Source: Acidobacteriota bacterium (GTDB lineage Bacteria; Acidobacteriota; Blastocatellia; Pyrinomonadales; Pyrinomonadaceae). From it: a stretch of DNA of 64,000 nt. The stretch is taken from the NCBI GenBank assembly GCA_025463135.1, contig JAOAPY010000011.1, forward strand, positions 1 to 64,000, in the 5' to 3' direction. The notes under the pieces were generated by a model that was given only the letters and a program-made list of their open reading frames with translations, was not told where the DNA came from and ran no database searches. The position numbers and the translations under genes were made by a program. This document shows, piece after piece, positions 1 to 64,000 of this stretch. Every line of letters begins with the position of its first letter. Within the stretch, counting starts at the first letter, position 1.

Positions 1-7
1 CCCAAAA

Positions 8-122
8 GTGTTCACCTTCCCGTGAAATAGGTGTTCACCTTCCCGTGAAACAGGTGTTCATCATCGCGTGAAACAGGTGTTCAGCTTCCCGTGAAATGGG
101 TGTTCAACTTGGTGTGAAATAC
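8..122. repeat. Five tandem 23-bp repeats, probable transposon end
   Basis: Five copies of a unit close to GTGTTCACCTTCCCGTGAAA start at 8, 31, 54, 77 and 100, an exact 23-bp period. Each unit holds a small inverted repeat, TTCA(C) - 6 bp - GTGAA. There are no unique spacers, so this is not CRISPR. Multiple terminal repeats of about this size are known for IS21-family and Tn7-family ends as transposase-binding sites. The array runs to the window edge and overwrites the 3' end of the gene at 61-861, as an insertion would. The rest of the element would lie left of the window. The family assignment is inference. Confidence 0.6.
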
Positions 123-861
123 GCACCAGGCATTCAACGTATCTGCGGTAGTGAGGCATAAGCAACAGCTTTTGGTACTGTACAAGCTCTTGTTTCCACT
201 CGCTCTTTTTCTTAATCTCCTCATAATCCTTCCAGAAGAAATTGGCCGTTACGAGCTGGCAAGTGAGGAACAACTCCATGGGCTGAAACATCAGTCGCGG
301 AATGTTTACCTTATCAGGATGCCAGCAGAGCTCGTAATCGTGGGATATACCTCCTAATTGCAGATGGTATTCGGGGGAAGCTTCGAACGCCGATCCGATC
401 GCCCCAGCTCGATTCACCCGATCGAAATGGAACCTTGAAACGACACGTCCCGGATAACGTCGCGTAGCATCCGTTAGTTGTTCCTCAATCTGCTGAGAAT
501 CCATTGCTGGTCGGAAAATTGTATCACCATGCTCGCTCCAGATTCGTACCTTGATATCCTGCTTAACCGGAATATCATCATCTTTCCACTGAATGTCGCA
601 GTAAATGTCAACAACGAATTGGAGATCTCTTGCGTCCGAAGGGATGAACCTGAGTGGTTTGTTATGATCAATTGAGTAACCCCACGAGGTAGGAGTTATT
701 CCGCGTGGAGCGTTCTGTTTTTCGTAATCGTATTTTTTACGACTTACGAGGACGCTTTGGTCGGCGGTAGGAATGACAATTGATTTTGATTCTTCATCAA
801 GTACCCGGCTATAGATTTTTCCAATCTGTCGTAGGGATGCTCGTACCTTATCCGGATCCAT
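61..861 (-). CDS. Hypothetical protein, C-terminus replaced by a repeat array
   Basis: Third gene of a leftward operon, starting 8 bp after the stop of the response regulator gene. It encodes 266 residues with no signal peptide or membrane segment and no family I recognise. It is rich in charged and aromatic residues (for example IYCDIQWKDD and NFFWKDYEEIKKK). The last 20 or so residues are encoded by the 23-bp repeat array at 8-122, so the native C-terminus is lost and the stop codon belongs to the repeats. The true gene product was probably longer or ended differently. Context suggests it is an output or accessory protein for the kinase/regulator pair upstream. Confidence 0.6.
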   Translation of the reverse strand: MDPDKVRASLRQIGKIYSRVLDEESKSIVIPTADQSVLVSRKKYDYEKQNAPRGITPTSWGYSIDHNKPLRFIPSDARDLQFVVDIYCDIQWKDDDIPVKQDIKVRIWSEHGDTIFRPAMDSQQIEEQLTDATRRYPGRVVSRFHFDRVNRAGAIGSAFEASPEYHLQLGGISHDYELCWHPDKVNIPRLMFQPMELFLTCQLVTANFFWKDYEEIKKKSEWKQELVQYQKLLLMPHYRRYVECLVRISHQVEHPFHGKLNTCFTR

Positions 862-869
862 TTATGAGG

Positions 870-1940
870 TTACTCCCAGAGTGACTTAACTAGTTCGTAA
901 CTGTCGGCGTCAACAAGACTCTCATCAAAACTGTCTGACTCCTTGATTGCTTTAAACGAGACGCGCGCCTGGTCCATCACCGAGGGTCGGCTATCGGGAT
1001 AGTACGGAACGGAATTCTCTTGCTTGACGGGTGCCCTCAAGATGTGACAGACCCAATCAGCGGTTGGCGTCCCGTCATAAATGCAAACGGCCGGTTCAAG
1101 GGGTTCATCAAATTCCTTCCGATAGGCTTCTCGAAACTGCTCGGAAATTGCGCCCCTGATCTCATGTTTGAGTAACAGACCTTGTGCGATGTTGAAGAGA
1201 CGTCCACGCCACCAGCGTACTTGGTCGTCACAAAACATTCCCTGGTACTGGGCGGGAGTAATCAGTTCGCGCAGTTTTGGCAGATTGAAGGACGCTAAAC
1301 TGATCCCAAGCCTTGTCGCAGCAGTTAATTCATTATAGACAATTCCAGGATAGCGAAGCACAACCGTCAGTATCCATTTTGCCGTTTGCGGAGTGTTCCA
1401 TAGACCGTTCGAAACTGGTGGTCCTGCCTCTCTTAAAAGATTCCCCTCATCCTCGTTGGCCTCCATTAGCGCCACCACCTTGTCCCAATCCTGTCCTTCG
1501 ACTTCGCCGAGCGCACTGAAGCCTTCAACCAAGGAAGTAATCGACGCTCTCACCTTCTCCGGCGTTCTGATGATATCGTCCTTGTCGATTATTAGATCGA
1601 GATCGCTACTCTGACGAAGGAACTGTTCCTGCCACTTAGCTGCCGTAATGGGTAGTCTAGTGACCAACGCAATTGGTACTGTTGGCTGACGCATTCTCAT
1701 CTCGGACGCTAAGGTACTCCCCATATAACTCACAGGATCGCCACCTTCGGGTGCGCTGCTAAGGTCATAATCCACTAGCAAAGCGTCCGGGTGATCTACA
1801 GCTAAGTCGGAAAAAGTTTTAGGGGGAAGTTCAAGAACGCATTCAAATTCGCCTGGCAAGCTGAGTAACTTACTGATTGCCTCTGCTTCGCCGCTGTTGG
1901 GTAAAGCCTCGTCATCAATATAGAGAACTCTAATTGCCAT
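870..1940 (-). CDS. Response regulator: CheY-like receiver plus unknown C-terminal domain
   Basis: 356 residues. The N-terminal ~130 residues are a receiver domain: acidic pair in YIDDEA (about residues 9-10), phospho-acceptor Asp in LLVDYDLS, conserved Thr in ALVTRLP, and a Lys in IIDKDD. The remaining ~220 residues have no DNA-binding domain I recognise (LWNTPQTAKWILTVVLRYP and WWRGRLFN are typical stretches). The start has GGAG at good spacing and overlaps the 3' end of the upstream kinase-like gene by 11 bp, so the two are translationally coupled. It is presumably phosphorylated by that protein. The C-terminal domain may act by protein contact and not as a transcription factor, which is inference. 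Confidence 0.75.
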   Translation of the reverse strand: MAIRVLYIDDEALPNSGEAEAISKLLSLPGEFECVLELPPKTFSDLAVDHPDALLVDYDLSSAPEGGDPVSYMGSTLASEMRMRQPTVPIALVTRLPITAAKWQEQFLRQSSDLDLIIDKDDIIRTPEKVRASITSLVEGFSALGEVEGQDWDKVVALMEANEDEGNLLREAGPPVSNGLWNTPQTAKWILTVVLRYPGIVYNELTAATRLGISLASFNLPKLRELITPAQYQGMFCDDQVRWWRGRLFNIAQGLLLKHEIRGAISEQFREAYRKEFDEPLEPAVCIYDGTPTADWVCHILRAPVKQENSVPYYPDSRPSVMDQARVSFKAIKESDSFDESLVDADSYELVKSLWE

Positions 1941-4254
1941 TCTCCGCCACTCCTTTGTCTGGGATGATTATTTCAATACAAGTTTTGTACGGTTTGTCCG
2001 CTGGGATAAACCGGGCATCTCCGTCATAGAGGTCTAGGATGTCTTTAACGACCTTGAGTCCAAGACCCGTACCAACTCCGAGAACAGGGTTGGGCGCGCT
2101 CGTTGTTACGAATGGCTTGAACGACATCTCACGTCTTTCGGGCGGGAGTCCTACGCCGGTATCACTCATCCTCAGCAACATCTTCCTGCCCTGTTTCTCC
2201 GCGTCAACCGCTACTACTCGTTCTGGTTGACCGTGCACAGCTTTCAACGCGTTTGACAGTAGATTCATCAAGACCGAGTAGAGTTCTGCACGGTAAATGG
2301 CAGGAGTTCTGAGACTGCGGGGCACCCGGTTATGAAAGATTACGCCGAACTTCTTCATGTAATACACCATTGGCTTTCTTACGTCTTCCACGACTTCATA
2401 CAGGACGTGATGCCGACGGCGCTGGCGAGCATCGGGGGCAAGAAGAAAGCCTAACTGTGAAGTCAAGAGCTCCATCGTCTCTCGCCATTCGGATATTTGT
2501 GAAGCGATCTCATGGAAACGCTTGCCCAGCTTTTTGGGAACGTCTGATCTTAAACGCAATAAATCATGCTCGCTTCGCAACACCGCTCCGTTGAGTGCTC
2601 GCAATTGATGATTCATTAAAGTAATAGTAGTGCCAGCCGATGCCAAGATCCTCAGCATCGATATTTCGCTGATGTGGCTTTGTTCTTCCTCTTCAGCTCT
2701 TGCGATGGCTTGATTTAGATTCCAGACGATCGTTTGTCGCTGGTCATCGGGAATCTCGGCGACAGCCTCGACCGCTACTCTGGCATCCGTGATTATCTCC
2801 GCAACCGATTTTACGCTTTCTTTCTTTTTCTTGGCTCTGCGCTCGGCACTATGTGCTGCGTATTTCAGGCCCGTCCAGTAGATTCCGTTTTGCGCAAAAA
2901 GCCGTAGACGCTTTACCGCCTCTGTTTCAATAAGGCGATCACGGGTTACATTGATCTCAATATTCTCGTGTCGAGACTGTGATAGGGAGACAACACCGAA
3001 CACCTGATTATTCTTGGGAATCAGTAAGAATGGGCGTCCGTGCAGTTCATTTCGCGTCTCGATGACCTTCTCTGGAGGATTGATGACATTAGCCAAATCC
3101 AAGTTTTTAGCGGCATATTCATCGAGCTGTAACCAATCATCACCAGCTTCCCCATATGGAAACACTCTAAATCCATCGAGGTAGATGCGAACGCCTCCTT
3201 CTTCGCGACCCTTGTTCTGAGCATCGCGCAGCCCAAAATCCGTACCTTTGAAATACTCGTCCTTGTAAATCATAAGATAGACACGGACTAATGCATTTTC
3301 TAATCCCTTGTAATCATGTGAATTGTCTACCAGACTGTCCGTTTCACCAGTCTTCAGGATCTCGATGTCATAATGCGCGACGCCCTTCTTGTCCACACGA
3401 CCATCTAGACGAGCAAATGCCCTACTCAAGAAAGCTTCGCCAAGGCCACCCGACAACTTGTCCAACTCACCTGAGTCTGCCACGCTCATCTCGAAGTTGA
3501 ATCCGGGATCGCTCAACGGCTTGTGCTTTTTTCCGCTTCGAACTGGCGCAGCTTTAATAGCAAGATCGGGGAAGGGATTTTGAAGGCTCAACAGATCGCG
3601 GCGGAGTTCATTTAGATCATCCTCGGTCCAAGCATCTCGAGCTTGTTCAATAAAGAGCGATACGCCTGTCTTGGTTTCGCTTGTGGCTGCCTGACGAGTG
3701 TAAGGAACCGAAACCTTGTCGAGATCTTTACCTTCGGTAAAATCGGCCCAATCAAAGTCTGTTATGACACTCTCTTTGGTTCCATCATCCCTTTCTGCAA
3801 TCGATTGCAAGATGAGCTTGGCTCCGAGGCGTCGCGCGGCAAAACGTCCTACGCCCTTAGCTCCCGTTAATGGTCGGCGGTAATATCTCGATGCTGGATG
3901 GCGCCGTTTTTCAGGCGTCGCAATTCTCATCCAGTTATCTTGGACTTCTTCGAACACCATGCCGTGGCCGTCATCTTCAATTACAATTGTGCCGCCAGGT
4001 TTCCCGATCGTTTCAAAGGTAACGGTCACCTTTGTTGCATCCGCGTCGTAGGCGTTTTTGACAAGCTCAGCTAGTGCGATGGATGGCTTAGCAACAAGTC
4101 TTTCCCCCAGTTGAAATAGCAAGCTGCTATCGACTGAGAACGTGAAGGATGGCGGAGGTGGCGGCTTCTCGCCATTCTCCTCAGGTTTCACCTTGCCTGC
4201 TCGCGGTTTACGGCTGGTCTTTTTCTTCGACATACGAACTACACGTTTAGCCAC
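1930..4254 (-). CDS. Double-GHKL ATPase / soluble histidine kinase-like protein
   Basis: 774 residues with two GHKL ATP-binding domains. The N-terminal one (about 40-200) has the MORC/HSP90-like boxes ELVKNAYDADA (63-73), EDDGHGM (93-99) and GAKGVGRFA. The C-terminal one has a DHp-like segment with LMNHQLRALNGAV, then N-box LMNLLSNALKAV, G1 DTGVGLPP, F-box FKPFVTTS and G2 GTGLGLKVVKDIL near residue 728. There is no membrane segment, and the basic, proline-rich N-terminus (MSKKK...PPPPP) looks flexible. An internal ATG 21 bp downstream is an alternative start. It lies first in an operon with a receiver protein and a third gene. The HSP90-like ATPase plus kinase arrangement is the kind seen in cytoplasmic stress or defence signalling, but the function is unknown. 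Confidence 0.75.
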   Translation of the reverse strand: MAKRVVRMSKKKTSRKPRAGKVKPEENGEKPPPPPSFTFSVDSSLLFQLGERLVAKPSIALAELVKNAYDADATKVTVTFETIGKPGGTIVIEDDGHGMVFEEVQDNWMRIATPEKRRHPASRYYRRPLTGAKGVGRFAARRLGAKLILQSIAERDDGTKESVITDFDWADFTEGKDLDKVSVPYTRQAATSETKTGVSLFIEQARDAWTEDDLNELRRDLLSLQNPFPDLAIKAAPVRSGKKHKPLSDPGFNFEMSVADSGELDKLSGGLGEAFLSRAFARLDGRVDKKGVAHYDIEILKTGETDSLVDNSHDYKGLENALVRVYLMIYKDEYFKGTDFGLRDAQNKGREEGGVRIYLDGFRVFPYGEAGDDWLQLDEYAAKNLDLANVINPPEKVIETRNELHGRPFLLIPKNNQVFGVVSLSQSRHENIEINVTRDRLIETEAVKRLRLFAQNGIYWTGLKYAAHSAERRAKKKKESVKSVAEIITDARVAVEAVAEIPDDQRQTIVWNLNQAIARAEEEEQSHISEISMLRILASAGTTITLMNHQLRALNGAVLRSEHDLLRLRSDVPKKLGKRFHEIASQISEWRETMELLTSQLGFLLAPDARQRRRHHVLYEVVEDVRKPMVYYMKKFGVIFHNRVPRSLRTPAIYRAELYSVLMNLLSNALKAVHGQPERVVAVDAEKQGRKMLLRMSDTGVGLPPERREMSFKPFVTTSAPNPVLGVGTGLGLKVVKDILDLYDGDARFIPADKPYKTCIEIIIPDKGVAENGN

Positions 4255-4275
4255 GAAATTAACCCTTCCACGGAT

Positions 4276-4344
4276 AGACTAGACTAAATCGATTAACTTT
4301 AAGTAGGCAAAGACTATTAGCTTCTCCCTATCATTGTCTAGTCT
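4276..4344. promoter_or_regulatory. 9-bp inverted repeat in divergent promoter region
   Basis: AGACTAGAC at 4276-4284 and its exact reverse complement GTCTAGTCT at 4336-4344 flank an AT-rich stretch upstream of the leftward kinase operon. The whole 4255-4503 gap has no other gene. It could be a paired operator for a looped repressor or simply chance; spacing is 51 bp. Confidence 0.3.
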
Positions 4345-4503
4345 TGTTCGCTTGGCGCACTATTTCTGTCGTTTGTGGACATCTTAGATCCCTCACATGG
4401 GACGAAAACGGTCGAGAACGCGAGTAGTTCGTTTTTCAACCACATCAAGAAGTCACCCTTCCCAAAGTATGGGGACTGATCAACCTGTGAACGCAAAACG
4501 GGG

Positions 4504-4743
4504 ATGGCTCGAATTATTCGGCTGAACCTGGGAGTGATGGCATCTAGTCAAGCTGTGGCAGCGACGACGAATTCGTCTATTCAGTTTCTTGAAGATTTCG
4601 GCCAACAACTCAATAGACTGCCGGATGACAATACCGGTCATTCACCGCCAGTTTTCATGGCCTTTTTAACAACCGATGAACTACTATGCGATAGTTGCGC
4701 TAGGACTCTCGGCAGGAGCTTTCGATTTACCTCATATCAATGA
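4504..4743 (+). CDS. Small hypothetical ORF coupled to the next gene
   Basis: 79 codons with an ATGA overlap to the next start (stop at 4741-4743, start at 4740). The following gene has no visible Shine-Dalgarno sequence, so translational coupling would explain its expression. An internal ATG at 4537 preceded by GGGAG is an alternative start. The peptide has no signal sequence, membrane segment or family I recognise. It may be a real leader gene or a decayed remnant; support is mainly the exact overlap. Confidence 0.3.
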   Translation: MARIIRLNLGVMASSQAVAATTNSSIQFLEDFGQQLNRLPDDNTGHSPPVFMAFLTTDELLCDSCARTLGRSFRFTSYQ

Positions 4744-5966
4744 AGAAAAAGCGTAAGAGGAAGGCGACTCGGAACATCAGTGTCCGGCATGCCCTGCAGA
4801 GCCTTCATTTGGGATTTGCAATTGCGCCTTTAATCGCTTCAATTGTCGCCACGCTTGTCGGCCGAGATATCCACTACAAAATCGAGTTAGACTTTATCAT
4901 TGTCGTGATAACGGCGAACTTTAGCATTCTTTGGCTTAGGTGGCCCAGACTCTTTTATACGTTTTGGACGGATGACCTCCCTCCAAGCCAGTCGGGGCAC
5001 GAGCAGACCTACCATGCTGAAGTGGCCATAATCGAAGACAGGCAAAGTAGTTACTATCGAGATAAGGTTCAGCATCGGTTCAAGACAGAAGTCGATTTCG
5101 AGCAGCTTAGGAGTGCTCTTTCAAAAGAGCCCAAACTAAAGAATACCGTTCTGTCAGATCAGATGCTGAAGACCCATTTCTTCAAAAAAGTAAAAGACGA
5201 TAATCTGTTCTTCAGACAAATCGAAGTAGGCGCACCGACAGAGGTAGATTCCGAAGTTAATTCCGAAGATGATCCCGCAAAACAAGTTCATCCTGAAGCA
5301 CTGCAAGATGAACTTAAGAGATTTCTGGATGGTACTCTCGAACGTGCGGAAGCAGTTGTAATGGTAAGAACCAGTGGCCTGGACCAAAAGGGTTGGACTT
5401 ATGCTGCCGTCAACGATTGGGCTTACGAACATTCAGAAGTTCCTATCTTATTCGCCCAAGATCCAAACAAGGGTTTCTCGGATGACGAAACCGCAAAGAA
5501 TTTCCTATGGATCCGAGACGATCCCAAGTCATTACCCTGGAGCTTGTTGCAGCAAGCAAAGGAGAGGGGCAAGGCATGGCGCGACCAGGCTACCTACAAT
5601 CGAGCGATGGTGTGGAACATCCTTTATATTTCATTAATGTGTATTTGGATTGGAGCAATATGGCTTAAAGCTACTGATGAAACAGTGGGCAAGCAAAAAA
5701 ACCAATTCGATCAGAGCATTAATAACCAAAGAGTCGCATACGATCAGTCGGTCAATAAACAGAAACTTGAGTATCAGACAGCAATGAGAGCTACAGATGA
5801 AGCACTTAGAACAGAGCGATCCTATCGCCAGGATTATGCAAGCGCAAAAGGCGACCCAAACCTAAGTATCTCTTACTGGTTTAGGCATAACGAGAAGCCG
5901 TATGTTTTTGTAACGACGGAAATTCCCCACAATACCAAGTTCTTTGAAAATGGCTATGACAGATAA
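4740..5966 (+). CDS. Membrane protein with Rossmann-like soluble domain, frameshifted
   Basis: 408 residues. A basic N-terminus (MKKKRKRK) precedes two membrane segments (about 24-42 and 48-66), a soluble region of ~210 residues, a third membrane segment (about 295-313) and a coiled-coil-like tail rich in Gln. The soluble part contains AEAVVMVRTSGLDQKGWTY and SEVPILFAQDP, an alternating strand/helix pattern reminiscent of TIR-like or nucleotide-binding folds, but no family is certain. The reading frame ends at 5966 just where the adjacent frame continues a similar composition to 6322, so this is probably the N-terminal four fifths of one ~525-residue protein. Confidence 0.6.
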   Translation: MKKKRKRKATRNISVRHALQSLHLGFAIAPLIASIVATLVGRDIHYKIELDFIIVVITANFSILWLRWPRLFYTFWTDDLPPSQSGHEQTYHAEVAIIEDRQSSYYRDKVQHRFKTEVDFEQLRSALSKEPKLKNTVLSDQMLKTHFFKKVKDDNLFFRQIEVGAPTEVDSEVNSEDDPAKQVHPEALQDELKRFLDGTLERAEAVVMVRTSGLDQKGWTYAAVNDWAYEHSEVPILFAQDPNKGFSDDETAKNFLWIRDDPKSLPWSLLQQAKERGKAWRDQATYNRAMVWNILYISLMCIWIGAIWLKATDETVGKQKNQFDQSINNQRVAYDQSVNKQKLEYQTAMRATDEALRTERSYRQDYASAKGDPNLSISYWFRHNEKPYVFVTTEIPHNTKFFENGYDR

Positions 5967-6322
5967 TCGGATGTGGCTTTCAAGCTTACCCAAACAACGT
6001 TATTAAATGGCGGATCGGGGATAAGAGTCCTACAGTTTACGATAGTTACTACGAGATTGTGCCGAATTCAAAGTGTGAAATGAAGAAGCTTGGAACATCC
6101 GACATCAAAGCCATAGCCTGCGCTACCTACAACGGAACCAACGATGTCACAAGACCAGATCGAACGGTTGGCATATGTGTTTTCACTACGAATAAAGCCA
6201 ACAATATTTTTGCGACAGGATATCAGAAGCTTTTGCGTGATGAAGCCGGCAAATTTGACAAAGACTATATGAAGCTAATAGAACGTCACGAAGTGACACC
6301 TCTGGAGGAGAGGGAAAAATAG
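5967..6322 (+). pseudogene. Frameshifted C-terminal part of the 4740 gene
   Basis: The -1 frame relative to the gene above is open from just before 5967 to 6322 and reads smoothly through IIGCGFQAYPNNVIKW, YYEIVPNSKCEMKKL and TVGICVFTTNKANN to a stop at 6320-6322. A GTG at 6059 could in theory start a separate 87-residue protein, but there is no ribosome-binding site and the open frame extends well upstream of it. One missing base near 5957-5966 would join the two. It could be a true mutation or a sequencing error. Confidence 0.5.
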
Positions 6323-6423
6323 CCACTCCGGTAAACCGTAACGGAAACAGTCAGTCAAGCTCGAATCAATAGCAACGTTGCGAGGGCCCAAGCTCCGGAC
6401 TTCCAACCGAAGTCTCACAAGTA

Positions 6424-6650
6424 GGCACACAGTCGAACCTCAAGGAGTAGTATTCAAGGCGCTAAGTCCTTTATTTTCAATTTCTCCTGTGGCAGCATCG
6501 CGCGCATGCCTTTGTGTTGCCAGTCAAGTCGATGACTGAATCTAGTTTTACTGACGAGGTTTCAGTGAGTATTGATGAGGTTTAGGTTTATTAGAAACCA
6601 ATGAGTTTCTTGGGCAGCAGTTAGGTTGGCACACAGTTGTCACACACGGG
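6424..6650. repeat. Diverged ~220-bp intergenic repeat, copy 1
   Basis: This stretch shares long blocks with 20656-20890, in the same orientation: for instance GCATGCCTTTGTGTTGCCAG, GTTTATTAGA(A/C)ACCAA(T/C)GAG and a run ending in TTGGCACACA/TTGTCACACA. On the minus strand both copies can encode a short conserved tail ending W-Q-H-K-G-M...M-L-P-Q-E...K-D-L-A-P-stop. It lies next to the selenocysteine tRNA fragment. It may be the end of a degraded mobile gene. The rest of the 6323-6900 gap has no gene. Confidence 0.5.
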
Positions 6651-6731
6651 TGGAGTAGAACAGTCTGTTCGAAGCAAATCCTTTCGTGTTTTTGAGATGA
6701 AGCTCGCGGTCGAAGATCGTCTGCCTAGAGT

Positions 6732-6793
6732 TGGTGCCGAGGGCTGGAGTCGAACCGCACACGTCCTTACGGACAACGGATTTGAAGTCCGTT
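6732..6793 (-). pseudogene. tRNA-Sec 3' fragment (anticodon arm to CCA)
   Basis: On the minus strand the anticodon arm ACGGA-CTTCAAA-TCCGT carries anticodon UCA, followed by a long variable arm (GTCC-GTAA-GGAC), a GGTTCGACTCC T-loop and an end CCCTCGGCACCA. No matching 5' acceptor strand (GCCGAGGG) or D-arm is found upstream, and the T-stem is imperfect. It is therefore the 3' part only, the kind of piece left when an integrative element uses a tRNA gene as attachment site. An intact copy would be elsewhere. Confidence 0.6.
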
Positions 6794-6900
6794 GGAAGTA
6801 GCATCACCCAGTCTTACTAAACGATCGAACCAGTATTTACGGGCCGTGGCACGACGTGTTGATACGTAACCAGACGAAGCGATATCTTGAGGCCTGCCGC

Positions 6901-9900
6901 TTAGAAGGTGAACTTCATCGCGAATTGAATTAGTCGCGGATTGTTGCTGGTGGAAACTATGCGACCGAAGTCGCCTGGATCACCCGTAATCTGACCCGTG
7001 CTCGAATTGATCGATGTTGAAGCCACAGCGCTAAGGTTGCTAATCGGGTTTGCAAAGTTAACGTGATTGAACAGGTTGAAAAACTCAGCCCGCAATTCAA
7101 TGTTCCTCGACTCACTGATTGGGAAGCGCTTGATTACAGAGAAGTCCACATTGGATTGACTCGGCCCGCGCAGAATGTTGCGACCGATGTTGCCGATGTC
7201 AGTCCCAGTCGCACCTGCCGTGGCAGTCCCATTTGAACTTGGAATTACCTGGGCCGTCAGTACAACCGGGCGGACAAACGCGCTCGGATTGAAAAAATAT
7301 CCGGATGGTATATTACTGGTTGCAGTACTGCTCGTAGCGCCGGGCGCCCAACTTGGCCGTACCAGCGCATTATTGCCGCCACTCAATCCATAGAATGAAC
7401 CCGCGCCGCCGTCGATTATGTCAATCGGCAAGCTAGACATTGCCGTGATTATCCCGGCCACTTGCCAATTGGCGAAGAGCAACCGGGCACCGGTCGAGTG
7501 TGCGGCGAAGTCTGGACGCGGTAAGTCCCAAAGGTAGCTCAGCACCAGCCGATGCCTGCGGTCAAAGTCAGATACTCCTCGATTAGCGTGGCTATCAAGC
7601 TGGTTACCGGCGATATTGATCGTATCCCTAACTTCACCTGTGCTGTCGCTACCGCCCGAAGCATTGTCGATCGACTTGGCAAAAGTATACGAAGCGAGAA
7701 ATTGCCGCCCTTTAGAAAGACGCCTGGTCAAACTCAGTTGCAGTGAATTGTAAGTTGATTCTGCTGTGGACTGAATCTGAAGAAAGCTTCCAACTTCGAC
7801 GCCTTGATATGGCGCTCGAAGTGCGACATTCGTGGCCGCCGGTGTGTTGATAGTTATAGCCTGGCCGGTCACGGCATTAATGATAGGGTGCTGTGGACTG
7901 GCGAGTCTTGCCTGGTTGATAGCAACGTCGCGGATCAGATTGCGTCCGCGCGTACCAACGTAAGCTACCTCGAACAATAAATCTCTGTTCAGTGAGTACT
8001 GAAGACTGGTGTTGTACTGATGAAAATATGCCGTGCGGAGGTTGCGGTCGAATATTTGACCCGCCAGAGCAACACCCCTCACCAACGTGGGAAACTGATC
8101 CTGAGCTGGCAAAGGAAAGAAGGGATCGGCAAAGGGAACCGTAGTGCCGGTGGGACTTCGGCGAATGGCATACGTCGGTGGTGAGTTAATCGAGATGCCG
8201 ATATAAGCATTGGATGGCCGCGAATGGAAGATGCCATAACCACCGCGAAATACCAGTCTCCCTGAAGCAAGCGGTGAATAGGCAAAGCCGGCGCGCGGAG
8301 CGAAGTTATTTTTGTCGACGCTGGTCAGGACACGCCTGCCAACATTTGGAATATCCGGCAAGTCGAATTCAGGGATTACATTTCCGGCCTGCACGAACCC
8401 ACCGATAGGAGGACCGATTGGGTTGCCGCCGGCGTCAACCTCCATTCTCGGTCTGTAAAGTGCCGGATCAAAAGTTGACAATGCGCCGCGCGTTTCCACC
8501 GGGGGCAGGTCCAATTCGTAACGTAGGCCGAGATTGATGATTAGCTTCTGCGAAAACTTCCAATCATCCTGGAAAAAGAAACCGTAATCAGCCGCTCGCA
8601 GAGCACGACTGCTGATGCCGTCTCCGTAGACTGAGTTGCTAGCCAGACCGAGCAGGAAATTGTTGAAGCTCGGAAAAGTAATCATGCCGCGCCGGTTATT
8701 ATTTGCGGCGAGATCATTCCGGTAATAGATGACCTGCGCGCCGGTGGCAATGCTGTGCCGGCCGCGGGTGATTGAGAGAATATCAACCAGCGTTGTTGAG
8801 GATTCAACGTTCCCGGTATCTACGTTTGTACCGGCATTCCCAATAGCCAGCGCGTTCGTGCCTGTTGGTCCGATACGAATAAGCCCCAACCCCGGATACG
8901 AGTTGGCGTTGGCTCGCCTGATGCCGATATCAGAATCCCTCACCGGGTTTTGACCGGACATGTCACCGCGAATAAAGCTGTAGCCTGCCCGCACTTCGTT
9001 AATAGTTCTCGAGCTGAATATGTGAATGTCCTGAATGGAGATCAGCCGGTTGTTTTGCTTTTGGTCGGCGCCGAACCCCGGAACGTTTGCAGCGCCAGTG
9101 GGCAGCGAAAAAAAATGTGGTGCGTTCGAGAAGAAAAACCTCAGGGCCAGCCAGTCTTTATCGGTGGCGCGGTAGTCAACGTTCGTATTGAATTGATCTT
9201 CGCGATAAGTTGAGATAGACGAGCCTGAGTAATGTCCGTCAGGCAGGGGCGTGGGAATCAGGAATTGACCATTGGTCAATTTCGTGTTTAGAAGCGCAAG
9301 CGCCACAGGATTGATTGAAGTCGCGGGCGGCGCGGTTGGCGACGGACGGGGCCGGAAAGTTGTAAGCAGGTTTTGTTGCGACCGATCATTAGTCAGACCG
9401 GGTGCGATCAATACGCTTGAGGTTAGACTATTAGGCGAAGCGCCGTTGCGCTCCCGCGTTCCCTGGTACGAAATGAAGAAGAAGAGTTTGTCGGGCTTGA
9501 GTGGTCCGCCCAGCAACCCGCCAAAAACATTACGCTGTAAAGTTGGACGACTAACACCTGCCGCTTTCAAAAACGGATTATTAGCGTTAAGCGCATCGTT
9601 GCGGAAGTATTCATACGCGGCACCGTGAAATTTGTTTCCTCCGCTCTTCGTCACGGCCTGCACATTGCCGCCGCCGCCACGTCCAAACGTTGCCGCATAC
9701 AGTGAAGTCTGAACCTTGAATTCCTGAATACTTTCAGGCGCCGGCACGGCCACCACCGCCGCGGCATTTGTGGCTAGATTGTTGGCATCGATTCCATTGA
9801 TCTCGAAGTCGTTCTGGGTTACGCGTGCGCCATTAACCGAGACATTTTGTGAGTTGCGCCCCAGGGCGGTGTTGTCAGCGAGAGACACTGAGGTCCCGGG

Positions 9901-10383
9901 CGAAAGTGCCAGGATCTGGGTGAAGTTACGCGTAGCCAGCGGCAGTTCTGAAACCGCGCGCGAGTCAACGATGCGGCCGAGTTGCGGCCCGTCTCTCTGG
10001 ATCGAAGGCTCAACGCTCACCGCTATCGTGTCAGGCCCTGCTACAGCCAGAGTTGCATCGACAGTGGTGGTTTCCGTGATGACGACCTGAACTGGATCGA
10101 ATACCGAGGAGGCAAATCCCCTGGCAGTGATCCTCACTTCATATGCACCTGGCGCCAGGAGCGGCACGGTGTAGGTGGCTACGTTGTCGGTGATAACTCT
10201 CCGCTCCCCGGCGGTTGTTTTGCTAGTGACAGTTACTTCTGCCCCGACTACGAGAGCACCTGTTTCATCTTTAACTGTCCCGGCAACCCGGCCCGTGGTC
10301 TGACTTTGACCGAAAGCGAAGGAGGCGCAGAGGGCCAAAACATAACCAACCGAAAGTACTGTGATGCCGGCTTTCGCGATCAT
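6901..10383 (-). CDS. TonB-dependent receptor, Oar-like, with CarboxypepD_reg domain
   Basis: 1160 residues with a signal peptide (cleavage after about CASFAFGQ, residue 26), a carboxypeptidase-regulatory-like beta-sandwich (about 28-110: GRVAGTVKDETGALVVGAEV), a plug-like region (about 130-240: LPLATRNFTQILALSPG) and a long beta-barrel ending in the aromatic terminus AMKFTF, as expected for an outer-membrane protein recognised by the BAM machinery. Acidobacteria carry many such receptors, often for carbohydrate or peptide substrates; the ligand cannot be told. It stands alone, leftward, with no obvious partner gene. Confidence 0.9.
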   Translation of the reverse strand: MIAKAGITVLSVGYVLALCASFAFGQSQTTGRVAGTVKDETGALVVGAEVTVTSKTTAGERRVITDNVATYTVPLLAPGAYEVRITARGFASSVFDPVQVVITETTTVDATLAVAGPDTIAVSVEPSIQRDGPQLGRIVDSRAVSELPLATRNFTQILALSPGTSVSLADNTALGRNSQNVSVNGARVTQNDFEINGIDANNLATNAAAVVAVPAPESIQEFKVQTSLYAATFGRGGGGNVQAVTKSGGNKFHGAAYEYFRNDALNANNPFLKAAGVSRPTLQRNVFGGLLGGPLKPDKLFFFISYQGTRERNGASPNSLTSSVLIAPGLTNDRSQQNLLTTFRPRPSPTAPPATSINPVALALLNTKLTNGQFLIPTPLPDGHYSGSSISTYREDQFNTNVDYRATDKDWLALRFFFSNAPHFFSLPTGAANVPGFGADQKQNNRLISIQDIHIFSSRTINEVRAGYSFIRGDMSGQNPVRDSDIGIRRANANSYPGLGLIRIGPTGTNALAIGNAGTNVDTGNVESSTTLVDILSITRGRHSIATGAQVIYYRNDLAANNNRRGMITFPSFNNFLLGLASNSVYGDGISSRALRAADYGFFFQDDWKFSQKLIINLGLRYELDLPPVETRGALSTFDPALYRPRMEVDAGGNPIGPPIGGFVQAGNVIPEFDLPDIPNVGRRVLTSVDKNNFAPRAGFAYSPLASGRLVFRGGYGIFHSRPSNAYIGISINSPPTYAIRRSPTGTTVPFADPFFPLPAQDQFPTLVRGVALAGQIFDRNLRTAYFHQYNTSLQYSLNRDLLFEVAYVGTRGRNLIRDVAINQARLASPQHPIINAVTGQAITINTPAATNVALRAPYQGVEVGSFLQIQSTAESTYNSLQLSLTRRLSKGRQFLASYTFAKSIDNASGGSDSTGEVRDTINIAGNQLDSHANRGVSDFDRRHRLVLSYLWDLPRPDFAAHSTGARLLFANWQVAGIITAMSSLPIDIIDGGAGSFYGLSGGNNALVRPSWAPGATSSTATSNIPSGYFFNPSAFVRPVVLTAQVIPSSNGTATAGATGTDIGNIGRNILRGPSQSNVDFSVIKRFPISESRNIELRAEFFNLFNHVNFANPISNLSAVASTSINSSTGQITGDPGDFGRIVSTSNNPRLIQFAMKFTF

Positions 10384-10655
10384 TCAAATCTCCCTGGTTC
10401 CCATACGATTCGCTTTCTGTTTGATGTAGCAACTTACCTGTAACTCACCGCAGAGCCGAGTAGTTAATTGGACAAGAACCGGGCGCGCCGTTCATGGTGC
10501 TTCAACTCAGGGAGTAGTTCAGGAACTTGTTGAACGTGAGCGGTGCATAATTCAGGGACGCCGTATCACGGTAGACCAGTACTATTCGTGCGCTCTGACG
10601 TCTGACTCTTGAGGCGTCCGATTAAATCTTGGTTTCTTTTTATTGTCAATTTTTC

Positions 10656-10683
10656 TTGCAAGGTTTCTGGTATGTGATAGAAT
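10656..10683 (+). promoter_or_regulatory. Sigma70-like promoter for the copper genes
   Basis: TTGCAA (10656-10661) and TAGAAT (10678-10683) are separated by 16 bp in an AT-rich stretch, about 75 bp upstream of the cupredoxin start. The 10384-10760 gap also contains the divergent promoter of the TonB receptor; no gene is seen in it. Confidence 0.45.
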
Positions 10684-10760
10684 CCCGCGCCTCAACAGTA
10701 ACTTGGTTCAGCTTTTCCACTGCTCACGATCGCTTGCGCAAACGATAAGGAGGACAATCA

Positions 10761-11078
10761 ATGTCCACTCAAACAATTGAGATCGTAACTAATCCAATAC
10801 CTACGACCGGACAACCGGGTGCGTTTACTCCTCAGGCCGCCGTGTGTTGCGCGTACGACACCATCACCTGGCACAACGCCGACTCACAGGCGCACTGGCC
10901 GGCGCCGGACGCGGCAACCCCGACCGGATGGTTTCAATATCAGATTCCACCAGGGGGCACTTCCGACACGCTCGCTCCAGGGCCGAACAACCCGCCCGCT
11001 AACCCGTATACGCTGAACTACGTTTGCGTTAATCATCCCGAAGAAACGGGGACCATCACGGTAAACAAGCAGCCGTAG
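10761..11078 (+). CDS. Cupredoxin-like blue copper protein without signal peptide
   Basis: 105 residues with a consensus AAGGAGG ribosome-binding site. The fold and ligands fit a small type-1 copper protein: DTITWHNADSQAHW supplies an early His, and YVCVNHPEETG supplies the Cys and second His of the C-terminal loop. The usual axial Met is not obvious after that loop. No signal peptide or lipobox precedes the domain, which is odd for a cupredoxin. It lies 50 bp upstream of the multicopper oxidase and is probably co-transcribed, so it may donate electrons or copper to it. Confidence 0.7.
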   Translation: MSTQTIEIVTNPIPTTGQPGAFTPQAAVCCAYDTITWHNADSQAHWPAPDAATPTGWFQYQIPPGGTSDTLAPGPNNPPANPYTLNYVCVNHPEETGTITVNKQP

Positions 11079-11128
11079 TTCGATCAAAGCTATTTGGGTA
11101 TCACCCCCTTACCTAAGAAGGAGTCACA

Positions 11129-13465
11129 ATGCCGAAAAAAGAAATCGTCAAGCACCAACCAGGCGTCGAGGAGAGGATTGATTTAGGCGACAGGGACCAG
11201 GAGCAGAAATCAGGAGTAACTCGACGGGAGTTTCTTCAGAAAGGCATGATGGTGACATCGGGCTTGGCGCTCGGTTCAATGCTGCCCGCTTTCACCGGGA
11301 AAGAGTGGGTTGCAGCAGCGCAGGCGACGACTTGCCAAGCCGGCCAAACGCTGATGCCGATAATGGAAATCGCTGCGCATTACCCTACCGCGGGGTCCCC
11401 AGGAACGCTGCAGGCGGTCATTAAGGTTCTCAATGAAAAGAAGAGCTATTTGGCAGCCTCGTCAGTGAAGGGCGCGACGACTTGCGCAAGCGGGCAGATG
11501 CGTTACTTCTCGGCCTACGATAAGACGAAACCCGCCACTGTTTGGCCAAATTCTTTTCCTAATATGATGGGTGGCCCAACCCCCGGGCCAACGCTCCGGC
11601 TTCGCGTGGGAGACACCGTGCAGATCACGTTGCTGAACCAGGTAAAGGTTAGTGACTTCGCCAACTCCCTTGACGTTGCCGAGAAGGGCGGCGGCTGCGA
11701 TGTTACTACCGCCGTCGGTCCCAATGGACAAGTTGCCAACACATATCCCGGGAACCCATCCTTTGAAAATCCTCCGGATTGCTTCCATGGTTCGAGCTCA
11801 ACTAACTTGCACTATCATGGTACTCACGTCAGTCCAAACTCCATCGCCGATTACGTCCTGGCAAATACGCGGCCCTCTCCGCGAGATGCTAACGGCAATC
11901 CGGTGGTGGATGAGAAGTATGTCGAGCACGCCTTTGACAAAATCTTCAAGAATTGCTCGATGGGCCACTCGCCGCAACGGTGGGACGACTTACCTTTAGA
12001 GTGGCAGGAGAAGCAGAAATATCTGCTAAAGCAGTATGACCTGACAGCTCCCTGGAAGGGAGTTAACGGACCGGTAAACGGACAGCCGGCGCTGCCCCAC
12101 TCAGAACAGTTGTGGCCGAAAAACCAGCACGCCATCGACAACTGCATGTGGCCGCAATATTACATCGGCGCTTACCCGACGTGTTTCACCCCACCGATAT
12201 GGACAAAAGGTGACCCAAAGAGCCCAGTGATGGGCCAGGCTCCCGGTACCCACTGGTATCACTCTCATAAACATGGATCGACAGCGCTGAACCTGGCGAA
12301 CGGCATGGCCGGCGCGCTGATCATCGAAGGCGATTACGATGACACGCTCGACAAGTTCTTTACTAAGCAGCAGGTGTTAGTGCTGCAACAGTACGGTGCG
12401 CAGCTCAACCTGCTGAAGAACGGGATTAATGATCAGGGCCAGGCGAACAAGAACATAGCTGGGGATCTAGTCTTCGTGAACGGCCAATACACGCCTGTCA
12501 TACAGATGAACCCCAACGAAATGCAGCTTTGGCGGATTGTTGACGCCTGTCACCGGCAACAGATCGCCCTTTCCTCGCCGACCGGCATCCAGTGGGTTCA
12601 AACCGCGCAGGACGGTGTGCAATTGGATCCCCGAAATTACAACCCATCGCTTACTAACGCTGCGATTAGCGTTCCCGCAGCCGCTTCTCCGGGAGGTCAG
12701 ACAGGCGGTAGCCTCGCGGCCGGCAATCGAGTTGATTTCCTGGTACTGGCCCCCAGTGCGCCAGGGAGCTATCCGATTACCTTCAACGGCACCAAGCTCC
12801 TTCTTACCGTTAACGTGCAGCAGGATCTCAACACCCCAGTCATCAAGGATCCTATGCCCTTCCCCACGCGGACGCAGTTTCCGGCGATGCCAGAATTCCT
12901 GTGGGACATCGATCCTGCAAAGGTTACAGTCAGACGCACACTCCGTTTCGCGTCAGTCGCGGATCCGTCACTCGCTACCCCGACCAATCCTCATCCGGCG
13001 GCAAATCGGGGAACGAAGGGACCATCATATCCCCCTCCGATACACACCATCGACGGCAAGCAGTTCAATGGCGACATCGATCAGTCGATGGTGCTCGGCG
13101 CGACTGAAGAGTGGACCATATATAATGACAGCCCGGGAGCGGCCCATCCCTTCCACATCCACATCAATCCGTTTCAGGTCACCGAGATCTTTAACCCGGC
13201 TGGCGGTAACACCACCCCGGTCAAGCTCCCGCAACCCTGGATCTGGTGGGATGATTTCGCTATTCCACCGGCCTATCAGCCGCCCATTCCACAAGGGGGT
13301 ACAACCGCGCCCCCGCCAGTGCCAGGTTATTTCAAGATGATTACGCGGTTTGTAGATTTCACCGGCATCTACGTTATTCATTGCCACATCCTCGGACACG
13401 AGGACCGCGGCATGATGCAATTGGTGCAAGTCGTTTCAAATTCCACCGGTGTGGAGCATCACTAA
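11129..13465 (+). CDS. Tat-exported multicopper oxidase
   Basis: 778 residues, preceded by AAGGAG. A twin-arginine signal (TRREFLQKG, Arg pair at 32-33, then a hydrophobic stretch) sends the folded, metal-loaded enzyme to the periplasm. All copper motifs are visible in order: HYHGTHVSP, HWYHSHKHGS, HPFHIHINPF and HCHILGHEDRGMM, giving the type-1 site (His, Cys, His, Met) and the trinuclear cluster. It is longer than a typical three-domain laccase because of insertions in the N-terminal half. The substrate could be a metal ion, phenol or similar reductant, with oxygen reduced to water. A hairpin terminator follows. Confidence 0.9.
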   Translation: MPKKEIVKHQPGVEERIDLGDRDQEQKSGVTRREFLQKGMMVTSGLALGSMLPAFTGKEWVAAAQATTCQAGQTLMPIMEIAAHYPTAGSPGTLQAVIKVLNEKKSYLAASSVKGATTCASGQMRYFSAYDKTKPATVWPNSFPNMMGGPTPGPTLRLRVGDTVQITLLNQVKVSDFANSLDVAEKGGGCDVTTAVGPNGQVANTYPGNPSFENPPDCFHGSSSTNLHYHGTHVSPNSIADYVLANTRPSPRDANGNPVVDEKYVEHAFDKIFKNCSMGHSPQRWDDLPLEWQEKQKYLLKQYDLTAPWKGVNGPVNGQPALPHSEQLWPKNQHAIDNCMWPQYYIGAYPTCFTPPIWTKGDPKSPVMGQAPGTHWYHSHKHGSTALNLANGMAGALIIEGDYDDTLDKFFTKQQVLVLQQYGAQLNLLKNGINDQGQANKNIAGDLVFVNGQYTPVIQMNPNEMQLWRIVDACHRQQIALSSPTGIQWVQTAQDGVQLDPRNYNPSLTNAAISVPAAASPGGQTGGSLAAGNRVDFLVLAPSAPGSYPITFNGTKLLLTVNVQQDLNTPVIKDPMPFPTRTQFPAMPEFLWDIDPAKVTVRRTLRFASVADPSLATPTNPHPAANRGTKGPSYPPPIHTIDGKQFNGDIDQSMVLGATEEWTIYNDSPGAAHPFHIHINPFQVTEIFNPAGGNTTPVKLPQPWIWWDDFAIPPAYQPPIPQGGTTAPPPVPGYFKMITRFVDFTGIYVIHCHILGHEDRGMMQLVQVVSNSTGVEHH

Positions 13466-13499
13466 GCTTTTCGCTGCTTCCAGCTCCGCAGTCGCAGGG

Positions 13500-13521
13500 G
13501 GCTGTCCGCTACCGGACAGCC
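13500..13521 (+). terminator. Hairpin after the multicopper oxidase
   Basis: Perfect 9-bp stem GGCTGTCCG / CGGACAGCC with loop CTAC, followed within a few bases by AGGTTTTCC. The U-tract is short, so termination is likely but not certain. Confidence 0.55.
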
Positions 13522-13689
13522 AGGTTTTCCTGAACCTGTAGCTGCACTTCGCAGGCGTCTCATCGCCTAAGCCTCGTTAGTCGGAGTTACTCAACGAGAT
13601 GCGACAGCCGTCTTGCTACCTTTTGTAACGGTCCTGAGCCGCAACAGAACTCTCACTTCAAGCAGGGAACGGATAACAGCGGTGACATC

Positions 13690-14985
13690 ATGACTAAACC
13701 GACACGCGTTCTTATCTGCGGCACTGGAAGCGGCGCCCACGCTTTGGCTGCAGTCGCTTCCCGAAGCGGCTTCGACGTTTGCGTGCTCAGCCAAAACGCT
13801 GACAAGGCCCAACGGTGGACCGAGATCCTCGAGCGTCAGCGACTAACTGTGATTGGAAGGACGGGTACGAACGGCAGCAGCGCGTGGAAGGCAAATTCTT
13901 TTACGGTCACGCATGATCCCGCGTTGGCAGCACGCGGATGTGATCTCATCATCTTTGCTGTTCCGACCTTTTCTCACGAGCGGTACCTCGAACTGCTTGA
14001 ACCGGAAATTCGAGACGGGTGCATCATCGTTGGCTTGCCGGGGCAAAACGGATTTGAATTCGAGGTGCGCCAAGCGCTCGGGCAGAAACTAAAGAACTGC
14101 GTTGTGATGAATTTCGAGTCGTTGCCCTGGAGTTGTCGCGTTGTTGAGTTTGGCGAAACGGTTAGAATTAATGGAACAAAAGAGACGTTGGTGGGCGCTG
14201 CCCAGGGCGATCTAACAAAAGCTAAACTCAAAGAGCCATTGGCGGTAATACAGGGTCTTCTGGGAGAGTCGCCAAAGCTGATTCTGTCGGGGCATTTACT
14301 CGGCATCAACCTGATGTCGCTGAATGCCTATAGCCATCCTCCGATCATGTACGGGCGTTGGAAAGACTGGGATGGCAAGCCACTTGATGAGCAGCCGCTA
14401 TTTTTTCAGGGTGTTGACGAGGATACTGCCGACCTCTTGGGCAAAATCAGTGATGAAGTGGTGGCCACGAGCAAGCGGATCATGGCCGAGTATCCAGAGG
14501 CTGATCTCTCCCAGGTCATCCCAATGTATGACTGGGATATCGCTCACTACGGAAATCAGATCAAGGATAAAACGAACTTAATGACAGCGTTACGGACGAA
14601 TACTCTTTACGAAGGCAGAACACATCCGATGATCCAGACGGAGAACGGCCAGCACATCCCAGACTTCAATCACCGCTTTTTGCTGGAAGATATTCCGTGC
14701 CTGGCTGTCATTCGCGGCATCGCTGAGATTGCGGGCGTCGAAACTCCAAATCTCGATACGGTCCTCGTGTGGGGTCAGGAGAAGCTGAAAAAAGAGTATC
14801 TGGTGGGCTCTAGATTGACGGGCAAAGATTTGGCAACTACTCGTTGTCCGCAGAGATATGGTTTTTCAAGTATTGAAGAACTGCTCGGTTACACGGATCA
14901 ACCAGTTCGCCCAATCGCGATGAGCGCCGCGATCTCGAAGACAAGCGTGGCTGCCAGGAGCGAAGTGATGTCCGAACAATCATAG
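13690..14985 (+). CDS. NAD(P)-dependent opine dehydrogenase family protein
   Basis: 431 residues. The N-terminal Rossmann domain (VLICGTGSGAHALAAVAS, residues 7-24) is followed by the helical octopine/nopaline dehydrogenase domain, with the conserved Asn/His region GINLMSLNAYSHPPIMYGRW near residues 205-225. This family reductively condenses an alpha-keto acid with the amine of an amino acid. The downstream neighbours (agmatinase-like hydrolase, FAD/NAD(P)-binding protein, transporter-phosphatase fusion) suggest a small-molecule pathway. The last ~30 codons overlap the 3' end of the convergent agmatinase gene by 88 bp. Specificity is unknown. Confidence 0.8.
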   Translation: MTKPTRVLICGTGSGAHALAAVASRSGFDVCVLSQNADKAQRWTEILERQRLTVIGRTGTNGSSAWKANSFTVTHDPALAARGCDLIIFAVPTFSHERYLELLEPEIRDGCIIVGLPGQNGFEFEVRQALGQKLKNCVVMNFESLPWSCRVVEFGETVRINGTKETLVGAAQGDLTKAKLKEPLAVIQGLLGESPKLILSGHLLGINLMSLNAYSHPPIMYGRWKDWDGKPLDEQPLFFQGVDEDTADLLGKISDEVVATSKRIMAEYPEADLSQVIPMYDWDIAHYGNQIKDKTNLMTALRTNTLYEGRTHPMIQTENGQHIPDFNHRFLLEDIPCLAVIRGIAEIAGVETPNLDTVLVWGQEKLKKEYLVGSRLTGKDLATTRCPQRYGFSSIEELLGYTDQPVRPIAMSAAISKTSVAARSEVMSEQS

Positions 14986-15842
14986 GCAGGTGCGACTTCA
15001 ACCACGTCGCCGCCGATGAACTTCAGTCCCCTGAATGAGCGCATCATGCTGAGGGCTTCAAAGCTCGTAAGGCCACCCACTACCGGCGTCCCGGTACCCG
15101 GAGCGAAAGCCGGGTCGATGCCATCGACATCAAAGGTGAGATAACAGGGATCCGAGCCTGCCACCTCGTGAAGGGTTTTTACAAACTCGCCACGAAGCTT
15201 TGCATCATGAAAAGCTTCCATATTGAGGATATGAATTCCGGCGTCATTGGCGAAGTCGTTATACCTCGCACTGCCGCTGGAGCCGCGAATGCCTATCTGG
15301 AATATTCGGCTCCCCTGTACCAATCCTTCTTCGATGGCCCTGCGAACGGGCGTGCCGTGGTGGAACCTTTGTCCCCATCCTTCGTCGGACGTGTCGGTAT
15401 GAGCATCGAATTGAATCATGGTGAGCTTGGGGTATTTCCTATTCGTCGCGCGGAGGATTGGCAGGAGTATGGAATGATCGCCACCCAGAGACACAACGGC
15501 CGCACCTCGTTGCTGCAGTTCAGTGACGCGATTTTCTATTTCGCGAAACGTCTCGAGATAATCGAACGGGTTGACAGTGACATCGCCAACGTCGATGGCG
15601 CGCAGGCGCTCGTAAACACCGACCTCCATCTGCTGACTGTAGTTACGACAGCGGATCGAAGATTGACGAATGGCGTTCGGGCCAAACCGGGCCCCGGGCC
15701 GATTGGTCACCAAACCATCGAACGGGATGCCCAACACAGCTAAATCGAACTCTTGATCACCGACGCTGGTAGTGTGCGGCAGACGACTGAACGTGGTGAT
15801 CCCACTAAATGGCGGCTGATGAGTTTCTGGTTGCTTCTTCAA
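14898..15842 (-). CDS. speB: Agmatinase/ureohydrolase family protein
   Basis: 314 residues with every metal-binding motif of the arginase/agmatinase superfamily: LGGDHS (about 118-123), FDAHTD (about 145-150), FDVDGIDPAFAPGTGTP (about 229-245) and GGDVVEVAPAYD. The enzyme uses two Mn ions to release urea from a guanidino compound such as agmatine or guanidinobutyrate; the agmatinase label is the likeliest but not the only one. The start appears to be TTG with a weak ribosome-binding site. It converges on the opine dehydrogenase gene with an 88-bp overlap and is divergent from the FAD-protein gene, so it may supply or clear an amine in the same pathway. Confidence 0.8.
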   Translation of the reverse strand: MKKQPETHQPPFSGITTFSRLPHTTSVGDQEFDLAVLGIPFDGLVTNRPGARFGPNAIRQSSIRCRNYSQQMEVGVYERLRAIDVGDVTVNPFDYLETFREIENRVTELQQRGAAVVSLGGDHSILLPILRATNRKYPKLTMIQFDAHTDTSDEGWGQRFHHGTPVRRAIEEGLVQGSRIFQIGIRGSSGSARYNDFANDAGIHILNMEAFHDAKLRGEFVKTLHEVAGSDPCYLTFDVDGIDPAFAPGTGTPVVGGLTSFEALSMMRSFRGLKFIGGDVVEVAPAYDCSDITSLLAATLVFEIAALIAIGRTG

Positions 15843-15931
15843 TCGAGGTAATCCAATTCTGTGAAAGATTCGAAAAGAAATGAGATTTCAAAAAGCTACA
15901 AACGGGTTCAGTCTCGCGATTTCGCTGGTGG

Positions 15932-17953
15932 ATGTCAACGAACATTGGTCTGGTGCGAAACAAAGTCTTCGGACAAAACTATTCGGGTAAAATTCTTGTG
16001 ACCACCCACCTGAGCGAAAAGAACTCCTGGAATGTTTCAGGCAACAAGATTGAATCGACTCCTGGAATCCAGCCGAGCGAGATACCGAGAGATCACTCAC
16101 TAGCTATCGTGGGAGTTGGCCCCAAAGGTCTCTATTGTCTGGAAAGGCTGCTGGCGGAAGTTAACGCACACCCGCTGCGCCGCCCACTCCAGATCCACCT
16201 CTTTAATCGATCCACCTATTTCGGCGCCAGTCCAATCTACGATCCCGACCAGCCTGAATACATCCTGGTTAACGTCAGCGTCGGCGAGATTGATTTGTGG
16301 ACGGCGACTGACCCACCCATTGTGGCTGGAAGGGGACTCAGTTTTGTAGATTGGTATCAGGAAACGGTCCAGCTGGATTCGCCGCTGACGGGGGATGAGT
16401 ATTTGTCGAGAGCAGTCGTAGGCCGTTATCTCATGGATGGATTTCGACGCCTGCTCAGTAGTCTTCCACCCGGTGTTTCAGTTTCTTGTCACGTGGGCGA
16501 CGTAGTCGACATCCGAGCGCAACAGCGAAGTTATCAGGTGAAGTTTGCGGCCGAGGGTGGACCTACGGAGGAGATTCGATCAGACAAGATACTGCTCGCC
16601 ACTGGTCATTCCCAGTCTGTGCCCAGTGTTACAGAGCAACACTACCAGGCATTCGCCGGTCGTCACCGGGGCGTGTCGTTCATTCCCTTTGTTTATCCGG
16701 TGGTTAAGAGAATGGGCGCGATCCCAGCCGGCGCCAGAGTCGCGATGCACGGCGTCGGTCTGACCCTCATCGATGCGGTTCTTGAACTCACCGAAGGGCG
16801 CGGCGGGCGCTTTGAGCGGTCCGCGGATATGTCGCTTTCATACACAGCCAGCGGCAGGGAACCTCTCTCGATCATCCCATTTTGTCGCAGCGGTCTGCCG
16901 ATGGCGCCCAAGGCTAACGACCTGCCGCCCCTCATGCGGCCGCTGACCTTTTTTACTCAAGCAGCTGTGGCCGAGCTTCGAAGCAAGCGGGCTGGAGAGA
17001 AGCTCGACCTGGAAAGGGACTTGTGGCCTCTTTTCGAACTTGAGATGGAGCTTCACTACTACCGCGTGGTAATGGGCGCGAGTGAAGCGCGATCAGAATT
17101 GGAAGCGTGTGGGAGCGATGGAAAGGCGATGCGCCAGTTCATCGATTCCTACTTGGAGGCGCATCCCTCGCAAGCGCGCTTCGATTATCGACAAGCGTTG
17201 GATCCGGCGGGTGATCGTCGTTTTAATAACGGCAAAGAATTTACCTCCTTCGTCGAACGATATATGGAGCAAGAGATAGCTCGCGCAAGGATGGGTCAGG
17301 GCGGTTGCGGCGTCAAAGCGGCTACAGACATTTGGTACGAGGTAAGAAAAGAACTCGGCTCGGTCCTTAAGTTCGGCGGCCTGACACCAGAGTCACACCG
17401 TAAACTCATTGAGTATTACTTCCCGCGCTTCAAACGAATTGTCTTCGGGCCTCCAACCATCAACATTGAAAAGCTGCTGGCGCTCGTCCGGGGCGGACTG
17501 CTTGATTTTTCCGTGGCGCGCAACCCGCATGTGCTCTGCAACGAGTCGGATGGTTGTTTCGAGCTGCGGTGCGATGAGATCCCTAATGCAGTCATGCGGG
17601 CTGAGATTCTGGTTGATGCGCGGTACCCTTCCTCGAACATTCTCTGGGACGCTTCTCCGCTCTATCGCAATCTTCAACGCCGCGGCATTGTGAGAGCCTT
17701 TGAAAATCGATCGCTGAACCCGGAGGTCTCGGGGTATTGCCCGGGAGCTATCGACATGACCGAAGGCTCAAACTTCGTCGTTGATGGAGAAGGCGTTGGT
17801 AACGAAGACATCTCGGTCATCGGAATCCCGACTGAGGGAAACCTGATAGGTAACAAAACAATAGCTCGAGGTGATTATCCCGGGGCCTGGGCAGCAGAGG
17901 TCGTCAGGCAGTTGGGATGCCGGGATCAGGCGCTCGAGGAAGCGCGGTTATGA
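15932..17953 (+). CDS. FAD/NAD(P)-binding oxidoreductase-like protein
   Basis: Up to 673 residues. Conserved sequence begins near residue 54 with the dinucleotide-binding LAIVGVGPKGLYCLERLL; later motifs are DQPEYILVNVSVGEID, a second nucleotide-binding segment ARVAMHGVGLTLIDAVLEL, and IPTEGNLIGNKT near the C-terminus, the pattern of the NAD_binding_9 group of flavoproteins. The reaction is unknown. The first ~50 residues are of low information and the true start may be later (a GTG at 15997 is possible). It probably works with the opine dehydrogenase and transporter genes on the same strand. Confidence 0.7.
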   Translation: MSTNIGLVRNKVFGQNYSGKILVTTHLSEKNSWNVSGNKIESTPGIQPSEIPRDHSLAIVGVGPKGLYCLERLLAEVNAHPLRRPLQIHLFNRSTYFGASPIYDPDQPEYILVNVSVGEIDLWTATDPPIVAGRGLSFVDWYQETVQLDSPLTGDEYLSRAVVGRYLMDGFRRLLSSLPPGVSVSCHVGDVVDIRAQQRSYQVKFAAEGGPTEEIRSDKILLATGHSQSVPSVTEQHYQAFAGRHRGVSFIPFVYPVVKRMGAIPAGARVAMHGVGLTLIDAVLELTEGRGGRFERSADMSLSYTASGREPLSIIPFCRSGLPMAPKANDLPPLMRPLTFFTQAAVAELRSKRAGEKLDLERDLWPLFELEMELHYYRVVMGASEARSELEACGSDGKAMRQFIDSYLEAHPSQARFDYRQALDPAGDRRFNNGKEFTSFVERYMEQEIARARMGQGGCGVKAATDIWYEVRKELGSVLKFGGLTPESHRKLIEYYFPRFKRIVFGPPTINIEKLLALVRGGLLDFSVARNPHVLCNESDGCFELRCDEIPNAVMRAEILVDARYPSSNILWDASPLYRNLQRRGIVRAFENRSLNPEVSGYCPGAIDMTEGSNFVVDGEGVGNEDISVIGIPTEGNLIGNKTIARGDYPGAWAAEVVRQLGCRDQALEEARL

Positions 17954-17995
17954 GGAGAAACAGGCCTACTTCAACTCAGGTGAATTGGGCCGATC

Positions 17996-18439
17996 TCAGG
18001 ATGGCCGCTTGAGAGTTCTGCTATCGACGTCGCGTATATGCTGTGCAAACTTCCAGCGATGGCCTTCCGGATCCATACACTCATAGACGCGGTCGCCGTA
18101 GAACTGTTCCGCCAGTTCGCTGGTAATCTTAGCGCCTGCGCTCTTGGCACGCTCATAGTGAGATTCAACGTCGTCCACAAAGATATAGAGTCTTTGGCTT
18201 ACTTTGCCGCCGAGCGACCGAGGAGTCCCGCGCGATGGACTTTCGGACGCGAGCCCGACCATGACAAGGCTGTCTGCCACTTCGAGATCGCCGTGCACTA
18301 CAGCGCCATCGTTATCCGTCATTCTCAGACGGACTTCGAAACCAAAAGCTTTAACCAGCCAATCTATGGCAGCGGCGACGTCATCGTAAAAAAGATGTGG
18401 AGTGATTCGCGGCATGTCGCGGGGTGGGTTTGGGACCAT
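17996..18439 (-). CDS. VOC-family (glyoxalase/bleomycin-resistance-like) protein
   Basis: 147 residues from the ATG at 18439, which follows GAGGAG; a longer TTG-initiated reading to 18463 is less likely. The protein begins PRITPHLFYDDVAAAIDWLVKAFGFE, typical of the PhnB-like vicinal oxygen chelate fold, and continues with RLYIFVDDVESHYERAKSAGA and a DPEGHRWKFA end that usually supplies metal or substrate ligands. Such proteins are varied (isomerases, resistance proteins, unknown). It is convergent with the FAD protein and has no clear partner. Confidence 0.8.
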   Translation of the reverse strand: MVPNPPRDMPRITPHLFYDDVAAAIDWLVKAFGFEVRLRMTDNDGAVVHGDLEVADSLVMVGLASESPSRGTPRSLGGKVSQRLYIFVDDVESHYERAKSAGAKITSELAEQFYGDRVYECMDPEGHRWKFAQHIRDVDSRTLKRPS

Positions 18440-18728
18440 GGGCTCCTCTTTAAGTACCGGCAATAAACAATCGTCAGTTGATAGTCTTATAACGAAATGA
18501 CTTTAGATTGTCCAACCTCAAGTTCCGAGAATCAGACTTAGGATAAATACTTTGACAAACGCCCGATGGAGGACTAGGATGCCGCCACCCCGAAACGCTT
18601 AATAAAGCAATAGCAATGTTTTTGATTGCTTGCAGGGAATCCTTTTACCAACGCCACGATAGGACGAACAGATCTTGGCGGCGATGGCAATCGGTTCCGG
18701 GGTTAACTCACGATCCAAACTTTCGGTA

Positions 18729-18829
18729 GTGCCCTAATTTGTAAAGGCAAACTGTTAGTGCGATGAATGAATGGCATTCAACGCGGACGCAAACTAACAG
18801 TTTTCTTTTACAAAACCAAACTAGGGCAC
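18729..18829. repeat. Long imperfect inverted repeat, MITE-like
   Basis: The left arm GTGCCCTA...CAAACTGTTAGT (18729-18759) pairs with the right arm ACTAACAGTTT...TAGGGCAC (18793-18829). The inner 22 bp pair at 20 positions; the outer GTGCCCTA blocks are exact, with a 6-bp indel between. A 33-bp loop separates the arms. It could be a miniature transposable element or a long hairpin in the leader of the downstream gene. Otherwise the 18464-18908 gap contains no gene I can support. Confidence 0.5.
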
Positions 18830-18908
18830 CACCAAGCTTTCTGCAAACCAGTAGTGGACCGGAATTCCACTTTGCGTATCATCTGCGCTCTGGTTCGAGG
18901 AGAATCAA

Positions 18909-20567
18909 ATGCTCAAAAAGCAGCGCATATATGGTCTGGGAATTTGGAGCCTGGGCCTTGGATATTTCCTTTTCTACACACCTTACAGTGGGTTGACGAA
19001 GGCCTTATCGAAGGGACTCCTGCCGGGAATAAGTGGGCCAGTAAAGGGGACGATCTTGCTGCCAGTTTCGGTGATGGCAGTGGTTGTAGGAATGCTTGGT
19101 TTCATCACCCTGATGAACTGGTGGAAATATGCCGGACGTCGTGAGTTCTTCGGTATCAGGATTCCATTCCCCCAGCGCCTGACATTCTTATCCGGGATCT
19201 GCCTGGCCATCATCATGGGAACAACAACCCTGGCTTTTACTCTTGAAGGAGTTTCAATTGTCCTGGTGTTGGTCTTATTGCGTGGGGGCGTGCTCATCAT
19301 CGCTCCCCTGGTCGACACGATAGCGAGGCGCCGCGTTCGTTGGTTCTCCTGGACAGCCATGTTGATAAGTCTCATGGCCGTTTCGCTTGTGCTTGCGGAT
19401 GCAGTTAATTACAGGCTGAGTATCGCCGCGATAGCGACTGTTGGAGCCTATCTCACCGCCTACTTTATTAAGTTTCACCTAATGACGAGACTCGCCAAAA
19501 CGGGCGACAAGAACGCAACATTGCGCTACTTCGTGGAAGAGCAGATGGTAGCTTCTCCTCTCTTACTGCTGGCGTTGGTGGCGCTGGCGTCCATTGGTAG
19601 CGGCGATACACTGATTGGGTTCCGACATGGTTTTACGACATTCCTCTTAAGCAAAGAGGCGTTGTTCGCCGTGATGATTGGTCTGCTATACGCCGGTCTG
19701 TGTGTCTGCACGACGTTGATCTTTCTCGATCGTCGGGAGAACACGTTCTGCGTACCTATGCACTGCGGCTCAAGTATGCTGTCAGGCCTTGCCGCCACCT
19801 ACATACTTAGCTTTGTCTACCATCAAAGCTCGACCAGCCAGCCTCAACTAATAAGCGCTGGCTTGATCGTTATGGCGCTCGGAGTTCTCTCCCCGCTCCA
19901 CCACTTCGAACGATTTCTCCAGAAGGTCAGGTCTTCACTCGCCAACATCTACGAACTGCTGCCGAGTTTTGGTGCCAGTTTTGAGAAACCCGACTCACTC
20001 ACGTTGAGCAGCGTGCAAGCCACCGTCGCGGAAAATGTTCAGTTCACTCAGAATGAATCCGGGGGGTTGGATCATTTCGCCAAACTGCGCGGTGGGTTCT
20101 TGTTCGTATGCAGCGGCAACACCTGTCGCTCACCCATTGCGGCGGCAATAGGTAACGTGGAGATCGCGGCGCGTTTGCAGATACCGTTAACAGCACTTGA
20201 TGCGACGAAGCTACCGGCGGTCAGTGCTGGGATCTCGGTCAGCGTTGGCGCGCCGATGACCACTGAGGCGCAAGAGGCATTGCGTCTTCTTGAGGTTCCC
20301 GTGATGTCTCATAGCGCGCAGAATTTGACCGTTGAATTGGCCCACGAGGTTGAAAAGATTTATTGTATGACTGAGGCCCATCGGAATGCGGTCATTGATC
20401 TGATTCCGGCGGCAGCTGCAAAAACACAATGCCTTGATCCAGACGGCGACGTTGAAGATCCCGTCGGGAGAGAGCTGGCAGCTTATGTCAATTGCGCGAC
20501 GCGCATTCATGGTTTGGTGCGCCTGCGATTCGATGAGATCGGTTTGCCGTATGGAGTAGCAAAGTAA
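18909..20567 (+). CDS. EamA-like membrane transporter fused to low-Mr tyrosine phosphatase
   Basis: 552 residues with an AGGAG site before the ATG. Residues 1 to ~345 form about ten hydrophobic segments, like drug/metabolite transporters; the last ~160 residues are a low-molecular-weight protein tyrosine phosphatase with the P-loop FVCSGNTCRSP (CX5R, Cys near 400) and a C-terminal Asp-Pro (DVEDPVG) that matches the general-acid loop. Such a fusion is unusual: the phosphatase would sit at the cytoplasmic face of the carrier. Context with opine-type enzymes suggests export or import of a small amine-containing product, controlled by or coupled to dephosphorylation. Direct evidence for substrate is absent. 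Confidence 0.75.
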   Translation: MLKKQRIYGLGIWSLGLGYFLFYTPYSGLTKALSKGLLPGISGPVKGTILLPVSVMAVVVGMLGFITLMNWWKYAGRREFFGIRIPFPQRLTFLSGICLAIIMGTTTLAFTLEGVSIVLVLVLLRGGVLIIAPLVDTIARRRVRWFSWTAMLISLMAVSLVLADAVNYRLSIAAIATVGAYLTAYFIKFHLMTRLAKTGDKNATLRYFVEEQMVASPLLLLALVALASIGSGDTLIGFRHGFTTFLLSKEALFAVMIGLLYAGLCVCTTLIFLDRRENTFCVPMHCGSSMLSGLAATYILSFVYHQSSTSQPQLISAGLIVMALGVLSPLHHFERFLQKVRSSLANIYELLPSFGASFEKPDSLTLSSVQATVAENVQFTQNESGGLDHFAKLRGGFLFVCSGNTCRSPIAAAIGNVEIAARLQIPLTALDATKLPAVSAGISVSVGAPMTTEAQEALRLLEVPVMSHSAQNLTVELAHEVEKIYCMTEAHRNAVIDLIPAAAAKTQCLDPDGDVEDPVGRELAAYVNCATRIHGLVRLRFDEIGLPYGVAK

Positions 20568-20655
20568 AGTCGAATTTTGATAGAACTCGTTACCTTTCAT
20601 TTCTCCCTCCAACCTGGCCCTGTAAGTGAACGCCGCCGCAAGGATGCTGGTGGAA

Positions 20656-20890
20656 GTTGGCACACATTTGGCTCCAGGGGTTTAGCCCTCAAGGAGCTAA
20701 GTCCTTAACTCTCAGCCTTTCCTGAGGCAACATTGCCGGCATGCCTTTGTGTTGCCAGCCAAGTCGGTTTCGGAGGCGAGTCTCGCTGCCCCGGTTTCAG
20801 TCAGTTTTTGTTGCGTTTAAGTTTATTAGACACCAACGAGTTTCATAGGCGGAGTTGGGTTGTCACACAAACAGTCTCACATCCAACTCG
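20656..20890. repeat. Diverged ~220-bp intergenic repeat, copy 2
   Basis: Second copy of the block at 6424-6650, sharing CTAAGTCCTT, GGCATGCCTTTGTGTTGCCA, GTTTCAGT, GTTTATTAGACACCAACGAG and TTG(T/G)CACACA. The minus-strand tail peptide (...RLGWQHKG..., ...MLPQERLRV..., KDLAP then stop) is conserved at protein level, with changes such as R/K, V/I and G/D. No tRNA fragment is beside this copy. It fills most of the 20568-20932 gap. Confidence 0.5.
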
Positions 20891-20932
20891 GGAAAACACC
20901 ATGACTTTGCTTGCATATTCCGGTAGAGTGAA

Positions 20933-23002
20933 GTGGGCGGAGAATCTTTCGTGGAGAGTAGATTTAGTACGGAAGGGCCGCGCATTTCCAAGGCGAAGCT
21001 CTTCATGCCCTATATGGGAGATTTGTTGGCCACAAAGTCTCTCAAGCGCAACGTCGGTGTCGAGTTTAATGAGAATTATGTCGACCTGCTTTACCGGATG
21101 GAGCGAAGGGATTTGGGCCTTTATCTCTTCGATCAAAACAACCGGCCGGTGCGTGATGTGAAAGGTCGCATCGTTAGCCTCGAGAGTTCTTGGGGCAGGT
21201 CCGAAGCTCGCGAACTGGCGCGTAGCGACCGGCGTTGGGAGGCGCTGCTGCGTAACAACGACTGCCAGCTTGGTCTCGCCGAACGTCCGCGCGACTCAAT
21301 GCTGTTCAACGCCATAAAGGAAGCGCTTCAGCCGGAGAGCTTGTACGAGGCCCAGCTAATTCCGTTGCTGTTGCATGATGATTTTGCAGGATACAGTAAC
21401 GCGGTCATTAGCGGCCCCACCGGCGTGCTGGGCGGTTGGCATATACACGATGCAGGGAACGATGAGGGGCCTTCGCGCTGGGAGATCGCCTCGGAGAAAT
21501 CTTCGGCGAACCTTTTCCTCACCCAAACCTCTCGGTTGTGGGAAGGAAAGACCGGCTCGAGCGTTCCCGTAAAATCCGAGACGCTGTTGGTGTTTCAAGA
21601 GATGGCCCAGCCCAGTCCATGGACCGACTACCGGCTCAGCCTTTACTTGCGGCGCGGCGCGGGCCAGATCATCGGTATTGTCTTTCGTTTTCGCGATGAT
21701 AACAATCATTATCGCTGGACCCTGGATAACAGTGCTACACATCAACTCGTCCGACTTGTCGATGGCGCACACGAGATTCTCACCCAGGGAAAGGCCGTTG
21801 TGAACAACGAACAGGATGTGCTGCTCACGATCGAAGCCGTAGGAGATCAGCTACGCGGATACCTTGACGAAAGACCTCTCTTTGACTTGACGGACGGATC
21901 TCTTGGCAGCGGAACAATAGGTCTTTATTGCCGAAACAATCCGGACGCGCGATTCGCCGACGTCCGGGTAGAGGATCTTCGGCCGGCCGCGCCCGTAGCG
22001 TATCGCTTTCAGTTCGTCACCTCACGCTTTACAAACTTCTTCCATCACCTGCATAGCTATCAGGATGAGACGTGGCGCGTCGCCGTTGTCGGACTGGAAG
22101 GTGCTGGTCCGGCTCTGCGTAAAGCGGCGAGCCCGTCCGCGCCAGTCACCGACGACGAAGTGCGAGCCTACGAAGCATTGGCGACGTCTGTGCTGGGCCC
22201 GGCTGCGAGACATAATCCTCCTGAAGTGCAGGTTACTCGCGTCGATGTTGAAGGTGCGCCGCTGGCTTTCCTGGTGCAGAGTCCTGAGCCGATTGATTGG
22301 CTTCGGACAGAAATTGCTTTATCGCGAACGAGTCTTGCGCGCACAGAGCCGGCGCTGCCCGGCAAGATCAAGCTCGCGGCGGTGAACTTCGCCGCAAACA
22401 GGATCGATGTTGACTCCGTCGTTTTGGCCTTACGGGAACCGATAAATCTGAGCGGATACCGAATTGAGAGCCGGCTAGTAACGTGGCCGATCAATCTGGA
22501 AAGCGGGCTGGTGATTGATGCCCAAACAATTTCAGGAGACGAGCTTTCGCAGCAGGCCTGGACAACCTGCCGCGAATTTGGAGCGGAGCAAAACCTGGCC
22601 GCCGGCAGAATTCTGTTCGCTTCCGCCGAACCATCAGCCTCAGGGCATTTAACAGGTCTTGATGCAGGCAAAGTAGATTTCGCCAGACGCATTTTTTACA
22701 GCGTCGAATTGCGTCTGGTCGCTCCCGGCGGAGAGATTGTGCACGCACGGCATTTCCTTCCTGACGACGACTATCTTAATGAAGATGTGAATTTCTTGCG
22801 CAAAGCTGACGGGACAGGATTCTTCATGGTCAAACTTGATAGCGGTTTTAGTGTGATTCCGTTTCCGCTAGCCCAATATCGTTTGAAGTTAACGTATCAT
22901 CGCAATAATAGAACCCGAGTCGCTGCGAGCCGGATTTGCAGCGAGGCAGGGAGCGACGCCGACGAGCGGGTCACGTTGGATATTCCCCTGCAGACTCAAT
23001 GA
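20933..23002 (+). CDS. Large hypothetical protein with LamG/DUF1080-like domain
   Basis: 689 residues from a GTG start that has no good ribosome-binding site; the region just upstream is the 220-bp repeat, so the native 5' end may have been removed. Residues ~165-340 look like a concanavalin-type beta-sandwich (DYRLSLYLRRGAGQIIGIVFRF, LDERPLFDLTDGSLGSGTIG). The remainder, including NVGVEFNENYVDLLYRM and a C-terminal beta-rich part, matches nothing I know. No signal peptide is seen at this start. The product could be an extracellular or structural protein; its role is unknown. Confidence 0.6.
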   Translation: MGGESFVESRFSTEGPRISKAKLFMPYMGDLLATKSLKRNVGVEFNENYVDLLYRMERRDLGLYLFDQNNRPVRDVKGRIVSLESSWGRSEARELARSDRRWEALLRNNDCQLGLAERPRDSMLFNAIKEALQPESLYEAQLIPLLLHDDFAGYSNAVISGPTGVLGGWHIHDAGNDEGPSRWEIASEKSSANLFLTQTSRLWEGKTGSSVPVKSETLLVFQEMAQPSPWTDYRLSLYLRRGAGQIIGIVFRFRDDNNHYRWTLDNSATHQLVRLVDGAHEILTQGKAVVNNEQDVLLTIEAVGDQLRGYLDERPLFDLTDGSLGSGTIGLYCRNNPDARFADVRVEDLRPAAPVAYRFQFVTSRFTNFFHHLHSYQDETWRVAVVGLEGAGPALRKAASPSAPVTDDEVRAYEALATSVLGPAARHNPPEVQVTRVDVEGAPLAFLVQSPEPIDWLRTEIALSRTSLARTEPALPGKIKLAAVNFAANRIDVDSVVLALREPINLSGYRIESRLVTWPINLESGLVIDAQTISGDELSQQAWTTCREFGAEQNLAAGRILFASAEPSASGHLTGLDAGKVDFARRIFYSVELRLVAPGGEIVHARHFLPDDDYLNEDVNFLRKADGTGFFMVKLDSGFSVIPFPLAQYRLKLTYHRNNRTRVAASRICSEAGSDADERVTLDIPLQTQ

Positions 23003-23311
23003 CTGACGTCGTCTCCTGACCATCAGACAGATCGTCGTGCGGCTCTTTCCTTGTATCACTCTTGTATCACTACCAGTCGAGATTGACCCGAATTTAGCCG
23101 ATCACACGCACACTTGAACTGCCACAAAATATCGGAAATAATGCACCGGCGAACATTTCGGAAGTTGCGTGAAGAGCCTTACGAGTATCTTTCGTACCTG
23201 GAGCTTCATTCATTCCACCAAACGCAAATCCCGTTGCTTCCCTTTGTTGGGTAAACCTTGTCTTGCTTTTCCGCACGTGGGCTGCAAGGAAATAAATCAA
23301 AACGCGCACAT
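23003..23311. other. Intergenic region with a short repeat shared with 30.3 kb
   Basis: No gene. The segment near 23047-23095 (ATCACTCTTGTATCACTACC and then CCGAATTT) resembles 30340-30385 (TCACTCTCGGTTCACTACC and CCGAATTT), which lies just left of the tRNA-Cys fragment. On the minus strand both can encode G-S-(D/E)-x-R-V-x-Q, so they may be tails of decayed mobile genes. Confidence 0.3.
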
Positions 23312-26002
23312 TCACGTCAGTCCAACGCGCTTTAGCATGACGTCAAAGCGCGGGTCGCCGCGCAATGAATCAAGATCCGGCCCAACCTGAAGATATGACA
23401 CTACCCACTCGCGTCGCTTATATGCTTTTTCCAAAAATTCAAACGCTTTGTCCTTATTCCCTACTTGCGCATTCAGGGACGCGAGGTCGCCAAATCCCAA
23501 ATTACTCTTCTCCCCGTTCCTGATTTGCTCACGCAAGACTCCCTGCCAGCCCGATGTGTCATACGCCTTTTTGAAGCGTTGAACGGTTTCATTGTCTGTT
23601 TTCTGCATCGCCTGAAATTTCATAAACCATTCAAAGGTTTCCGAATAATTTCCCTGCATTTTCAAAGAATTCCAGAGCCAAAAGTAAGCGGTGCCAAAAT
23701 TAGGATCCATTGCAATTACTCGTTTCAGTTGCGTGACAGCTTCCGGATAGCGTCGAGCATAATACAAGGCGACTCCATAATTTCGCTGGTTAAAAAGCGA
23801 CGTCGGCTCAAGGTCAATCGCGGTCTTAACTTCGGCAATTGCATCGTCAAAGCGTCCGCGCCCGATCAGGTAACGCGAATAAATCTGATGAGCCAAAGGA
23901 GAATCCGGGTCCAGCTCGAGTGCGCGTTCGCATTCCCGCTCCGCTCCGGCCAAGTCAAATTCGTAATACATTTTGTTCTCGCACAAAGCGCTGTGCGCGT
24001 CAGGCAGATTTTCATTCAACGCCAAGGACTTATTTATTGCTTCGATTGATTCTTGATACTCCTCCTGAATACTGGTGTCGCGGTCGGAGTGTAAGAGATT
24101 AGCAACAGAGCGATGCGCGTGTGCCTTGCCGGCCCAAGCCAGCGCGTAATTCGGGTCTAGACGAACAGCTTGCTCCAAGACTTCAACCGCTTTCCGCGCG
24201 TCCCCCAAGGTCCTCTTGTCATACAGATACATACCCTGCAAATAGAGCCGATAAGCTTCTTCATTAGTCGTCCCGCGCTTTGAGGATGGTCTGCTTGAGG
24301 TGGTCACAAATCGCGCCAGCAAGATGTTCCCTACCTCACCTGCGATTGCGTCCTGCATCGCAAAGACATCCGCTACATCCTTTTCGCTCTCATAAGTTCC
24401 CTCGATCTGCCGGTTGGCAACATTGAAGAGCTGTGCGGTAATGCGAATCTTCCCGCCGGCCAATTGATAATTCGACGCGAGCACGTAGTCGACTTGTTGC
24501 TCACGACCGGCCGCGAGTGGGTCTTGCTCGATCGCTACGTACTTGCGGGTGGCACTCAAGGGGCGGACGACGAATCCTTTCATCGAGCTAAGTTTGAGAA
24601 TCAAGGAATCAGCGATGCCGATTTCGTAAATATCATCACGGTTCGCTGTGTTAATTGGTTTTACCGGAAGGACGGCAATGGAGGTCTTGCCGCCTGCATT
24701 CGAAGCGGCGTTTCTCGCATCGAAGAAATGATCGCCAAGTCCGATTGCGCCGACGAACAATGCGACCAGCGCGAAAGCGGCGAGCGATTTATGTTGTGCG
24801 AATCTCTGTGAAAAACTGTATAGCGTTTTGAGGACTTGTTTGCCGACATCGCGCGCTGTAGCTTGCAAGACATCAGTTGCGGTTCCACTGTCAGGCGAAT
24901 GCGGCCTTGCCGGGTTTTGTTCCAACGTCGGACTAGTGCGCAAATCCTTCAGGTCCGTGAGAATGTCAGTCATCGTTTGATAACGCTCGTCTTTGTTCTT
25001 ACCGAGCATCTTGGAAACGATACGTGTAAGTTCCTTCGGTACATTGGCGGCCAGACGCGAAAGCGGTTGTGGTTCGGCGCTTATCAGATTGGCGAAGGTT
25101 TCTGACCTCGAATCTCCCGCAAACGGAGTCCGGCCCGCGAGCGTTTCATAAATCACTACGCCCAGACTGAAAATGTCCGTACGCTCGTCGATCTTTTCGC
25201 CTTTCGCCTGTTCGGGCGACATATAATTGACAGTTCCACAGATCAAGCCTTCCGCCGTCTGATTTTGCTTGCCAGTTGATTCTTCCAAATCAAGAAAGGA
25301 CTGACTCTTCTTCTCGACAAGTTTCGCCAAACCGAAGTCCACGACTTTTACATAACCATCAGGGCGAATCATTAAGTTTTCGGGTTTGATGTCGCGGTGC
25401 ACAATCCCCACGGCGTGTGCCGCCGCGAGGGCCGAGGTGATTTGAATGGCAACGTCCTTCACTTCATCGATGTTCATCCCGGAAGTGGACAAGTGCTGTC
25501 GCAGGGTCTCACCATCAACGAACTCGGTGGCGATGAAGCGATGTCCGTCAACTTCGCCAATTTCGTAAACGGTAAGAATATTCGGATGGTTCAGGGCAGA
25601 AGCCATGCGCGCTTCCGATTCAAGGCGCCACAACCTGTCTTTGTCGCTAGTGAGATGAGACGGAAGAAATTTGAGAGCGACTTTGCGCTCGAGTTTGGTA
25701 TCACGCGCGAGATAAACTTCACCCATGCCGCTCACGGCGAGCCGCGAGATGATTTGATAGTGACTGATCAGTTGTCCGGCCGTCACTCGGGGCTGGGCGC
25801 GTGCCAGAGTTTCGACGAATTCACCAATAGCCGGTCGCTCGAGAAATGCTGACTCGTATGAATCCAGCAACGATTCAACCTCAAGATAAAGAACCTCATC
25901 GTCTGAACAGACCGCAGACAAGAACGCGGCGCGCTCGTGCGGCGGGTGCTGGATCGCCGCATCCAAAATCTCTTTTACCTGTGGCCAGCGTTCCGGATCC
26001 AT
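23312..26002 (-). CDS. Membrane Ser/Thr protein kinase with C-terminal TPR repeats
   Basis: 896 residues. An N-terminal ~80-residue segment (DPERWPQVKEILDAAI) precedes a Hanks-type kinase domain (about 80-345) with VALKFLP, catalytic HRDIKPEN near 200, DFGLAKL near 221 and GTVNYMSPEQA. One membrane segment lies near 405-425 (ALVALFVGAIGLG), followed by an extracytoplasmic region with several TPR units (for example NYALAWAGKAHAHRSVANLL, NFGTAYFWLWNSLKMQGNY). It starts 6 bp after the ECF sigma gene and is co-transcribed with it, a pairing common in Acidobacteria. Its signal and targets are unknown. Confidence 0.9.
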   Translation of the reverse strand: MDPERWPQVKEILDAAIQHPPHERAAFLSAVCSDDEVLYLEVESLLDSYESAFLERPAIGEFVETLARAQPRVTAGQLISHYQIISRLAVSGMGEVYLARDTKLERKVALKFLPSHLTSDKDRLWRLESEARMASALNHPNILTVYEIGEVDGHRFIATEFVDGETLRQHLSTSGMNIDEVKDVAIQITSALAAAHAVGIVHRDIKPENLMIRPDGYVKVVDFGLAKLVEKKSQSFLDLEESTGKQNQTAEGLICGTVNYMSPEQAKGEKIDERTDIFSLGVVIYETLAGRTPFAGDSRSETFANLISAEPQPLSRLAANVPKELTRIVSKMLGKNKDERYQTMTDILTDLKDLRTSPTLEQNPARPHSPDSGTATDVLQATARDVGKQVLKTLYSFSQRFAQHKSLAAFALVALFVGAIGLGDHFFDARNAASNAGGKTSIAVLPVKPINTANRDDIYEIGIADSLILKLSSMKGFVVRPLSATRKYVAIEQDPLAAGREQQVDYVLASNYQLAGGKIRITAQLFNVANRQIEGTYESEKDVADVFAMQDAIAGEVGNILLARFVTTSSRPSSKRGTTNEEAYRLYLQGMYLYDKRTLGDARKAVEVLEQAVRLDPNYALAWAGKAHAHRSVANLLHSDRDTSIQEEYQESIEAINKSLALNENLPDAHSALCENKMYYEFDLAGAERECERALELDPDSPLAHQIYSRYLIGRGRFDDAIAEVKTAIDLEPTSLFNQRNYGVALYYARRYPEAVTQLKRVIAMDPNFGTAYFWLWNSLKMQGNYSETFEWFMKFQAMQKTDNETVQRFKKAYDTSGWQGVLREQIRNGEKSNLGFGDLASLNAQVGNKDKAFEFLEKAYKRREWVVSYLQVGPDLDSLRGDPRFDVMLKRVGLT

Positions 26003-26008
26003 CTGGTG

Positions 26009-26584
26009 TTATCGTCTTAGCTCGCGACCTAACCAGGCCTTTGCCGTCGTCCAGTCGCGTTTCACCGTAGCGGAAGAGATGCCAAGCGCAGCCGCGGTCT
26101 CTTCAATGTCGAGCCCGCCAAGATATCGCATTTCCACTACGCGGCTCTGCTGTTCATCAATAGCTGCAAGACGCGTTAACGCTTCATCCAGGGCAAGCAG
26201 ATCGACGTCAGATTCTTCCGTCGCCACGAGTTCGGCTTTTGAGAGAGATAATCTGAGAGCCTCGCCGCCGCGCTTCGCTCTATGCTTTGCTCGCGCGTAA
26301 TCGACCAATATGTGACGCATCAATTGGGCCGAGAGAGCGAAGAAGTGCGCGCGATTCTCCCATTCGACCCCTGCTTGCGCGGCTAACTTTAGGTAAGCCT
26401 CGTGAATTAGATCGGTGGTTTGCAGCGTGTGCCCCGTGCGCTCATGTCGCAAGCACCGGTGAGCCTGCCGGTGCAACTCGTCATAAACCAGCGGCAAGAG
26501 GTTGTTTAGCGCTTGCGTATCACCATCGCTCCAGGCACGGAGCATTAGTGAGATTTCGTGGGCCTGAGTAGGAGAGTTGGCCAT
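26009..26584 (-). CDS. ECF sigma factor paired with the Ser/Thr kinase
   Basis: 191 residues with sigma region 2 (LLPLVYDELHRQAHRCLRHE ... DLIHEAYLKL) and region 4 (RVVEMRYLGGLDIEETAAAL, then GISSATVKRDWTTAKAWL). It fits the acidobacterial/planctomycete ECF group that is typically encoded next to Ser/Thr kinases, where kinase activity is thought to replace an anti-sigma factor. No anti-sigma gene is adjacent. It is the first gene of a leftward operon with the kinase. Confidence 0.9.
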   Translation of the reverse strand: MANSPTQAHEISLMLRAWSDGDTQALNNLLPLVYDELHRQAHRCLRHERTGHTLQTTDLIHEAYLKLAAQAGVEWENRAHFFALSAQLMRHILVDYARAKHRAKRGGEALRLSLSKAELVATEESDVDLLALDEALTRLAAIDEQQSRVVEMRYLGGLDIEETAAALGISSATVKRDWTTAKAWLGRELRR

Positions 26585-26830
26585 AGCGTTCTGGATGTGT
26601 GCGGTCGCTTGCGCCGAGCATAGGAGCGCGTGGCATCCGTGTCAACGATTCTGAGTTATGCATCAAGAGATCGTGTTTCCCTGCCAAATTGCCGTCGAGG
26701 CGTCTTGAGCTATTTCTTTTGGCAATCTCGCTTATCAAAATAGGGAGTCTAAATGGCGGCGCCTATCGCTTAGCTGGCGGGCCCTTCCAAGTCGCTCGCT
26801 TCCGAAGCTCAAATTGAAAGGATGAAGACG

Positions 26831-28162
26831 ATGAACCTCTCAAGCCAAAAATTAATTGCCGCACTACTGACCGGTCTCATACTCGTCGCCCTTGCGGCGT
26901 CGCCCGGTCCAGTGCAATCTCAGAATCCAACGCCGGCGGACATCACTTCAGAACCGATCAAGGCAAAGATCGATCGCTCCTTGATACAGATCAACAAACG
27001 TCCGCCGATTCAATGCAAAGAGTTCCAATTGCTGGACCCTTCGACCGGTAAAGCCTTTCCCCCGGGAACCATCCTGCACCTGCGAACCGGCAAGACAATA
27101 CGCGCAGATGAATACGGTGCCCTGCTCAAGGAACTGAACCAGAAACTATGCAAATCGGGCCAAACGCTCAACGACCCAACACCGATTCAAATAACGACTG
27201 TCGTGCCCCGCACGTCCCTCCAGAAACAAGCGCAAGCGTTGCGCGCCGCAACCCTGCCGAACTCGATGTTTCGGCCTTTGGATCTTCGGTCGGTCGAACA
27301 AGACCAATTCCGGATGATTGCAACCCCGACCCACATAAGGCCGGATATCGTTTTAAACTATCCGGTGGTACCTCTTCATTGGAACAAAGACTGGAGCTAC
27401 GCCCTGGGAGATTCAAGTACCTTCTCCACCTTCATCAAAGGAAATATCGGACTCAACGGAAGCCGGGACCTCATCACCATCGATGGCGAGGTGAATGCAG
27501 GCTGCGCGATGTTCAGTAACTCCTTCGGCTTGCTGCGCGTGACAACCGACTTGAATGCGCCCCGCTCCGGCACCATGAACGCGAGGGTAGATGTGACGCT
27601 CGCCGGTGTTACCGTATACAACCTCAATCAAAACACGACCACAAGCTGGTCCAAGACCGACTCGTTGCAAAGGACGCTCGACAAGAGCCTATCCATTCCG
27701 TTTCCAGGAGGACCCATTCCGGCCAGCCTGAAGTTAGGTATTCACGGCTCCGCTGGAGTTTCGTACGGGGTTGCCGTAGCCCCGATTCGGGCCAGCGCAC
27801 ACGTTGCTCCGTTCGTTCACACCAATGCTTATGCGCAGTTCGGATTGGATCTGGGTATTTTCGGGGCCGGCGTGGAAGGCAATTTGACGATCCTGAATAC
27901 CGAGGGAAATTTGGCCGGGGACGTGTCTATTGATTCAGATAACACGGGCCTCTATTACAAATGGAATGATTCGTACTGCCAGAGTCTGGATATGTTGAGT
28001 GGCAAACTAAGCGCCTACGTTTTTGTCGACTACCTGATAGGGGAACACAAGTGGAACTGGGACATCTTTGCGTGGACCGGCTTCAGGACCAACGGATGCG
28101 CCTTCAACGACTCTAAAACTCTGTATCTAGACGCACGACTGAACACGACTAACAAGCAATAA
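26831..28162 (+). CDS. Secreted hypothetical protein, beta-rich
   Basis: About 443 residues. I prefer the ATG at 26831 (AAAGGA eight bases upstream) over the ATG at 26822. A clear signal peptide (KLIAALLTGLILVALAASPG) is followed by a Pro-rich linker and a long beta-rich domain with repeated Gly/Ser motifs (SIPFPGGPIPASLKLGIHG, FGLDLGIFGAGVEGNLTIL). I know no family. It is followed after 60 bp by the vitellogenin-like lipoprotein gene on the same strand, so both are probably exported together and may act on lipid. Confidence 0.7.
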   Translation: MNLSSQKLIAALLTGLILVALAASPGPVQSQNPTPADITSEPIKAKIDRSLIQINKRPPIQCKEFQLLDPSTGKAFPPGTILHLRTGKTIRADEYGALLKELNQKLCKSGQTLNDPTPIQITTVVPRTSLQKQAQALRAATLPNSMFRPLDLRSVEQDQFRMIATPTHIRPDIVLNYPVVPLHWNKDWSYALGDSSTFSTFIKGNIGLNGSRDLITIDGEVNAGCAMFSNSFGLLRVTTDLNAPRSGTMNARVDVTLAGVTVYNLNQNTTTSWSKTDSLQRTLDKSLSIPFPGGPIPASLKLGIHGSAGVSYGVAVAPIRASAHVAPFVHTNAYAQFGLDLGIFGAGVEGNLTILNTEGNLAGDVSIDSDNTGLYYKWNDSYCQSLDMLSGKLSAYVFVDYLIGEHKWNWDIFAWTGFRTNGCAFNDSKTLYLDARLNTTNKQ

Positions 28163-28222
28163 GGGCAGCCTCACAATCATTGCTATCGAATTGCGGGATT
28201 GACTTCGGAATGGAGGTTGACA

Positions 28223-30251
28223 ATGTTATTTCAAAGAACGTTCGATGCATCCCACGATCGCTGGTCCAACCGCGTCGCGAGCAGATTGGGCGTCGTGTTG
28301 TTGGCGGGGTTTGTGACTGCAAGCATCTCCGGGTGCCAAGCGAGCTCCTTACATGGACCAATCGTGAAAGCCACTGAGACAGATCGAGTGGCGGCTGCTT
28401 TCTCACTCTGTCGCTTTGTCCCGGGTGACCGCTTAGTTTACAAACTCGAGTATGCAAACCACTCGGCTGCGGATCTTCGGCCGCTGTTCGCGGGTCAGAA
28501 GGCTGCGGCGAAAACAGATGCGACCCAGCCAGGGCTCACTCAAGTTTTCCAGACGTCCGTTCAGGGGGAATTTACAGCAAGCGTGCTTAGTAATAATGGT
28601 GGCACCGCAATCATCGCTTACAGCTTGCGCCAACCTGAGGTTAGCCATCAACGGGCAAAATGCCGATAACGATGCGGCACAAATCAAAGCAGGTCTAAGC
28701 CGCGACACATATGCCGCAGTCAATCTGCATGGCAAGATACTCAACGTTCGCTTTGAGCCCGGTGTTAATGCGGTCTCTCAAAAGTTCGTCAGGACACTTC
28801 TAGCGATGACTCAATTTGTAAATCCGCCGACGGGATCGTCCGACTCCCGCGAGTGGGATACCCAGGAAGCAGACCCAGGCGGGCAGTATCTGGCTCGCTA
28901 TGAGGCGGTGCCTGGCCCCAGCAATATTGCTGGGAATGATGCAGCGCGAGTTCAAGAAACATTTAGTAAGACCAAGCTACGATACATTCTACCTCGCAGT
29001 GATCCAGCCTCCGATGAGAATGCGACGGCTCTCGAGATCCGACCCAAGGGGCGGCTGGTTGCCCAAGTTGATATCCAGCGAAGACACCTGGTGTCTTTGA
29101 ATGGAGCCGAATCGCAGACCATATTGCTGGAGGGCAAAGCCATCGGCGCCGCGGAGTCTTCAATTCAGGTGGAAGAGCTCCGCCAGGAGAGTTTGAGCCC
29201 CGAAGAACTAGCCCTGCTGCGCGAGGAGAGCTTGGCCAGAGAGAGAGTAGCTGTGGCCGTTCCGCTTTTTGATACCCGATCGAAAGACGCTGATGAGGAC
29301 TCGATCGAGCGAACCGAATTAGGAGACGCTACTCTGGAAGGCCTGCTTTCCGACCTTGCCAAAATGGAGACATCCACCGCTGAAACGAATGAGACCGCTC
29401 TCTATCTGAAGTTCAAAGCACTGATCGATGTTCATCCGGAGTCCAGCGCAAGCCTGGGAAAGATACTAGCTACGGCCGACCCGAAAAGCACAACTATGAG
29501 GATCTTGGCGGGAGCACTTGGTGCCGTTGGACATGCTGAGGCGACGGAGGCGCTGGTTACGGCAATACAAGAGCGTACCGAAGATTGGCCCGCGCTCGCG
29601 CTTCTTATACCCACACTTGGACAATCTCACTCGCCAAGCGAAGCCGCTGAAGCCTTGCTGTGCGATCTAGCTTTTTTTGCGCACAACCCAGACATAGCTT
29701 CGACCGCTCAACTTGGCTTGGGAAGCATGGCCCGCCAGCTGGCCCAATCGGCTCCCGAACGGGCCACCAGGATAGTTGATATCTTTATCAAAGCAATCGA
29801 GTCCTCGCCTTCCACAGGAGCGATTCGACTGATGATTCTAGCGCTCGGGAACGCCGGATCGGGTGAATCTCTTCCGATCATCATTCGATTTATAAACGAC
29901 CCGTCTTCAGAACTGCGCGCTGCCGCATTAGACGGATTGCGATGGATTGATAACGAGCAGGCCGATGCTCTGCTAATCAATGCATTGACCAGTGATCAAA
30001 ATCCTCTTGTCCGACAGGAAGCGGCGATCGCTCTTGGTTTCCGAAAGATCGGAGACGCCAGTTTCAAAGCTCAAAAGGGAGTGTTCCTGAAAGAAAGAGA
30101 TGCGAAGGTACGTTTGGCGGTTTTAAGCAACCTCTGGAGAGCGAATAATGCCTTTCCCGAAGTTCGCAGAATTGTAAAGAAGGCCGCAAGGCGCGATGGC
30201 TCGAAAGAAGTTCGCAAGGCAGCGGCGGAAATCATTGCAATGAATCACTAA
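28223..30251 (+). pseudogene. Vitellogenin/LLTP-like lipoprotein with HEAT repeats, frameshifted
   Basis: The ATG at 28223 follows GGAGG by six bases. The N-terminal frame encodes a lipoprotein signal (VVLLAGFVTASISGCQ, Cys as lipid site) and a beta-rich part beginning FVPGDRLVYKLEYANHS. Near 28622-28635 the frame must move by +1, where AYSLRQP passes to NLRLAINGQ; the second frame runs to 30251. The later part has NLHGKILNVRFEPG, then helical repeats such as RLMILALGNAGSGESLPIII. The order (beta-barrel-like N-sheet, then HEAT-like helices with LGNAG) recalls the lipid-transfer module of vitellogenin and MTP. Joined, it would be ~675 residues. The family idea is inference; the frameshift is seen. 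Confidence 0.6.
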
Positions 30252-30476
30252 AGCCGTTCCGGCATGTGAATCCAACGTCGATTACTCCGCTTTGCCGGAA
30301 TCTGCTCACTCTGTAGTTTCCTTCTTCTTATTGTAGTCTTGAGTCACTCTCGGTTCACTACCAAACACAACAGTCCCGAATTTGGGTGAACGGATACAAA
30401 CGCGAATTGTCGGACACACTAACAAAACCGCAGGTGCCAACATCCACCCAAGCTCGCGCGAACAGGACTTCCAAGA

Positions 30477-30521
<45 letters not shown>

Positions 30522-31380
30522 AATCTTTCAATAAACTAAGCACTTTGCAGCGCCTTCATTTGCTTACACTTTCCGTTGAGGTCGCTGTTTTATCGCTGCC
30601 AAACTAACATCGTCCAAAATATTCGAAACAGGGAGATATGAGAAGTGTCGGAAACATTCGTGAAATCAAGATACGAGCATGATGAAAATCCATGAGGTAA
30701 TCTTACCAAGGTGTAAGAACACTTTGTTCTCAGAGTCGAATTCCTTTTCGTCCTCCAAATGTTTCAGGAGGTCTCACCTTTTACTGGAGCCCAGCTCTTC
30801 TTGCTTTGCTTCGCTTGCCCTTGGTTGTCTGGAGAATTCTCTTGTCCGTCCGTGGTTTCAGCGACGGACCTTGCCCGCTCACGAAGGATACCGTGGAGTT
30901 CTGTACTTGAAAGTACCAGCATCGTTCGCCACGTATGCTGTTCGGGATCCTACGTCGCAACGCTTTGCAATTATCCCCTCCAAGCAGCGACCTACACGCG
31001 TGAAACCATATTATATTTCGTGGGCTTCGCCGCAGATTTGGATGCCTTCCATTTCGCTTACCAAAGAGGGCGGCGACTACTCACTCAATCCAAGTCGACT
31101 TAGCATTCGCTGATCTAGAAGGAGATCATATCGCGCAGTTTTTCGAGATAGTCGATCTCCCTACTAGTGGACCTCAAGAAATCGACCGCTCGACTGTTGA
31201 CGAAGTGGACAGGCTTGGAGCCGAGGGTCCGTCAAATTAGTGGGCGAAACACTTCAGGCGGCGATGAGACAGTTAATGCGCTTGGACGCAAAATTATCGG
31301 ACGCCAAGGGCCAGCTCAATCAGGACTGTTTTCTTTCGCAGGCGCCTGGGAAGATCTATTCCCCCCAATAGCGCATCCAG
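30522..31380. other. Decayed coding DNA between tRNA-Cys fragment and 31.4 kb
   Basis: No intact gene. Two plus-strand frames carry protein-like pieces that would join by frameshift near 31075: ILYFVGFAADLDAFHFAYQR and then IQVDLAFADLEGDHIAQFFE, ending at a stop near 31238. I do not recognise the family. The piece lies beside other broken mobile genes and is probably a remnant of the same insertion history. Confidence 0.35.
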
Positions 31381-31704
31381 TTAGGTGCAAGCATCGCACA
31401 CGTATGTGTTAGTGTACTCGCCGCCGGTACAGGTGTTACATTTTGATATTACGAATCCATTTGTTCCACACTCACAAATGCATGGCTTCCAGCAGGCAGT
31501 CGTATAACAGAATGTTGCTCCCACTCTAGGTTGACCAGTGCCACAGCTAGTAAAATCGTAGCTTACACTGCAGTTACCACCAGTGCCGGGATATACCGTG
31601 CAATTACTGAAAGTTCCAGTTTTACAGTCATTGATCGTAGTACTAGCAACACCAAAACCGGCGAACCAAAGCACACAACAAAGCGTGAAAGCTATTTTAC
31701 GCAT
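31381..31704 (-). CDS. Small secreted cysteine-rich protein
   Basis: 107 residues from the ATG at 31704, which follows AGGAGG; a longer upstream reading is not needed. A signal peptide (RKIAFTLCCVLWFAGFGVAS) is followed by ~87 residues with 13 cysteines (spacing such as CWKPCICECG and CNTCTGG), probably disulfide-bonded outside the cytoplasm. No family recognised. It follows the exported protein gene at 31770-32549 by 65 bp on the same strand and may be its partner. Confidence 0.65.
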   Translation of the reverse strand: MRKIAFTLCCVLWFAGFGVASTTINDCKTGTFSNCTVYPGTGGNCSVSYDFTSCGTGQPRVGATFCYTTACWKPCICECGTNGFVISKCNTCTGGEYTNTYVCDACT

Positions 31705-31769
31705 TTCCTTACCTCCTAAATGGTGAGTCTGGTTATTGTTCAGACGCCAAGGCTCCGGCAAACCAAGAT

Positions 31770-32549
31770 TTAACTACCGCTGCCTCGGTCTAAGTACTTC
31801 TGCAACTCCATTCGACCGTGCGTTTCGTACACATCAAGCATGTGGTTTCGGTACGACTTCGCCCCTTGCCTCTGATGCATGTCCAGGAGGCCCAACTCGG
31901 GCGGTAGCAATTCGTCTTGAAGGAGAATGGCTACTTTGCTGATAGACTTACCTCGTTGAACATATTCTTGAACCAGCCATGTCTTGTACCTTGCAGCCCC
32001 ATCCCTCATCGCATTTATGATCTTAGATCCGTGCGCATCAAGACCTAACGACGTTTTATCTTCAAATTCGACATAATCCACCCTGACCGCTATTTTCTCG
32101 ACTTCTACAACATCGCCCTGTGCGGGCATGATGCCCATACCAGTCGAGTCAAAATCTCGCCCTTCTCCCGGCAACACGGGCTTCATATGATGTGCCTCGC
32201 GGATATCCAGGTGAGGAATCGAATCGAAAGTCGAGACAGTAGTACTAGCACTTTCTTTTCCGTTAACCTTGCCGCTGATCGTTATGTCCACTGAAAAAGC
32301 AACAATATTCTTGTTTGTATTGTTCTTCACGGTGAAGAAATAGTCCTGCACCCCATTCGAGGAATTGAGGACGACTCGCTGCTGCCGAACTTCAACTGGA
32401 ATTACGTCCTTGTCGATCGGCAGTTGCACGGCGCTAATCACCTCTGGCCGTGAACCCGAGTGTTGATCTCGCTGCGTTCTAATCGCCAGGCTCACGGTAA
32501 CCGCTGCCCCCACCAAAACCGCGCAAGCAACAATGGTTTTGTGTAGCAT
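31770..32549 (-). CDS. Exported hypothetical protein with one N-terminal membrane segment
   Basis: 259 residues from the ATG at 32549, which follows GGAGG; the reading could extend further upstream but without a site. The N-terminus (LHKTIVACAVLVGAAVTVSLAI) is a signal anchor or signal peptide. The body is beta-rich (QDYFFTVKNNTNKNIVAFSVDI, IAVRVDYVEFEDKTSLGLD) with a charged helical C-terminus (QRGKSISKVAILLQDELLPP). Family unknown. It is the first gene of a short leftward operon with the Cys-rich protein. Confidence 0.65.
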   Translation of the reverse strand: MLHKTIVACAVLVGAAVTVSLAIRTQRDQHSGSRPEVISAVQLPIDKDVIPVEVRQQRVVLNSSNGVQDYFFTVKNNTNKNIVAFSVDITISGKVNGKESASTTVSTFDSIPHLDIREAHHMKPVLPGEGRDFDSTGMGIMPAQGDVVEVEKIAVRVDYVEFEDKTSLGLDAHGSKIINAMRDGAARYKTWLVQEYVQRGKSISKVAILLQDELLPPELGLLDMHQRQGAKSYRNHMLDVYETHGRMELQKYLDRGSGS

Positions 32550-32837
32550 AGAAACCTCCAATTTGTTGGCAATGAATGAATTTAGAAGTTGAGAGGTAAC
32601 TTCCCTTTTAACACTTGTTGGGCGGGAAGACACAATTTTTACGACCATGAGTACGCCGACGCGGGCCCGTCGTATTTAATAAATCAAGCTGTCGGCTATG
32701 AACGGCCGCAATCTACTCCTCCTCCCAGATTCTGTCAATCGAATGATTTGCGTTGATGTTTTATTTTATGTGGCTTATGGGACCTTGCAATCTTTCTTGG
32801 AGTATTCTTGGTCTATGTCAAGCGCGAGGACGCTCGC

Positions 32838-33588
32838 TAACGCGGATGTGCTAGGCGAAGTCATCAGATATAACCGGGCGAGTAAGGTTTATGGCTTCAA
32901 CGTCGGAGACTACGCGAGAGTCACCGCGACGAACCATGAGAAGAACGAAATCACTGTGCAAAGACCTGACGGACAAGAGATTACTTCCAACCCGGCTCGG
33001 TTGTCCGGTGTGAATGTTTATCGCGAATCAAATCGTACGTTCGCAGAGGGAGATCGCATCCAGTTCCGTGCGCCGTTTACTGAGCATCGCATCGCCAACG
33101 GAGAGCTTGGCACAATCGAACAAATGAGAGATGAGCAGTTCACAGTAGCGCTCGATAGCGGGCGAGAAATTAGCTTTGAGCCTGACAAGTTTCGCCACCT
33201 CGATCAAGGCTATGCCGTGACCAGCTACTCATCGCAAAGCCAAACCGTGGATCGCGTTCTGGTCAACGCAGATGCCCGGGAATCCGACCTCTTGCTCAAT
33301 CAGCGCATGGGCTACGTTGCAATCTCTAGGGCTCGCGAGGATGCAGTCATTTTTACCACTTCTGCGGAGCAACTTAGAGCTGCTCTGGACAGAAACGTTG
33401 ATAAGGAGATGGCGGTTGAAGCGCTACGGCTGGACCAAAATCGGAAGGCACCTTCTCAAGAACAATTGGAACGACTGGTAAGTCCGGCAAGTAGAGAAGC
33501 GAGTGATGAGCAGAGTCTCGCTCAGAGGTCTATCGTCAAAGTGAACATCGGAATCCGTTGCTTGGATAAAAACGGAAGTGCGTGTTGA
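32838..33588 (+). pseudogene. C-terminal remnant of a MobF (TraI/TrwC-like) relaxase-helicase
   Basis: The open frame formally starts at 32698 but the first ~45 codons look random. From about 32838 it reads as the C-terminal part of a conjugative relaxase helicase: VYGFNVGDYARVTATN, TFAEGDRIQFRAPF and the diagnostic helicase end GYAVTSYSSQSQTVDRVLVN ... RMGYVAISRAREDAVIFT. The relaxase domain and the helicase Walker motifs are missing. It ends within the broken recombinase gene. It is the trace of a plasmid or integrative conjugative element. Confidence 0.7.
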
Positions 33589-34323
33589 CTCAGCTGCAAC
33601 TCTTCGCCAGTGGCTCTCAATCATCCGCACCTTTTTCGCCTGGATGAACAGCAACGGCCGCTTGTGGCACAACCCGGCTGAACGCCTGGCCCTCCCGCGC
33701 AAAGAGCAACCATTGCCACACGTGCTCAACGAATCAGATATCGCTCGTCTCATCGAAACTCCGGACACTACAACAGCGATCGGTATTCGTGATCGCGCGC
33801 TGATGGAAACACTCTACGCCACTGGCATCCGTCACGCTGAAGCGCATCGTCTCGATCTCTACGACGTGGATACCGCAGCTCAGCGTCTCGCCGTGCGCCT
33901 GGGCAAAGGCCAACGCGATCGACTCGTACCACTCACTGAAACCGCCGCTCACTGGCTCTCACGCTATGTCACGGCGCGCGTCCGGAGTTGGCTGCCGGCC
34001 AGTGGTGGGGCAAAGGTTAACGACGTGGCCAGCCGAAACTCATTCCACCAACTTCGGCTTTGTGGCTGCCAGTCACCGGCCGTCGTCTCTCTTATCAAAT
34101 GATCGCCGAGCGCATCGGCCACCATGCTCTGCAAGCGGAACTCAGAGCCACGGTGCACACCTTCCGCCACTCGTGCGCCACTCATCTCCTGCGTGGCGGC
34201 GCCAGCGTCCGTCACGTCCAACAACTGCTCGGCCACCGCGCCTTGAACACCACGGAGATCTACACTCACGTCGAACTCCAGGACCTCCAGCAAGCCATCG
34301 AACACGCTGCCACCCTCCTGTAG
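33578..34323 (+). pseudogene. XerC/D-like tyrosine recombinase, truncated and frameshifted
   Basis: The N-terminal ~90 residues are missing: the frame begins at a SAM-like segment (TLRQWLSIIRTFFAWMNSNG). The first catalytic Arg is in LYATGIRHAEAHRL, and after a frameshift between about 34010 and 34080 the C-terminal box follows with [33 protein letters not shown] (His-x-x-Arg, His, Tyr). Both Arg residues and the Tyr are intact but in different frames. Joining to the relaxase remnant suggests a deletion. It may be the integrase of the element that left the tRNA-Cys fragment, or an integron/phage relative. Confidence 0.8.
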
Positions 34324-34461
34324 GCCCGCGTCGTGCCGTCGCATTCCTTCGTCCTCACCAATGGCGTTATACTGACCCTGCTCTTGAGCTGCTTTTCTCT
34401 TAGCTGCTGACGGTTCTTTGACAACTTACTCTGGCGCGGGTGCGGGCGCGGGGTTCAACTA

Positions 34462-34596
34462 CCCGTTCTTGACCTCAAAGAACGCGACGTTGAAACTGGG
34501 CTCGATTACTTCCTTGCTCGTTATTACTCGAGCGTTCAAGGAAGGTTCACCGGTGTCGATCCTCAGAACATCGTTTTCGAGCTCATATTTGCATAG
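34462..34596 (+). pseudogene. RHS-repeat core fragment
   Basis: A 45-codon stretch reads LKERDVETGLDYFLARYYSS and then VQGRFTGVDPQNIVFEL before a stop, the signature of the RHS repeat-associated core that precedes a variable toxin domain. Nothing else of the RHS protein remains on either side. It is a fossil piece in the mobile-element graveyard. The rest of 34324-34711 shows no gene. Confidence 0.7.
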
Positions 34597-34711
34597 AGTC
34601 TGCATTCGACGCTGGCTTGTTTCAGGAGCGCCGCAAGTTCAAATAGCTGAAGTGGCCCGCCTCGAACCTCGCTTACGTAAACCATAGCCCCGCTTCATAA
34701 GCAACTACACA

Positions 34712-34765
34712 CCGCAGGGCGAATCAAGAGCAGCCATAACGCGATTGATTCGCCCTGCGGCTTTT
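34712..34765. terminator. Strong rho-independent terminator
   Basis: Perfect 16-bp inverted repeat (34712-34727 and 34745-34760; CCGCAGGGCGAATCAA and its complement) with a 17-base loop, followed by CTTTT on the plus strand. It would end transcription from the left-hand remnants; its survival beside broken genes is notable. Confidence 0.75.
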
Positions 34766-34914
34766 CCCCAGCTTCATTTCCTCAAGCCCAGAATATGTCG
34801 AGATCGTAGATGTAAGGATCATCAACCCTTGGAGCACTTCCGAAGATCTTTGGCATGGGCCTGTGACGCTATCTTGACGGCGTCCCGGCGCTCGCTTGCG
34901 GCAAGTAAACCTTT

Positions 34915-35657
34915 CATCATTGCGGAGCCGAGCAGCAAAGGCTTCCGTGGACTTCGCGTAGACAAGTGATCTGAGGTTTTGTCCAAGTACCGCCTGATGC
35001 GGACCGAGATCTAAGAAGTCCGGCCGAGCACCAAAAGAACTCTCTTGGAAAAGATGGCGGCTCACCGGATCGAACCAGCTCAGACAGCCATCTAGCAAAA
35101 CTTCTCGTGGTATTGTGATGGCGTCGTAAAACCATATCTGACTGATGAACTCGCAATCGGATCGAAATAGTTCGGAGTAATGAAATCGGAAACCATTACT
35201 CCGTTTATTGTGTAGGCTACTGACGCGGCTTTGCAGGGATCACTAACCTTCACCAGAAAGTCCACGCGGCCTTGCTATAGCAGTGGGATGGTTTGGACAC
35301 TAGGCGCCGCCCAAACGGATCGACTAACAATTCCACAACCTCGTAACTAGCCGAGATGGGCCATCCGGCCTTCGCTCTCACCAGGGCAAAAGGCTGACCA
35401 TTGGCGTCCTCGCGATGCCGTCCTCCTTTGGAAGGCTGCAAGTGGTCGGTGATGATCACTTTCCAATAGCCGGATGGCACATTCTCGATGCCCGCAAAAC
35501 AATCGACTGTAGCCTGTAAACCCCAGAGGGGTATCAGATCGCTGTCGCCTGTTTGCAGAGCCGCACTAACGGGACTAAGGTCGGCAAGTGAAATCCCTGC
35601 CGCTTCCGACACCACAGCAATTTGTTGAATAAGCATGACTTTGGTTCGGGTCGCCAT
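34915..35657 (-). pseudogene. Twice-frameshifted hypothetical gene
   Basis: Three minus-strand frames read as one protein: residues 1-135 from the ATG at 35657 (MATRTKVMLIQQIAVVSEAA, then VENVPSGYWK-like text and ASYEVVELLVDPFGRRLV), a second frame from about 35250 (DFLVKVSDPCKAASVAYTIN, then GVMVSDFITPNYFDP), and a third from about 35110 (AITIPREVLLDGCLSWFDPV, then FQESSFGARPDFLDLGP). Two single-base errors or mutations would be needed. No signal peptide is visible. I recall similar proteins in Acidobacteria but cannot name a function. It sits immediately downstream of the exported protein at 35690 and may have belonged to its operon. Confidence 0.6.
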
Positions 35658-35689
35658 TCTGTGGCGCCGCTGCGCTCCAAGGTTGCGGA

Positions 35690-37444
35690 TTACTGATCTG
35701 TCGCCGTGATCAGGCCTCGCCCTCCGCGGCTAGGCGGCGACATGAAGAGCAGGTCGAGACCGTCTTTACTTTCCGCAATACTCGCTCTCGTGCCAGGCAC
35801 CAAAGAGAAAGACAGTGTCAGGCTGTTATCGTGCATCTCGACCAGCACCTCGCTGAATAGGCCTCCATGCAATCCGTCTTCGATGCCGTCCATCCTGCCA
35901 TGCGGAATTGTCACATAGAAACGGCCGCTGCGAAAATACATGGAGTAGTCATGAACCGGCGCGCCCGTGGTGATCGCGACCCGATCTCCTCTGGATATAG
36001 GCGAAATGGTGATTGCGGCGATGCTGACTAGCGACACCGTCGGATCCGTATCAGCCCGTACCGGGTTGGCTCGGCTGGCAGCTGGCGAAGCAACTACTGG
36101 CTGCGGTTGCATTGCCGAAAGAACTGCGGTAGGGATGGTGGGCTGTGCGTTCAAAACCACCTTTAGTGCCGGTGGAACGGGTGTCGGAGTCGCCGTTGGT
36201 TTCGGCGGTGTGGCTGTCGAATCGCCGCTCTTTACTGCCGGCGTGTTCGACTGAGTGAGCCCACTAAAATCTTTTGTTTTGAACGTGATTGCGAGACCAA
36301 AACGACCAGTCCAACGTTTTACCGGAGTAAGTTCACCGAAGTTCGCTGGGATCGGGCTGCCGTTATGAAAGCCAACCGGGAAATCGGCAAACTGACCGAA
36401 ATGAATACCGGGAGTAAAGTAAATCCGATGATACAAGTGGCCGGAAATCCCGGTGAAGAATCCGAATGTCGAGGAGTTACTTTGCGACCCCAGGCGAATA
36501 ACCGGACCAGCCGAAAGCGCCAGGCCGGCAGTGTCGCGATCAAGACCAAGACCACCCAAGCTATAATTCAACAGCGCCACAATGCCGGGTGTGAATCTCG
36601 AATTCCCCTCAACGGCGAGCACGTTCTGCGTTGCATCGGGGGTCTTCCTGGCTTGATAAGACCTGTCGGGGATGGTCGTGAACAAGGCTCCTGCGCTCAA
36701 CGTAAGGATATCGGTGCCGGGAAAGGAGAATGTCTTGGAACTAATTGTCTCACCGTGGAACTCCTCAAAAACAGTAACCGACACATTGTTACCGGGGCTT
36801 AATTCATGTGTATCGGTGAAAACATGAGCGGAGTTAACTTTCTTGTCGATCGCCACAACCCGATCCTTGAAGAGCTCGTAAGCGGTGAGGAAGTCGTTAT
36901 CGGGCCGGCCGTTGCAGACTTTGATAGCAGCCTCGGAGATAGCGGTTGCATCATTAATTATCGTTATGTGCGAGTGCCACGCTTCAACACTGGTCTGGAG
37001 AGCAACATGATCATGAGTTTTCTTGGCAGCGTAGCCCGTGGGCAGGTTAACGTCCCCATTGATTTCGGCGATAGCGGCATTCAACTTGACAACCGCCTTC
37101 GCCATCGCACTGGCACAGGTCTCCTCCGTATCGAGGCCTTCAATTTGAGCCTTAGCTTGGGGCAGTCCCGCGATGAGCTTGCTTATTAGCCCGAAGTCGT
37201 CGAACTCCATTGGCGTCTGAGTCACTTCCAACCGGTAACTGTACAGAATGTCATTTACGTTTTTGATCTTGAAAGTAACTAATTGCGTCCGTCTTATCTG
37301 GGGATAAGATTCGGGTGTCTTGCTTGTGCTGGTCCAATCATATTCGACGGATTGCGCAGCGCCGCTTAGTGCTGCCGCCATCATGAAAACGAAGGTTAAT
37401 ACGAATTGAGAGAGATGCGATCTCAAGGTTGGATGTGTTTGCAT
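35690..37444 (-). CDS. Exported beta-barrel/AMIN-like protein
   Basis: 584 residues, with AAGGAGG six bases before the ATG. A signal peptide (VLTFVFMMAAALSGAAQ) is followed by a helical region (about 85-200), a Gly-rich beta region (about 280-400) that resembles a small outer-membrane barrel (FGFFTGISGHLYHRIYFTPG), a Pro/Thr-rich linker, and a C-terminal ~100-residue AMIN-like domain (DRVAITTGAPVHDYSMYFRS, LTLSFSLVPGTRASIAES). AMIN domains attach proteins to the cell envelope. It is divergent from the sigma/protease cluster at 37973 and may be its envelope partner. The 37445-37972 gap between them holds only their promoters, none clearly recognisable. Confidence 0.65.
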   Translation of the reverse strand: MQTHPTLRSHLSQFVLTFVFMMAAALSGAAQSVEYDWTSTSKTPESYPQIRRTQLVTFKIKNVNDILYSYRLEVTQTPMEFDDFGLISKLIAGLPQAKAQIEGLDTEETCASAMAKAVVKLNAAIAEINGDVNLPTGYAAKKTHDHVALQTSVEAWHSHITIINDATAISEAAIKVCNGRPDNDFLTAYELFKDRVVAIDKKVNSAHVFTDTHELSPGNNVSVTVFEEFHGETISSKTFSFPGTDILTLSAGALFTTIPDRSYQARKTPDATQNVLAVEGNSRFTPGIVALLNYSLGGLGLDRDTAGLALSAGPVIRLGSQSNSSTFGFFTGISGHLYHRIYFTPGIHFGQFADFPVGFHNGSPIPANFGELTPVKRWTGRFGLAITFKTKDFSGLTQSNTPAVKSGDSTATPPKPTATPTPVPPALKVVLNAQPTIPTAVLSAMQPQPVVASPAASRANPVRADTDPTVSLVSIAAITISPISRGDRVAITTGAPVHDYSMYFRSGRFYVTIPHGRMDGIEDGLHGGLFSEVLVEMHDNSLTLSFSLVPGTRASIAESKDGLDLLFMSPPSRGGRGLITATDQ

Positions 37445-37972
37445 TGTTGCCTCCTTTTGGCCAGCTCATTGAGCCTGGGTCATCTAGTTCTTAGTCGCCG
37501 CTGAAATTTCGCGGTGCTTCTCCCCGCTGTCGGATTTGGACGACCAGAACCAATCGGTCCTTTCCGCCGAACTAAAGTCAGCGTGGATTTTCTTGTTGCC
37601 CTGATATGGCGGCGGAAGCGAAAACGTGTCACGCACGAAGAAATTTGTTAGCGGCTAAGAGTCAATCCGTGCGAGCGCCAAATGAGGAGACCCATCCTGG
37701 CGGCGCTGCTTCAACGAGTCACGTTGGTCGACGACCGACTGCTGCTTATTGATTTCAACGCGGTATGTAATTAATATGCCGCTAGTCGTCGGCCCTTGTT
37801 AACTCCTGCGATTCCGGCACGGTGTTTTATGTCTCAAAACGCCGGCACTTATTCCGATCTGATCCGTTCGAGGCAGCCGCACGAGAGTTCGCAGAAATCC
37901 ACACCCACATCGGTGTTTGTGGCCGTGACGCATTAACGCGCGAATCCAGATCGATTCGCCGGACTTTTCCCG

Positions 37973-38605
37973 ATGAATAAATCGTCCGTTTTGACGCAAG
38001 CACAGTTTGATGAACTATTGCAGTGGCTTGACCATGATCGCGAACGGGCTGGACACAAATACGAAAACATCAGGCGCGCCATCATTAAGGTATTCGCGGC
38101 CCGACGCTGTTACGATGCGGAAGAACTAGCTGACGAGACGCTCAATCGTGTTGCCCGGAAGGCTCGTGAGTTGGCGCCAACTTACGAAGGCAACCCCGCC
38201 CTCTTCTTTTATGGCGTGGCCAGAAATGTGCACCGCGAATACTTGAAAGGCCTTTCAAGTAGACCCGTCAGCGAATCAGCGAAAATCGAAGATCGGTCGC
38301 AATTTGTTGCTTGGGCGACTTTCGACAGCAAACTTGAGGGATCCAACGATGCCCGGCTCGATTGCCTGACAAAGTGCTTACGTAGCCTGCCTGATGATCA
38401 ACGCGAACTGGTTACGGCATATTACGAGGACGATAAAGGGAGGAAGGTAGATAGCCGAAAAGCTCTAGCGCAGCGGAATGCTTTGAGTGTCAACGCTCTA
38501 CGGCTCAAGGCCCACCGCCTGCGCCAGTCGCTAAGGCGCTGCGTTCAGCAATGCGTGGAAATCACTCTCCGACATGAATCCCGCGTGGGCACCATATGTG
38601 TATGA
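37973..38605 (+). CDS. ECF-type sigma factor of the C11/CHAT cluster
   Basis: 210 residues. Region 2-like sequence (AIIKVFAARRCYDAEELADE, TLNRVARKARELAP) is followed by a linker and a region 4-like helix-turn-helix (SLPDDQRELVTAYYEDDKG ... LSVNALRLKAHRLRQSL). It is 53 bp upstream of the anti-sigma-like membrane protein and then the two proteases, all on the same strand. The natural reading is a sigma/anti-sigma switch that controls the protease genes. Spacing and order support co-transcription. Confidence 0.75.
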   Translation: MNKSSVLTQAQFDELLQWLDHDRERAGHKYENIRRAIIKVFAARRCYDAEELADETLNRVARKARELAPTYEGNPALFFYGVARNVHREYLKGLSSRPVSESAKIEDRSQFVAWATFDSKLEGSNDARLDCLTKCLRSLPDDQRELVTAYYEDDKGRKVDSRKALAQRNALSVNALRLKAHRLRQSLRRCVQQCVEITLRHESRVGTICV

Positions 38606-38658
38606 GCTCATGCGGGCGAGACGTACCGAGGCGTGAAGCCGGACTGCTTGGTGACTGA

Positions 38659-39657
38659 ATGACGGAGCTCGAAAACGAGAACTTGATAAGAAGGTTCCTG
38701 CTTGGAGAACTCTCGCACGGCGAGCGTGAACGCGTCGAAGAGCGCTTGTTCACAGACGAAGAGTTTCTGATCCAGGTTGATGCGATCGAAGACGAATTGA
38801 TGGACGAGTACAGGCAGGGAAGGTTGGGGGCACGGGAAAGCGATGGGTTTAAACAATACTTCCTGGTCACGCACGAGCGGCGAGAACGCTTTGAGTTCGC
38901 GCAGATTTTTCAACAGGCGTTGGCGGAATCTGAAACATCCCGCGCAAGAGCGTCGAGCGCGAGGCGCGCTAAAGGAGATACTTCCACCTTCTGGATTTTT
39001 CGTCGTCGGGCGCTAGCTATCAGTTTCGCGATTGGCTTGCTCCTTTTTGCCTCAGTAGCAATGCTGTTCTGGTATCGAATTTACCTCGGGCGTCGCTCGG
39101 AAGATCTGGCTTATTCGGCAAGGCCCTCCCCAAACGCCAATAAGGATCAGGAGGACCAAACGGGCAAAGACGGTCGGCGCTCGCCACCGAATAAAAATGA
39201 AAACCGCCCGGCGGACAAGGACAGAGTGACCAATGAGCTCCGAATACTTCAAAAGCCGAAGGCTGGTGGGCGTCAGTTATCACAATTGGCAATCGTCTTA
39301 GCTCCAGGAGCAGCGCGTGGTGAAGGCGAAGGTGTCAAACGGTTTTCGTTGCCGGGATACGCAAAGAGCATTCGGCTCGAATTGATTCTCGAGAACGAGG
39401 ATGAACAAAAGGGAGCCACCTTCGAAGCTGATCTCCAGAGCGCGGACAGCAAATCACTTTTGAAGGCGGCTAGCCTGCGCGCATCATCGACTCGAAACGG
39501 CGGGCGTCTTGTCAGGTTCAACGTACCGAAAGAGCGTTTGCCTGCGGGTGATTACCAAGTCGTTCTGCGGGCTCTCGGTCCCGAGCCCGAGAATGAGATG
39601 ACCTCGAGGTACTATTTCCGAGTGCTGGACAGTCCTGAAAAACGACGATCGAACTGA
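38659..39657 (+). CDS. Single-pass membrane anti-sigma-like protein
   Basis: 332 residues. The cytoplasmic N-terminus (LIRRFLLGELSHGERERVEE, LMDEYRQGRLGARE) has the helical pattern of anti-sigma proteins but no zinc-binding His/Cys motif. One membrane segment (about 114-136: ALAISFAIGLLLFASVAMLF) leads to a charged, low-complexity linker and a beta-rich extracytoplasmic domain (about 205-325: SLPGYAKSIRLELILENED, RLPAGDYQVVLRALGP) that could sense envelope state. The gene lies between the sigma factor and the C11 protease. Confidence 0.7.
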   Translation: MTELENENLIRRFLLGELSHGERERVEERLFTDEEFLIQVDAIEDELMDEYRQGRLGARESDGFKQYFLVTHERRERFEFAQIFQQALAESETSRARASSARRAKGDTSTFWIFRRRALAISFAIGLLLFASVAMLFWYRIYLGRRSEDLAYSARPSPNANKDQEDQTGKDGRRSPPNKNENRPADKDRVTNELRILQKPKAGGRQLSQLAIVLAPGAARGEGEGVKRFSLPGYAKSIRLELILENEDEQKGATFEADLQSADSKSLLKAASLRASSTRNGGRLVRFNVPKERLPAGDYQVVLRALGPEPENEMTSRYYFRVLDSPEKRRSN

Positions 39658-39731
39658 CATGCTCTGAACGCAATAGGAGTCACCAATCGGTCGGCAACAA
39701 TCGCAGGCGAGCTGCAAGAAAGGCGGAAATC

Positions 39732-41213
39732 ATGGACGAAGAAAAGATTGACACGGCACCACCCACGAGTAATGACGAGCCGCAGATCAGCGAGGTCGTT
39801 AAGCCCTCTACACCTTGGACAGTCCTGACCTTTTTGGGCGGCGAGAATAATCTCTCAGACGAAATGGTCCTATCAATCAAGGCGATGAAGAACAGCGTGA
39901 TTGTCCCACCCAGGTCCGCTGGGAAGGTCAAGTTCCACTTTAATGCCTTGGTCCAATTCGAGGCTGAATATTCAGCACTGTTAGCTCCGGTCCGGTTCGA
40001 ACTCAAACCGGGAGACTATGACGGCTCCGCCCACGGCGATTATGTAAAGACGATGCCGGAGGATCGGGCTCCGTGCTTGAAGTTCTGTGACAGCTACGTC
40101 TGTGAGTTGGTGGACTTCCTTTACTGGGGAATTAAGAAGTATCCAGCGCAAAAATACTTCGTCATTTTTTCCGGGCACGGCAACGGCGTCCAAAGCAGTT
40201 TTCTACAGAAAGATACGGTGCCGCCGCAATCATTAACCATCAAGCAACTGCGGGAAGTGTTGGAACATCCGGACGTCAAAGATGCGCTCAAGTCGGTGGG
40301 AAAAGACCAAATAGATATCATCGGATTTGACAGCTGCCTGATGTCGATGGTTGAGGTCTGCTACGAACTGCGTCACGATGCCCAATTGCTTGTTGGTTCG
40401 GAGGGCAATGAGGCTAATCTGGGTTGGCCCTATAAAGCGATTTTCGAATACTTGCAGGTCGAGAGGAACCCCTCACTGGAAGACCTAGCGGTGACCACGG
40501 TGAATTCGATGGTCATGTACTACGCAGACTATTCAATCATCGCTAACAGCTCGGCAGATCTCGCCGTCTGCGATTTACGGGGCGATAAGATCGAGAAACT
40601 GACGAAGAACATCGATAATCTAGGGCGAGTAATGATGAAGCATCTCCCTAAGGATACTTCTGGGGATACGATTGAGAAGGACGGCTTCCTGCAAGCGTTG
40701 ATCTTTGCTCACTGGTATGCCCAAACGTACAGCAATGATCAGTATGCGGATCTGGCGGATTTCTGTGACGTGCTCAGTCGTCATTTGACGTCGCAGTTTT
40801 CAGATGTGGTCACAGCTTGCAAGCGGGTCCAGGAAGGAATCAAGAGTGAGGCAGTCACAGACTTTGTGATTCACTCATGCTATACGGGTCCCATGTACCA
40901 GTACTCAAACGGTGTCTCGATCTATTTTCCCTGGAGTGAAATATATCCGCCGTATCATGACTCCAGGCCACAGTTGGATTTTCTAAAGGATACTTGTTGG
41001 CTGGATTTTCTCCGAGCCTACGTCAAGAAAACTCAACGGCCTAAGAAACCCGGTGGTCATGACATTGGAGACAAGATGAACAAATTTAGAGACAGAGACA
41101 GCTTCCCGCGCTCTCGGGGCACCGACGACCCGTCGCTGCGGGGAAAGAATCCGGCACACGAATGGGATGCCCCGGATTGTCTCTGGGGGTATTTCGAAAC
41201 TCTGCTCAAATGA
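39732..41213 (+). CDS. Clostripain-like cysteine protease (peptidase C11)
   Basis: 493 residues. The caspase-superfamily dyad is visible: His in KYFVIFSGHGNGVQSSF (near 147) and Cys in DIIGFDSCLMSMVEVCYEL (near 201). The length fits full C11 proteins, which are usually Arg-specific and self-processing. No signal peptide is present, so the protein is probably cytoplasmic. The gene ends with ATGA, where the next start codon overlaps its stop, so it is translationally coupled to the TPR-CHAT protein. Two caspase-like proteases in one operon with a sigma/anti-sigma pair point to a regulated proteolytic or cell-death pathway, as inference. Confidence 0.85.
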   Translation: MDEEKIDTAPPTSNDEPQISEVVKPSTPWTVLTFLGGENNLSDEMVLSIKAMKNSVIVPPRSAGKVKFHFNALVQFEAEYSALLAPVRFELKPGDYDGSAHGDYVKTMPEDRAPCLKFCDSYVCELVDFLYWGIKKYPAQKYFVIFSGHGNGVQSSFLQKDTVPPQSLTIKQLREVLEHPDVKDALKSVGKDQIDIIGFDSCLMSMVEVCYELRHDAQLLVGSEGNEANLGWPYKAIFEYLQVERNPSLEDLAVTTVNSMVMYYADYSIIANSSADLAVCDLRGDKIEKLTKNIDNLGRVMMKHLPKDTSGDTIEKDGFLQALIFAHWYAQTYSNDQYADLADFCDVLSRHLTSQFSDVVTACKRVQEGIKSEAVTDFVIHSCYTGPMYQYSNGVSIYFPWSEIYPPYHDSRPQLDFLKDTCWLDFLRAYVKKTQRPKKPGGHDIGDKMNKFRDRDSFPRSRGTDDPSLRGKNPAHEWDAPDCLWGYFETLLK

Positions 41214-44200
41214 TTTTTTCGCTGACTGAGAGAGGGGGAGACTGTGGATGGCTGGTCCGGCTGTTGGTAACGGGGGGCTGCCTGGCCACTCAAGTATTCC
41301 TCTGCGCCTCGCCTTCAAAGGGGAGCCAGGAAAAGGTTGGCCAGACTCTGACCCCAGGTATTCGAATTACTGAACTCAGTGCTCGGTTGCAACTAGCGGG
41401 AGGCGGGAAGCAGAATCCCACCTCCGAAACTGCCCAGCAAGAAATGGATGCTGCCGGCGCTCTCTGCCAATCGGCCACCGCCGAAGACCTGCGAAAGGCG
41501 TTCAAGAAATACGAAGTCGTCCGCGTAATCTGGGAAACCGCTCGTGACAAGCGTCATCTCGCTTTGACGCTTTTAAGAATGGGCCAAGTTCTTAGCTCTC
41601 TTCATAACGACGCCCAGGCCGCAGTCTTTCTAACTGACGCACGCCAAATCGGGCACGAAATTGGCGACAGCAATATCGAAGCTGAAGCCCAGTTGACAAA
41701 CGCGATGCTGCTATTGAGGCATGGCGACCTGCAAGGATCCCTGAGCCAGGTCGAGGCCGTTTATACGATTACCGTCAGGAATGAGAATCATGCCCTCCAG
41801 TCCATTGCAACGGCCTCGTTAGCGGAAATATATTACGACCTTGGAGACTTGGCACGAGGGTCTGATAGAGCGCTCGAGTCCCTCAAGGTCTCAAAACAGG
41901 CCAACATCCCGAAAGGCATAGCTCGCGGACTCTACTGGATTGGCTGCATTAATGTGGCAAAGCGAGACTATGACAACGCGGTAAGGCTATTTGAAGAGTC
42001 GCTCGCTGTCGCTCGCGCCGCTCATGACCGCCCGATAATCGTCGATACGTTGACTCAGATCGGGGGACTCTATTCAATGGTTGGTCAGAAGCAGCGAGCG
42101 TTGGAGACCTTCGTAGCACTCGAGCCGCAGGCTGAACTGCTGGCGGATCCAGAGAAACTGGCGCGGTTGTATAGCGGGCTTGATTCTGTCAATCAAGAGT
42201 TGGGAAATACTGAACTGTCACTTCGCTACTGCCAGAAAACGATAGAGATGTATCACGCGGCAAACTATGCGGTCGGTGAGGCGCAAATATATGTGCGTCT
42301 GGGTGGAATCCAAACTCGCCTGGGAAAATACGCCGAAGCCCTCAGCAATTACCAGCGGGCGCTCACTTTTTTTCTTCAAAACGGGATGACTAGGTACACC
42401 TACTACGTACTGAGTGATCTCGGTGAACTCTATGCCACCCAAGGCAATGACAGCCTCGCTGGCGAATATTATGCTCGGGCCCAGCAACTCATCAAGGCCG
42501 GCGAAGACCCGCGTGAATATTCTTACTTGTTGAATAGGGTGGGCCGTGTCAGCGAACGTACTAAAGGTGCTGAGGCGGCACTGGAGTATTACCGCCATGC
42601 ATTGACACTGAATCGAAGCACGAAGGATCGCTTTGGCGAGTCGCAAACGCTGCGACTAATCTCTGGAGCGGAGAAAAAGTTGAACGACTTTCAGGAGGCG
42701 GACACCGCGATCAAAGCGGCGATAGCGATCGACGAGAAACTGCGTGACGAAGTCGCCGTCTCTGATCTCCGCACCTCATACTTTTCCGAAGTTAGTGAGC
42801 ACTTTGATTTTTACATAGATTTGCTCATGCGTGAAAGCGGCGACAATGGAGCGAATAAGCTCAAAGCGCTCGAAATCAGTGAACGCAAGCGAGCCCGAAC
42901 GTTGCTTGATGAGGTGGCTCCGTTAGAATCAGTAGCTTCCGGAGCGACCAGTGCGGGCGCCGCCTTGGTCGACCGTGAGCGGCAATTGAAAACGCGAATA
43001 GAAGCGAAGCGCGATGAATACGCAAAATTGAAACAGGACCGGCAATCCGCAGCTCGGGCGGAAGGGGTAGCGGTGGAATTGTTAACACTGTCTCAGGAGT
43101 ATGATCAATTGCATTCAGTCATCCGGTCCCTCGGCGTTTCAAAATCATCGAGTGCTGCTCCCCCACCCCTGACGGCGAAGGAGATTCAAGCTGTCATTGA
43201 TGACCCGAGCACTCTCCTGCTTGAGTACTCGCTTGGCGAGGAGCGGACATTCCTGTGGGGGATCTCATCGAGTGAAATTAAGAGTTACGAGCTTCCGAAA
43301 AGATCCGTCATCGAACAAGAGGTATTGGAGCTAAATCGCACTATTAAGCTAATGACGCCAAGCCGAACGCTAAAGGACCAGGGAGCTCGATCACTGGGGG
43401 TGCAGGCTGCTGACGATTTTCGGGTGCGGGCGCAACGGCTAACGCAGATTTTGCTGGCGCCTGCGGTACACCAGATCGTAACCGCAAAGCGCCTTGTGAT
43501 AGTTGCCGATGGCGCGTTGCACTACGTGCCATTCACGGCTTTACCTCAACTTGAAGAAGCTGATACTGGTGGTACAACCAACCTTGATGCTCGTGGCGAG
43601 ATCAAAATCCGGCCACTCCTCGCGAATTACGAGATTACTTTGCTTCCTTCAGTCTCTTTTTTGGCGGCGGCTCGCCATCGCGCCGCAAATATGTCGGCAC
43701 CGTCGAAGACCATGGCGATTATCGCCAACCCCGTCTTTGAACAGGACGATGAGCGACTGCGACGCGCACGGTCTGATTCGATCGCTCAAACTCGAACTCC
43801 CGGGCGCGCGCCCCCATCCAGGAGCCATAGCATTGACGAGGCTGAGGTGCGGGGGACGACCACGGAGGTGAATAGTCGGCTAACGGCGGCAGTAATCTCA
43901 CAGGTCTTGCGGGATACTGACGTTGAGAGCCCGAATGGCATACTGCCTCGGCTGTTCTCAACACAGCGCGAAGCGCTGGAGATTCAATCTCTGGCTGGTG
44001 CTGAACGCTCCTTCGTCGCCTTAGATTTTGACGCGAATCGCAAAATCCTGACCAGCGAAACGCTCAAGGACTACCGCTACATTCATATTGCTACCCACGG
44101 CTTTTTCGACAGCACACATCCTGAACTGTCAGGAATTGTGCTCTCCTTGTATGATCAAGAAGGACGACCGCAAGATGGGTTCGTTGAAATCCGTGATATT

Positions 44201-44521
44201 TTCAATCTAGATCTCAATGCGGATATAGTAGTGCTTTCTGCGTGTCAGACCGGCCTCGGCAAACAGGTTAAGGGCGAGGGTCTCACCGGACTTGCGCAAG
44301 CGTTCATGGTCGCTGGCGCACGTCGCGTGGTGGCAAGTTTGTGGAAAGTTGACGACGACGCAACGGCCGAACTTATGACCGATTTTTATCGGCACTTGCT
44401 GAAGGAGAAGAGCACTCCGTCATCCGCACTGCGGGCTGCGCAATTAGAGATTTCAGCTACACGAAAATGGAGAGAGCCGTTTTACTGGGCGGGGTTCTTT
44501 ATCTCCGGCGAGTTCCGTTAG
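41210..44521 (+). CDS. TPR-CHAT caspase-like protease, membrane-anchored
   Basis: About 1103 residues from the ATG at 41210, which overlaps the C11 stop codon; an in-frame start at 41162 is less likely. A hydrophobic N-terminus (WLVRLLVTGGCLATQVFL) suggests a signal or anchor. TPR repeats cover about 80-560 (KRDYDNAVRLFEESLAVARA, GKYAEALSNYQRALTFFL), then a coiled segment and a C-terminal CHAT domain with His in YIHIATHGFFDS (near 962) and Cys in VVLSACQTGLGK (near 1010). CHAT proteases fused to TPRs include regulated effectors such as Csx29; here the neighbours are a C11 protease and sigma factors, not CRISPR genes. The TPR part would sense a partner. Confidence 0.85.
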   Translation: MIFSLTERGGDCGWLVRLLVTGGCLATQVFLCASPSKGSQEKVGQTLTPGIRITELSARLQLAGGGKQNPTSETAQQEMDAAGALCQSATAEDLRKAFKKYEVVRVIWETARDKRHLALTLLRMGQVLSSLHNDAQAAVFLTDARQIGHEIGDSNIEAEAQLTNAMLLLRHGDLQGSLSQVEAVYTITVRNENHALQSIATASLAEIYYDLGDLARGSDRALESLKVSKQANIPKGIARGLYWIGCINVAKRDYDNAVRLFEESLAVARAAHDRPIIVDTLTQIGGLYSMVGQKQRALETFVALEPQAELLADPEKLARLYSGLDSVNQELGNTELSLRYCQKTIEMYHAANYAVGEAQIYVRLGGIQTRLGKYAEALSNYQRALTFFLQNGMTRYTYYVLSDLGELYATQGNDSLAGEYYARAQQLIKAGEDPREYSYLLNRVGRVSERTKGAEAALEYYRHALTLNRSTKDRFGESQTLRLISGAEKKLNDFQEADTAIKAAIAIDEKLRDEVAVSDLRTSYFSEVSEHFDFYIDLLMRESGDNGANKLKALEISERKRARTLLDEVAPLESVASGATSAGAALVDRERQLKTRIEAKRDEYAKLKQDRQSAARAEGVAVELLTLSQEYDQLHSVIRSLGVSKSSSAAPPPLTAKEIQAVIDDPSTLLLEYSLGEERTFLWGISSSEIKSYELPKRSVIEQEVLELNRTIKLMTPSRTLKDQGARSLGVQAADDFRVRAQRLTQILLAPAVHQIVTAKRLVIVADGALHYVPFTALPQLEEADTGGTTNLDARGEIKIRPLLANYEITLLPSVSFLAAARHRAANMSAPSKTMAIIANPVFEQDDERLRRARSDSIAQTRTPGRAPPSRSHSIDEAEVRGTTTEVNSRLTAAVISQVLRDTDVESPNGILPRLFSTQREALEIQSLAGAERSFVALDFDANRKILTSETLKDYRYIHIATHGFFDSTHPELSGIVLSLYDQEGRPQDGFVEIRDIFNLDLNADIVVLSACQTGLGKQVKGEGLTGLAQAFMVAGARRVVASLWKVDDDATAELMTDFYRHLLKEKSTPSSALRAAQLEISATRKWREPFYWAGFFISGEFR

Positions 44522-46121
44522 CTAAGAGACAACCTTTTTCCGCAATTGCGTCCACCAACGTACCGCTTAAGACGCTGACTTCGTCTGAAGCGAATTCTGG
44601 CATTTATCAATTAGAAGCTGCGAGGCACGGAATATCAGCGTCCGCGCACGAGTGCTCAAGCGTAACGTTGAAATCCTTGGCACTTCAGATCAGCGTTCTG
44701 GGAGCGATTTGATTCCAGCCGCACCTCGCCACGCTCGACATCGCCGCTTCTGGTCAAAGAGCGGCGCTTGAGAATACCCTGGCAGCTTTCATTGATAGCA
44801 GTCTCCTGCCCTCATCGTGCCTAACTTCCGGCGGAGGAACGATCTACTGCGTAGATCGGTATGGGAAACCTATCCAGAGTATAGAACAGTAGAGAAACTT
44901 GGCGCATTGGATGACTGGGCAAAGGGCAAGTGAACCGTATGGATTTATTTTACCTGATCCCAAGTACACTCAAGGCATACCACAGCTGCTTTAAAGCAAT
45001 TGGAACGGAGGTAATGGAGGCCACTCGAATTCACGAGATATGCTTCAGTCCGTAGGGAATTTCGGGTATTATGCTTCAACTTCTTCAGGATTTATCCTTC
45101 ACTACTGATTCAAGAGTCCAATAATTCTGCTTCAATTTTTCACAATTTATGCTTCACCTTTCGCTACGCTTGGGGAAGGAAAAGAAACCACCATCGAAGC
45201 ACTAACTAAACCTACAGTGCCAATCCAGGCTGTTGCTCCGACGTGTAATTGCGAAAAGAGACCTGAGGAGCGTCGATGAAAGAACGACGAAGACTAAGTA
45301 ATTGGAGGTGGCCTCGTTGGGAGTCTTCATCACAGTTCTGGCACTCATCGGCTGGTTGTTAATGGCGTGCGGACCGCTCAGAGTTCATCTATGAAGAAGA
45401 AGCTGGTGTCAAGAGAAAAATAAAACACACTTCTACTGTGACGCCAGGGCGCCTGTGTGACCTGACTCAATTGTTTGCCGCGCCAGGAAGCAATTCCTTG
45501 CCGGCCTTTCACGGAATTATGCCGATATTTCAATTCTCACTTTTGTGGCAATTTCTCTTTGTGCGCTAGATCTTGCCGCAAGTGCAAAAAGGAAGCCAAG
45601 TCTTGCCGCAAGTTTCAATCGACATCTCTTTAGTCAGCGGATCACGGTGGAAGACGAGCTGCTTTGTCAGGAGAAATTGCTCCCCAGTACAACGACGTGC
45701 TCGAAGGCGGTCAGGAAATGCTCGGAGAGTCAAGAGGGAAAGTCGTTCTCAAACAAATCATTATTGCGAAAGGGTCGGCAGATGCGATAGTAAGTTTGGG
45801 TATTGCCACAAATGACATCAGTGAAGGTGGCACAATTGGGCCTGATTGAGAGCCCGGACTCTGGTGTCAAGATTCTTTTGTTCTTACGCTGCCTGAGGGC
45901 CCATGTAAAAACCCTCAAATTGACTCGATATCGCCACCCTAGCTCACCCATTGCAAGAAAAGCTCTAACGAGCTGGAGGAAATCTGACCGAAACTCGCCA
46001 TCCTCGACAAGCTACTCAGCGGGCTCTCAGCTACAGTTCGCCCCACAATCTCGTAACGCGTCCGGCCATGGATTCTCCGGCAACTCCCGCTGGAGCGCTG
46101 GTTGTAATCTTACCTCCACAC
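44522..46121. other. 1.6-kb gene-poor region
   Basis: Apart from the TTCA repeat cluster at 45039-45157 I find no gene here. There is a small perfect palindrome CGATCTAC-TGC-GTAGATCG at about 44843-44861. Short open frames at 45545-45849 have no ribosome-binding sites and no family resemblance. The region separates the CHAT operon from the convergent TPR gene and may be the scar of an insertion. Confidence 0.5.
45039..45157. repeat. Cluster of TATGCTTCA repeats with 23-bp spacing
   Basis: TATGCTTCA or a one-base variant occurs at 45039, 45070, 45093, 45126 and 45149. Two neighbouring pairs are spaced by exactly 23 bp (45070/45093 and 45126/45149), the same period as the array at 8-122, and both arrays have TTCA cores. 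This is the look of multiple transposase-binding sites at an element end (IS21-like or Tn7-like). No intact transposase gene lies beside it. Confidence 0.5.
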
Positions 46122-49100
46122 TTACTGTGCGCGTAGTTTTTGCTGCTTCCAGGTTGAACGTACATTTTGCAATGCTTTCAAAATACTATCGCGGTCATTC
46201 TGAACGAGAGCACCGAACAACCTTCCCAGCCAAGCATCAAATGGAGCGAGTTTCTTGTCCTTATGAATAAAGTGCTTCGAACCGTCGAAGACCCAGACCA
46301 CTTGGAAGTTCGCAGGTTGCCCAACAATGTAGTCAATCAGTGAATCGAGCTTCACCGGCACTTCCGCGCTCTTACCATCTCCTATAAGACTGGCAATCTC
46401 TATAGCGCGCAAGGCCGCCTTGGTGTCGTCATAAACGTCCTGCTTGGGCAAGAGAGTTTTTATCAACTGCTCGCATGCCGCGAAGCGACCGATAGTGAAT
46501 TGGCTTTCCGCAAAGTTTATCTCCGCCGAAAGATCATCCGGGTGCCTGGTCAGCCATTCTTTACTCAAGTTGAATGACGCCACGAAATCGAACAGCTTGT
46601 CATGGTATAAGCCACTCAAGGTTCCGAATGCCTCTTTGTCGTCGGCGTCGTGATTGAGAACCGCAATTAATATCTTCGAGGCTTGCAAGGGATCTTTAAG
46701 TTCGGCCAAGGCCTTCTGTAGTCGCACCCACTGCTCTGGGTACTTTTTGGGCGTCCCTACTTTGAGTGCTTCGTCATACACCAACTCAGCCTCTTTCAAA
46801 TACTTTCCGCGTTTGGGGGTATCGGCCTTTGCCAAATCCTGAAGTGCTCCGCCCAAGCCTAGTTCCACCCGCAACCATAGTTCCGGATAACGATCGAGGA
46901 GACCGAAATTGCGAGCCTCTTGAAAAGTCTTCACTGACTCCTTCAGATTGTTCAAACTCTCCGGTCCGCCTAGTGTACCCAAATCCTGAAGCACGCTGGC
47001 CAAGTTGCCTTTCGTCTCAACCCAATCACGTAGTCCCACTTCGGGCGTCGTGGTTCCGAGAACTTCCAGATAGAGCTTTTTCGACTCTTGAAGATAGGCA
47101 GACTTGCTCTGTGGTTTGTCTCGCACTGCGTAGGCAAGATCCTGCAACACCCCAGCCAGCCTAAATTTGAGCGATACCACGTAGGAAGGCACCGAATGAA
47201 GTAGGCTGAAACTCAGCGCTTCCTGGAGAGTTTTTTGCGCGTTTTCCAGCGGTTCAATACTATTAGGGAAACCTGATCGCCCCCGCTCTTTCAGGACAAG
47301 CGCTAAGTCGCTTTTTCCTCTGACCCAATCCTCAGGATAGTCCTCGCGTATCTCACGTTTGAGGGTCTCGCGGAAAACTAACTCAGCGCCGTTAAAGTGC
47401 CTAACGCTATTCGTCTGATCGAAGCGTCCCATGTCCAGGAGTAGATTACCTAACTCGTTACGTATCTGGACCCAGTCCTTGGGATAATCTTCAAACGCAA
47501 TTACGCTAAGTGAGGCGCGAAAGGCTGCTTCGGCTTCATTAAGAAAAGTCAGATTGTCGGAATTTTCAGTTCGCCAAAGTTCATGAAGTGCTCTGCCCAA
47601 ACCACCCTGCCACTGCGCCCAACCGGGTTGGAAATCTGCGGAAGTGAACCCCTTAATGATCTCGCGATAAGCTGCAGCCGATTCCTTCAGATATTGCGAG
47701 CCATCGGTTTCAGCGGTATCCCCTAAATCCAGTAGCACTCCGGCCAAGCCAGCTTGGATTTCTACCCAACTCATCGAGTAGTCTTCAAGTCTCGCTACGG
47801 CAAGAGCGTCTCGAAAAGTTTTTTCTGCATTCTTTAGATACTCAACGTTCTCTGTTGGACCAACGTGGGCCCTGTCCTGAAACATACTGGCAAGGCTAGC
47901 TTGCGTGAGCGCCCAGTCCACGGGGAACTGATCTTGCGGATAGACTCTGAGGGCTCCTCGATAGGCGAGTTCGGCTTGAGTGAAGTAATAGGCACTCTGT
48001 GGCCCGCCCAGTCGCCCCAAGTCCTGTAATACGCTACCCAAGCCAGTCTGGGTGCAACCGCAGGGTTTTGGAATTGCTTGCTGTTCGCTAAGTGTCACAG
48101 CCGCGCGAGCCATTGTTTCAGCTTCTTTCAAATAACGCTCGCGCTCTGGGACGATGAATTGGGCTAGATCCTGCAGTACGCTAGCCTGACTTGATTGGGT
48201 CCTCACGCGATCTTGCGGATACATTTCATCCGCACCAAGCGAGAGGGCATCTTTCAATGTGTTTTCTGCTTCCTTCAGATACTTCGGGCCATCTGGCCCA
48301 CCGCGACGACCCAAATCTTGTTGCACCGTTGCCAAGTCGCTCTTGGTCTGTGCCCACGCTCCAGGAGAATCTCGACGCGAGGTGAGCTTGAGCGCCTCCT
48401 CATAAGCCTTTTCGGCGTTCTTAAGGTGCTGGAAGCTTTCAGTACCGCCGACTCTTCCCAAGTCATGGAGCACGCTGGCCAAATCCGCCTGAGTGCAGCC
48501 ACAAGGATGGTTGTTCGGTCCTTCGTTGACTGCTAGCACATCGCGGTAAATGGCTTCCGCTTTCCTAAGATTGCTTGCAGCCTCCGGTCCACCCAGACGC
48601 CCCAAATCCTGCAGCACCCTCCCCAGCCTCGCCTGTGTCCAATTCCATTCCTGTGGCTCATTTTGCGGTGTGAGGAATCGCAATGCATCTTCGAATGCCT
48701 TTTCGGCTTCTTTGAGAAACTTAGTGCTTTCCCGTCCGCCGAGTCGCCCCAGGTTATGTAGTGCTACTCCCAGGTTCACTTCACTGCATCCACAAGTGCG
48801 GGGAAAGGGAAGCCGCGGTCTTGACTTAATGGCCTCTTTATAGGCAGCCTCCGCTTCTTTCAAGTGTTTGAAGCTATCCGGTCCACCAACCAGATACACC
48901 AGATCCTGCAGCGCATTGCCAAGATTGGTTTGAGTTAAGGCCCACTCTCGCGGTGAGTGCTCGGGGGTGTAGAGAGTTAAGATCTGCCGATACTCTGCAA
49001 TTGCCTCAGTCAAGAGTCGGCTCTTTTCCGCACCTTGGCTGCTTCCAGCCAACGAGGCCTTTGAATTGGCCATAAGAAACTTCGCGGTCGCAAGCTCTGC

Positions 49101-49982
49101 CGCAAACTCTCCTGTGGAAATCCTTTCATCTCTGAAGAACTGCTCAAGTAGTCGGTACCTTTCGAGGGCTCTACCAAAATTATTATCCTTATAAGCAGCA
49201 ACAATGGCCGTCGAAATGTCGCCGATGTATTTGCGTATATTCTCCTCTCTTTCCTTTGAGCCGCGGTTGATTTCGACTTTAGTCTCCTCGGCTCCTGCCA
49301 GTGCGAGGTCTCCCGCACCTTTGTTGTCTCCATTCCATAATTTCTTTAACGCCCTCTCTCCCTTGCTATCTTTGGGATTAGTCTTGGCCCACTCCCTTAC
49401 AGCATTCACAACCTGGGCTTTTGTAAAACCGTAGAAACTGGCGTATTCATCTAAGAATGCAGTTATTTCTCTTCCTTCTCGCTCACGCTCTGTAGCAGCT
49501 GCCAATTGGCTGTTTAGGCTGACATTTTCTCTCTTCAAGGCCCGGTTCTGAAGTTCAACGTTAACAACTCTGTTGTTTGCCTTAGCGCCTTCGTTCTTGA
49601 GGTAGCCTATGAGTTTACTAATGCGTTCGGGTTCTAAAAGTAGTTCACTATTCTTTACAGCAATGTAGACATCGTGCTTTTTACGGTAGAGGTTGAAATC
49701 TTGTGTGGCGTCCCTGCCAAACAACGGCACAAATACCGCCCAGTCAGCCAACCCGATAACGATGTCCACGGGCTGGCCCGGCCCGAAGTCCTTGAAAAGG
49801 AGTCTGAAATAACCATTGCTATCCGTTACTACTGCATCCGCCGGCAAGGCTTCGATTGCTATGCGTCGCACAGGCCTCTTACGGTCATCATAGAGATTCC
49901 CTTCTAATTTCGACGCTTGTGCGAATGAGGTAATTGACAGGACGGAAACAATAAACACAAGGTGAAGGAGTCGATAAATCAT
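46122..49982 (-). CDS. Exported giant TPR-repeat protein with CGC variants
   Basis: 1286 residues. Signal peptide (LVFIVSVLSITSFA), a carboxypeptidase-regulatory-like domain (about 25-110), a coiled-coil segment (about 140-170), then at least twelve ~60-residue repeats between about 330 and 1110 with consensus W..TQ..LG..LQDLGRLGGPES..LKEAE.AYREAL. In at least three repeats the Trp segment is replaced by CGC (RTCGCSEVNLG, HPCGCTQADLA, KPCGCTQTGLG), which may form disulfides or bind metal. The C-terminal ~170 residues are non-repeat. It lies 39 bp downstream of a membrane TIR protein gene on the same strand. The repeats suggest a scaffold for binding other proteins outside the cytoplasm. Confidence 0.8.
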   Translation of the reverse strand: MIYRLLHLVFIVSVLSITSFAQASKLEGNLYDDRKRPVRRIAIEALPADAVVTDSNGYFRLLFKDFGPGQPVDIVIGLADWAVFVPLFGRDATQDFNLYRKKHDVYIAVKNSELLLEPERISKLIGYLKNEGAKANNRVVNVELQNRALKRENVSLNSQLAAATEREREGREITAFLDEYASFYGFTKAQVVNAVREWAKTNPKDSKGERALKKLWNGDNKGAGDLALAGAEETKVEINRGSKEREENIRKYIGDISTAIVAAYKDNNFGRALERYRLLEQFFRDERISTGEFAAELATAKFLMANSKASLAGSSQGAEKSRLLTEAIAEYRQILTLYTPEHSPREWALTQTNLGNALQDLVYLVGGPDSFKHLKEAEAAYKEAIKSRPRLPFPRTCGCSEVNLGVALHNLGRLGGRESTKFLKEAEKAFEDALRFLTPQNEPQEWNWTQARLGRVLQDLGRLGGPEAASNLRKAEAIYRDVLAVNEGPNNHPCGCTQADLASVLHDLGRVGGTESFQHLKNAEKAYEEALKLTSRRDSPGAWAQTKSDLATVQQDLGRRGGPDGPKYLKEAENTLKDALSLGADEMYPQDRVRTQSSQASVLQDLAQFIVPERERYLKEAETMARAAVTLSEQQAIPKPCGCTQTGLGSVLQDLGRLGGPQSAYYFTQAELAYRGALRVYPQDQFPVDWALTQASLASMFQDRAHVGPTENVEYLKNAEKTFRDALAVARLEDYSMSWVEIQAGLAGVLLDLGDTAETDGSQYLKESAAAYREIIKGFTSADFQPGWAQWQGGLGRALHELWRTENSDNLTFLNEAEAAFRASLSVIAFEDYPKDWVQIRNELGNLLLDMGRFDQTNSVRHFNGAELVFRETLKREIREDYPEDWVRGKSDLALVLKERGRSGFPNSIEPLENAQKTLQEALSFSLLHSVPSYVVSLKFRLAGVLQDLAYAVRDKPQSKSAYLQESKKLYLEVLGTTTPEVGLRDWVETKGNLASVLQDLGTLGGPESLNNLKESVKTFQEARNFGLLDRYPELWLRVELGLGGALQDLAKADTPKRGKYLKEAELVYDEALKVGTPKKYPEQWVRLQKALAELKDPLQASKILIAVLNHDADDKEAFGTLSGLYHDKLFDFVASFNLSKEWLTRHPDDLSAEINFAESQFTIGRFAACEQLIKTLLPKQDVYDDTKAALRAIEIASLIGDGKSAEVPVKLDSLIDYIVGQPANFQVVWVFDGSKHFIHKDKKLAPFDAWLGRLFGALVQNDRDSILKALQNVRSTWKQQKLRAQ

Positions 49983-50021
49983 GTGTGCCCTCCGAGGTTA
50001 GTGAGTTAGCGAGGACCACCG

Positions 50022-50948
50022 CTAGCACGGCAACTGAGACTGTTTTTGGTGCGTCGTCAGAGTGACGATCTGAGCACCTTGACCAACTTCCATGTTCCTT
50101 ACGCAAGGATTTGGGTGATACCCTTCCTTAACAACGCGCACTCTGACCTTTTCTTGTCGGTCGGCCGGGATGCCTTTTAGCACAAAGCCTCCATTGCTGG
50201 CTGTCTGGACGGCTTGGATTTCAGGAAAGTCATCCAGTGAGACCGTGGCACCCTGCAACGGTTGATCGTTGAGGTCGCGTACATAACCAAAGAGCTGAGC
50301 GGTTACTGGTTTGCGTTCAGCTTGTCCCTCGTTGTTCGAGTTGTGGTTGTTTCGCAGCACAACAGCAAACACTATTAATAAGGCGAGCGCAAAACCCGTA
50401 ATGAGCCACGAGCGGCGCAGTAGAGATAATGCTGACTTAATCGTTGCAGGCCTCGCCACTTCGTGCTGTTGTGACAGCAGCGTCGGACGCCCATCGTTGA
50501 TATTTACAACTCCTTTGCCGATTCCTAATGACTGAGAACGATGTTGCAGTGAGCTAACTAGCCGCTCGTAGCCGTTTTCTTCAAAAAGATTTACCCACTG
50601 CCAGCGGCGCAACCTCTCAGGCATGTTGCATTCTTCTAACTTGATAGGAATAATAAATATTGTATCCTCAGGCTGCTCATCTGCTGCGTCTAAGGCCAAT
50701 TTTATCTCCTTCTGCACGAACCCCGCCTTATTGATTGACCCTCGCGAGAGACAAACTATTACAACGTCACTGGAGCGAACTGCGTCCCTTATCTTCTGCT
50801 CCCAGTCTTGCCCCGGCAACAAATTCTTCTCATCCAGCCAGGGAGCAAAGCCGTCAGCGCGTAAGCGTTCATAAAGCTCGCGTACCCTGTCCTTGTCAGC
50901 AGATGAATGACAAAGGAATGCGCATAAAGGGCGGGTAGAACTTGACAT
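50022..50948 (-). CDS. TIR domain - membrane segment - CarboxypepD_reg protein
   Basis: 308 residues. The N-terminal TIR domain (about 8-140) has AFLCHSSADKDRVRELYERL, the BB-loop-like WLDEKNLLPGQDWEQKI and VIVCLSRGSINKAGFVQKEI, whose Glu sits where NADase-type TIRs have the catalytic Glu. A membrane segment (about 181-199: LITGFALALLIVFAVVL) is followed by an extracytoplasmic beta-sandwich (about 218-305: LFGYVRDLNDQPLQGATVSL). It is first in an operon with the giant TPR protein. A signal from the outer domain or the TPR partner could control the TIR domain; this is inference. Confidence 0.85.
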   Translation of the reverse strand: MSSSTRPLCAFLCHSSADKDRVRELYERLRADGFAPWLDEKNLLPGQDWEQKIRDAVRSSDVVIVCLSRGSINKAGFVQKEIKLALDAADEQPEDTIFIIPIKLEECNMPERLRRWQWVNLFEENGYERLVSSLQHRSQSLGIGKGVVNINDGRPTLLSQQHEVARPATIKSALSLLRRSWLITGFALALLIVFAVVLRNNHNSNNEGQAERKPVTAQLFGYVRDLNDQPLQGATVSLDDFPEIQAVQTASNGGFVLKGIPADRQEKVRVRVVKEGYHPNPCVRNMEVGQGAQIVTLTTHQKQSQLPC

Positions 50949-53100
50949 TCTATAGTTGACAGCCTTTGTTCTAAGCTACCAGCAAACTTATGAGTCGCAA
51001 TTAATCATCCTCGTTTGGCATATAGGTCAACATAATGGAAATTACTCCTCAGCCCTTAAGACAAAGGGGTTTATCTGCACTCCTGGCCCAGACTCGAAGA
51101 AGACAAACCCATTCCGCGTATAGTTACTCCAGCAGGTCCTTTCGGACTAGATCTTATTTAGGAATTACTTGCTCGTCATCCACTAATGCGTTAGTCTCAT
51201 CAACTTCGTCATAGGACCTTGCATGGAGTACCTCTTCTCCAAACAAATCAGACGGAGCCGGGCATAAGCAGCCAACGCTCTTAGCCCCGGACGTGCTTTA
51301 CTTGAGGAGCGTAGGTAGAGCATGGAACTCTCCTTTGTCATTAAGGAACAATAGTCGCGCACCGAGAGGTTAAGTTTCTGTGGGTTGTACCATGTTTCCC
51401 ATGGCGGTGACTGCGTCTGAGGACAGTAGCGAAACGGTTCTTGCAAGAGAGAACTCCGTCTCGAGTCGTGAGAGCCGAGTTAACCGTCGAACTGGAACAG
51501 CCTAGTCGCCGACTGCAAATACTTGGACTGTAGTATCTTACCCGTATACTGTCAAGGCTCGAATCTGACCATCGGGAAGACCGCTTCCTGTTCGGCTTTG
51601 CCGAAGCACACTCGAAGCGAGCAGTCGCCTTTCTTTCCTTCATCCAAGGCGGTTAGCTGATCGCGAGCGTCGCCTCGCTTACCTGCGGTTTTTCTTATGA
51701 CGAGAAAGTACCAATGATCATAGACCATGATGGACGAGAGGTGATTGTAATGACAAAGCAAAAGGGTCTTCAACTGGCGGACGTAGTTAATAATCCCGAC
51801 TAAACATCGCCTGGTCTTAGCTGACTATAAGGGTGCGTACTCATTGGGTGTGACTACCTTGCAAGGAGGCGCAGAGTACGCTCTAGTGATCGAGGTTGAA
51901 ATGGAGAACCCAACCGGCTTTCCAGATAAGGTCACCTATGAAGGGCAGCTTATTCCGGTGATGGTCCGCGTGCATTGACAAGTCGAGATCTCGAGCTTCT
52001 AACAATCAATCGTCTCAGCCGATTCGCGCAGCTCGCCGAAGCAAGCATGAGCACAGAGAAGTATAGTTCCATTGAAGCCACATCCCTAAGTCGGTTCGCA
52101 GGTAGGTTGCCTACCTGCGGCCAGTGTGGGAATGCTAAAGTCCCAATTAACCCCGACGCGAGTTACGTAATCGCACGCGGAGAATGTACCAACTTGGTCT
52201 TAGTCCCCCTCCAGAATCAAGCCTCAGGACTTAGAAGGTACGTCCATCGTTCCTAATGCCCTTGGGCTTTCTTGTGTTTTCGGAGTTGGCTCATATTATG
52301 TAAATATTATAAGTTTTCTTTAAACTAAAATCTAAATATTAGTATAGATTTTGCCAAATTCCGGAGGAGTATAATCCCCCTATTGTCCGCTGGCAAGCTG
52401 TAGTTTGGCTCAAAAGGAAACTGTTGCTAGTTGCGGAAGTAGGCGCCTCGGGATGTTGATAACAAATCGGCGGGCGGTGAAAGAACTTTCATTCCCCTAT
52501 CAGGGTGCATGAAAAGATCGAGCAACTGTGGTTTTTCGCTCTCACTTTGCCCTGCTTAAGGCTTCGACAGAAAGAACTCAATATGAGCTGGAGAAAAGGA
52601 AAAGGAGGGTGCGCCCACTGTTGCCCTGACGAGTATCAGGTTCGAAACTTGGGGACCCCCTCCGTTTAGATCGCAGACATATCGTCTTGTGTTATTTATA
52701 CATCAAATGCCTATAGAACTCGAACTCCTTCGTTCCGAGGCGCTACTGGATCCCGATCGCGACAGGGCGCCGGATCCGGCCGAGCCTTTCTGCGCTTACT
52801 TCTTGTTCAGGGTCATAAAGGGGGACTGCGCAAAAGATAGGCTTGCGGATCTTACCCCAAGCTATTCAATAATTTAGATCCGAGGTCTCGGATCGACGCC
52901 GGGCACTATTCAGAGCCTAAATTAACTTGACGCAGAAGTGGACGGAGCTGTGGAAAGAAAAAACGTGCGGCAGAACCAACGTCCTTGTTCCTAGAGAGTG
53001 ATCTGTTTTGCTGACTTGACCCCCACCAGTAACGTTGCCCCGGGCTCAAACCACCCGGAGGTCAAGCAAACATAGCCAACAGACCGATCCCTCTTGTGCT
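50949..53100. other. 2.1-kb gene-poor region with AT-rich stretch
   Basis: No intact gene that I can support. Short frames on both strands at 51183-51773 lack ribosome-binding sites and family resemblance. A protein-like fragment lies at 51799-51978 (separate entry). About 52295-52350 is unusually AT-rich for this DNA (TATTATGTAAATATTATAAG and a 7-bp inverted repeat AAATCTA/TAGATTT) and could be a promoter or recombination site. Confidence 0.4.
51799..51978 (+). pseudogene. C-terminal fragment of an unknown beta-rich protein
   Basis: An open frame of 59 codons without any plausible start codon, closed upstream by a TAG. It reads TKHRLVLADYKGAYSLGVTT, LQGGAEYALVIEVEMENPTG and LIPVMVRVH, convincing beta-strand text quite unlike its shadow frames. 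It looks like the surviving end of a deleted gene. Confidence 0.4.
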
Positions 53101-53445
53101 CTACTTCTTAGTTGCTCTGCGGATCCTCTTGCCCGCCATGGAGTTCGACTCCTTCTTCAACCCGGAGCTTATAGGTCGGCAAGGTAAATTTTGCGGCAAG
53201 GCCAGGTCGTCATCGGCTAAAACCTCAAGGTGGACGCCTGCCAACTCCGCATAGCGCAGCAATACTTTAAGTGGCGGTTCCAGAATGCCGGCTTCATAGC
53301 GACTGACGTAGCTACGATCAAGTTCGTCCGTGAACCCCAGGAGTCTGACCATTTCCTCCTGAGAGAGTCCCCCCTCGATCCTTTTCCGAATCATGAGGAG
53401 TTTCTCGCCCAGGTATACCGGCGCCTCTCGCGATACCGAACCCAT
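53101..53445 (-). CDS. XRE-family transcriptional regulator
   Basis: 114 residues from the ATG at 53445, which has a perfect AGGAGG eight bases upstream. A Cro/C1-type helix-turn-helix covers about 15-75 (RKRIEGGLSQEEMVRLLGFT, RSYVSRYEAGILEPPLKVLL); the tail is basic (AGKRIRRATKK). The start codon and ribosome-binding site lie inside a perfect palindrome at 53442-53466, and a second perfect palindrome lies upstream at 53513-53543, so both autoregulation and translational control are plausible. It is divergent from the lipoprotein gene at 53777. Confidence 0.8.
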   Translation of the reverse strand: MGSVSREAPVYLGEKLLMIRKRIEGGLSQEEMVRLLGFTDELDRSYVSRYEAGILEPPLKVLLRYAELAGVHLEVLADDDLALPQNLPCRPISSGLKKESNSMAGKRIRRATKK

Positions 53446-53466
53446 GTCAGGATCCTCCTGACATGG
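53442..53466 (-). promoter_or_regulatory. Palindrome enclosing ribosome-binding site and start codon
   Basis: CCATGTCAGGA (53442-53452), three bases, then TCCTGACATGG (53456-53466): a perfect 11-bp inverted repeat. In the minus-strand mRNA it would fold so that the AGGAGG and the AUG of the XRE gene are both in the hairpin. It could be an operator bound by the regulator, or an RNA switch that hides the start. Confidence 0.6.
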
Positions 53467-53512
53467 CAGCATCTACCCGGAGCGCGCCGTCTTGACAGCC
53501 ATCCACCCTTCG

Positions 53513-53543
53513 GTTAACAATTGTGGACGTAACAATTGTTAAC
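53513..53543. promoter_or_regulatory. Perfect 11-bp inverted repeat, likely operator
   Basis: GTTAACAATTG (53513-53523), 9 bp, CAATTGTTAAC (53533-53543). Placed 68 bp upstream of the XRE start and between two divergent genes, it is the expected position for a dimeric repressor site. The rest of 53473-53776 has no gene. Confidence 0.55.
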
Positions 53544-53776
53544 ACTCGGAGCCTGCACTTGCCGTCTGCCAGGAGTCCGCGCTTATTGGACTCAATGGCA
53601 GCCCTCATCAACTGTTAAGTTGCCGAGCTGCAAGTTGCATCGAACAAGCTTTCTTTTCAAAAGGTGAAAAACGTACAGGCCGAAAGATAGCAAATCATGA
53701 GTTTGTTCGCCATCCTCAAGGATCAATCTCTAATGAGCAAGATCTGATCCTCCAAGCTCTCTAGAAGGAAGCGATC

Positions 53777-54355
53777 ATGGAAGAGCACGCTACTACCATC
53801 AAGTCGACGGTGAAGGGAATTCGCAGACACTGTAAGGCTACATCAGGTCAGATGTTCAGGAGTTCACTCACCGTCGCGACTCGTAACTTAAAAAACAAGT
53901 GTCTCGTGGCACTCATTGGGTCGCTGCTCTGTTTGCTGGCTATTGCTTGCGTTGGCCCAGTTGGTCCACTCAAATCTTCGCTGGATGATGAGGGAGTGAA
54001 GAAGGGGGAAGAGTATTGGTATTCCACGCTCACCAGGTGTGGTACCGGTTACTATGTAAAGGATCCCTCTCTGGACTTGATCTATCAGTTCAATGAGGTC
54101 GGCATCGAGACTACTCCGTCGGAACTCACCGATGGGGCGCGCCAAAACGGCGTGGAGTGGCGCGGTGTAGCCCGGCTGCGATCTAAGACTTCGCGTACGC
54201 GGTTTGGCAGCCATGAGTGGGATCCCTGGAGAAACGGATCAGTACTGCCAAATGGCGGAGTCACCGTGGAAAGGGTGAGTGGCCGCTGGCTCTTCGAGGG
54301 TAAGGAGAAACCAGAACCGCTTTTGAAACCCGTAGATTGTTCAAAGGTCGATTGA
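53777..54355 (+). CDS. Hypothetical lipoprotein
   Basis: 192 residues with GAAGGAAG before the ATG; a later ATG at 53852 would give a more usual signal length. The hydrophobic stretch CLVALIGSLLCLLAIAC ends in a lipobox Cys (residue ~58), so the protein is lipid-anchored. The mature part of ~135 residues has paired Cys and many aromatic/basic residues (EEYWYSTLTRCGTGYYVKDP). No family recognised. It is divergent from the XRE gene and may be its regulated target. Confidence 0.6.
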   Translation: MEEHATTIKSTVKGIRRHCKATSGQMFRSSLTVATRNLKNKCLVALIGSLLCLLAIACVGPVGPLKSSLDDEGVKKGEEYWYSTLTRCGTGYYVKDPSLDLIYQFNEVGIETTPSELTDGARQNGVEWRGVARLRSKTSRTRFGSHEWDPWRNGSVLPNGGVTVERVSGRWLFEGKEKPEPLLKPVDCSKVD

Positions 54356-54549
54356 GAAGAGACACCTTCCGCAACAAATCAGGCCTCGCTCAGCCATGAA
54401 TCATTGCAGCGCCTCGCTTCTGCAGTAGATTGCAATCCTCACTCCCAATAATTCAATTCTTGATCCGCCGCGATCACCTGCGCTAGACTGCTTTTGGCAA
54501 CGCTCTGTTGAGTTCTTAACGAGCCCGCGGGCACGCCACTAACTGAATA

Positions 54550-54660
54550 TTTCCGTCACGGCCTCGATACCGCGACGGCCGAGCCACCTCGAACGCTCGG
54601 TTTTTGGAAACACTAATCGGTCCTGGGATTAGTGTGAGCCAAGAACTGGGCGTTTTTGTT
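54550..54660 (+). ncRNA. Structured RNA candidate ending in an intrinsic terminator
   Basis: A first stem (CCGTC-A-CG ... CG-C-GACGG, about 54553-54578) is followed by a long hairpin: outer arms 54594-54607 and 54639-54652 pair over 14 positions with several G-U pairs, and inside it ACACTAAT/ATTAGTGT (54610-54617, 54628-54635) pairs perfectly. TTTTTGTTTTTGG follows directly. This could simply terminate the lipoprotein transcript, 240 bases upstream, or be the 3' end of a small RNA. Confidence 0.45.
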
Positions 54661-54711
54661 TTTGGCTTGGCCTATCAGAGGTTCGACGCGGTTCCGTGAT
54701 AGTGGCGGAAG

Positions 54712-54888
54712 ATGGTTAGCAGAAAGGAGGTGAAAGAGACCGATCGCGGGGACGTTCCGGCTTTACGTCGAGCGTCAGATTGCGTGTCCGACACGCTGCG
54801 ATACCCGCGAGTTATTCGCAGCTTTATCGACCTCAATAAGGAGTTTACCCAGACCACGTCCGTTCTATTCAACTTTTCGGAAGGGTAG
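54712..54888 (+). CDS. Possible small protein, 58 residues
   Basis: ATG at 54712 after GGCGGAAG; an in-frame GTG at 54730 lies in AAAGGAGGTG. The product is charged, without membrane segment, and ends RSFIDLNKEFTQTTSVLF then NFSEG. It has no known relative and is placed between the structured RNA candidate and a pair of stem-loops, so its reality is uncertain. Confidence 0.3.
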   Translation: MVSRKEVKETDRGDVPALRRASDCVSDTLRYPRVIRSFIDLNKEFTQTTSVLFNFSEG

Positions 54889-55020
54889 AACCGAAGGTCC
54901 GGGTGCCAGGGGTGGCCTGAGATAGGCTCTGTCTAGGCTGCGGTGATTTGGTCAAACCCACACAGGAAGTATGCACTCGATCTTAGAGATCGCGCGCACG
55001 CCCGCGTGGAAGCCAATAAA

Positions 55021-55091
55021 GGTTCGTGGGGCGTCACGAACCAAAAACACGTTGACCCGGAGCTGTCCTGTCAAAAACGTCTCCGGGTCAA
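55021..55091 (+). promoter_or_regulatory. Two perfect stem-loops in a leader region
   Basis: GGTTCGTG-GGGCGT-CACGAACC (55021-55042), then AAAAACACG, then TTGACCCGGAG (55052-55062) and CTCCGGGTCAA (55081-55091) with an 18-base loop. They lie in the probable 5' leader of the sigma-like gene whose start I place at 55276. They could be a leader regulator, part of a small RNA or binding sites. An open frame crosses them but looks non-coding here. Confidence 0.4.
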
Positions 55092-55275
55092 TATTGAATC
55101 CCTTGCTAGTCGGGGGCGGATTCGTGTACCCCAAAATCAGTGGAAGTATACCCACATTCGCCTTCGCCTCGCAAGAGGTACGAGGAGAAAAAATGGATTG
55201 TCAACATTTCTTAGGGTCAGTGACCCGCAGGGCACCGCGCTCTCACATCCTGACCGGGTTGAGAGGCAGATTGAA

Positions 55276-55863
55276 ATGGGTAATGACCTGGACGGAGAGC
55301 GCTTCATAACGGGGGCCAAGAGCGGAGAGGGACCGTTAGGTTTCGTGCTGGAGGAAACTCTGATCTTTTTCGCCTTCCAGCATCCCGAGACGTCCCTTGA
55401 GTTCGAACTTGTCAAGGTCTTATTTAACCGGCTATGCGCTCGCTTTCGGGGGCGTTACGGCCTCGAGCTATGCCAGGAGTTAAACCAGGATATCTGGTTA
55501 ATGCTTCTGCAACCATCAAGCACGGCCAGACTCTGGGCGCAACTTTGCTTCTGGCGTTTTGCCTTCCATCGTTTCAAGAATCTGTTGAAGAAAAAGAGAC
55601 GCGCTACCAAAGCTTGTTCCCTTGATTCTGAGCTCGGGGTTCGCTGGCGAGTCTTGAAGTCGATCTCTCCCGGTTTATCACCGGACGAAGTTGTGTATCT
55701 GCGTGAGGTGATGCTTTCCCTCCCGCCCTACCAGTGCGCAGCTTTCCAATTACGCCATGAATGTGGGTTTTCCTTGAGCGAGATCGGGGCAATGCTCAAG
55801 AGAGACGTACGAACCGTTCGCCGACTCCTTAAGAGCGCTGAGCGCCATTTCCGGAGCTCGTAA
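55276..55863 (+). CDS. Sigma-70-like (ECF) regulatory protein
   Basis: 195 residues from the ATG at 55276; the frame is open upstream to 54943 but that part crosses strong hairpins and has no protein character. The C-terminus is a clear region-4 helix-turn-helix (SLPPYQCAAFQLRHECGFSL, then SEIGAMLKRDVRTVRRLLK). The middle (LELCQELNQDIWLMLLQP, RFAFHRFKNLLKKKRR) is a diverged region 2. No anti-sigma gene is adjacent. A strong terminator separates it from the next gene, so the two are not one simple operon, although the sigma factor could still drive its neighbours. Confidence 0.65.
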   Translation: MGNDLDGERFITGAKSGEGPLGFVLEETLIFFAFQHPETSLEFELVKVLFNRLCARFRGRYGLELCQELNQDIWLMLLQPSSTARLWAQLCFWRFAFHRFKNLLKKKRRATKACSLDSELGVRWRVLKSISPGLSPDEVVYLREVMLSLPPYQCAAFQLRHECGFSLSEIGAMLKRDVRTVRRLLKSAERHFRSS

Positions 55864-55873
55864 TTCACAGTCC

Positions 55874-55920
55874 GTGAAGGCGGCGACGTGGGTAAGACCT
55901 CGTCGCCGCCTTCACCTTTT
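55874..55920 (+). terminator. Strong rho-independent terminator after the sigma-like gene
   Basis: Perfect 15-bp GC-rich stem GTGAAGGCGGCGACG / CGTCGCCGCCTTCAC (55874-55888, 55901-55915) with a 12-base loop and a short T-run (CTTTT). Confidence 0.85.
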
Positions 55921-56054
55921 CCCGACACAGTCGGGAATATTTTTCTTGCGGCGCCTGGATCAGATGTCCGCTTTCCTATCAACCGAGTTGTTTATATACC
56001 CGAGAGACGATCGCTCAACAGCGATTCGCTAAGAACGAGAATCGGAGGTTGGAT

Positions 56055-57176
56055 ATGTCATCGGACGTTTTGATCCGCTTAGAAGATACGAGTATGACCA
56101 CACCGATAGCGATGAATCGCAATGCCACCTTGCGAGACGCAGTGCTCCAGGCGAGTGCTCAAGGCGTGACGCTTTATAACGGACAGCCTGTAGACGTATT
56201 GCTTGACGATCCGCACAATCGCTCATCACTCGACGTCCAAATCTGCGATGTAGATTTCCTCCAAACGGGCGTGGTGCGACTCTTTGAGAAACCTACATTT
56301 GTGGTTCTTGTTGTCAACAAGAATGGGCGCCCAAGGTACTATGATCTTCCCTCGTCGATGACCGTGGGAGATCTGAAAGTTACGATGCTCTTTGACCACT
56401 ATGACAAAAGCTGTCGCAGAGGCGCGCAACTTTCAGAGAGTGAGTTCCTGATCACAGGCACACGAACAATAGTGGGAAATGAAACACCACTCTTAAGTCT
56501 CACAACGGTTCCTTATTGCAACGTGTGCCTAGACCTCGTTCAACGGATCTCGATCAATTCGAACGCGGTGCCAGTGAGCACTTCGATTCCCGAGCGCATC
56601 TGTCGCGCACATCTAAAGAGGGGCAACTTCCAGAGCGGCGTAGACCACGGCTATTGGCGACTAGTATCGATCGACTGGCCGCATGCGGTAATCGCGCTTC
56701 GAAGGGGAGAGCCCGGGCAGAGTAGTGAGACCTTCATCCGCTTCACCATAAGTAACTATCCGACCGAGGCTCCGACAATTGAGTTATGGAATACGACTAA
56801 GCACCGTAGCATTGGGGTCGATGAGTGGCCCCTGTGGTTCAGCAAATGTGTTGCCGACACTTTTCCCGACTTGATGACTCTTGAGCCGGAGCCTTACACG
56901 CCGGAACTTCTTCGCATCTCCGAATCCATAGCGAGGAGGAGGAAGCAGCGTATCCATCGTTGGAAACCAGGGGGCGATCTTACTCAGTGTCTCATTCGGT
57001 TTTTGGTGTCTTATCGTGATGTTAGCCCGCCGGTGTCGTTAGCTTCAAAACCCTTTGTTCGTAGGAAAGCTCTTCAACGCGACCCCTTACGTCGCGCGGC
57101 GGCGAACATGAGTCTCAATTCAGCGAGACCGTGCTCGTTGTCGCACGGACTTTTCGACCTGCGGCGAACTCACTAA
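56055..57176 (+). CDS. Putative ubiquitin-like / E2-like fusion protein
   Basis: 373 residues from the ATG at 56055, with GGAGG six bases upstream. Residues ~75-150 look like a beta-grasp (TFVVLVVNKNGRPRYYDLPS, MTVGDLKVTMLFDHY); the first 75 may be another. Residues ~190-300 recall the E2/UBC fold: YWRLVSIDWPHAVIALRRGE, then FIRFTISNYPTEAPTIELWN, which has the YP..P turn and strand of E2 enzymes, and DEWPLWFSKCVADTFPD, whose Cys could be the active residue. The C-terminus is basic and poorly ordered. Bacterial Ubl/E2 systems (such as BIL) also need E1 and JAB proteins; none is visible here. The assignment is tentative. It lies 117 bp upstream of tnsAB. Confidence 0.45.
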   Translation: MSSDVLIRLEDTSMTTPIAMNRNATLRDAVLQASAQGVTLYNGQPVDVLLDDPHNRSSLDVQICDVDFLQTGVVRLFEKPTFVVLVVNKNGRPRYYDLPSSMTVGDLKVTMLFDHYDKSCRRGAQLSESEFLITGTRTIVGNETPLLSLTTVPYCNVCLDLVQRISINSNAVPVSTSIPERICRAHLKRGNFQSGVDHGYWRLVSIDWPHAVIALRRGEPGQSSETFIRFTISNYPTEAPTIELWNTTKHRSIGVDEWPLWFSKCVADTFPDLMTLEPEPYTPELLRISESIARRRKQRIHRWKPGGDLTQCLIRFLVSYRDVSPPVSLASKPFVRRKALQRDPLRRAAANMSLNSARPCSLSHGLFDLRRTH

Positions 57177-57293
57177 TTTAGTTGAAATCAGACAAATAGT
57201 GTTTGTGAGGAGGGCCCGTGGGTGGTTCCGGTCGTCCCATTTTGATCTCGTGCGCCAAAAAACAACGGATAAAGGAAAGTAGGAGAAACAAAC

Positions 57294-59990
57294 ATGAAAA
57301 CGGACGACTTCGCTTGTTGGGTCAGGTCATTTGACGCCAAAACCCAATCGCTTATCGAGACAATACGTAGCTCTGATCCGGCTCGACGAGTTCAGAGTGG
57401 GGAACGCAACATTATTGGCTGCTACCAGAGCAAGAAAAACGGAAACTCAATCCAACATGAGAGCGCACTGGAACTGGCTGAAATACAGATACTGGAACGA
57501 GACTCTAACGTCCTTGAATATTACGATCAGCCGATTACGATCAAACTGGAATATGAAGGATCCAATGGACGCCAGCAGGCGTGGATGCATACACCTGATT
57601 TTTTCGTCTTGAACACCGCCGGCGCCGGCTTTGTAGAGTGCAAGCCGGAAGAAAATCTTCTAAAGCTGGCGGAGAAATTTCCCCAGCGCTATCAAAAGGA
57701 TGAAAACGGGCAGTGGCATTGTCCACCCGCAGAGCAGTATGTAGAGGCCTTCAAACTCTATTACCGCATTGTATCGTCCAATGATATTAACTGGACGTTT
57801 CAACGCAACGCTCACTTCCTGCAGGACTACTACGGCTTAACATCGTCATTCGTCTCCGCTGCGGCCCGTAAAGCTGTGCTGGAGATTTTGGCGGCAGAAA
57901 CGAACATTCGACTGAACGATCTATTCGACAAGACGCAGGGCTCTGCGGCACGGGACGAAGTCTTAGCCATGATCGCTTTGGGCGAGGTCTTCGTTGACCT
58001 CAATGAATCGCCATTGGTTGAGCCCCAAAACGTGAGTGTATTTCCCAACGAAGAGGCGGGTAAGGCGTTTGGAAGCATTTTTGAAGCTGATCCTCCCAGA
58101 CGTAGCACAGGGCCGCGCGTTGTGAATGTCTCCGCTGGAGGTCTAGTTCGCTGGAACGGCGAAGCTTTCAAGGTAGTAAACGTCGGCGAATCGCTCGTCA
58201 GCCTCCTTAGCAATGACCACCGATTCGTTGAAATGCCTGTAAGCGTTATTGAGGAATTGGTAGCCAGGGGCCGTTTGGCGGCGGCCGCACCAGATCCGGA
58301 ATCCCAGCTCAGTCTACGAGTCAGGGAGATTCTCGCGGGCGCCAACGAGGCTGATCTTGCTGAAGCAAATCGTCGTTGGCGTCTGGTGAAGTGTCGCCTA
58401 AAGGGCGAGCGACTCCCTCGCGATAACAACATGTCCGAGCGGACCATACGCTGGCTCGTCTCCAGTTACAAGCGAGCTGAAAGTGAACATGGATGTGGCT
58501 ATGTTGGCTTGTTATCTAACGTAAGAAAACGAGGGTGTCGGATTTCACGACTGCCGCAGGTGACGTGGGACGCAATCAGGGATTTCATTGCTAACGACTA
58601 CGAGACTCACAAACAAAAGAAGATGTTCGCAGTCTGGGCGCTGTTGCGAGAGAAGTGTCAGGCGCAGAACATTATTTCACCCAGCTACCGCACTTTCAGC
58701 CGCGCCGTTCATCAGTCTTCCATCTATCTACAGACACGCAAGCGCAAGGGACGCCGCGCGGCTTATAAGTACGAGCCATTCATTTGGGCTCTCGGTCAAC
58801 AAACCCCGCGTCACGGCGACCGTCCTTTTGAGATTTGTCATATCGACCACCAACTCATGAAGGTAGTCGCTACGTCATCTCAGACTAACGCTCCGCTTGG
58901 TGCGCCATGGTGGACAATGATGTTGGATGCGTTTAGCCGACGGGTTCTTGGCGTGTTCGTTTCGTTTGATCCGCCCAGCTATCGTTCATGCATGATGGTC
59001 TTGCGCGACTGCGTTCGCCGCTACGGCCGCTTTCCGCAGACTATTGTGGTCGACGGCGGTAGAGATTTCCAAAGTACTTATTTCGATACGCTCCTCGCGA
59101 TGTATGAATGCAACAAAAAGGTGCGACCACCGGCTAAACCTCGATTCGGTTCCGTTGAAGAAAGGCTCTTTGGCACCGCTAACACCCAGCTAGTTTACAA
59201 TCTCTCCGGCAACACACAGATAAAGCGAGAACGGCGCCAAATCACCAAAGCCCTTGATCCCAACAGCAATGCTCTTTGGCCCATGGGACGGATTTATGAC
59301 CGCCTCTGCGAATATTGTTTCGACATATATGACACCATCGAACATCCCGCGCTGGGCCAATCTCGCCGTGATGCTTTTGCCGCGGCTTCGGAAAGCACCG
59401 GCTTCCGTTCGCACCGGCTTGTAGCCTACGATGAGGCATTCCTAATCTCCACGATGCCCACGACTCCAAAAGGAACCGCTAAGGTCCAGCCAGGGCGTGG
59501 GGTTAAGATCAATAGCATCCTCTACTGGTCTGAAGCCTTTCGCGAGCCCTCGATCGAAATGAGGAACATAGCGATCAGGTATGACCCTTTCAATGCGGGC
59601 ACTGCCTTCGCATTCGCGGGTAATCAATGGGTTCGCTGTCATTCCGAATACTTCTCCACTTTCAACGGCCGTTCTGAAAGGGAACTAATGTTGGCGACAG
59701 CAGAACTGCGCGCTCGATTCCGACGTCACGGCCAACAATACCTCACTATTACCGCCAGGAAACTCGCCGAATTCCTGGACTCTGTGGAAGCGGAGGAAGT
59801 GTTACTTGAACAGCGTCAGAGGGACTACGAAATAAAATCAATCTTGAATTCAATCAATTCGGGTGGTAACGATCAACGAACTAGTCCACCGGCTGCGCTG
59901 CCGGTTAAGTCTACCCGCCTGGAAGACAGAAGGTCTAAAACTCGCAAAGTCGCTACCGAAAGTGCTCCGGCGATTTACCAGGAGTTCTAA
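57294..59990 (+). CDS. tnsAB: Fused TnsA-TnsB transposase
   Basis: 898 residues. The N-terminal ~200 residues are a TnsA-like endonuclease with Glu in QHESALELAEIQ (near 58), Asp in WMHTPDFFVL (near 101) and GFVECKPEENL (near 115), i.e. the E...PD...ExK pattern that cuts the 5' strands. The rest is a TnsB-type DDE transposase: Asp in EICHIDHQLMKVV (near 519), Asp in TIVVDGGRDFQST (near 586) and Glu in FGSVEERLFGT (near 622), followed by a beta-barrel and a C-terminal tail that in relatives contacts TnsC. Fusion replaces the separate tnsA and tnsB of Tn7. The stop overlaps the tnsC start (TAATG). Confidence 0.9.
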   Translation: MKTDDFACWVRSFDAKTQSLIETIRSSDPARRVQSGERNIIGCYQSKKNGNSIQHESALELAEIQILERDSNVLEYYDQPITIKLEYEGSNGRQQAWMHTPDFFVLNTAGAGFVECKPEENLLKLAEKFPQRYQKDENGQWHCPPAEQYVEAFKLYYRIVSSNDINWTFQRNAHFLQDYYGLTSSFVSAAARKAVLEILAAETNIRLNDLFDKTQGSAARDEVLAMIALGEVFVDLNESPLVEPQNVSVFPNEEAGKAFGSIFEADPPRRSTGPRVVNVSAGGLVRWNGEAFKVVNVGESLVSLLSNDHRFVEMPVSVIEELVARGRLAAAAPDPESQLSLRVREILAGANEADLAEANRRWRLVKCRLKGERLPRDNNMSERTIRWLVSSYKRAESEHGCGYVGLLSNVRKRGCRISRLPQVTWDAIRDFIANDYETHKQKKMFAVWALLREKCQAQNIISPSYRTFSRAVHQSSIYLQTRKRKGRRAAYKYEPFIWALGQQTPRHGDRPFEICHIDHQLMKVVATSSQTNAPLGAPWWTMMLDAFSRRVLGVFVSFDPPSYRSCMMVLRDCVRRYGRFPQTIVVDGGRDFQSTYFDTLLAMYECNKKVRPPAKPRFGSVEERLFGTANTQLVYNLSGNTQIKRERRQITKALDPNSNALWPMGRIYDRLCEYCFDIYDTIEHPALGQSRRDAFAAASESTGFRSHRLVAYDEAFLISTMPTTPKGTAKVQPGRGVKINSILYWSEAFREPSIEMRNIAIRYDPFNAGTAFAFAGNQWVRCHSEYFSTFNGRSERELMLATAELRARFRRHGQQYLTITARKLAEFLDSVEAEEVLLEQRQRDYEIKSILNSINSGGNDQRTSPPAALPVKSTRLEDRRSKTRKVATESAPAIYQEF

Positions 59991-61154
59991 TGAAAAAGGA
60001 AGATAATTTTCCGCGTGACTTGTTGACGAGGCCGTTGACTGAACAATCTGATTACTTCAGGCGCTACACGGTAGCGCACCCCCTTTTGGTCGACTCTTAC
60101 AACGCCATGGTTGACGCGATCAGCGAACCTGTAGATTCTCTGCTGGTTTTTCTTTACGGTCCGGCCGGCTCCGGCAAGACAACACTCTTCCTGAAAATCC
60201 AAAACAGCATCAAGGAAAAGATGAAGAAAGAACTCGAAGAGGACCGTGAGCGGATACCCGTCGTCGCCGTTGAAGCGGACGGACCTGAGACTGGCAATTT
60301 TGATTGGCGAGACTTTTATCGCCGCATGTTAACAGAGATGGCTGAGCCTTGCGTTGAGAACAAAGTGCGGCCGCCCGAAGACGCCGAACGAATGTGGCTA
60401 ACGCTCCATCGGGCCCGTAAGCCCACTCAAGCGGATCTCCGTTATGCCACCGAGCAGGCTCTTAGAATTCGTCGGCCTCTTGCAATCTTGATAGATGAGG
60501 CCCAGCACCTTGCCAAGATAGCCTCCGGGCGCAAGACGCAAGACCAACTCGATGCTATTAAATCATTAGCAAACAAGCCAAGGATTCCGATCGTACTCTT
60601 CGGGACCTACGAACTGCTCTCATTTCGTAATCTCAGTGCACAACTGACGCGACGCAGCGTAGACGTACATTGCCGGCGATATAATTCAGGGGACGCCGAT
60701 GATATTTATGCCTTCAAGAAATGTTCTGTGGGCGTTCGAGCGCCACCTGCCAGTGCCCGAGCCGCCCAGCCTCGTGGATTGCTGGGACTATTGTTACGAG
60801 AAGAGCCTCGGTTGCGTCGGGATCCTCAAACGCTGGCTCATCAGGGCTCTGAAACTCGCGCTAACCGCCGAAGCGAAGACTGTGTCCCGGGCACATCTGG
60901 ACAAGACAGCACTGAGCGTTTCACAGTGCCAGAAGATACTGATTGAGTCGGTCGAAGGCGAGAACCGGCTCAAGGACTCGGTTGATGCCCGCGCAAAATT
61001 GAGAAGGCAAATGTTTCTTGATGACGAATCGGCTCCTAAGGCGGCAGCTAAACGAGCAGAGAAAGCTATCGCGGGCAAGAAACGCCGTAGACCTGGTCAA
61101 CGCAATCCGAAACGAGATCCCGTCGGTCGAGGGAGCGATGCCAAAACTGTATGA
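59990..61154 (+). pseudogene. tnsC: TnsC AAA+ ATPase, +1 frameshift near 60715
   Basis: The gene starts at the tnsAB stop. Walker A is FLYGPAGSGKTTLF (near 60) and Walker B LAILIDEAQHLAK (near 168), with RIPIVLFGTYELL as sensor 1. At about 60712-60722 the frame must skip one base in TTCAAGAAATG: with one A fewer it reads FKNVLWAFERHLPVP and continues in the +1 frame to 61154, ending in a basic tail (GKKRRRPGQRNPKRD). Without the shift, 240 bases of unrelated text end at 60946. Joined, it is ~388 residues, normal for the family. It may be a mutation, a sequencing error in an A-run, or recoding. Confidence 0.8.
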
Positions 61155-62358
61155 CGGTTGGGATCTACGGAAGGTTGACTTACCTCCCGCTACTAAACTC
61201 TATCGACTTGAGCCAGTCGGCGTAGGTACTCCTCTAGTCGAAAGCCTTTCCGGACACTTCAAAAGACTCTCGAGTATTCATTGCCTCACTCCCACGCATC
61301 TGTTCAGAGAGACTGTGGGACCACTTTTAGCTAAACGCTATTTACACACGGAGTCTCCGGGAGCGGCAATTGACTGCGCCAGCCTATCCAGATCTTTCAG
61401 CGTCCGCTCCGCCGCAATCAATAGCACCGGATTGATGGCAGCAGAATGGATCCGAACCCTGGAACAATTGATCGTAGTCCCGAACCTGCGACATCTCACA
61501 TTGCGCCCTTGGTCCCACGTAATCTCACAACGACACTTAATTCGCTCGCATCTCGCTTGGTGCCCCTGTTGCTACCATGAGCGCCGCTTAAAACAAGAAA
61601 TAGTCTACGAACCCCTTCTTTGGTTCATTCAAAGTGTGACCATCTGTCCGATACATAAGTGTCGATTGCGGACCAAGTGTTCGAAATGCAAAAGAGCCCT
61701 ACATGCCTTGTCCCGTTGCAGTGAGCCAGGATACTGTTCCGAATGCGGTGCGTGGCTTGGCGAAAACACGCACCTACAACAGCCGGCGGTCGGTCAGACG
61801 GCAGACGAATTAGCGTGGCAAAGCTTTACCATTGAAACAATAGGGAAGTTGCTTGCCGCCGGAGATGATCAGTCCACGCTACCTTCGTCCACGAATTCTC
61901 TGGGGGAAGCCCTCTCATCTCTAATGAAATCCACTGGCAAAGGGCTCGGACATCTTGCCAAGCTGATCGGCAAACCCAAGACGACGGTGTGGGGGTGGCG
62001 CAACAATACAAGTCGAATTCTTCTCGCAGATCTGCTTCGCCTGTGCTTTTGCCTCCGCATTTCTCCCATAGATTTCTTTCAGATGGAGGGCAATTCTAAT
62101 AGACAGCACCGTCAATTTCTGAAGACTCAACCTTCAGCCATACAGCGTCACGGTCGTTCTCAACGCAAACCCATCGAAAAAGCCAAATTGCAGCGCCAGT
62201 TAAGAGCAATCGTCGAACGCAAAAAACCGCCCCGCTCACTGGCGGCAACCGCAGAACGGTTGGGGGTTGATAAAAGGGTTCTCTATAGACACTTTCCTGA
62301 ACTTAGCCGCTTGATTGCCTCGCGCGGCGCCGCCGTTCGCGGTATCAGTAAACAATAA
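61138..62358 (+). CDS. tniQ: TniQ-family target-selection protein 1
   Basis: 406 residues from the ATG at 61138 (GAGGGAG upstream), overlapping the end of tnsC by 17 bp. The N-terminal TniQ domain has YRLEPVGVGTPLVESLSGHF and the zinc-binding Cys/His run AWCPCCYHE, ICPIHKCRLRTKCSKC and GYCSECGAWLG. The C-terminal ~150 residues have two helix-turn-helix-like segments (GHLAKLIGKPKTTVWGWR and LAATAERLGVDKRVLYRHF). TniQ/TnsD proteins recognise the target, by DNA sequence or through a CRISPR complex, and recruit TnsC. The helix-turn-helix tail favours direct DNA binding. Confidence 0.85.
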   Translation: MPKLYDGWDLRKVDLPPATKLYRLEPVGVGTPLVESLSGHFKRLSSIHCLTPTHLFRETVGPLLAKRYLHTESPGAAIDCASLSRSFSVRSAAINSTGLMAAEWIRTLEQLIVVPNLRHLTLRPWSHVISQRHLIRSHLAWCPCCYHERRLKQEIVYEPLLWFIQSVTICPIHKCRLRTKCSKCKRALHALSRCSEPGYCSECGAWLGENTHLQQPAVGQTADELAWQSFTIETIGKLLAAGDDQSTLPSSTNSLGEALSSLMKSTGKGLGHLAKLIGKPKTTVWGWRNNTSRILLADLLRLCFCLRISPIDFFQMEGNSNRQHRQFLKTQPSAIQRHGRSQRKPIEKAKLQRQLRAIVERKKPPRSLAATAERLGVDKRVLYRHFPELSRLIASRGAAVRGISKQ

Positions 62359-62410
62359 CCGAGCAAGCCCCTCCTCAAGCCCCGCAGAATAATAAAAGGT
62401 GGTGGAACCA

Positions 62411-63928
62411 ATGAGCCTGCCTCCCTCTTTCGGGGCCTCGGATACTCCCGTGACCGCTGGGCTTAGAAAGCTTGATTTGAAAAATCTCGATTCCTATAGG
62501 TCGTGGACAATCAAGAAGGCAACCCTTCCTATTCGCACGACGCTTTGCCGCTTGGAACCGATAGGCCTTGGAACACCATTGGTTGAATGCTTAACAAGCT
62601 ATGCAACTCGCCTCGCGCAAGCGCACTGTTTATCGGTCGGAAAGCTAATTTGTAATGTTGTTGCGCCTTTCATTGGCAAGCCCTACCTGCGCGACGCACG
62701 AGACGCCGCCCGAATGAATAAACATGATGTGGTCGCCTCAGACTTCGTTCGTGCATTGGAGTCGCTCACCGGCTTCTCCGGGCTCGGGTATTTAACTACT
62801 GTCCCGTTCTACTCTCTCTTCAGAGAACCGGGTCTCACCCGTTCACGACGTGCTTGGTGTCCGGATTGCTACGAGGAACAGCGTGAGAAGAGACAGATAT
62901 ATGATCCGCTTCTTTGGGTCTTAGAAGCGGTCAATGCCTGCCCGCTTCATCGACGGCCTTTGCAGACTGGTTGCCCTCACTGCGGTGTCCTCGAGAGGTG
63001 GCTCGAAAAGCGATCGATAGCGGGGCATTGCTCCAAGTGCGGGCAATGGTTGGGACCAAGGAGGAAAGGGCGCGAGCTTGGCGATCCTCAAAAGCTGGAT
63101 CCAGACTTCCCATTTATTCTATGGACCGCAGAGTCGCTGAAAGACATTTTAGGTGTGCTCCCCAGCACTACAAGGTTCTTAACTCCGGAAGAGATAACCG
63201 ACCAAGTGAAAAGAATTGCCGGCCAACACGGTATGCGGCTGCCATCCAGATCTCGCATGATGAAAACTGTCCTCCGCATCTGTCACGCTGTCCATGTCAT
63301 GCCGCTCACCCTTCTAACCGGCGATTTGCAGGTTCTCGAATCTAGAGTCCAACTTGGGCAACTGATAAAGAAGAAGCGTACACGGCAAGGTGTTAACTGG
63401 CAGCAGATTCAAGAGTCCTTTAACAACTTGATGAATGAAACGCCGCCACTCTCCGTCAAGGAAATAGTTCGTCGCCTGAAGCAATGTAGCCGACCGCAAA
63501 TAGTAAAGCTCCTCTGCAAGAACTTTCCCAAGTGTCGGCACCTGTTATCGGACCGTCGTGCTGATGAACATCGAAAAGGTCAAATCGCTCTTGTGCTTCA
63601 ATTCCAAAACTTGGTTAGTAGTAATATTTACCCTCCTCCATCACTTACGCAGATTGCTGGCCAGTTCAAGGTCAGCCCACAGGTGCTCCGCGCAATGTGC
63701 CCGCAGCTATGTGAAATCATCACAGGTCGCCGCACCAAATGGAAACAGAAACAAAGGGAACTGATCGAAGAGGAGGTAAGAGAAGTAGGGATGGCGTTGC
63801 ATCGGCGCGGAATGTATCCCTCCTTCCCCAGGGTATCCGCCTTGCTCAAGACGCCCTCCCATTTGGTTCGTGAACGGTACCGGAACGTACTTCGACAACT
63901 TCAGCGAGAACTTGGATACCGCACATAG
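62411..63928 (+). CDS. TniQ/TnsD-family target-selection protein 2
   Basis: 505 residues from the ATG at 62411, which follows AAGGTGG; an upstream GTG reading is unnecessary. It has the same N-terminal TniQ domain (CRLEPIGLGTPLVECLTSYA, AWCPDCYEEQ, NACPLHRRPLQTGCPHC, GHCSKCGQWLG) and a longer C-terminal region of ~280 residues with several helical DNA-binding-like repeats (SVKEIVRRLKQCSRPQIVK, TQIAGQFKVSPQVLRAM). It is a paralogue of the gene 50 bp upstream. Two TniQ-type proteins in one element suggest two target pathways, as in Tn7-like elements with a homing and a second targeting route. Confidence 0.85.
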   Translation: MSLPPSFGASDTPVTAGLRKLDLKNLDSYRSWTIKKATLPIRTTLCRLEPIGLGTPLVECLTSYATRLAQAHCLSVGKLICNVVAPFIGKPYLRDARDAARMNKHDVVASDFVRALESLTGFSGLGYLTTVPFYSLFREPGLTRSRRAWCPDCYEEQREKRQIYDPLLWVLEAVNACPLHRRPLQTGCPHCGVLERWLEKRSIAGHCSKCGQWLGPRRKGRELGDPQKLDPDFPFILWTAESLKDILGVLPSTTRFLTPEEITDQVKRIAGQHGMRLPSRSRMMKTVLRICHAVHVMPLTLLTGDLQVLESRVQLGQLIKKKRTRQGVNWQQIQESFNNLMNETPPLSVKEIVRRLKQCSRPQIVKLLCKNFPKCRHLLSDRRADEHRKGQIALVLQFQNLVSSNIYPPPSLTQIAGQFKVSPQVLRAMCPQLCEIITGRRTKWKQKQRELIEEEVREVGMALHRRGMYPSFPRVSALLKTPSHLVRERYRNVLRQLQRELGYRT

Positions 63929-64000
63929 GCTAGTCAATCTAGATCCAAGAAGAAGTTTCTTACGGCGCTTCTGAACTTCGTAGGGGTTCCTCTTGTCATG

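What the first reader, a model, noticed from the sequence alone, without database searches (positions are those of the whole stretch)
56055..57176. Possible ubiquitin-like/E2-like fusion gene beside a Tn7-like operon
The protein appears to join beta-grasp text with an E2-like region (SNYPTEAP, then a Cys in WFSKCVADTF). Bacterial Ubl-conjugation systems are usually multi-gene defence modules with E1 and JAB. A lone Ubl-E2 fusion next to a sigma-like gene and tnsAB would be new. The identification is by eye and weak.
Basis: inference. Interest (0 to 1): 0.65.

Follow-up and report, generated by a model that had tools for sequence, protein, structure and literature searches.

The report
Dead ubiquitin-like/E2 fusion near Tn7-like genes
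A bacterial gene near transposon genes encodes a two-domain ubiquitin-like protein fused to a ubiquitin-conjugating-enzyme fold, clearly related to an anti-phage ubiquitin-like system, but it has lost the residues and partner genes needed for conjugation, so if it works at all it probably works by binding.

Summary
The ORF at 56055-57176 (373 aa) is real. Its C-terminal half matches DUF7665 and PADLOC BilB (E2; E 9e-15 and 2.6e-19), and its predicted fold matches a bacterial E2 (8tz0) first. Its N-terminal half is a tandem beta-grasp like ISG15 and di-ubiquitin, weakly matching BilA. So it is an in-frame BilA-BilB fusion related to the Bil anti-phage conjugation system. It looks catalytically dead. 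The BilA tail Gly (19 of 19 aligned rows) is Ser169 here, running on into the E2. The E2 motif LYLPCDR...GH (Cys in 14 of 18 distinct aligned BilBs) has become PYTP-ELLRISES. No BilD was found in the genome, and no E1-like or JAB match on the window's contig. Loss is uneven: the active-site segment fell to 13% identity while the first strands stayed at 53%, outside the range of all 18 relatives. That favours a retained binding role over plain decay but does not prove it. No second such fusion turned up; 15 of 15 fetched Tn7-like relatives lack it; transposon ends were not found. Multi-Ubl fused to an inactive E2 has been known since 2006 (type 6e): new variant of a known kind.

The parts
56055..57176 (+). 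BilA-BilB-like fusion gene, 373 aa
   Evidence: Intact ORF, GGAGG upstream, coding-like codon usage, DUF7665/BilB match
56055..56561 (+). Tandem beta-grasp (BilA-like) half, residues 1-169
   Evidence: AlphaFold mean pLDDT 75; top Foldseek hits linear di-ubiquitin and ISG15, best E 5.5e-9; 8tyx_A 'bacterial Ubl-deubiquitinase complex' Z 10.8, rmsd 2.7, 81 aligned; BilA profile E 6e-4 against ORFs of window plus extension
56559..56561 (+). Ser169 codon, in the column where 19 of 19 aligned BilA rows have the tail Gly; no stop follows
56592..57065 (+). E2/UBC-fold (BilB, DUF7665) half, about residues 180-337
   Evidence: best structure matches 8tz0_D and 8tyz_C, 'bacterial E1-E2-Ubl complex' (Foldseek E 1.3e-3 and 1.9e-3; 8tz0_D Z 10.0, rmsd 4.0, 116 aligned)
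56892..56942 (+). Lost active-site loop PYTP-ELLRISES..., where BilB has LYLPCDR...GH
   Evidence: No Cys and no His there; no other frame carries the lost part
57066..57173 (+). Arg-rich C-terminal tail, residues 338-373, no counterpart in aligned BilBs
   Evidence: coding signal not frame-specific here
54943..55863 (+). ECF-type sigma-like gene upstream; relation to the sigma-like gene of Bil islands inconclusive
   Evidence: Sigma70_r4_2 over cut-off; TIGR02937 E 4.7e-7, under its cut-off
55919..55937 (+). Terminator-like hairpin with T tail between the sigma-like gene and the fusion
   Evidence: a consensus match only (5 sites found in the region, 3.3 expected in shuffles)
57294..59990 (+). 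TnsA-TnsB fusion transposase; 117 bases between the fusion's stop and its ATG
59990..61154 (+). tnsC/tniB ATPase gene, split by a frameshift at about 60700-60725
   Evidence: Frame 1 matches relatives to about residue 245, frame 2 (60699-61154) matches their remaining C-terminal part
61018..63928 (+). Two tniQ genes
   Evidence: PF06527 over cut-off in both

Best explanation
The gene is an in-frame fusion of a bilA-like (tandem ubiquitin-like modifier) and a bilB-like (E2) gene that has lost conjugation chemistry: no tail Gly on the Ubl, no Cys or conserved His in the E2, and no Bil E1 or JAB partner found. Most likely it acts, if at all, as a non-covalent binding protein, a permanently linked Ubl plus E2 variant, comparable in logic to eukaryotic UEV/RWD proteins. 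Shown: homology, predicted folds, fusion, loss of residues, no BilD match in the genome, uneven conservation. Inferred: that it is expressed and selected, and that it binds a partner.
For: DUF7665/BilB and BilA matches. Both folds. Ser169 in place of the tail Gly of 19 of 19 aligned BilA rows. E2 Cys present in 14 of 18 distinct aligned BilBs, absent here with the following His. No BilD match in its genome at E <= 0.001; three ThiF and two over-cut-off JAB matches, none on the window's contig C21. 373 codons open with frame-specific codon usage; no frameshift hides the active-site part. Segment 21-40 of the E2 half is 53% identical to relatives and segment 101-122 only 13%, a difference of +40 against -22 to +6 in the 18 distinct relatives; column shuffle for range 93-125: 87 of 20,000 as extreme.
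Against: The E2 half sits on a branch of 3.25 changes per column (median end branch 0.39), as expected under weak constraint too. No orthologue was found, so selection cannot be measured. The neighbouring tnsC is frameshifted, so the locus may be decaying. The models are middling (pLDDT 71 and 75), and the E2 half has no Foldseek match at E <= 0.001. The segments of the conservation test were chosen after looking at the alignment.
Confidence: 0.5

Rival explanations
1. Relic: a bilA-bilB remnant of a Bil island broken up in or near a mobile element, its stop lost by chance, now drifting without function.
For: Very long branch; no second fusion in 162 genomes of the class; partners not found; tnsC frameshifted; the sigma-like upstream gene might be another remnant, since Bil islands often carry one.
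Against: Open over 373 codons at about 27% mean identity (E2 half) to relatives, with frame-specific codon usage; loss concentrated at the active site while the first strands are kept.
Confidence: 0.33
2. Decoy: the fusion mimics the charged E2~Ubl pair and blocks a Bil system (its E1, JAB or substrates) in whatever cell the mobile element enters, as counter-defence.
For: Dead Ubl plus dead E2 kept in one chain; retention is strongest in the first strands of the E2, near surfaces that in eukaryotic E2s contact E1 and backside ubiquitin (recalled, not tested); position beside transposon genes; Bil operons exist in the same class.
Against: No Bil operon found in its own genome to inhibit; not shown to lie inside the transposon; no second copy among phage or plasmid matches.
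Confidence: 0.1
3. Active conjugation factor using host MoeB/ThiF-like E1 and JAB proteins and a different catalytic residue.
For: The genome has three ThiF-family and two over-cut-off JAB-family matches; four of 18 distinct aligned BilBs also lack the Cys although BilA, BilC and BilD are encoded beside them, and an invariant BilD Cys is kept in the two of the four that were checked.
Against: The Ubl tail Gly is gone and the Ubl is not freed from the E2; the conserved His is gone too.
Confidence: 0.04

Closest known systems
Bil (BilABCD) anti-phage conjugation system, BilA and BilB
   Same: Tandem Ubl then E2 in the same order; same E2 family (DUF7665 / PDLC03845); same folds
   Different: Here the two are one protein; tail Gly, E2 Cys and His lost; no BilC or BilD found
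Type 6e operons of Iyer et al. 2006 (PMC1779556): polyUbl fused to an inactive E2/RWD-like domain
   Same: Tandem Ubl fused at its C-terminus to a Cys-less E2 fold (section 14 read and Table 1 passages seen)
   Different: Type 6e sits with JAB-E1 and a metal-binding protein; here no JAB or E1 match was found on the contig; the E2 half here belongs to the BilB family
Eukaryotic UEV and RWD proteins (for example TSG101, RWDD1)
   Same: E2 fold without catalytic Cys, working by binding (recalled); weak structure matches 2ebm (E 0.046) and 4yc1 (E 0.34)
   Different: No sequence relation shown; not fused to a tandem Ubl
Tn7-like transposons with TnsAB fusion and TniQ
   Same: tnsAB, tnsC and two tniQ genes downstream
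   Different: The gene is not conserved there: 15 of 15 fetched relative loci lack it; element ends not located

Membership tests
Bil system (BilABCD) | Tandem beta-grasp Ubl (BilA) | tested here: met
   Fold of the N-terminal half; sequence match weak: BilA E 0.044, BilA profile E 6e-4
Bil system (BilABCD) | C-terminal Gly on BilA | tested here: not met
   Ser169 in place of Gly; 19 of 19 BilA rows (18 distinct) have Gly, some with a few residues after it
Bil system (BilABCD) | E2 of the BilB/DUF7665 family | tested here: met
   E 9.3e-15, over cut-off; E 2.6e-19
Bil system (BilABCD) | Catalytic Cys of the E2 | tested here: not met
   No Cys at the column that holds one in 14 of 18 distinct BilBs; no other frame supplies it. 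That this Cys is the catalytic one is inferred from its motif and a review passage
Bil system (BilABCD) | E1 (BilD) and JAB (BilC) partners | tested here: not met
   BilD: no match in the genome at E <= 0.001. ThiF-family matches on contigs 6, 8 and 37, over-cut-off JAB matches on contigs 6 and 3, none on contig 21. A BilC scored under the JAB model's cut-off, so this arm is less sure
Type 6e polyUbl-inactive E2 fusion | Tandem Ubl fused to a Cys-less E2 fold | tested here: met
Type 6e polyUbl-inactive E2 fusion | Adjacent JAB-E1 gene | tested here: not met
   No match to either model on contig 21
Type 6e polyUbl-inactive E2 fusion | Sequence membership in the polyUbl family | tested here: inconclusive
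   No Pfam match other than DUF7665 at E <= 1; a missing match does not exclude kinship
Cargo of a Tn7-like transposon | Lies between the transposon ends (TnsB site arrays) | tested here: inconclusive
   No repeat array or convincing inverted repeat found
Bil system (BilABCD) | Conjugation and anti-phage activity | not testable with these tools
   Needs experiment

The most novel reading that the evidence does not exclude
A mobile-element protein that keeps a dead ubiquitin-like modifier and a dead E2 in one chain as a stable mimic of the E2~Ubl intermediate, used to disable (or to sense) Bil-type ubiquitin-like immunity in the cells it enters: a bacterial counter-defence pseudo-conjugate.
Probability: 0.1. 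Interest if true: 0.78.

Novelty: new variant of a known kind. Interest (0 to 1): 0.42.

Why it matters
If retained for binding, it is a bacterial counterpart of eukaryotic E2 variants, arisen by fusion within an anti-phage conjugation system, and it would show that such systems give rise to dead regulators or decoys. It also draws attention to BilB proteins in otherwise present Bil operons that lack the motif Cys. If a relic, it is a clear example of how such operons fall apart.

Tried and rejected
Rejected: a frameshift hiding an intact active site. Not shown: that the upstream sigma-like gene is the sigma of Bil islands. hhalign gave probability 92%, but in a set of 1,101 ORFs it scored E 0.0051 and an unrelated sigma-like ORF scored better (E 0.00027); with the N-terminal domain alone it ranked first at only E 0.063. 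It remains possible.

Rejected as a relative: a weak match in genome G092 (E 2.9e-5, 29%, one stop inside). Its locus has no hit to any Bil profile at E under 0.3 and the matching frame is 74 aa long among overlapping frames: taken as chance.

Led nowhere: transposon ends by inverted or direct repeats; NCBIfam and PHROGs give no match for the fusion; phages no match; single-protein scan of genome contigs and alignment scan of viral contigs found no relative, while the alignment scan of genome contigs found 11 loci, with bilA and bilB in separate frames; sequence search of PDB with a BilB profile and one BilD found no credible relative, although fold search found the bacterial E1-E2-Ubl entries. 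Alignment A2 of the fusion with separate BilA and BilB rows was misaligned and not used. Of the 21 plasmid records matched, 7 were opened.

Rows dropped: L006 is the same sequence as L073 and was counted once. L078 and L087 repeat L065; L085 and L086 carry the same BilA and BilB as L071 and L072. Left out of A5: L076 (as L077, has the Cys), L080 (close to L079, has the Cys), L011 (uncertain start, has the Cys), L075 (near-identical to L077 but with Ser at the Cys position, on a contig labelled coverage 1.03), and L067 (divergent, has a Cys by eye). L074, L075, L076 and L080 were left out of the BilA alignment; their BilA frames also end in Gly. The segments were chosen.

Full report
Observation. 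The frame at 56055-57176 is open, has a GGAGG a few bases upstream of ATG 56055, and has coding-like codon usage in that frame alone. It is the only match in a 6.48 Mb genome of 56 contigs; the window is the first 64 kb of a 214 kb contig.

What it is. Pfam gives one family at E <= 1, DUF7665 (E 9.3e-15, residues 182-267, over cut-off). PADLOC calls the same stretch BilB (E 2.6e-19) and sees a trace of BilA at residues 127-169 (E 0.044). tblastn against plasmids finds 21 records, none covering 80% of the query; in 17 of the 20 rows shown the match lies over one or two annotated genes, in two over three genes (one of them Mov34/MPN/PAD-1), and one record has no annotation. In the seven of these that I opened, bilA-, bilB-, bilC- and bilD-like genes follow in that order, bilA weakly matched in one. 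The fusion is therefore a joined bilA-bilB.

Folds. I modelled the halves separately. The Ubl half (pLDDT 75, pTM 0.58) has the strand-helix pattern of two beta-grasp units. Its best Foldseek hits are linear di-ubiquitin and ISG15 (270 matches at E <= 0.001), and VIA-align lists 8tyx_A, a bacterial Ubl, at Z 10.8, rmsd 2.7 over 81 residues, within a tied group. The E2 half (pLDDT 71, pTM 0.59) is helix-helix-four strands-helices. Its three best Foldseek hits are the bacterial E1-E2-Ubl complex (E 1.3e-3 to 3.3e-3), then UFC1. By VIA-align, 8tz0_D is first at Z 10.0, rmsd 4.0 over 116 residues, tied with E2s such as 3we5 (9.6) and with the FANCL central domain (9.4). The active-site side of the E2 model is of low confidence.

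Chemistry lost. In 19 of 19 aligned BilA rows (18 distinct) the tail holds a Gly in one column, last or followed by a few residues. A review passage says BilC trims BilA to open its reactive C-terminal Gly (PMC11354881, passages read). Here LDLVQRISINS replaces it, with Ser169 in the Gly column and no stop. In BilB the motif LYLPCDR...GH holds the Cys in 14 of 18 distinct rows. Its spacing to the following E (in some rows) and H (+6, +8) partly fits the catalytic Cys138-Glu144-His146-His151 pattern that the review gives for BilB; I matched this by eye. The window has PYTP-ELLRISES: no Cys, no His. Other frames do not carry the missing part.

Partners. BilD has no match in the genome at E <= 0.001. 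The three ThiF-family matches and the two over-cut-off JAB matches lie on other contigs. One ThiF and one JAB are neighbours on contig 6, which looks like an ordinary sulfur-metabolism pair (inference).

How it behaves in evolution. In a tree of 19 rows the window is by far the longest tip (3.25 changes per column, median 0.39), and its position is unsure. But change is uneven. E2-half residues 21-40 (strands 1-2) are 53% identical on average to the canonical set, against 33-52% for each of the 18 relatives to the rest. Residues 101-122 (active-site loop) are 13%, against 39-59%. The difference is +40 against -22 to +6. A column shuffle on 78 conserved columns gives 87 of 20,000 as extreme for the range 93-125. 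The segments were chosen after inspection, so the figure is indicative. Plain neutral decay would not be expected to spare one segment; selection for binding could.

Surroundings. Downstream come tnsAB, a tnsC whose C-terminal part lies in another frame, and two tniQ genes. tnsAB relatives occur in 18 of 294 genomes searched, the window's own included. I fetched 15 of the 27 places in other genomes, with at least 4 kb upstream of tnsAB; none encodes a BilA-, BilB- or fusion-like ORF at E <= 1e-3 in the stretch held, and the genes next to tnsAB differ from locus to locus in the eight listed. No transposon ends could be found. A terminator-like hairpin separates the sigma-like gene from the fusion. 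The sigma-like gene has no match at E <= 1e-8 in the other genomes of the 162 of the class. DUF7665 matches occur in 6 of those 162 and 7 of 396 of the phylum, the window included in both; in the other five of the class bilA and bilB are separate frames. Intact Bil islands often carry sigma-like, about 210 aa, and UvrD-helicase genes before bilABCD. Whether the window's sigma-like gene is that one is unresolved.

Comparison with print. Iyer et al. 2006 (PMC1779556; section 14 read, Table 1 passages seen) describe type 6e operons in which a tandem Ubl is in some species fused to a Cys-less E2/RWD-like domain beside a JAB-E1 gene. That is the same architecture by another route. My searches (open-licence PMC only, lists capped at 12 to 25 rows, of thousands) showed no title or abstract start on a BilA-BilB fusion or on Bil genes in Tn7-like elements, and the Tn7-like cargo survey PMC8649781 has no occurrence of 'ubiquitin' or 'bil' in its main text. 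The main Bil papers (Millman 2022; Hoer 2024; Chambers 2024) are recalled, not read.

Verdict. A catalytically dead BilA-BilB fusion: what it is, about 0.85 sure. That it serves as a binding protein rather than a relic is a modest preference. New variant of a known kind; interest moderate.

Noticed in passing
L007:1492-1986, L008:1492-1998, L016:6085-6543, L013:6076-6546: BilB proteins lacking the motif Cys (Tyr, Tyr, Leu, Ala) although BilA keeps its Gly and BilC and BilD are encoded next to them; in L013 and L016 an invariant BilD Cys is kept. L075 has Ser there, but its contig is labelled coverage 1.03. The E2 step may differ in such systems.
   Followed up: partly
L012, L014, L015, L017, L065, L073, L077, L079, L080, L081: A conserved block before bilABCD: sigma-like gene, a protein of about 210 aa, and a UvrD-type helicase (with an IrrE-like M78 domain in L012), on plasmids and in genomes of several phyla (the sigma in L014 and L017 by annotation).
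   Followed up: partly
window 59990-61154: tnsC is split by a frameshift at about 60700-60725, its C-terminal part matching relatives in the second frame: decay, programmed shift or assembly error.
   Followed up: partly
window 50022-50948, minus strand: TIR-domain protein with a carboxypeptidase-regulatory-like domain, 4 kb upstream of the sigma-like gene.
   Followed up: no
L060, the 400 bases upstream of tnsAB: tnsAB directly abuts what reads by eye as an internal part of a dnaA gene: a possible insertion or partial copy.
   Followed up: no
L058 and L055, within 300 bases upstream of tnsAB: Repeated motifs that look like TnsB-site arrays: in L058 the repeat count (76) exceeds all 20 control stretches (at most 19); in L055 (42) it only equals the control maximum and is judged by eye.
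   Followed up: no
L071:2-742 and 986-3969: A Bil operon whose sigma-like gene is divergent from bilABCD, with no helicase between.
   Followed up: no
L072:10931-12324: bilD split over two frames in an otherwise ordinary bilABCD run.
   Followed up: no
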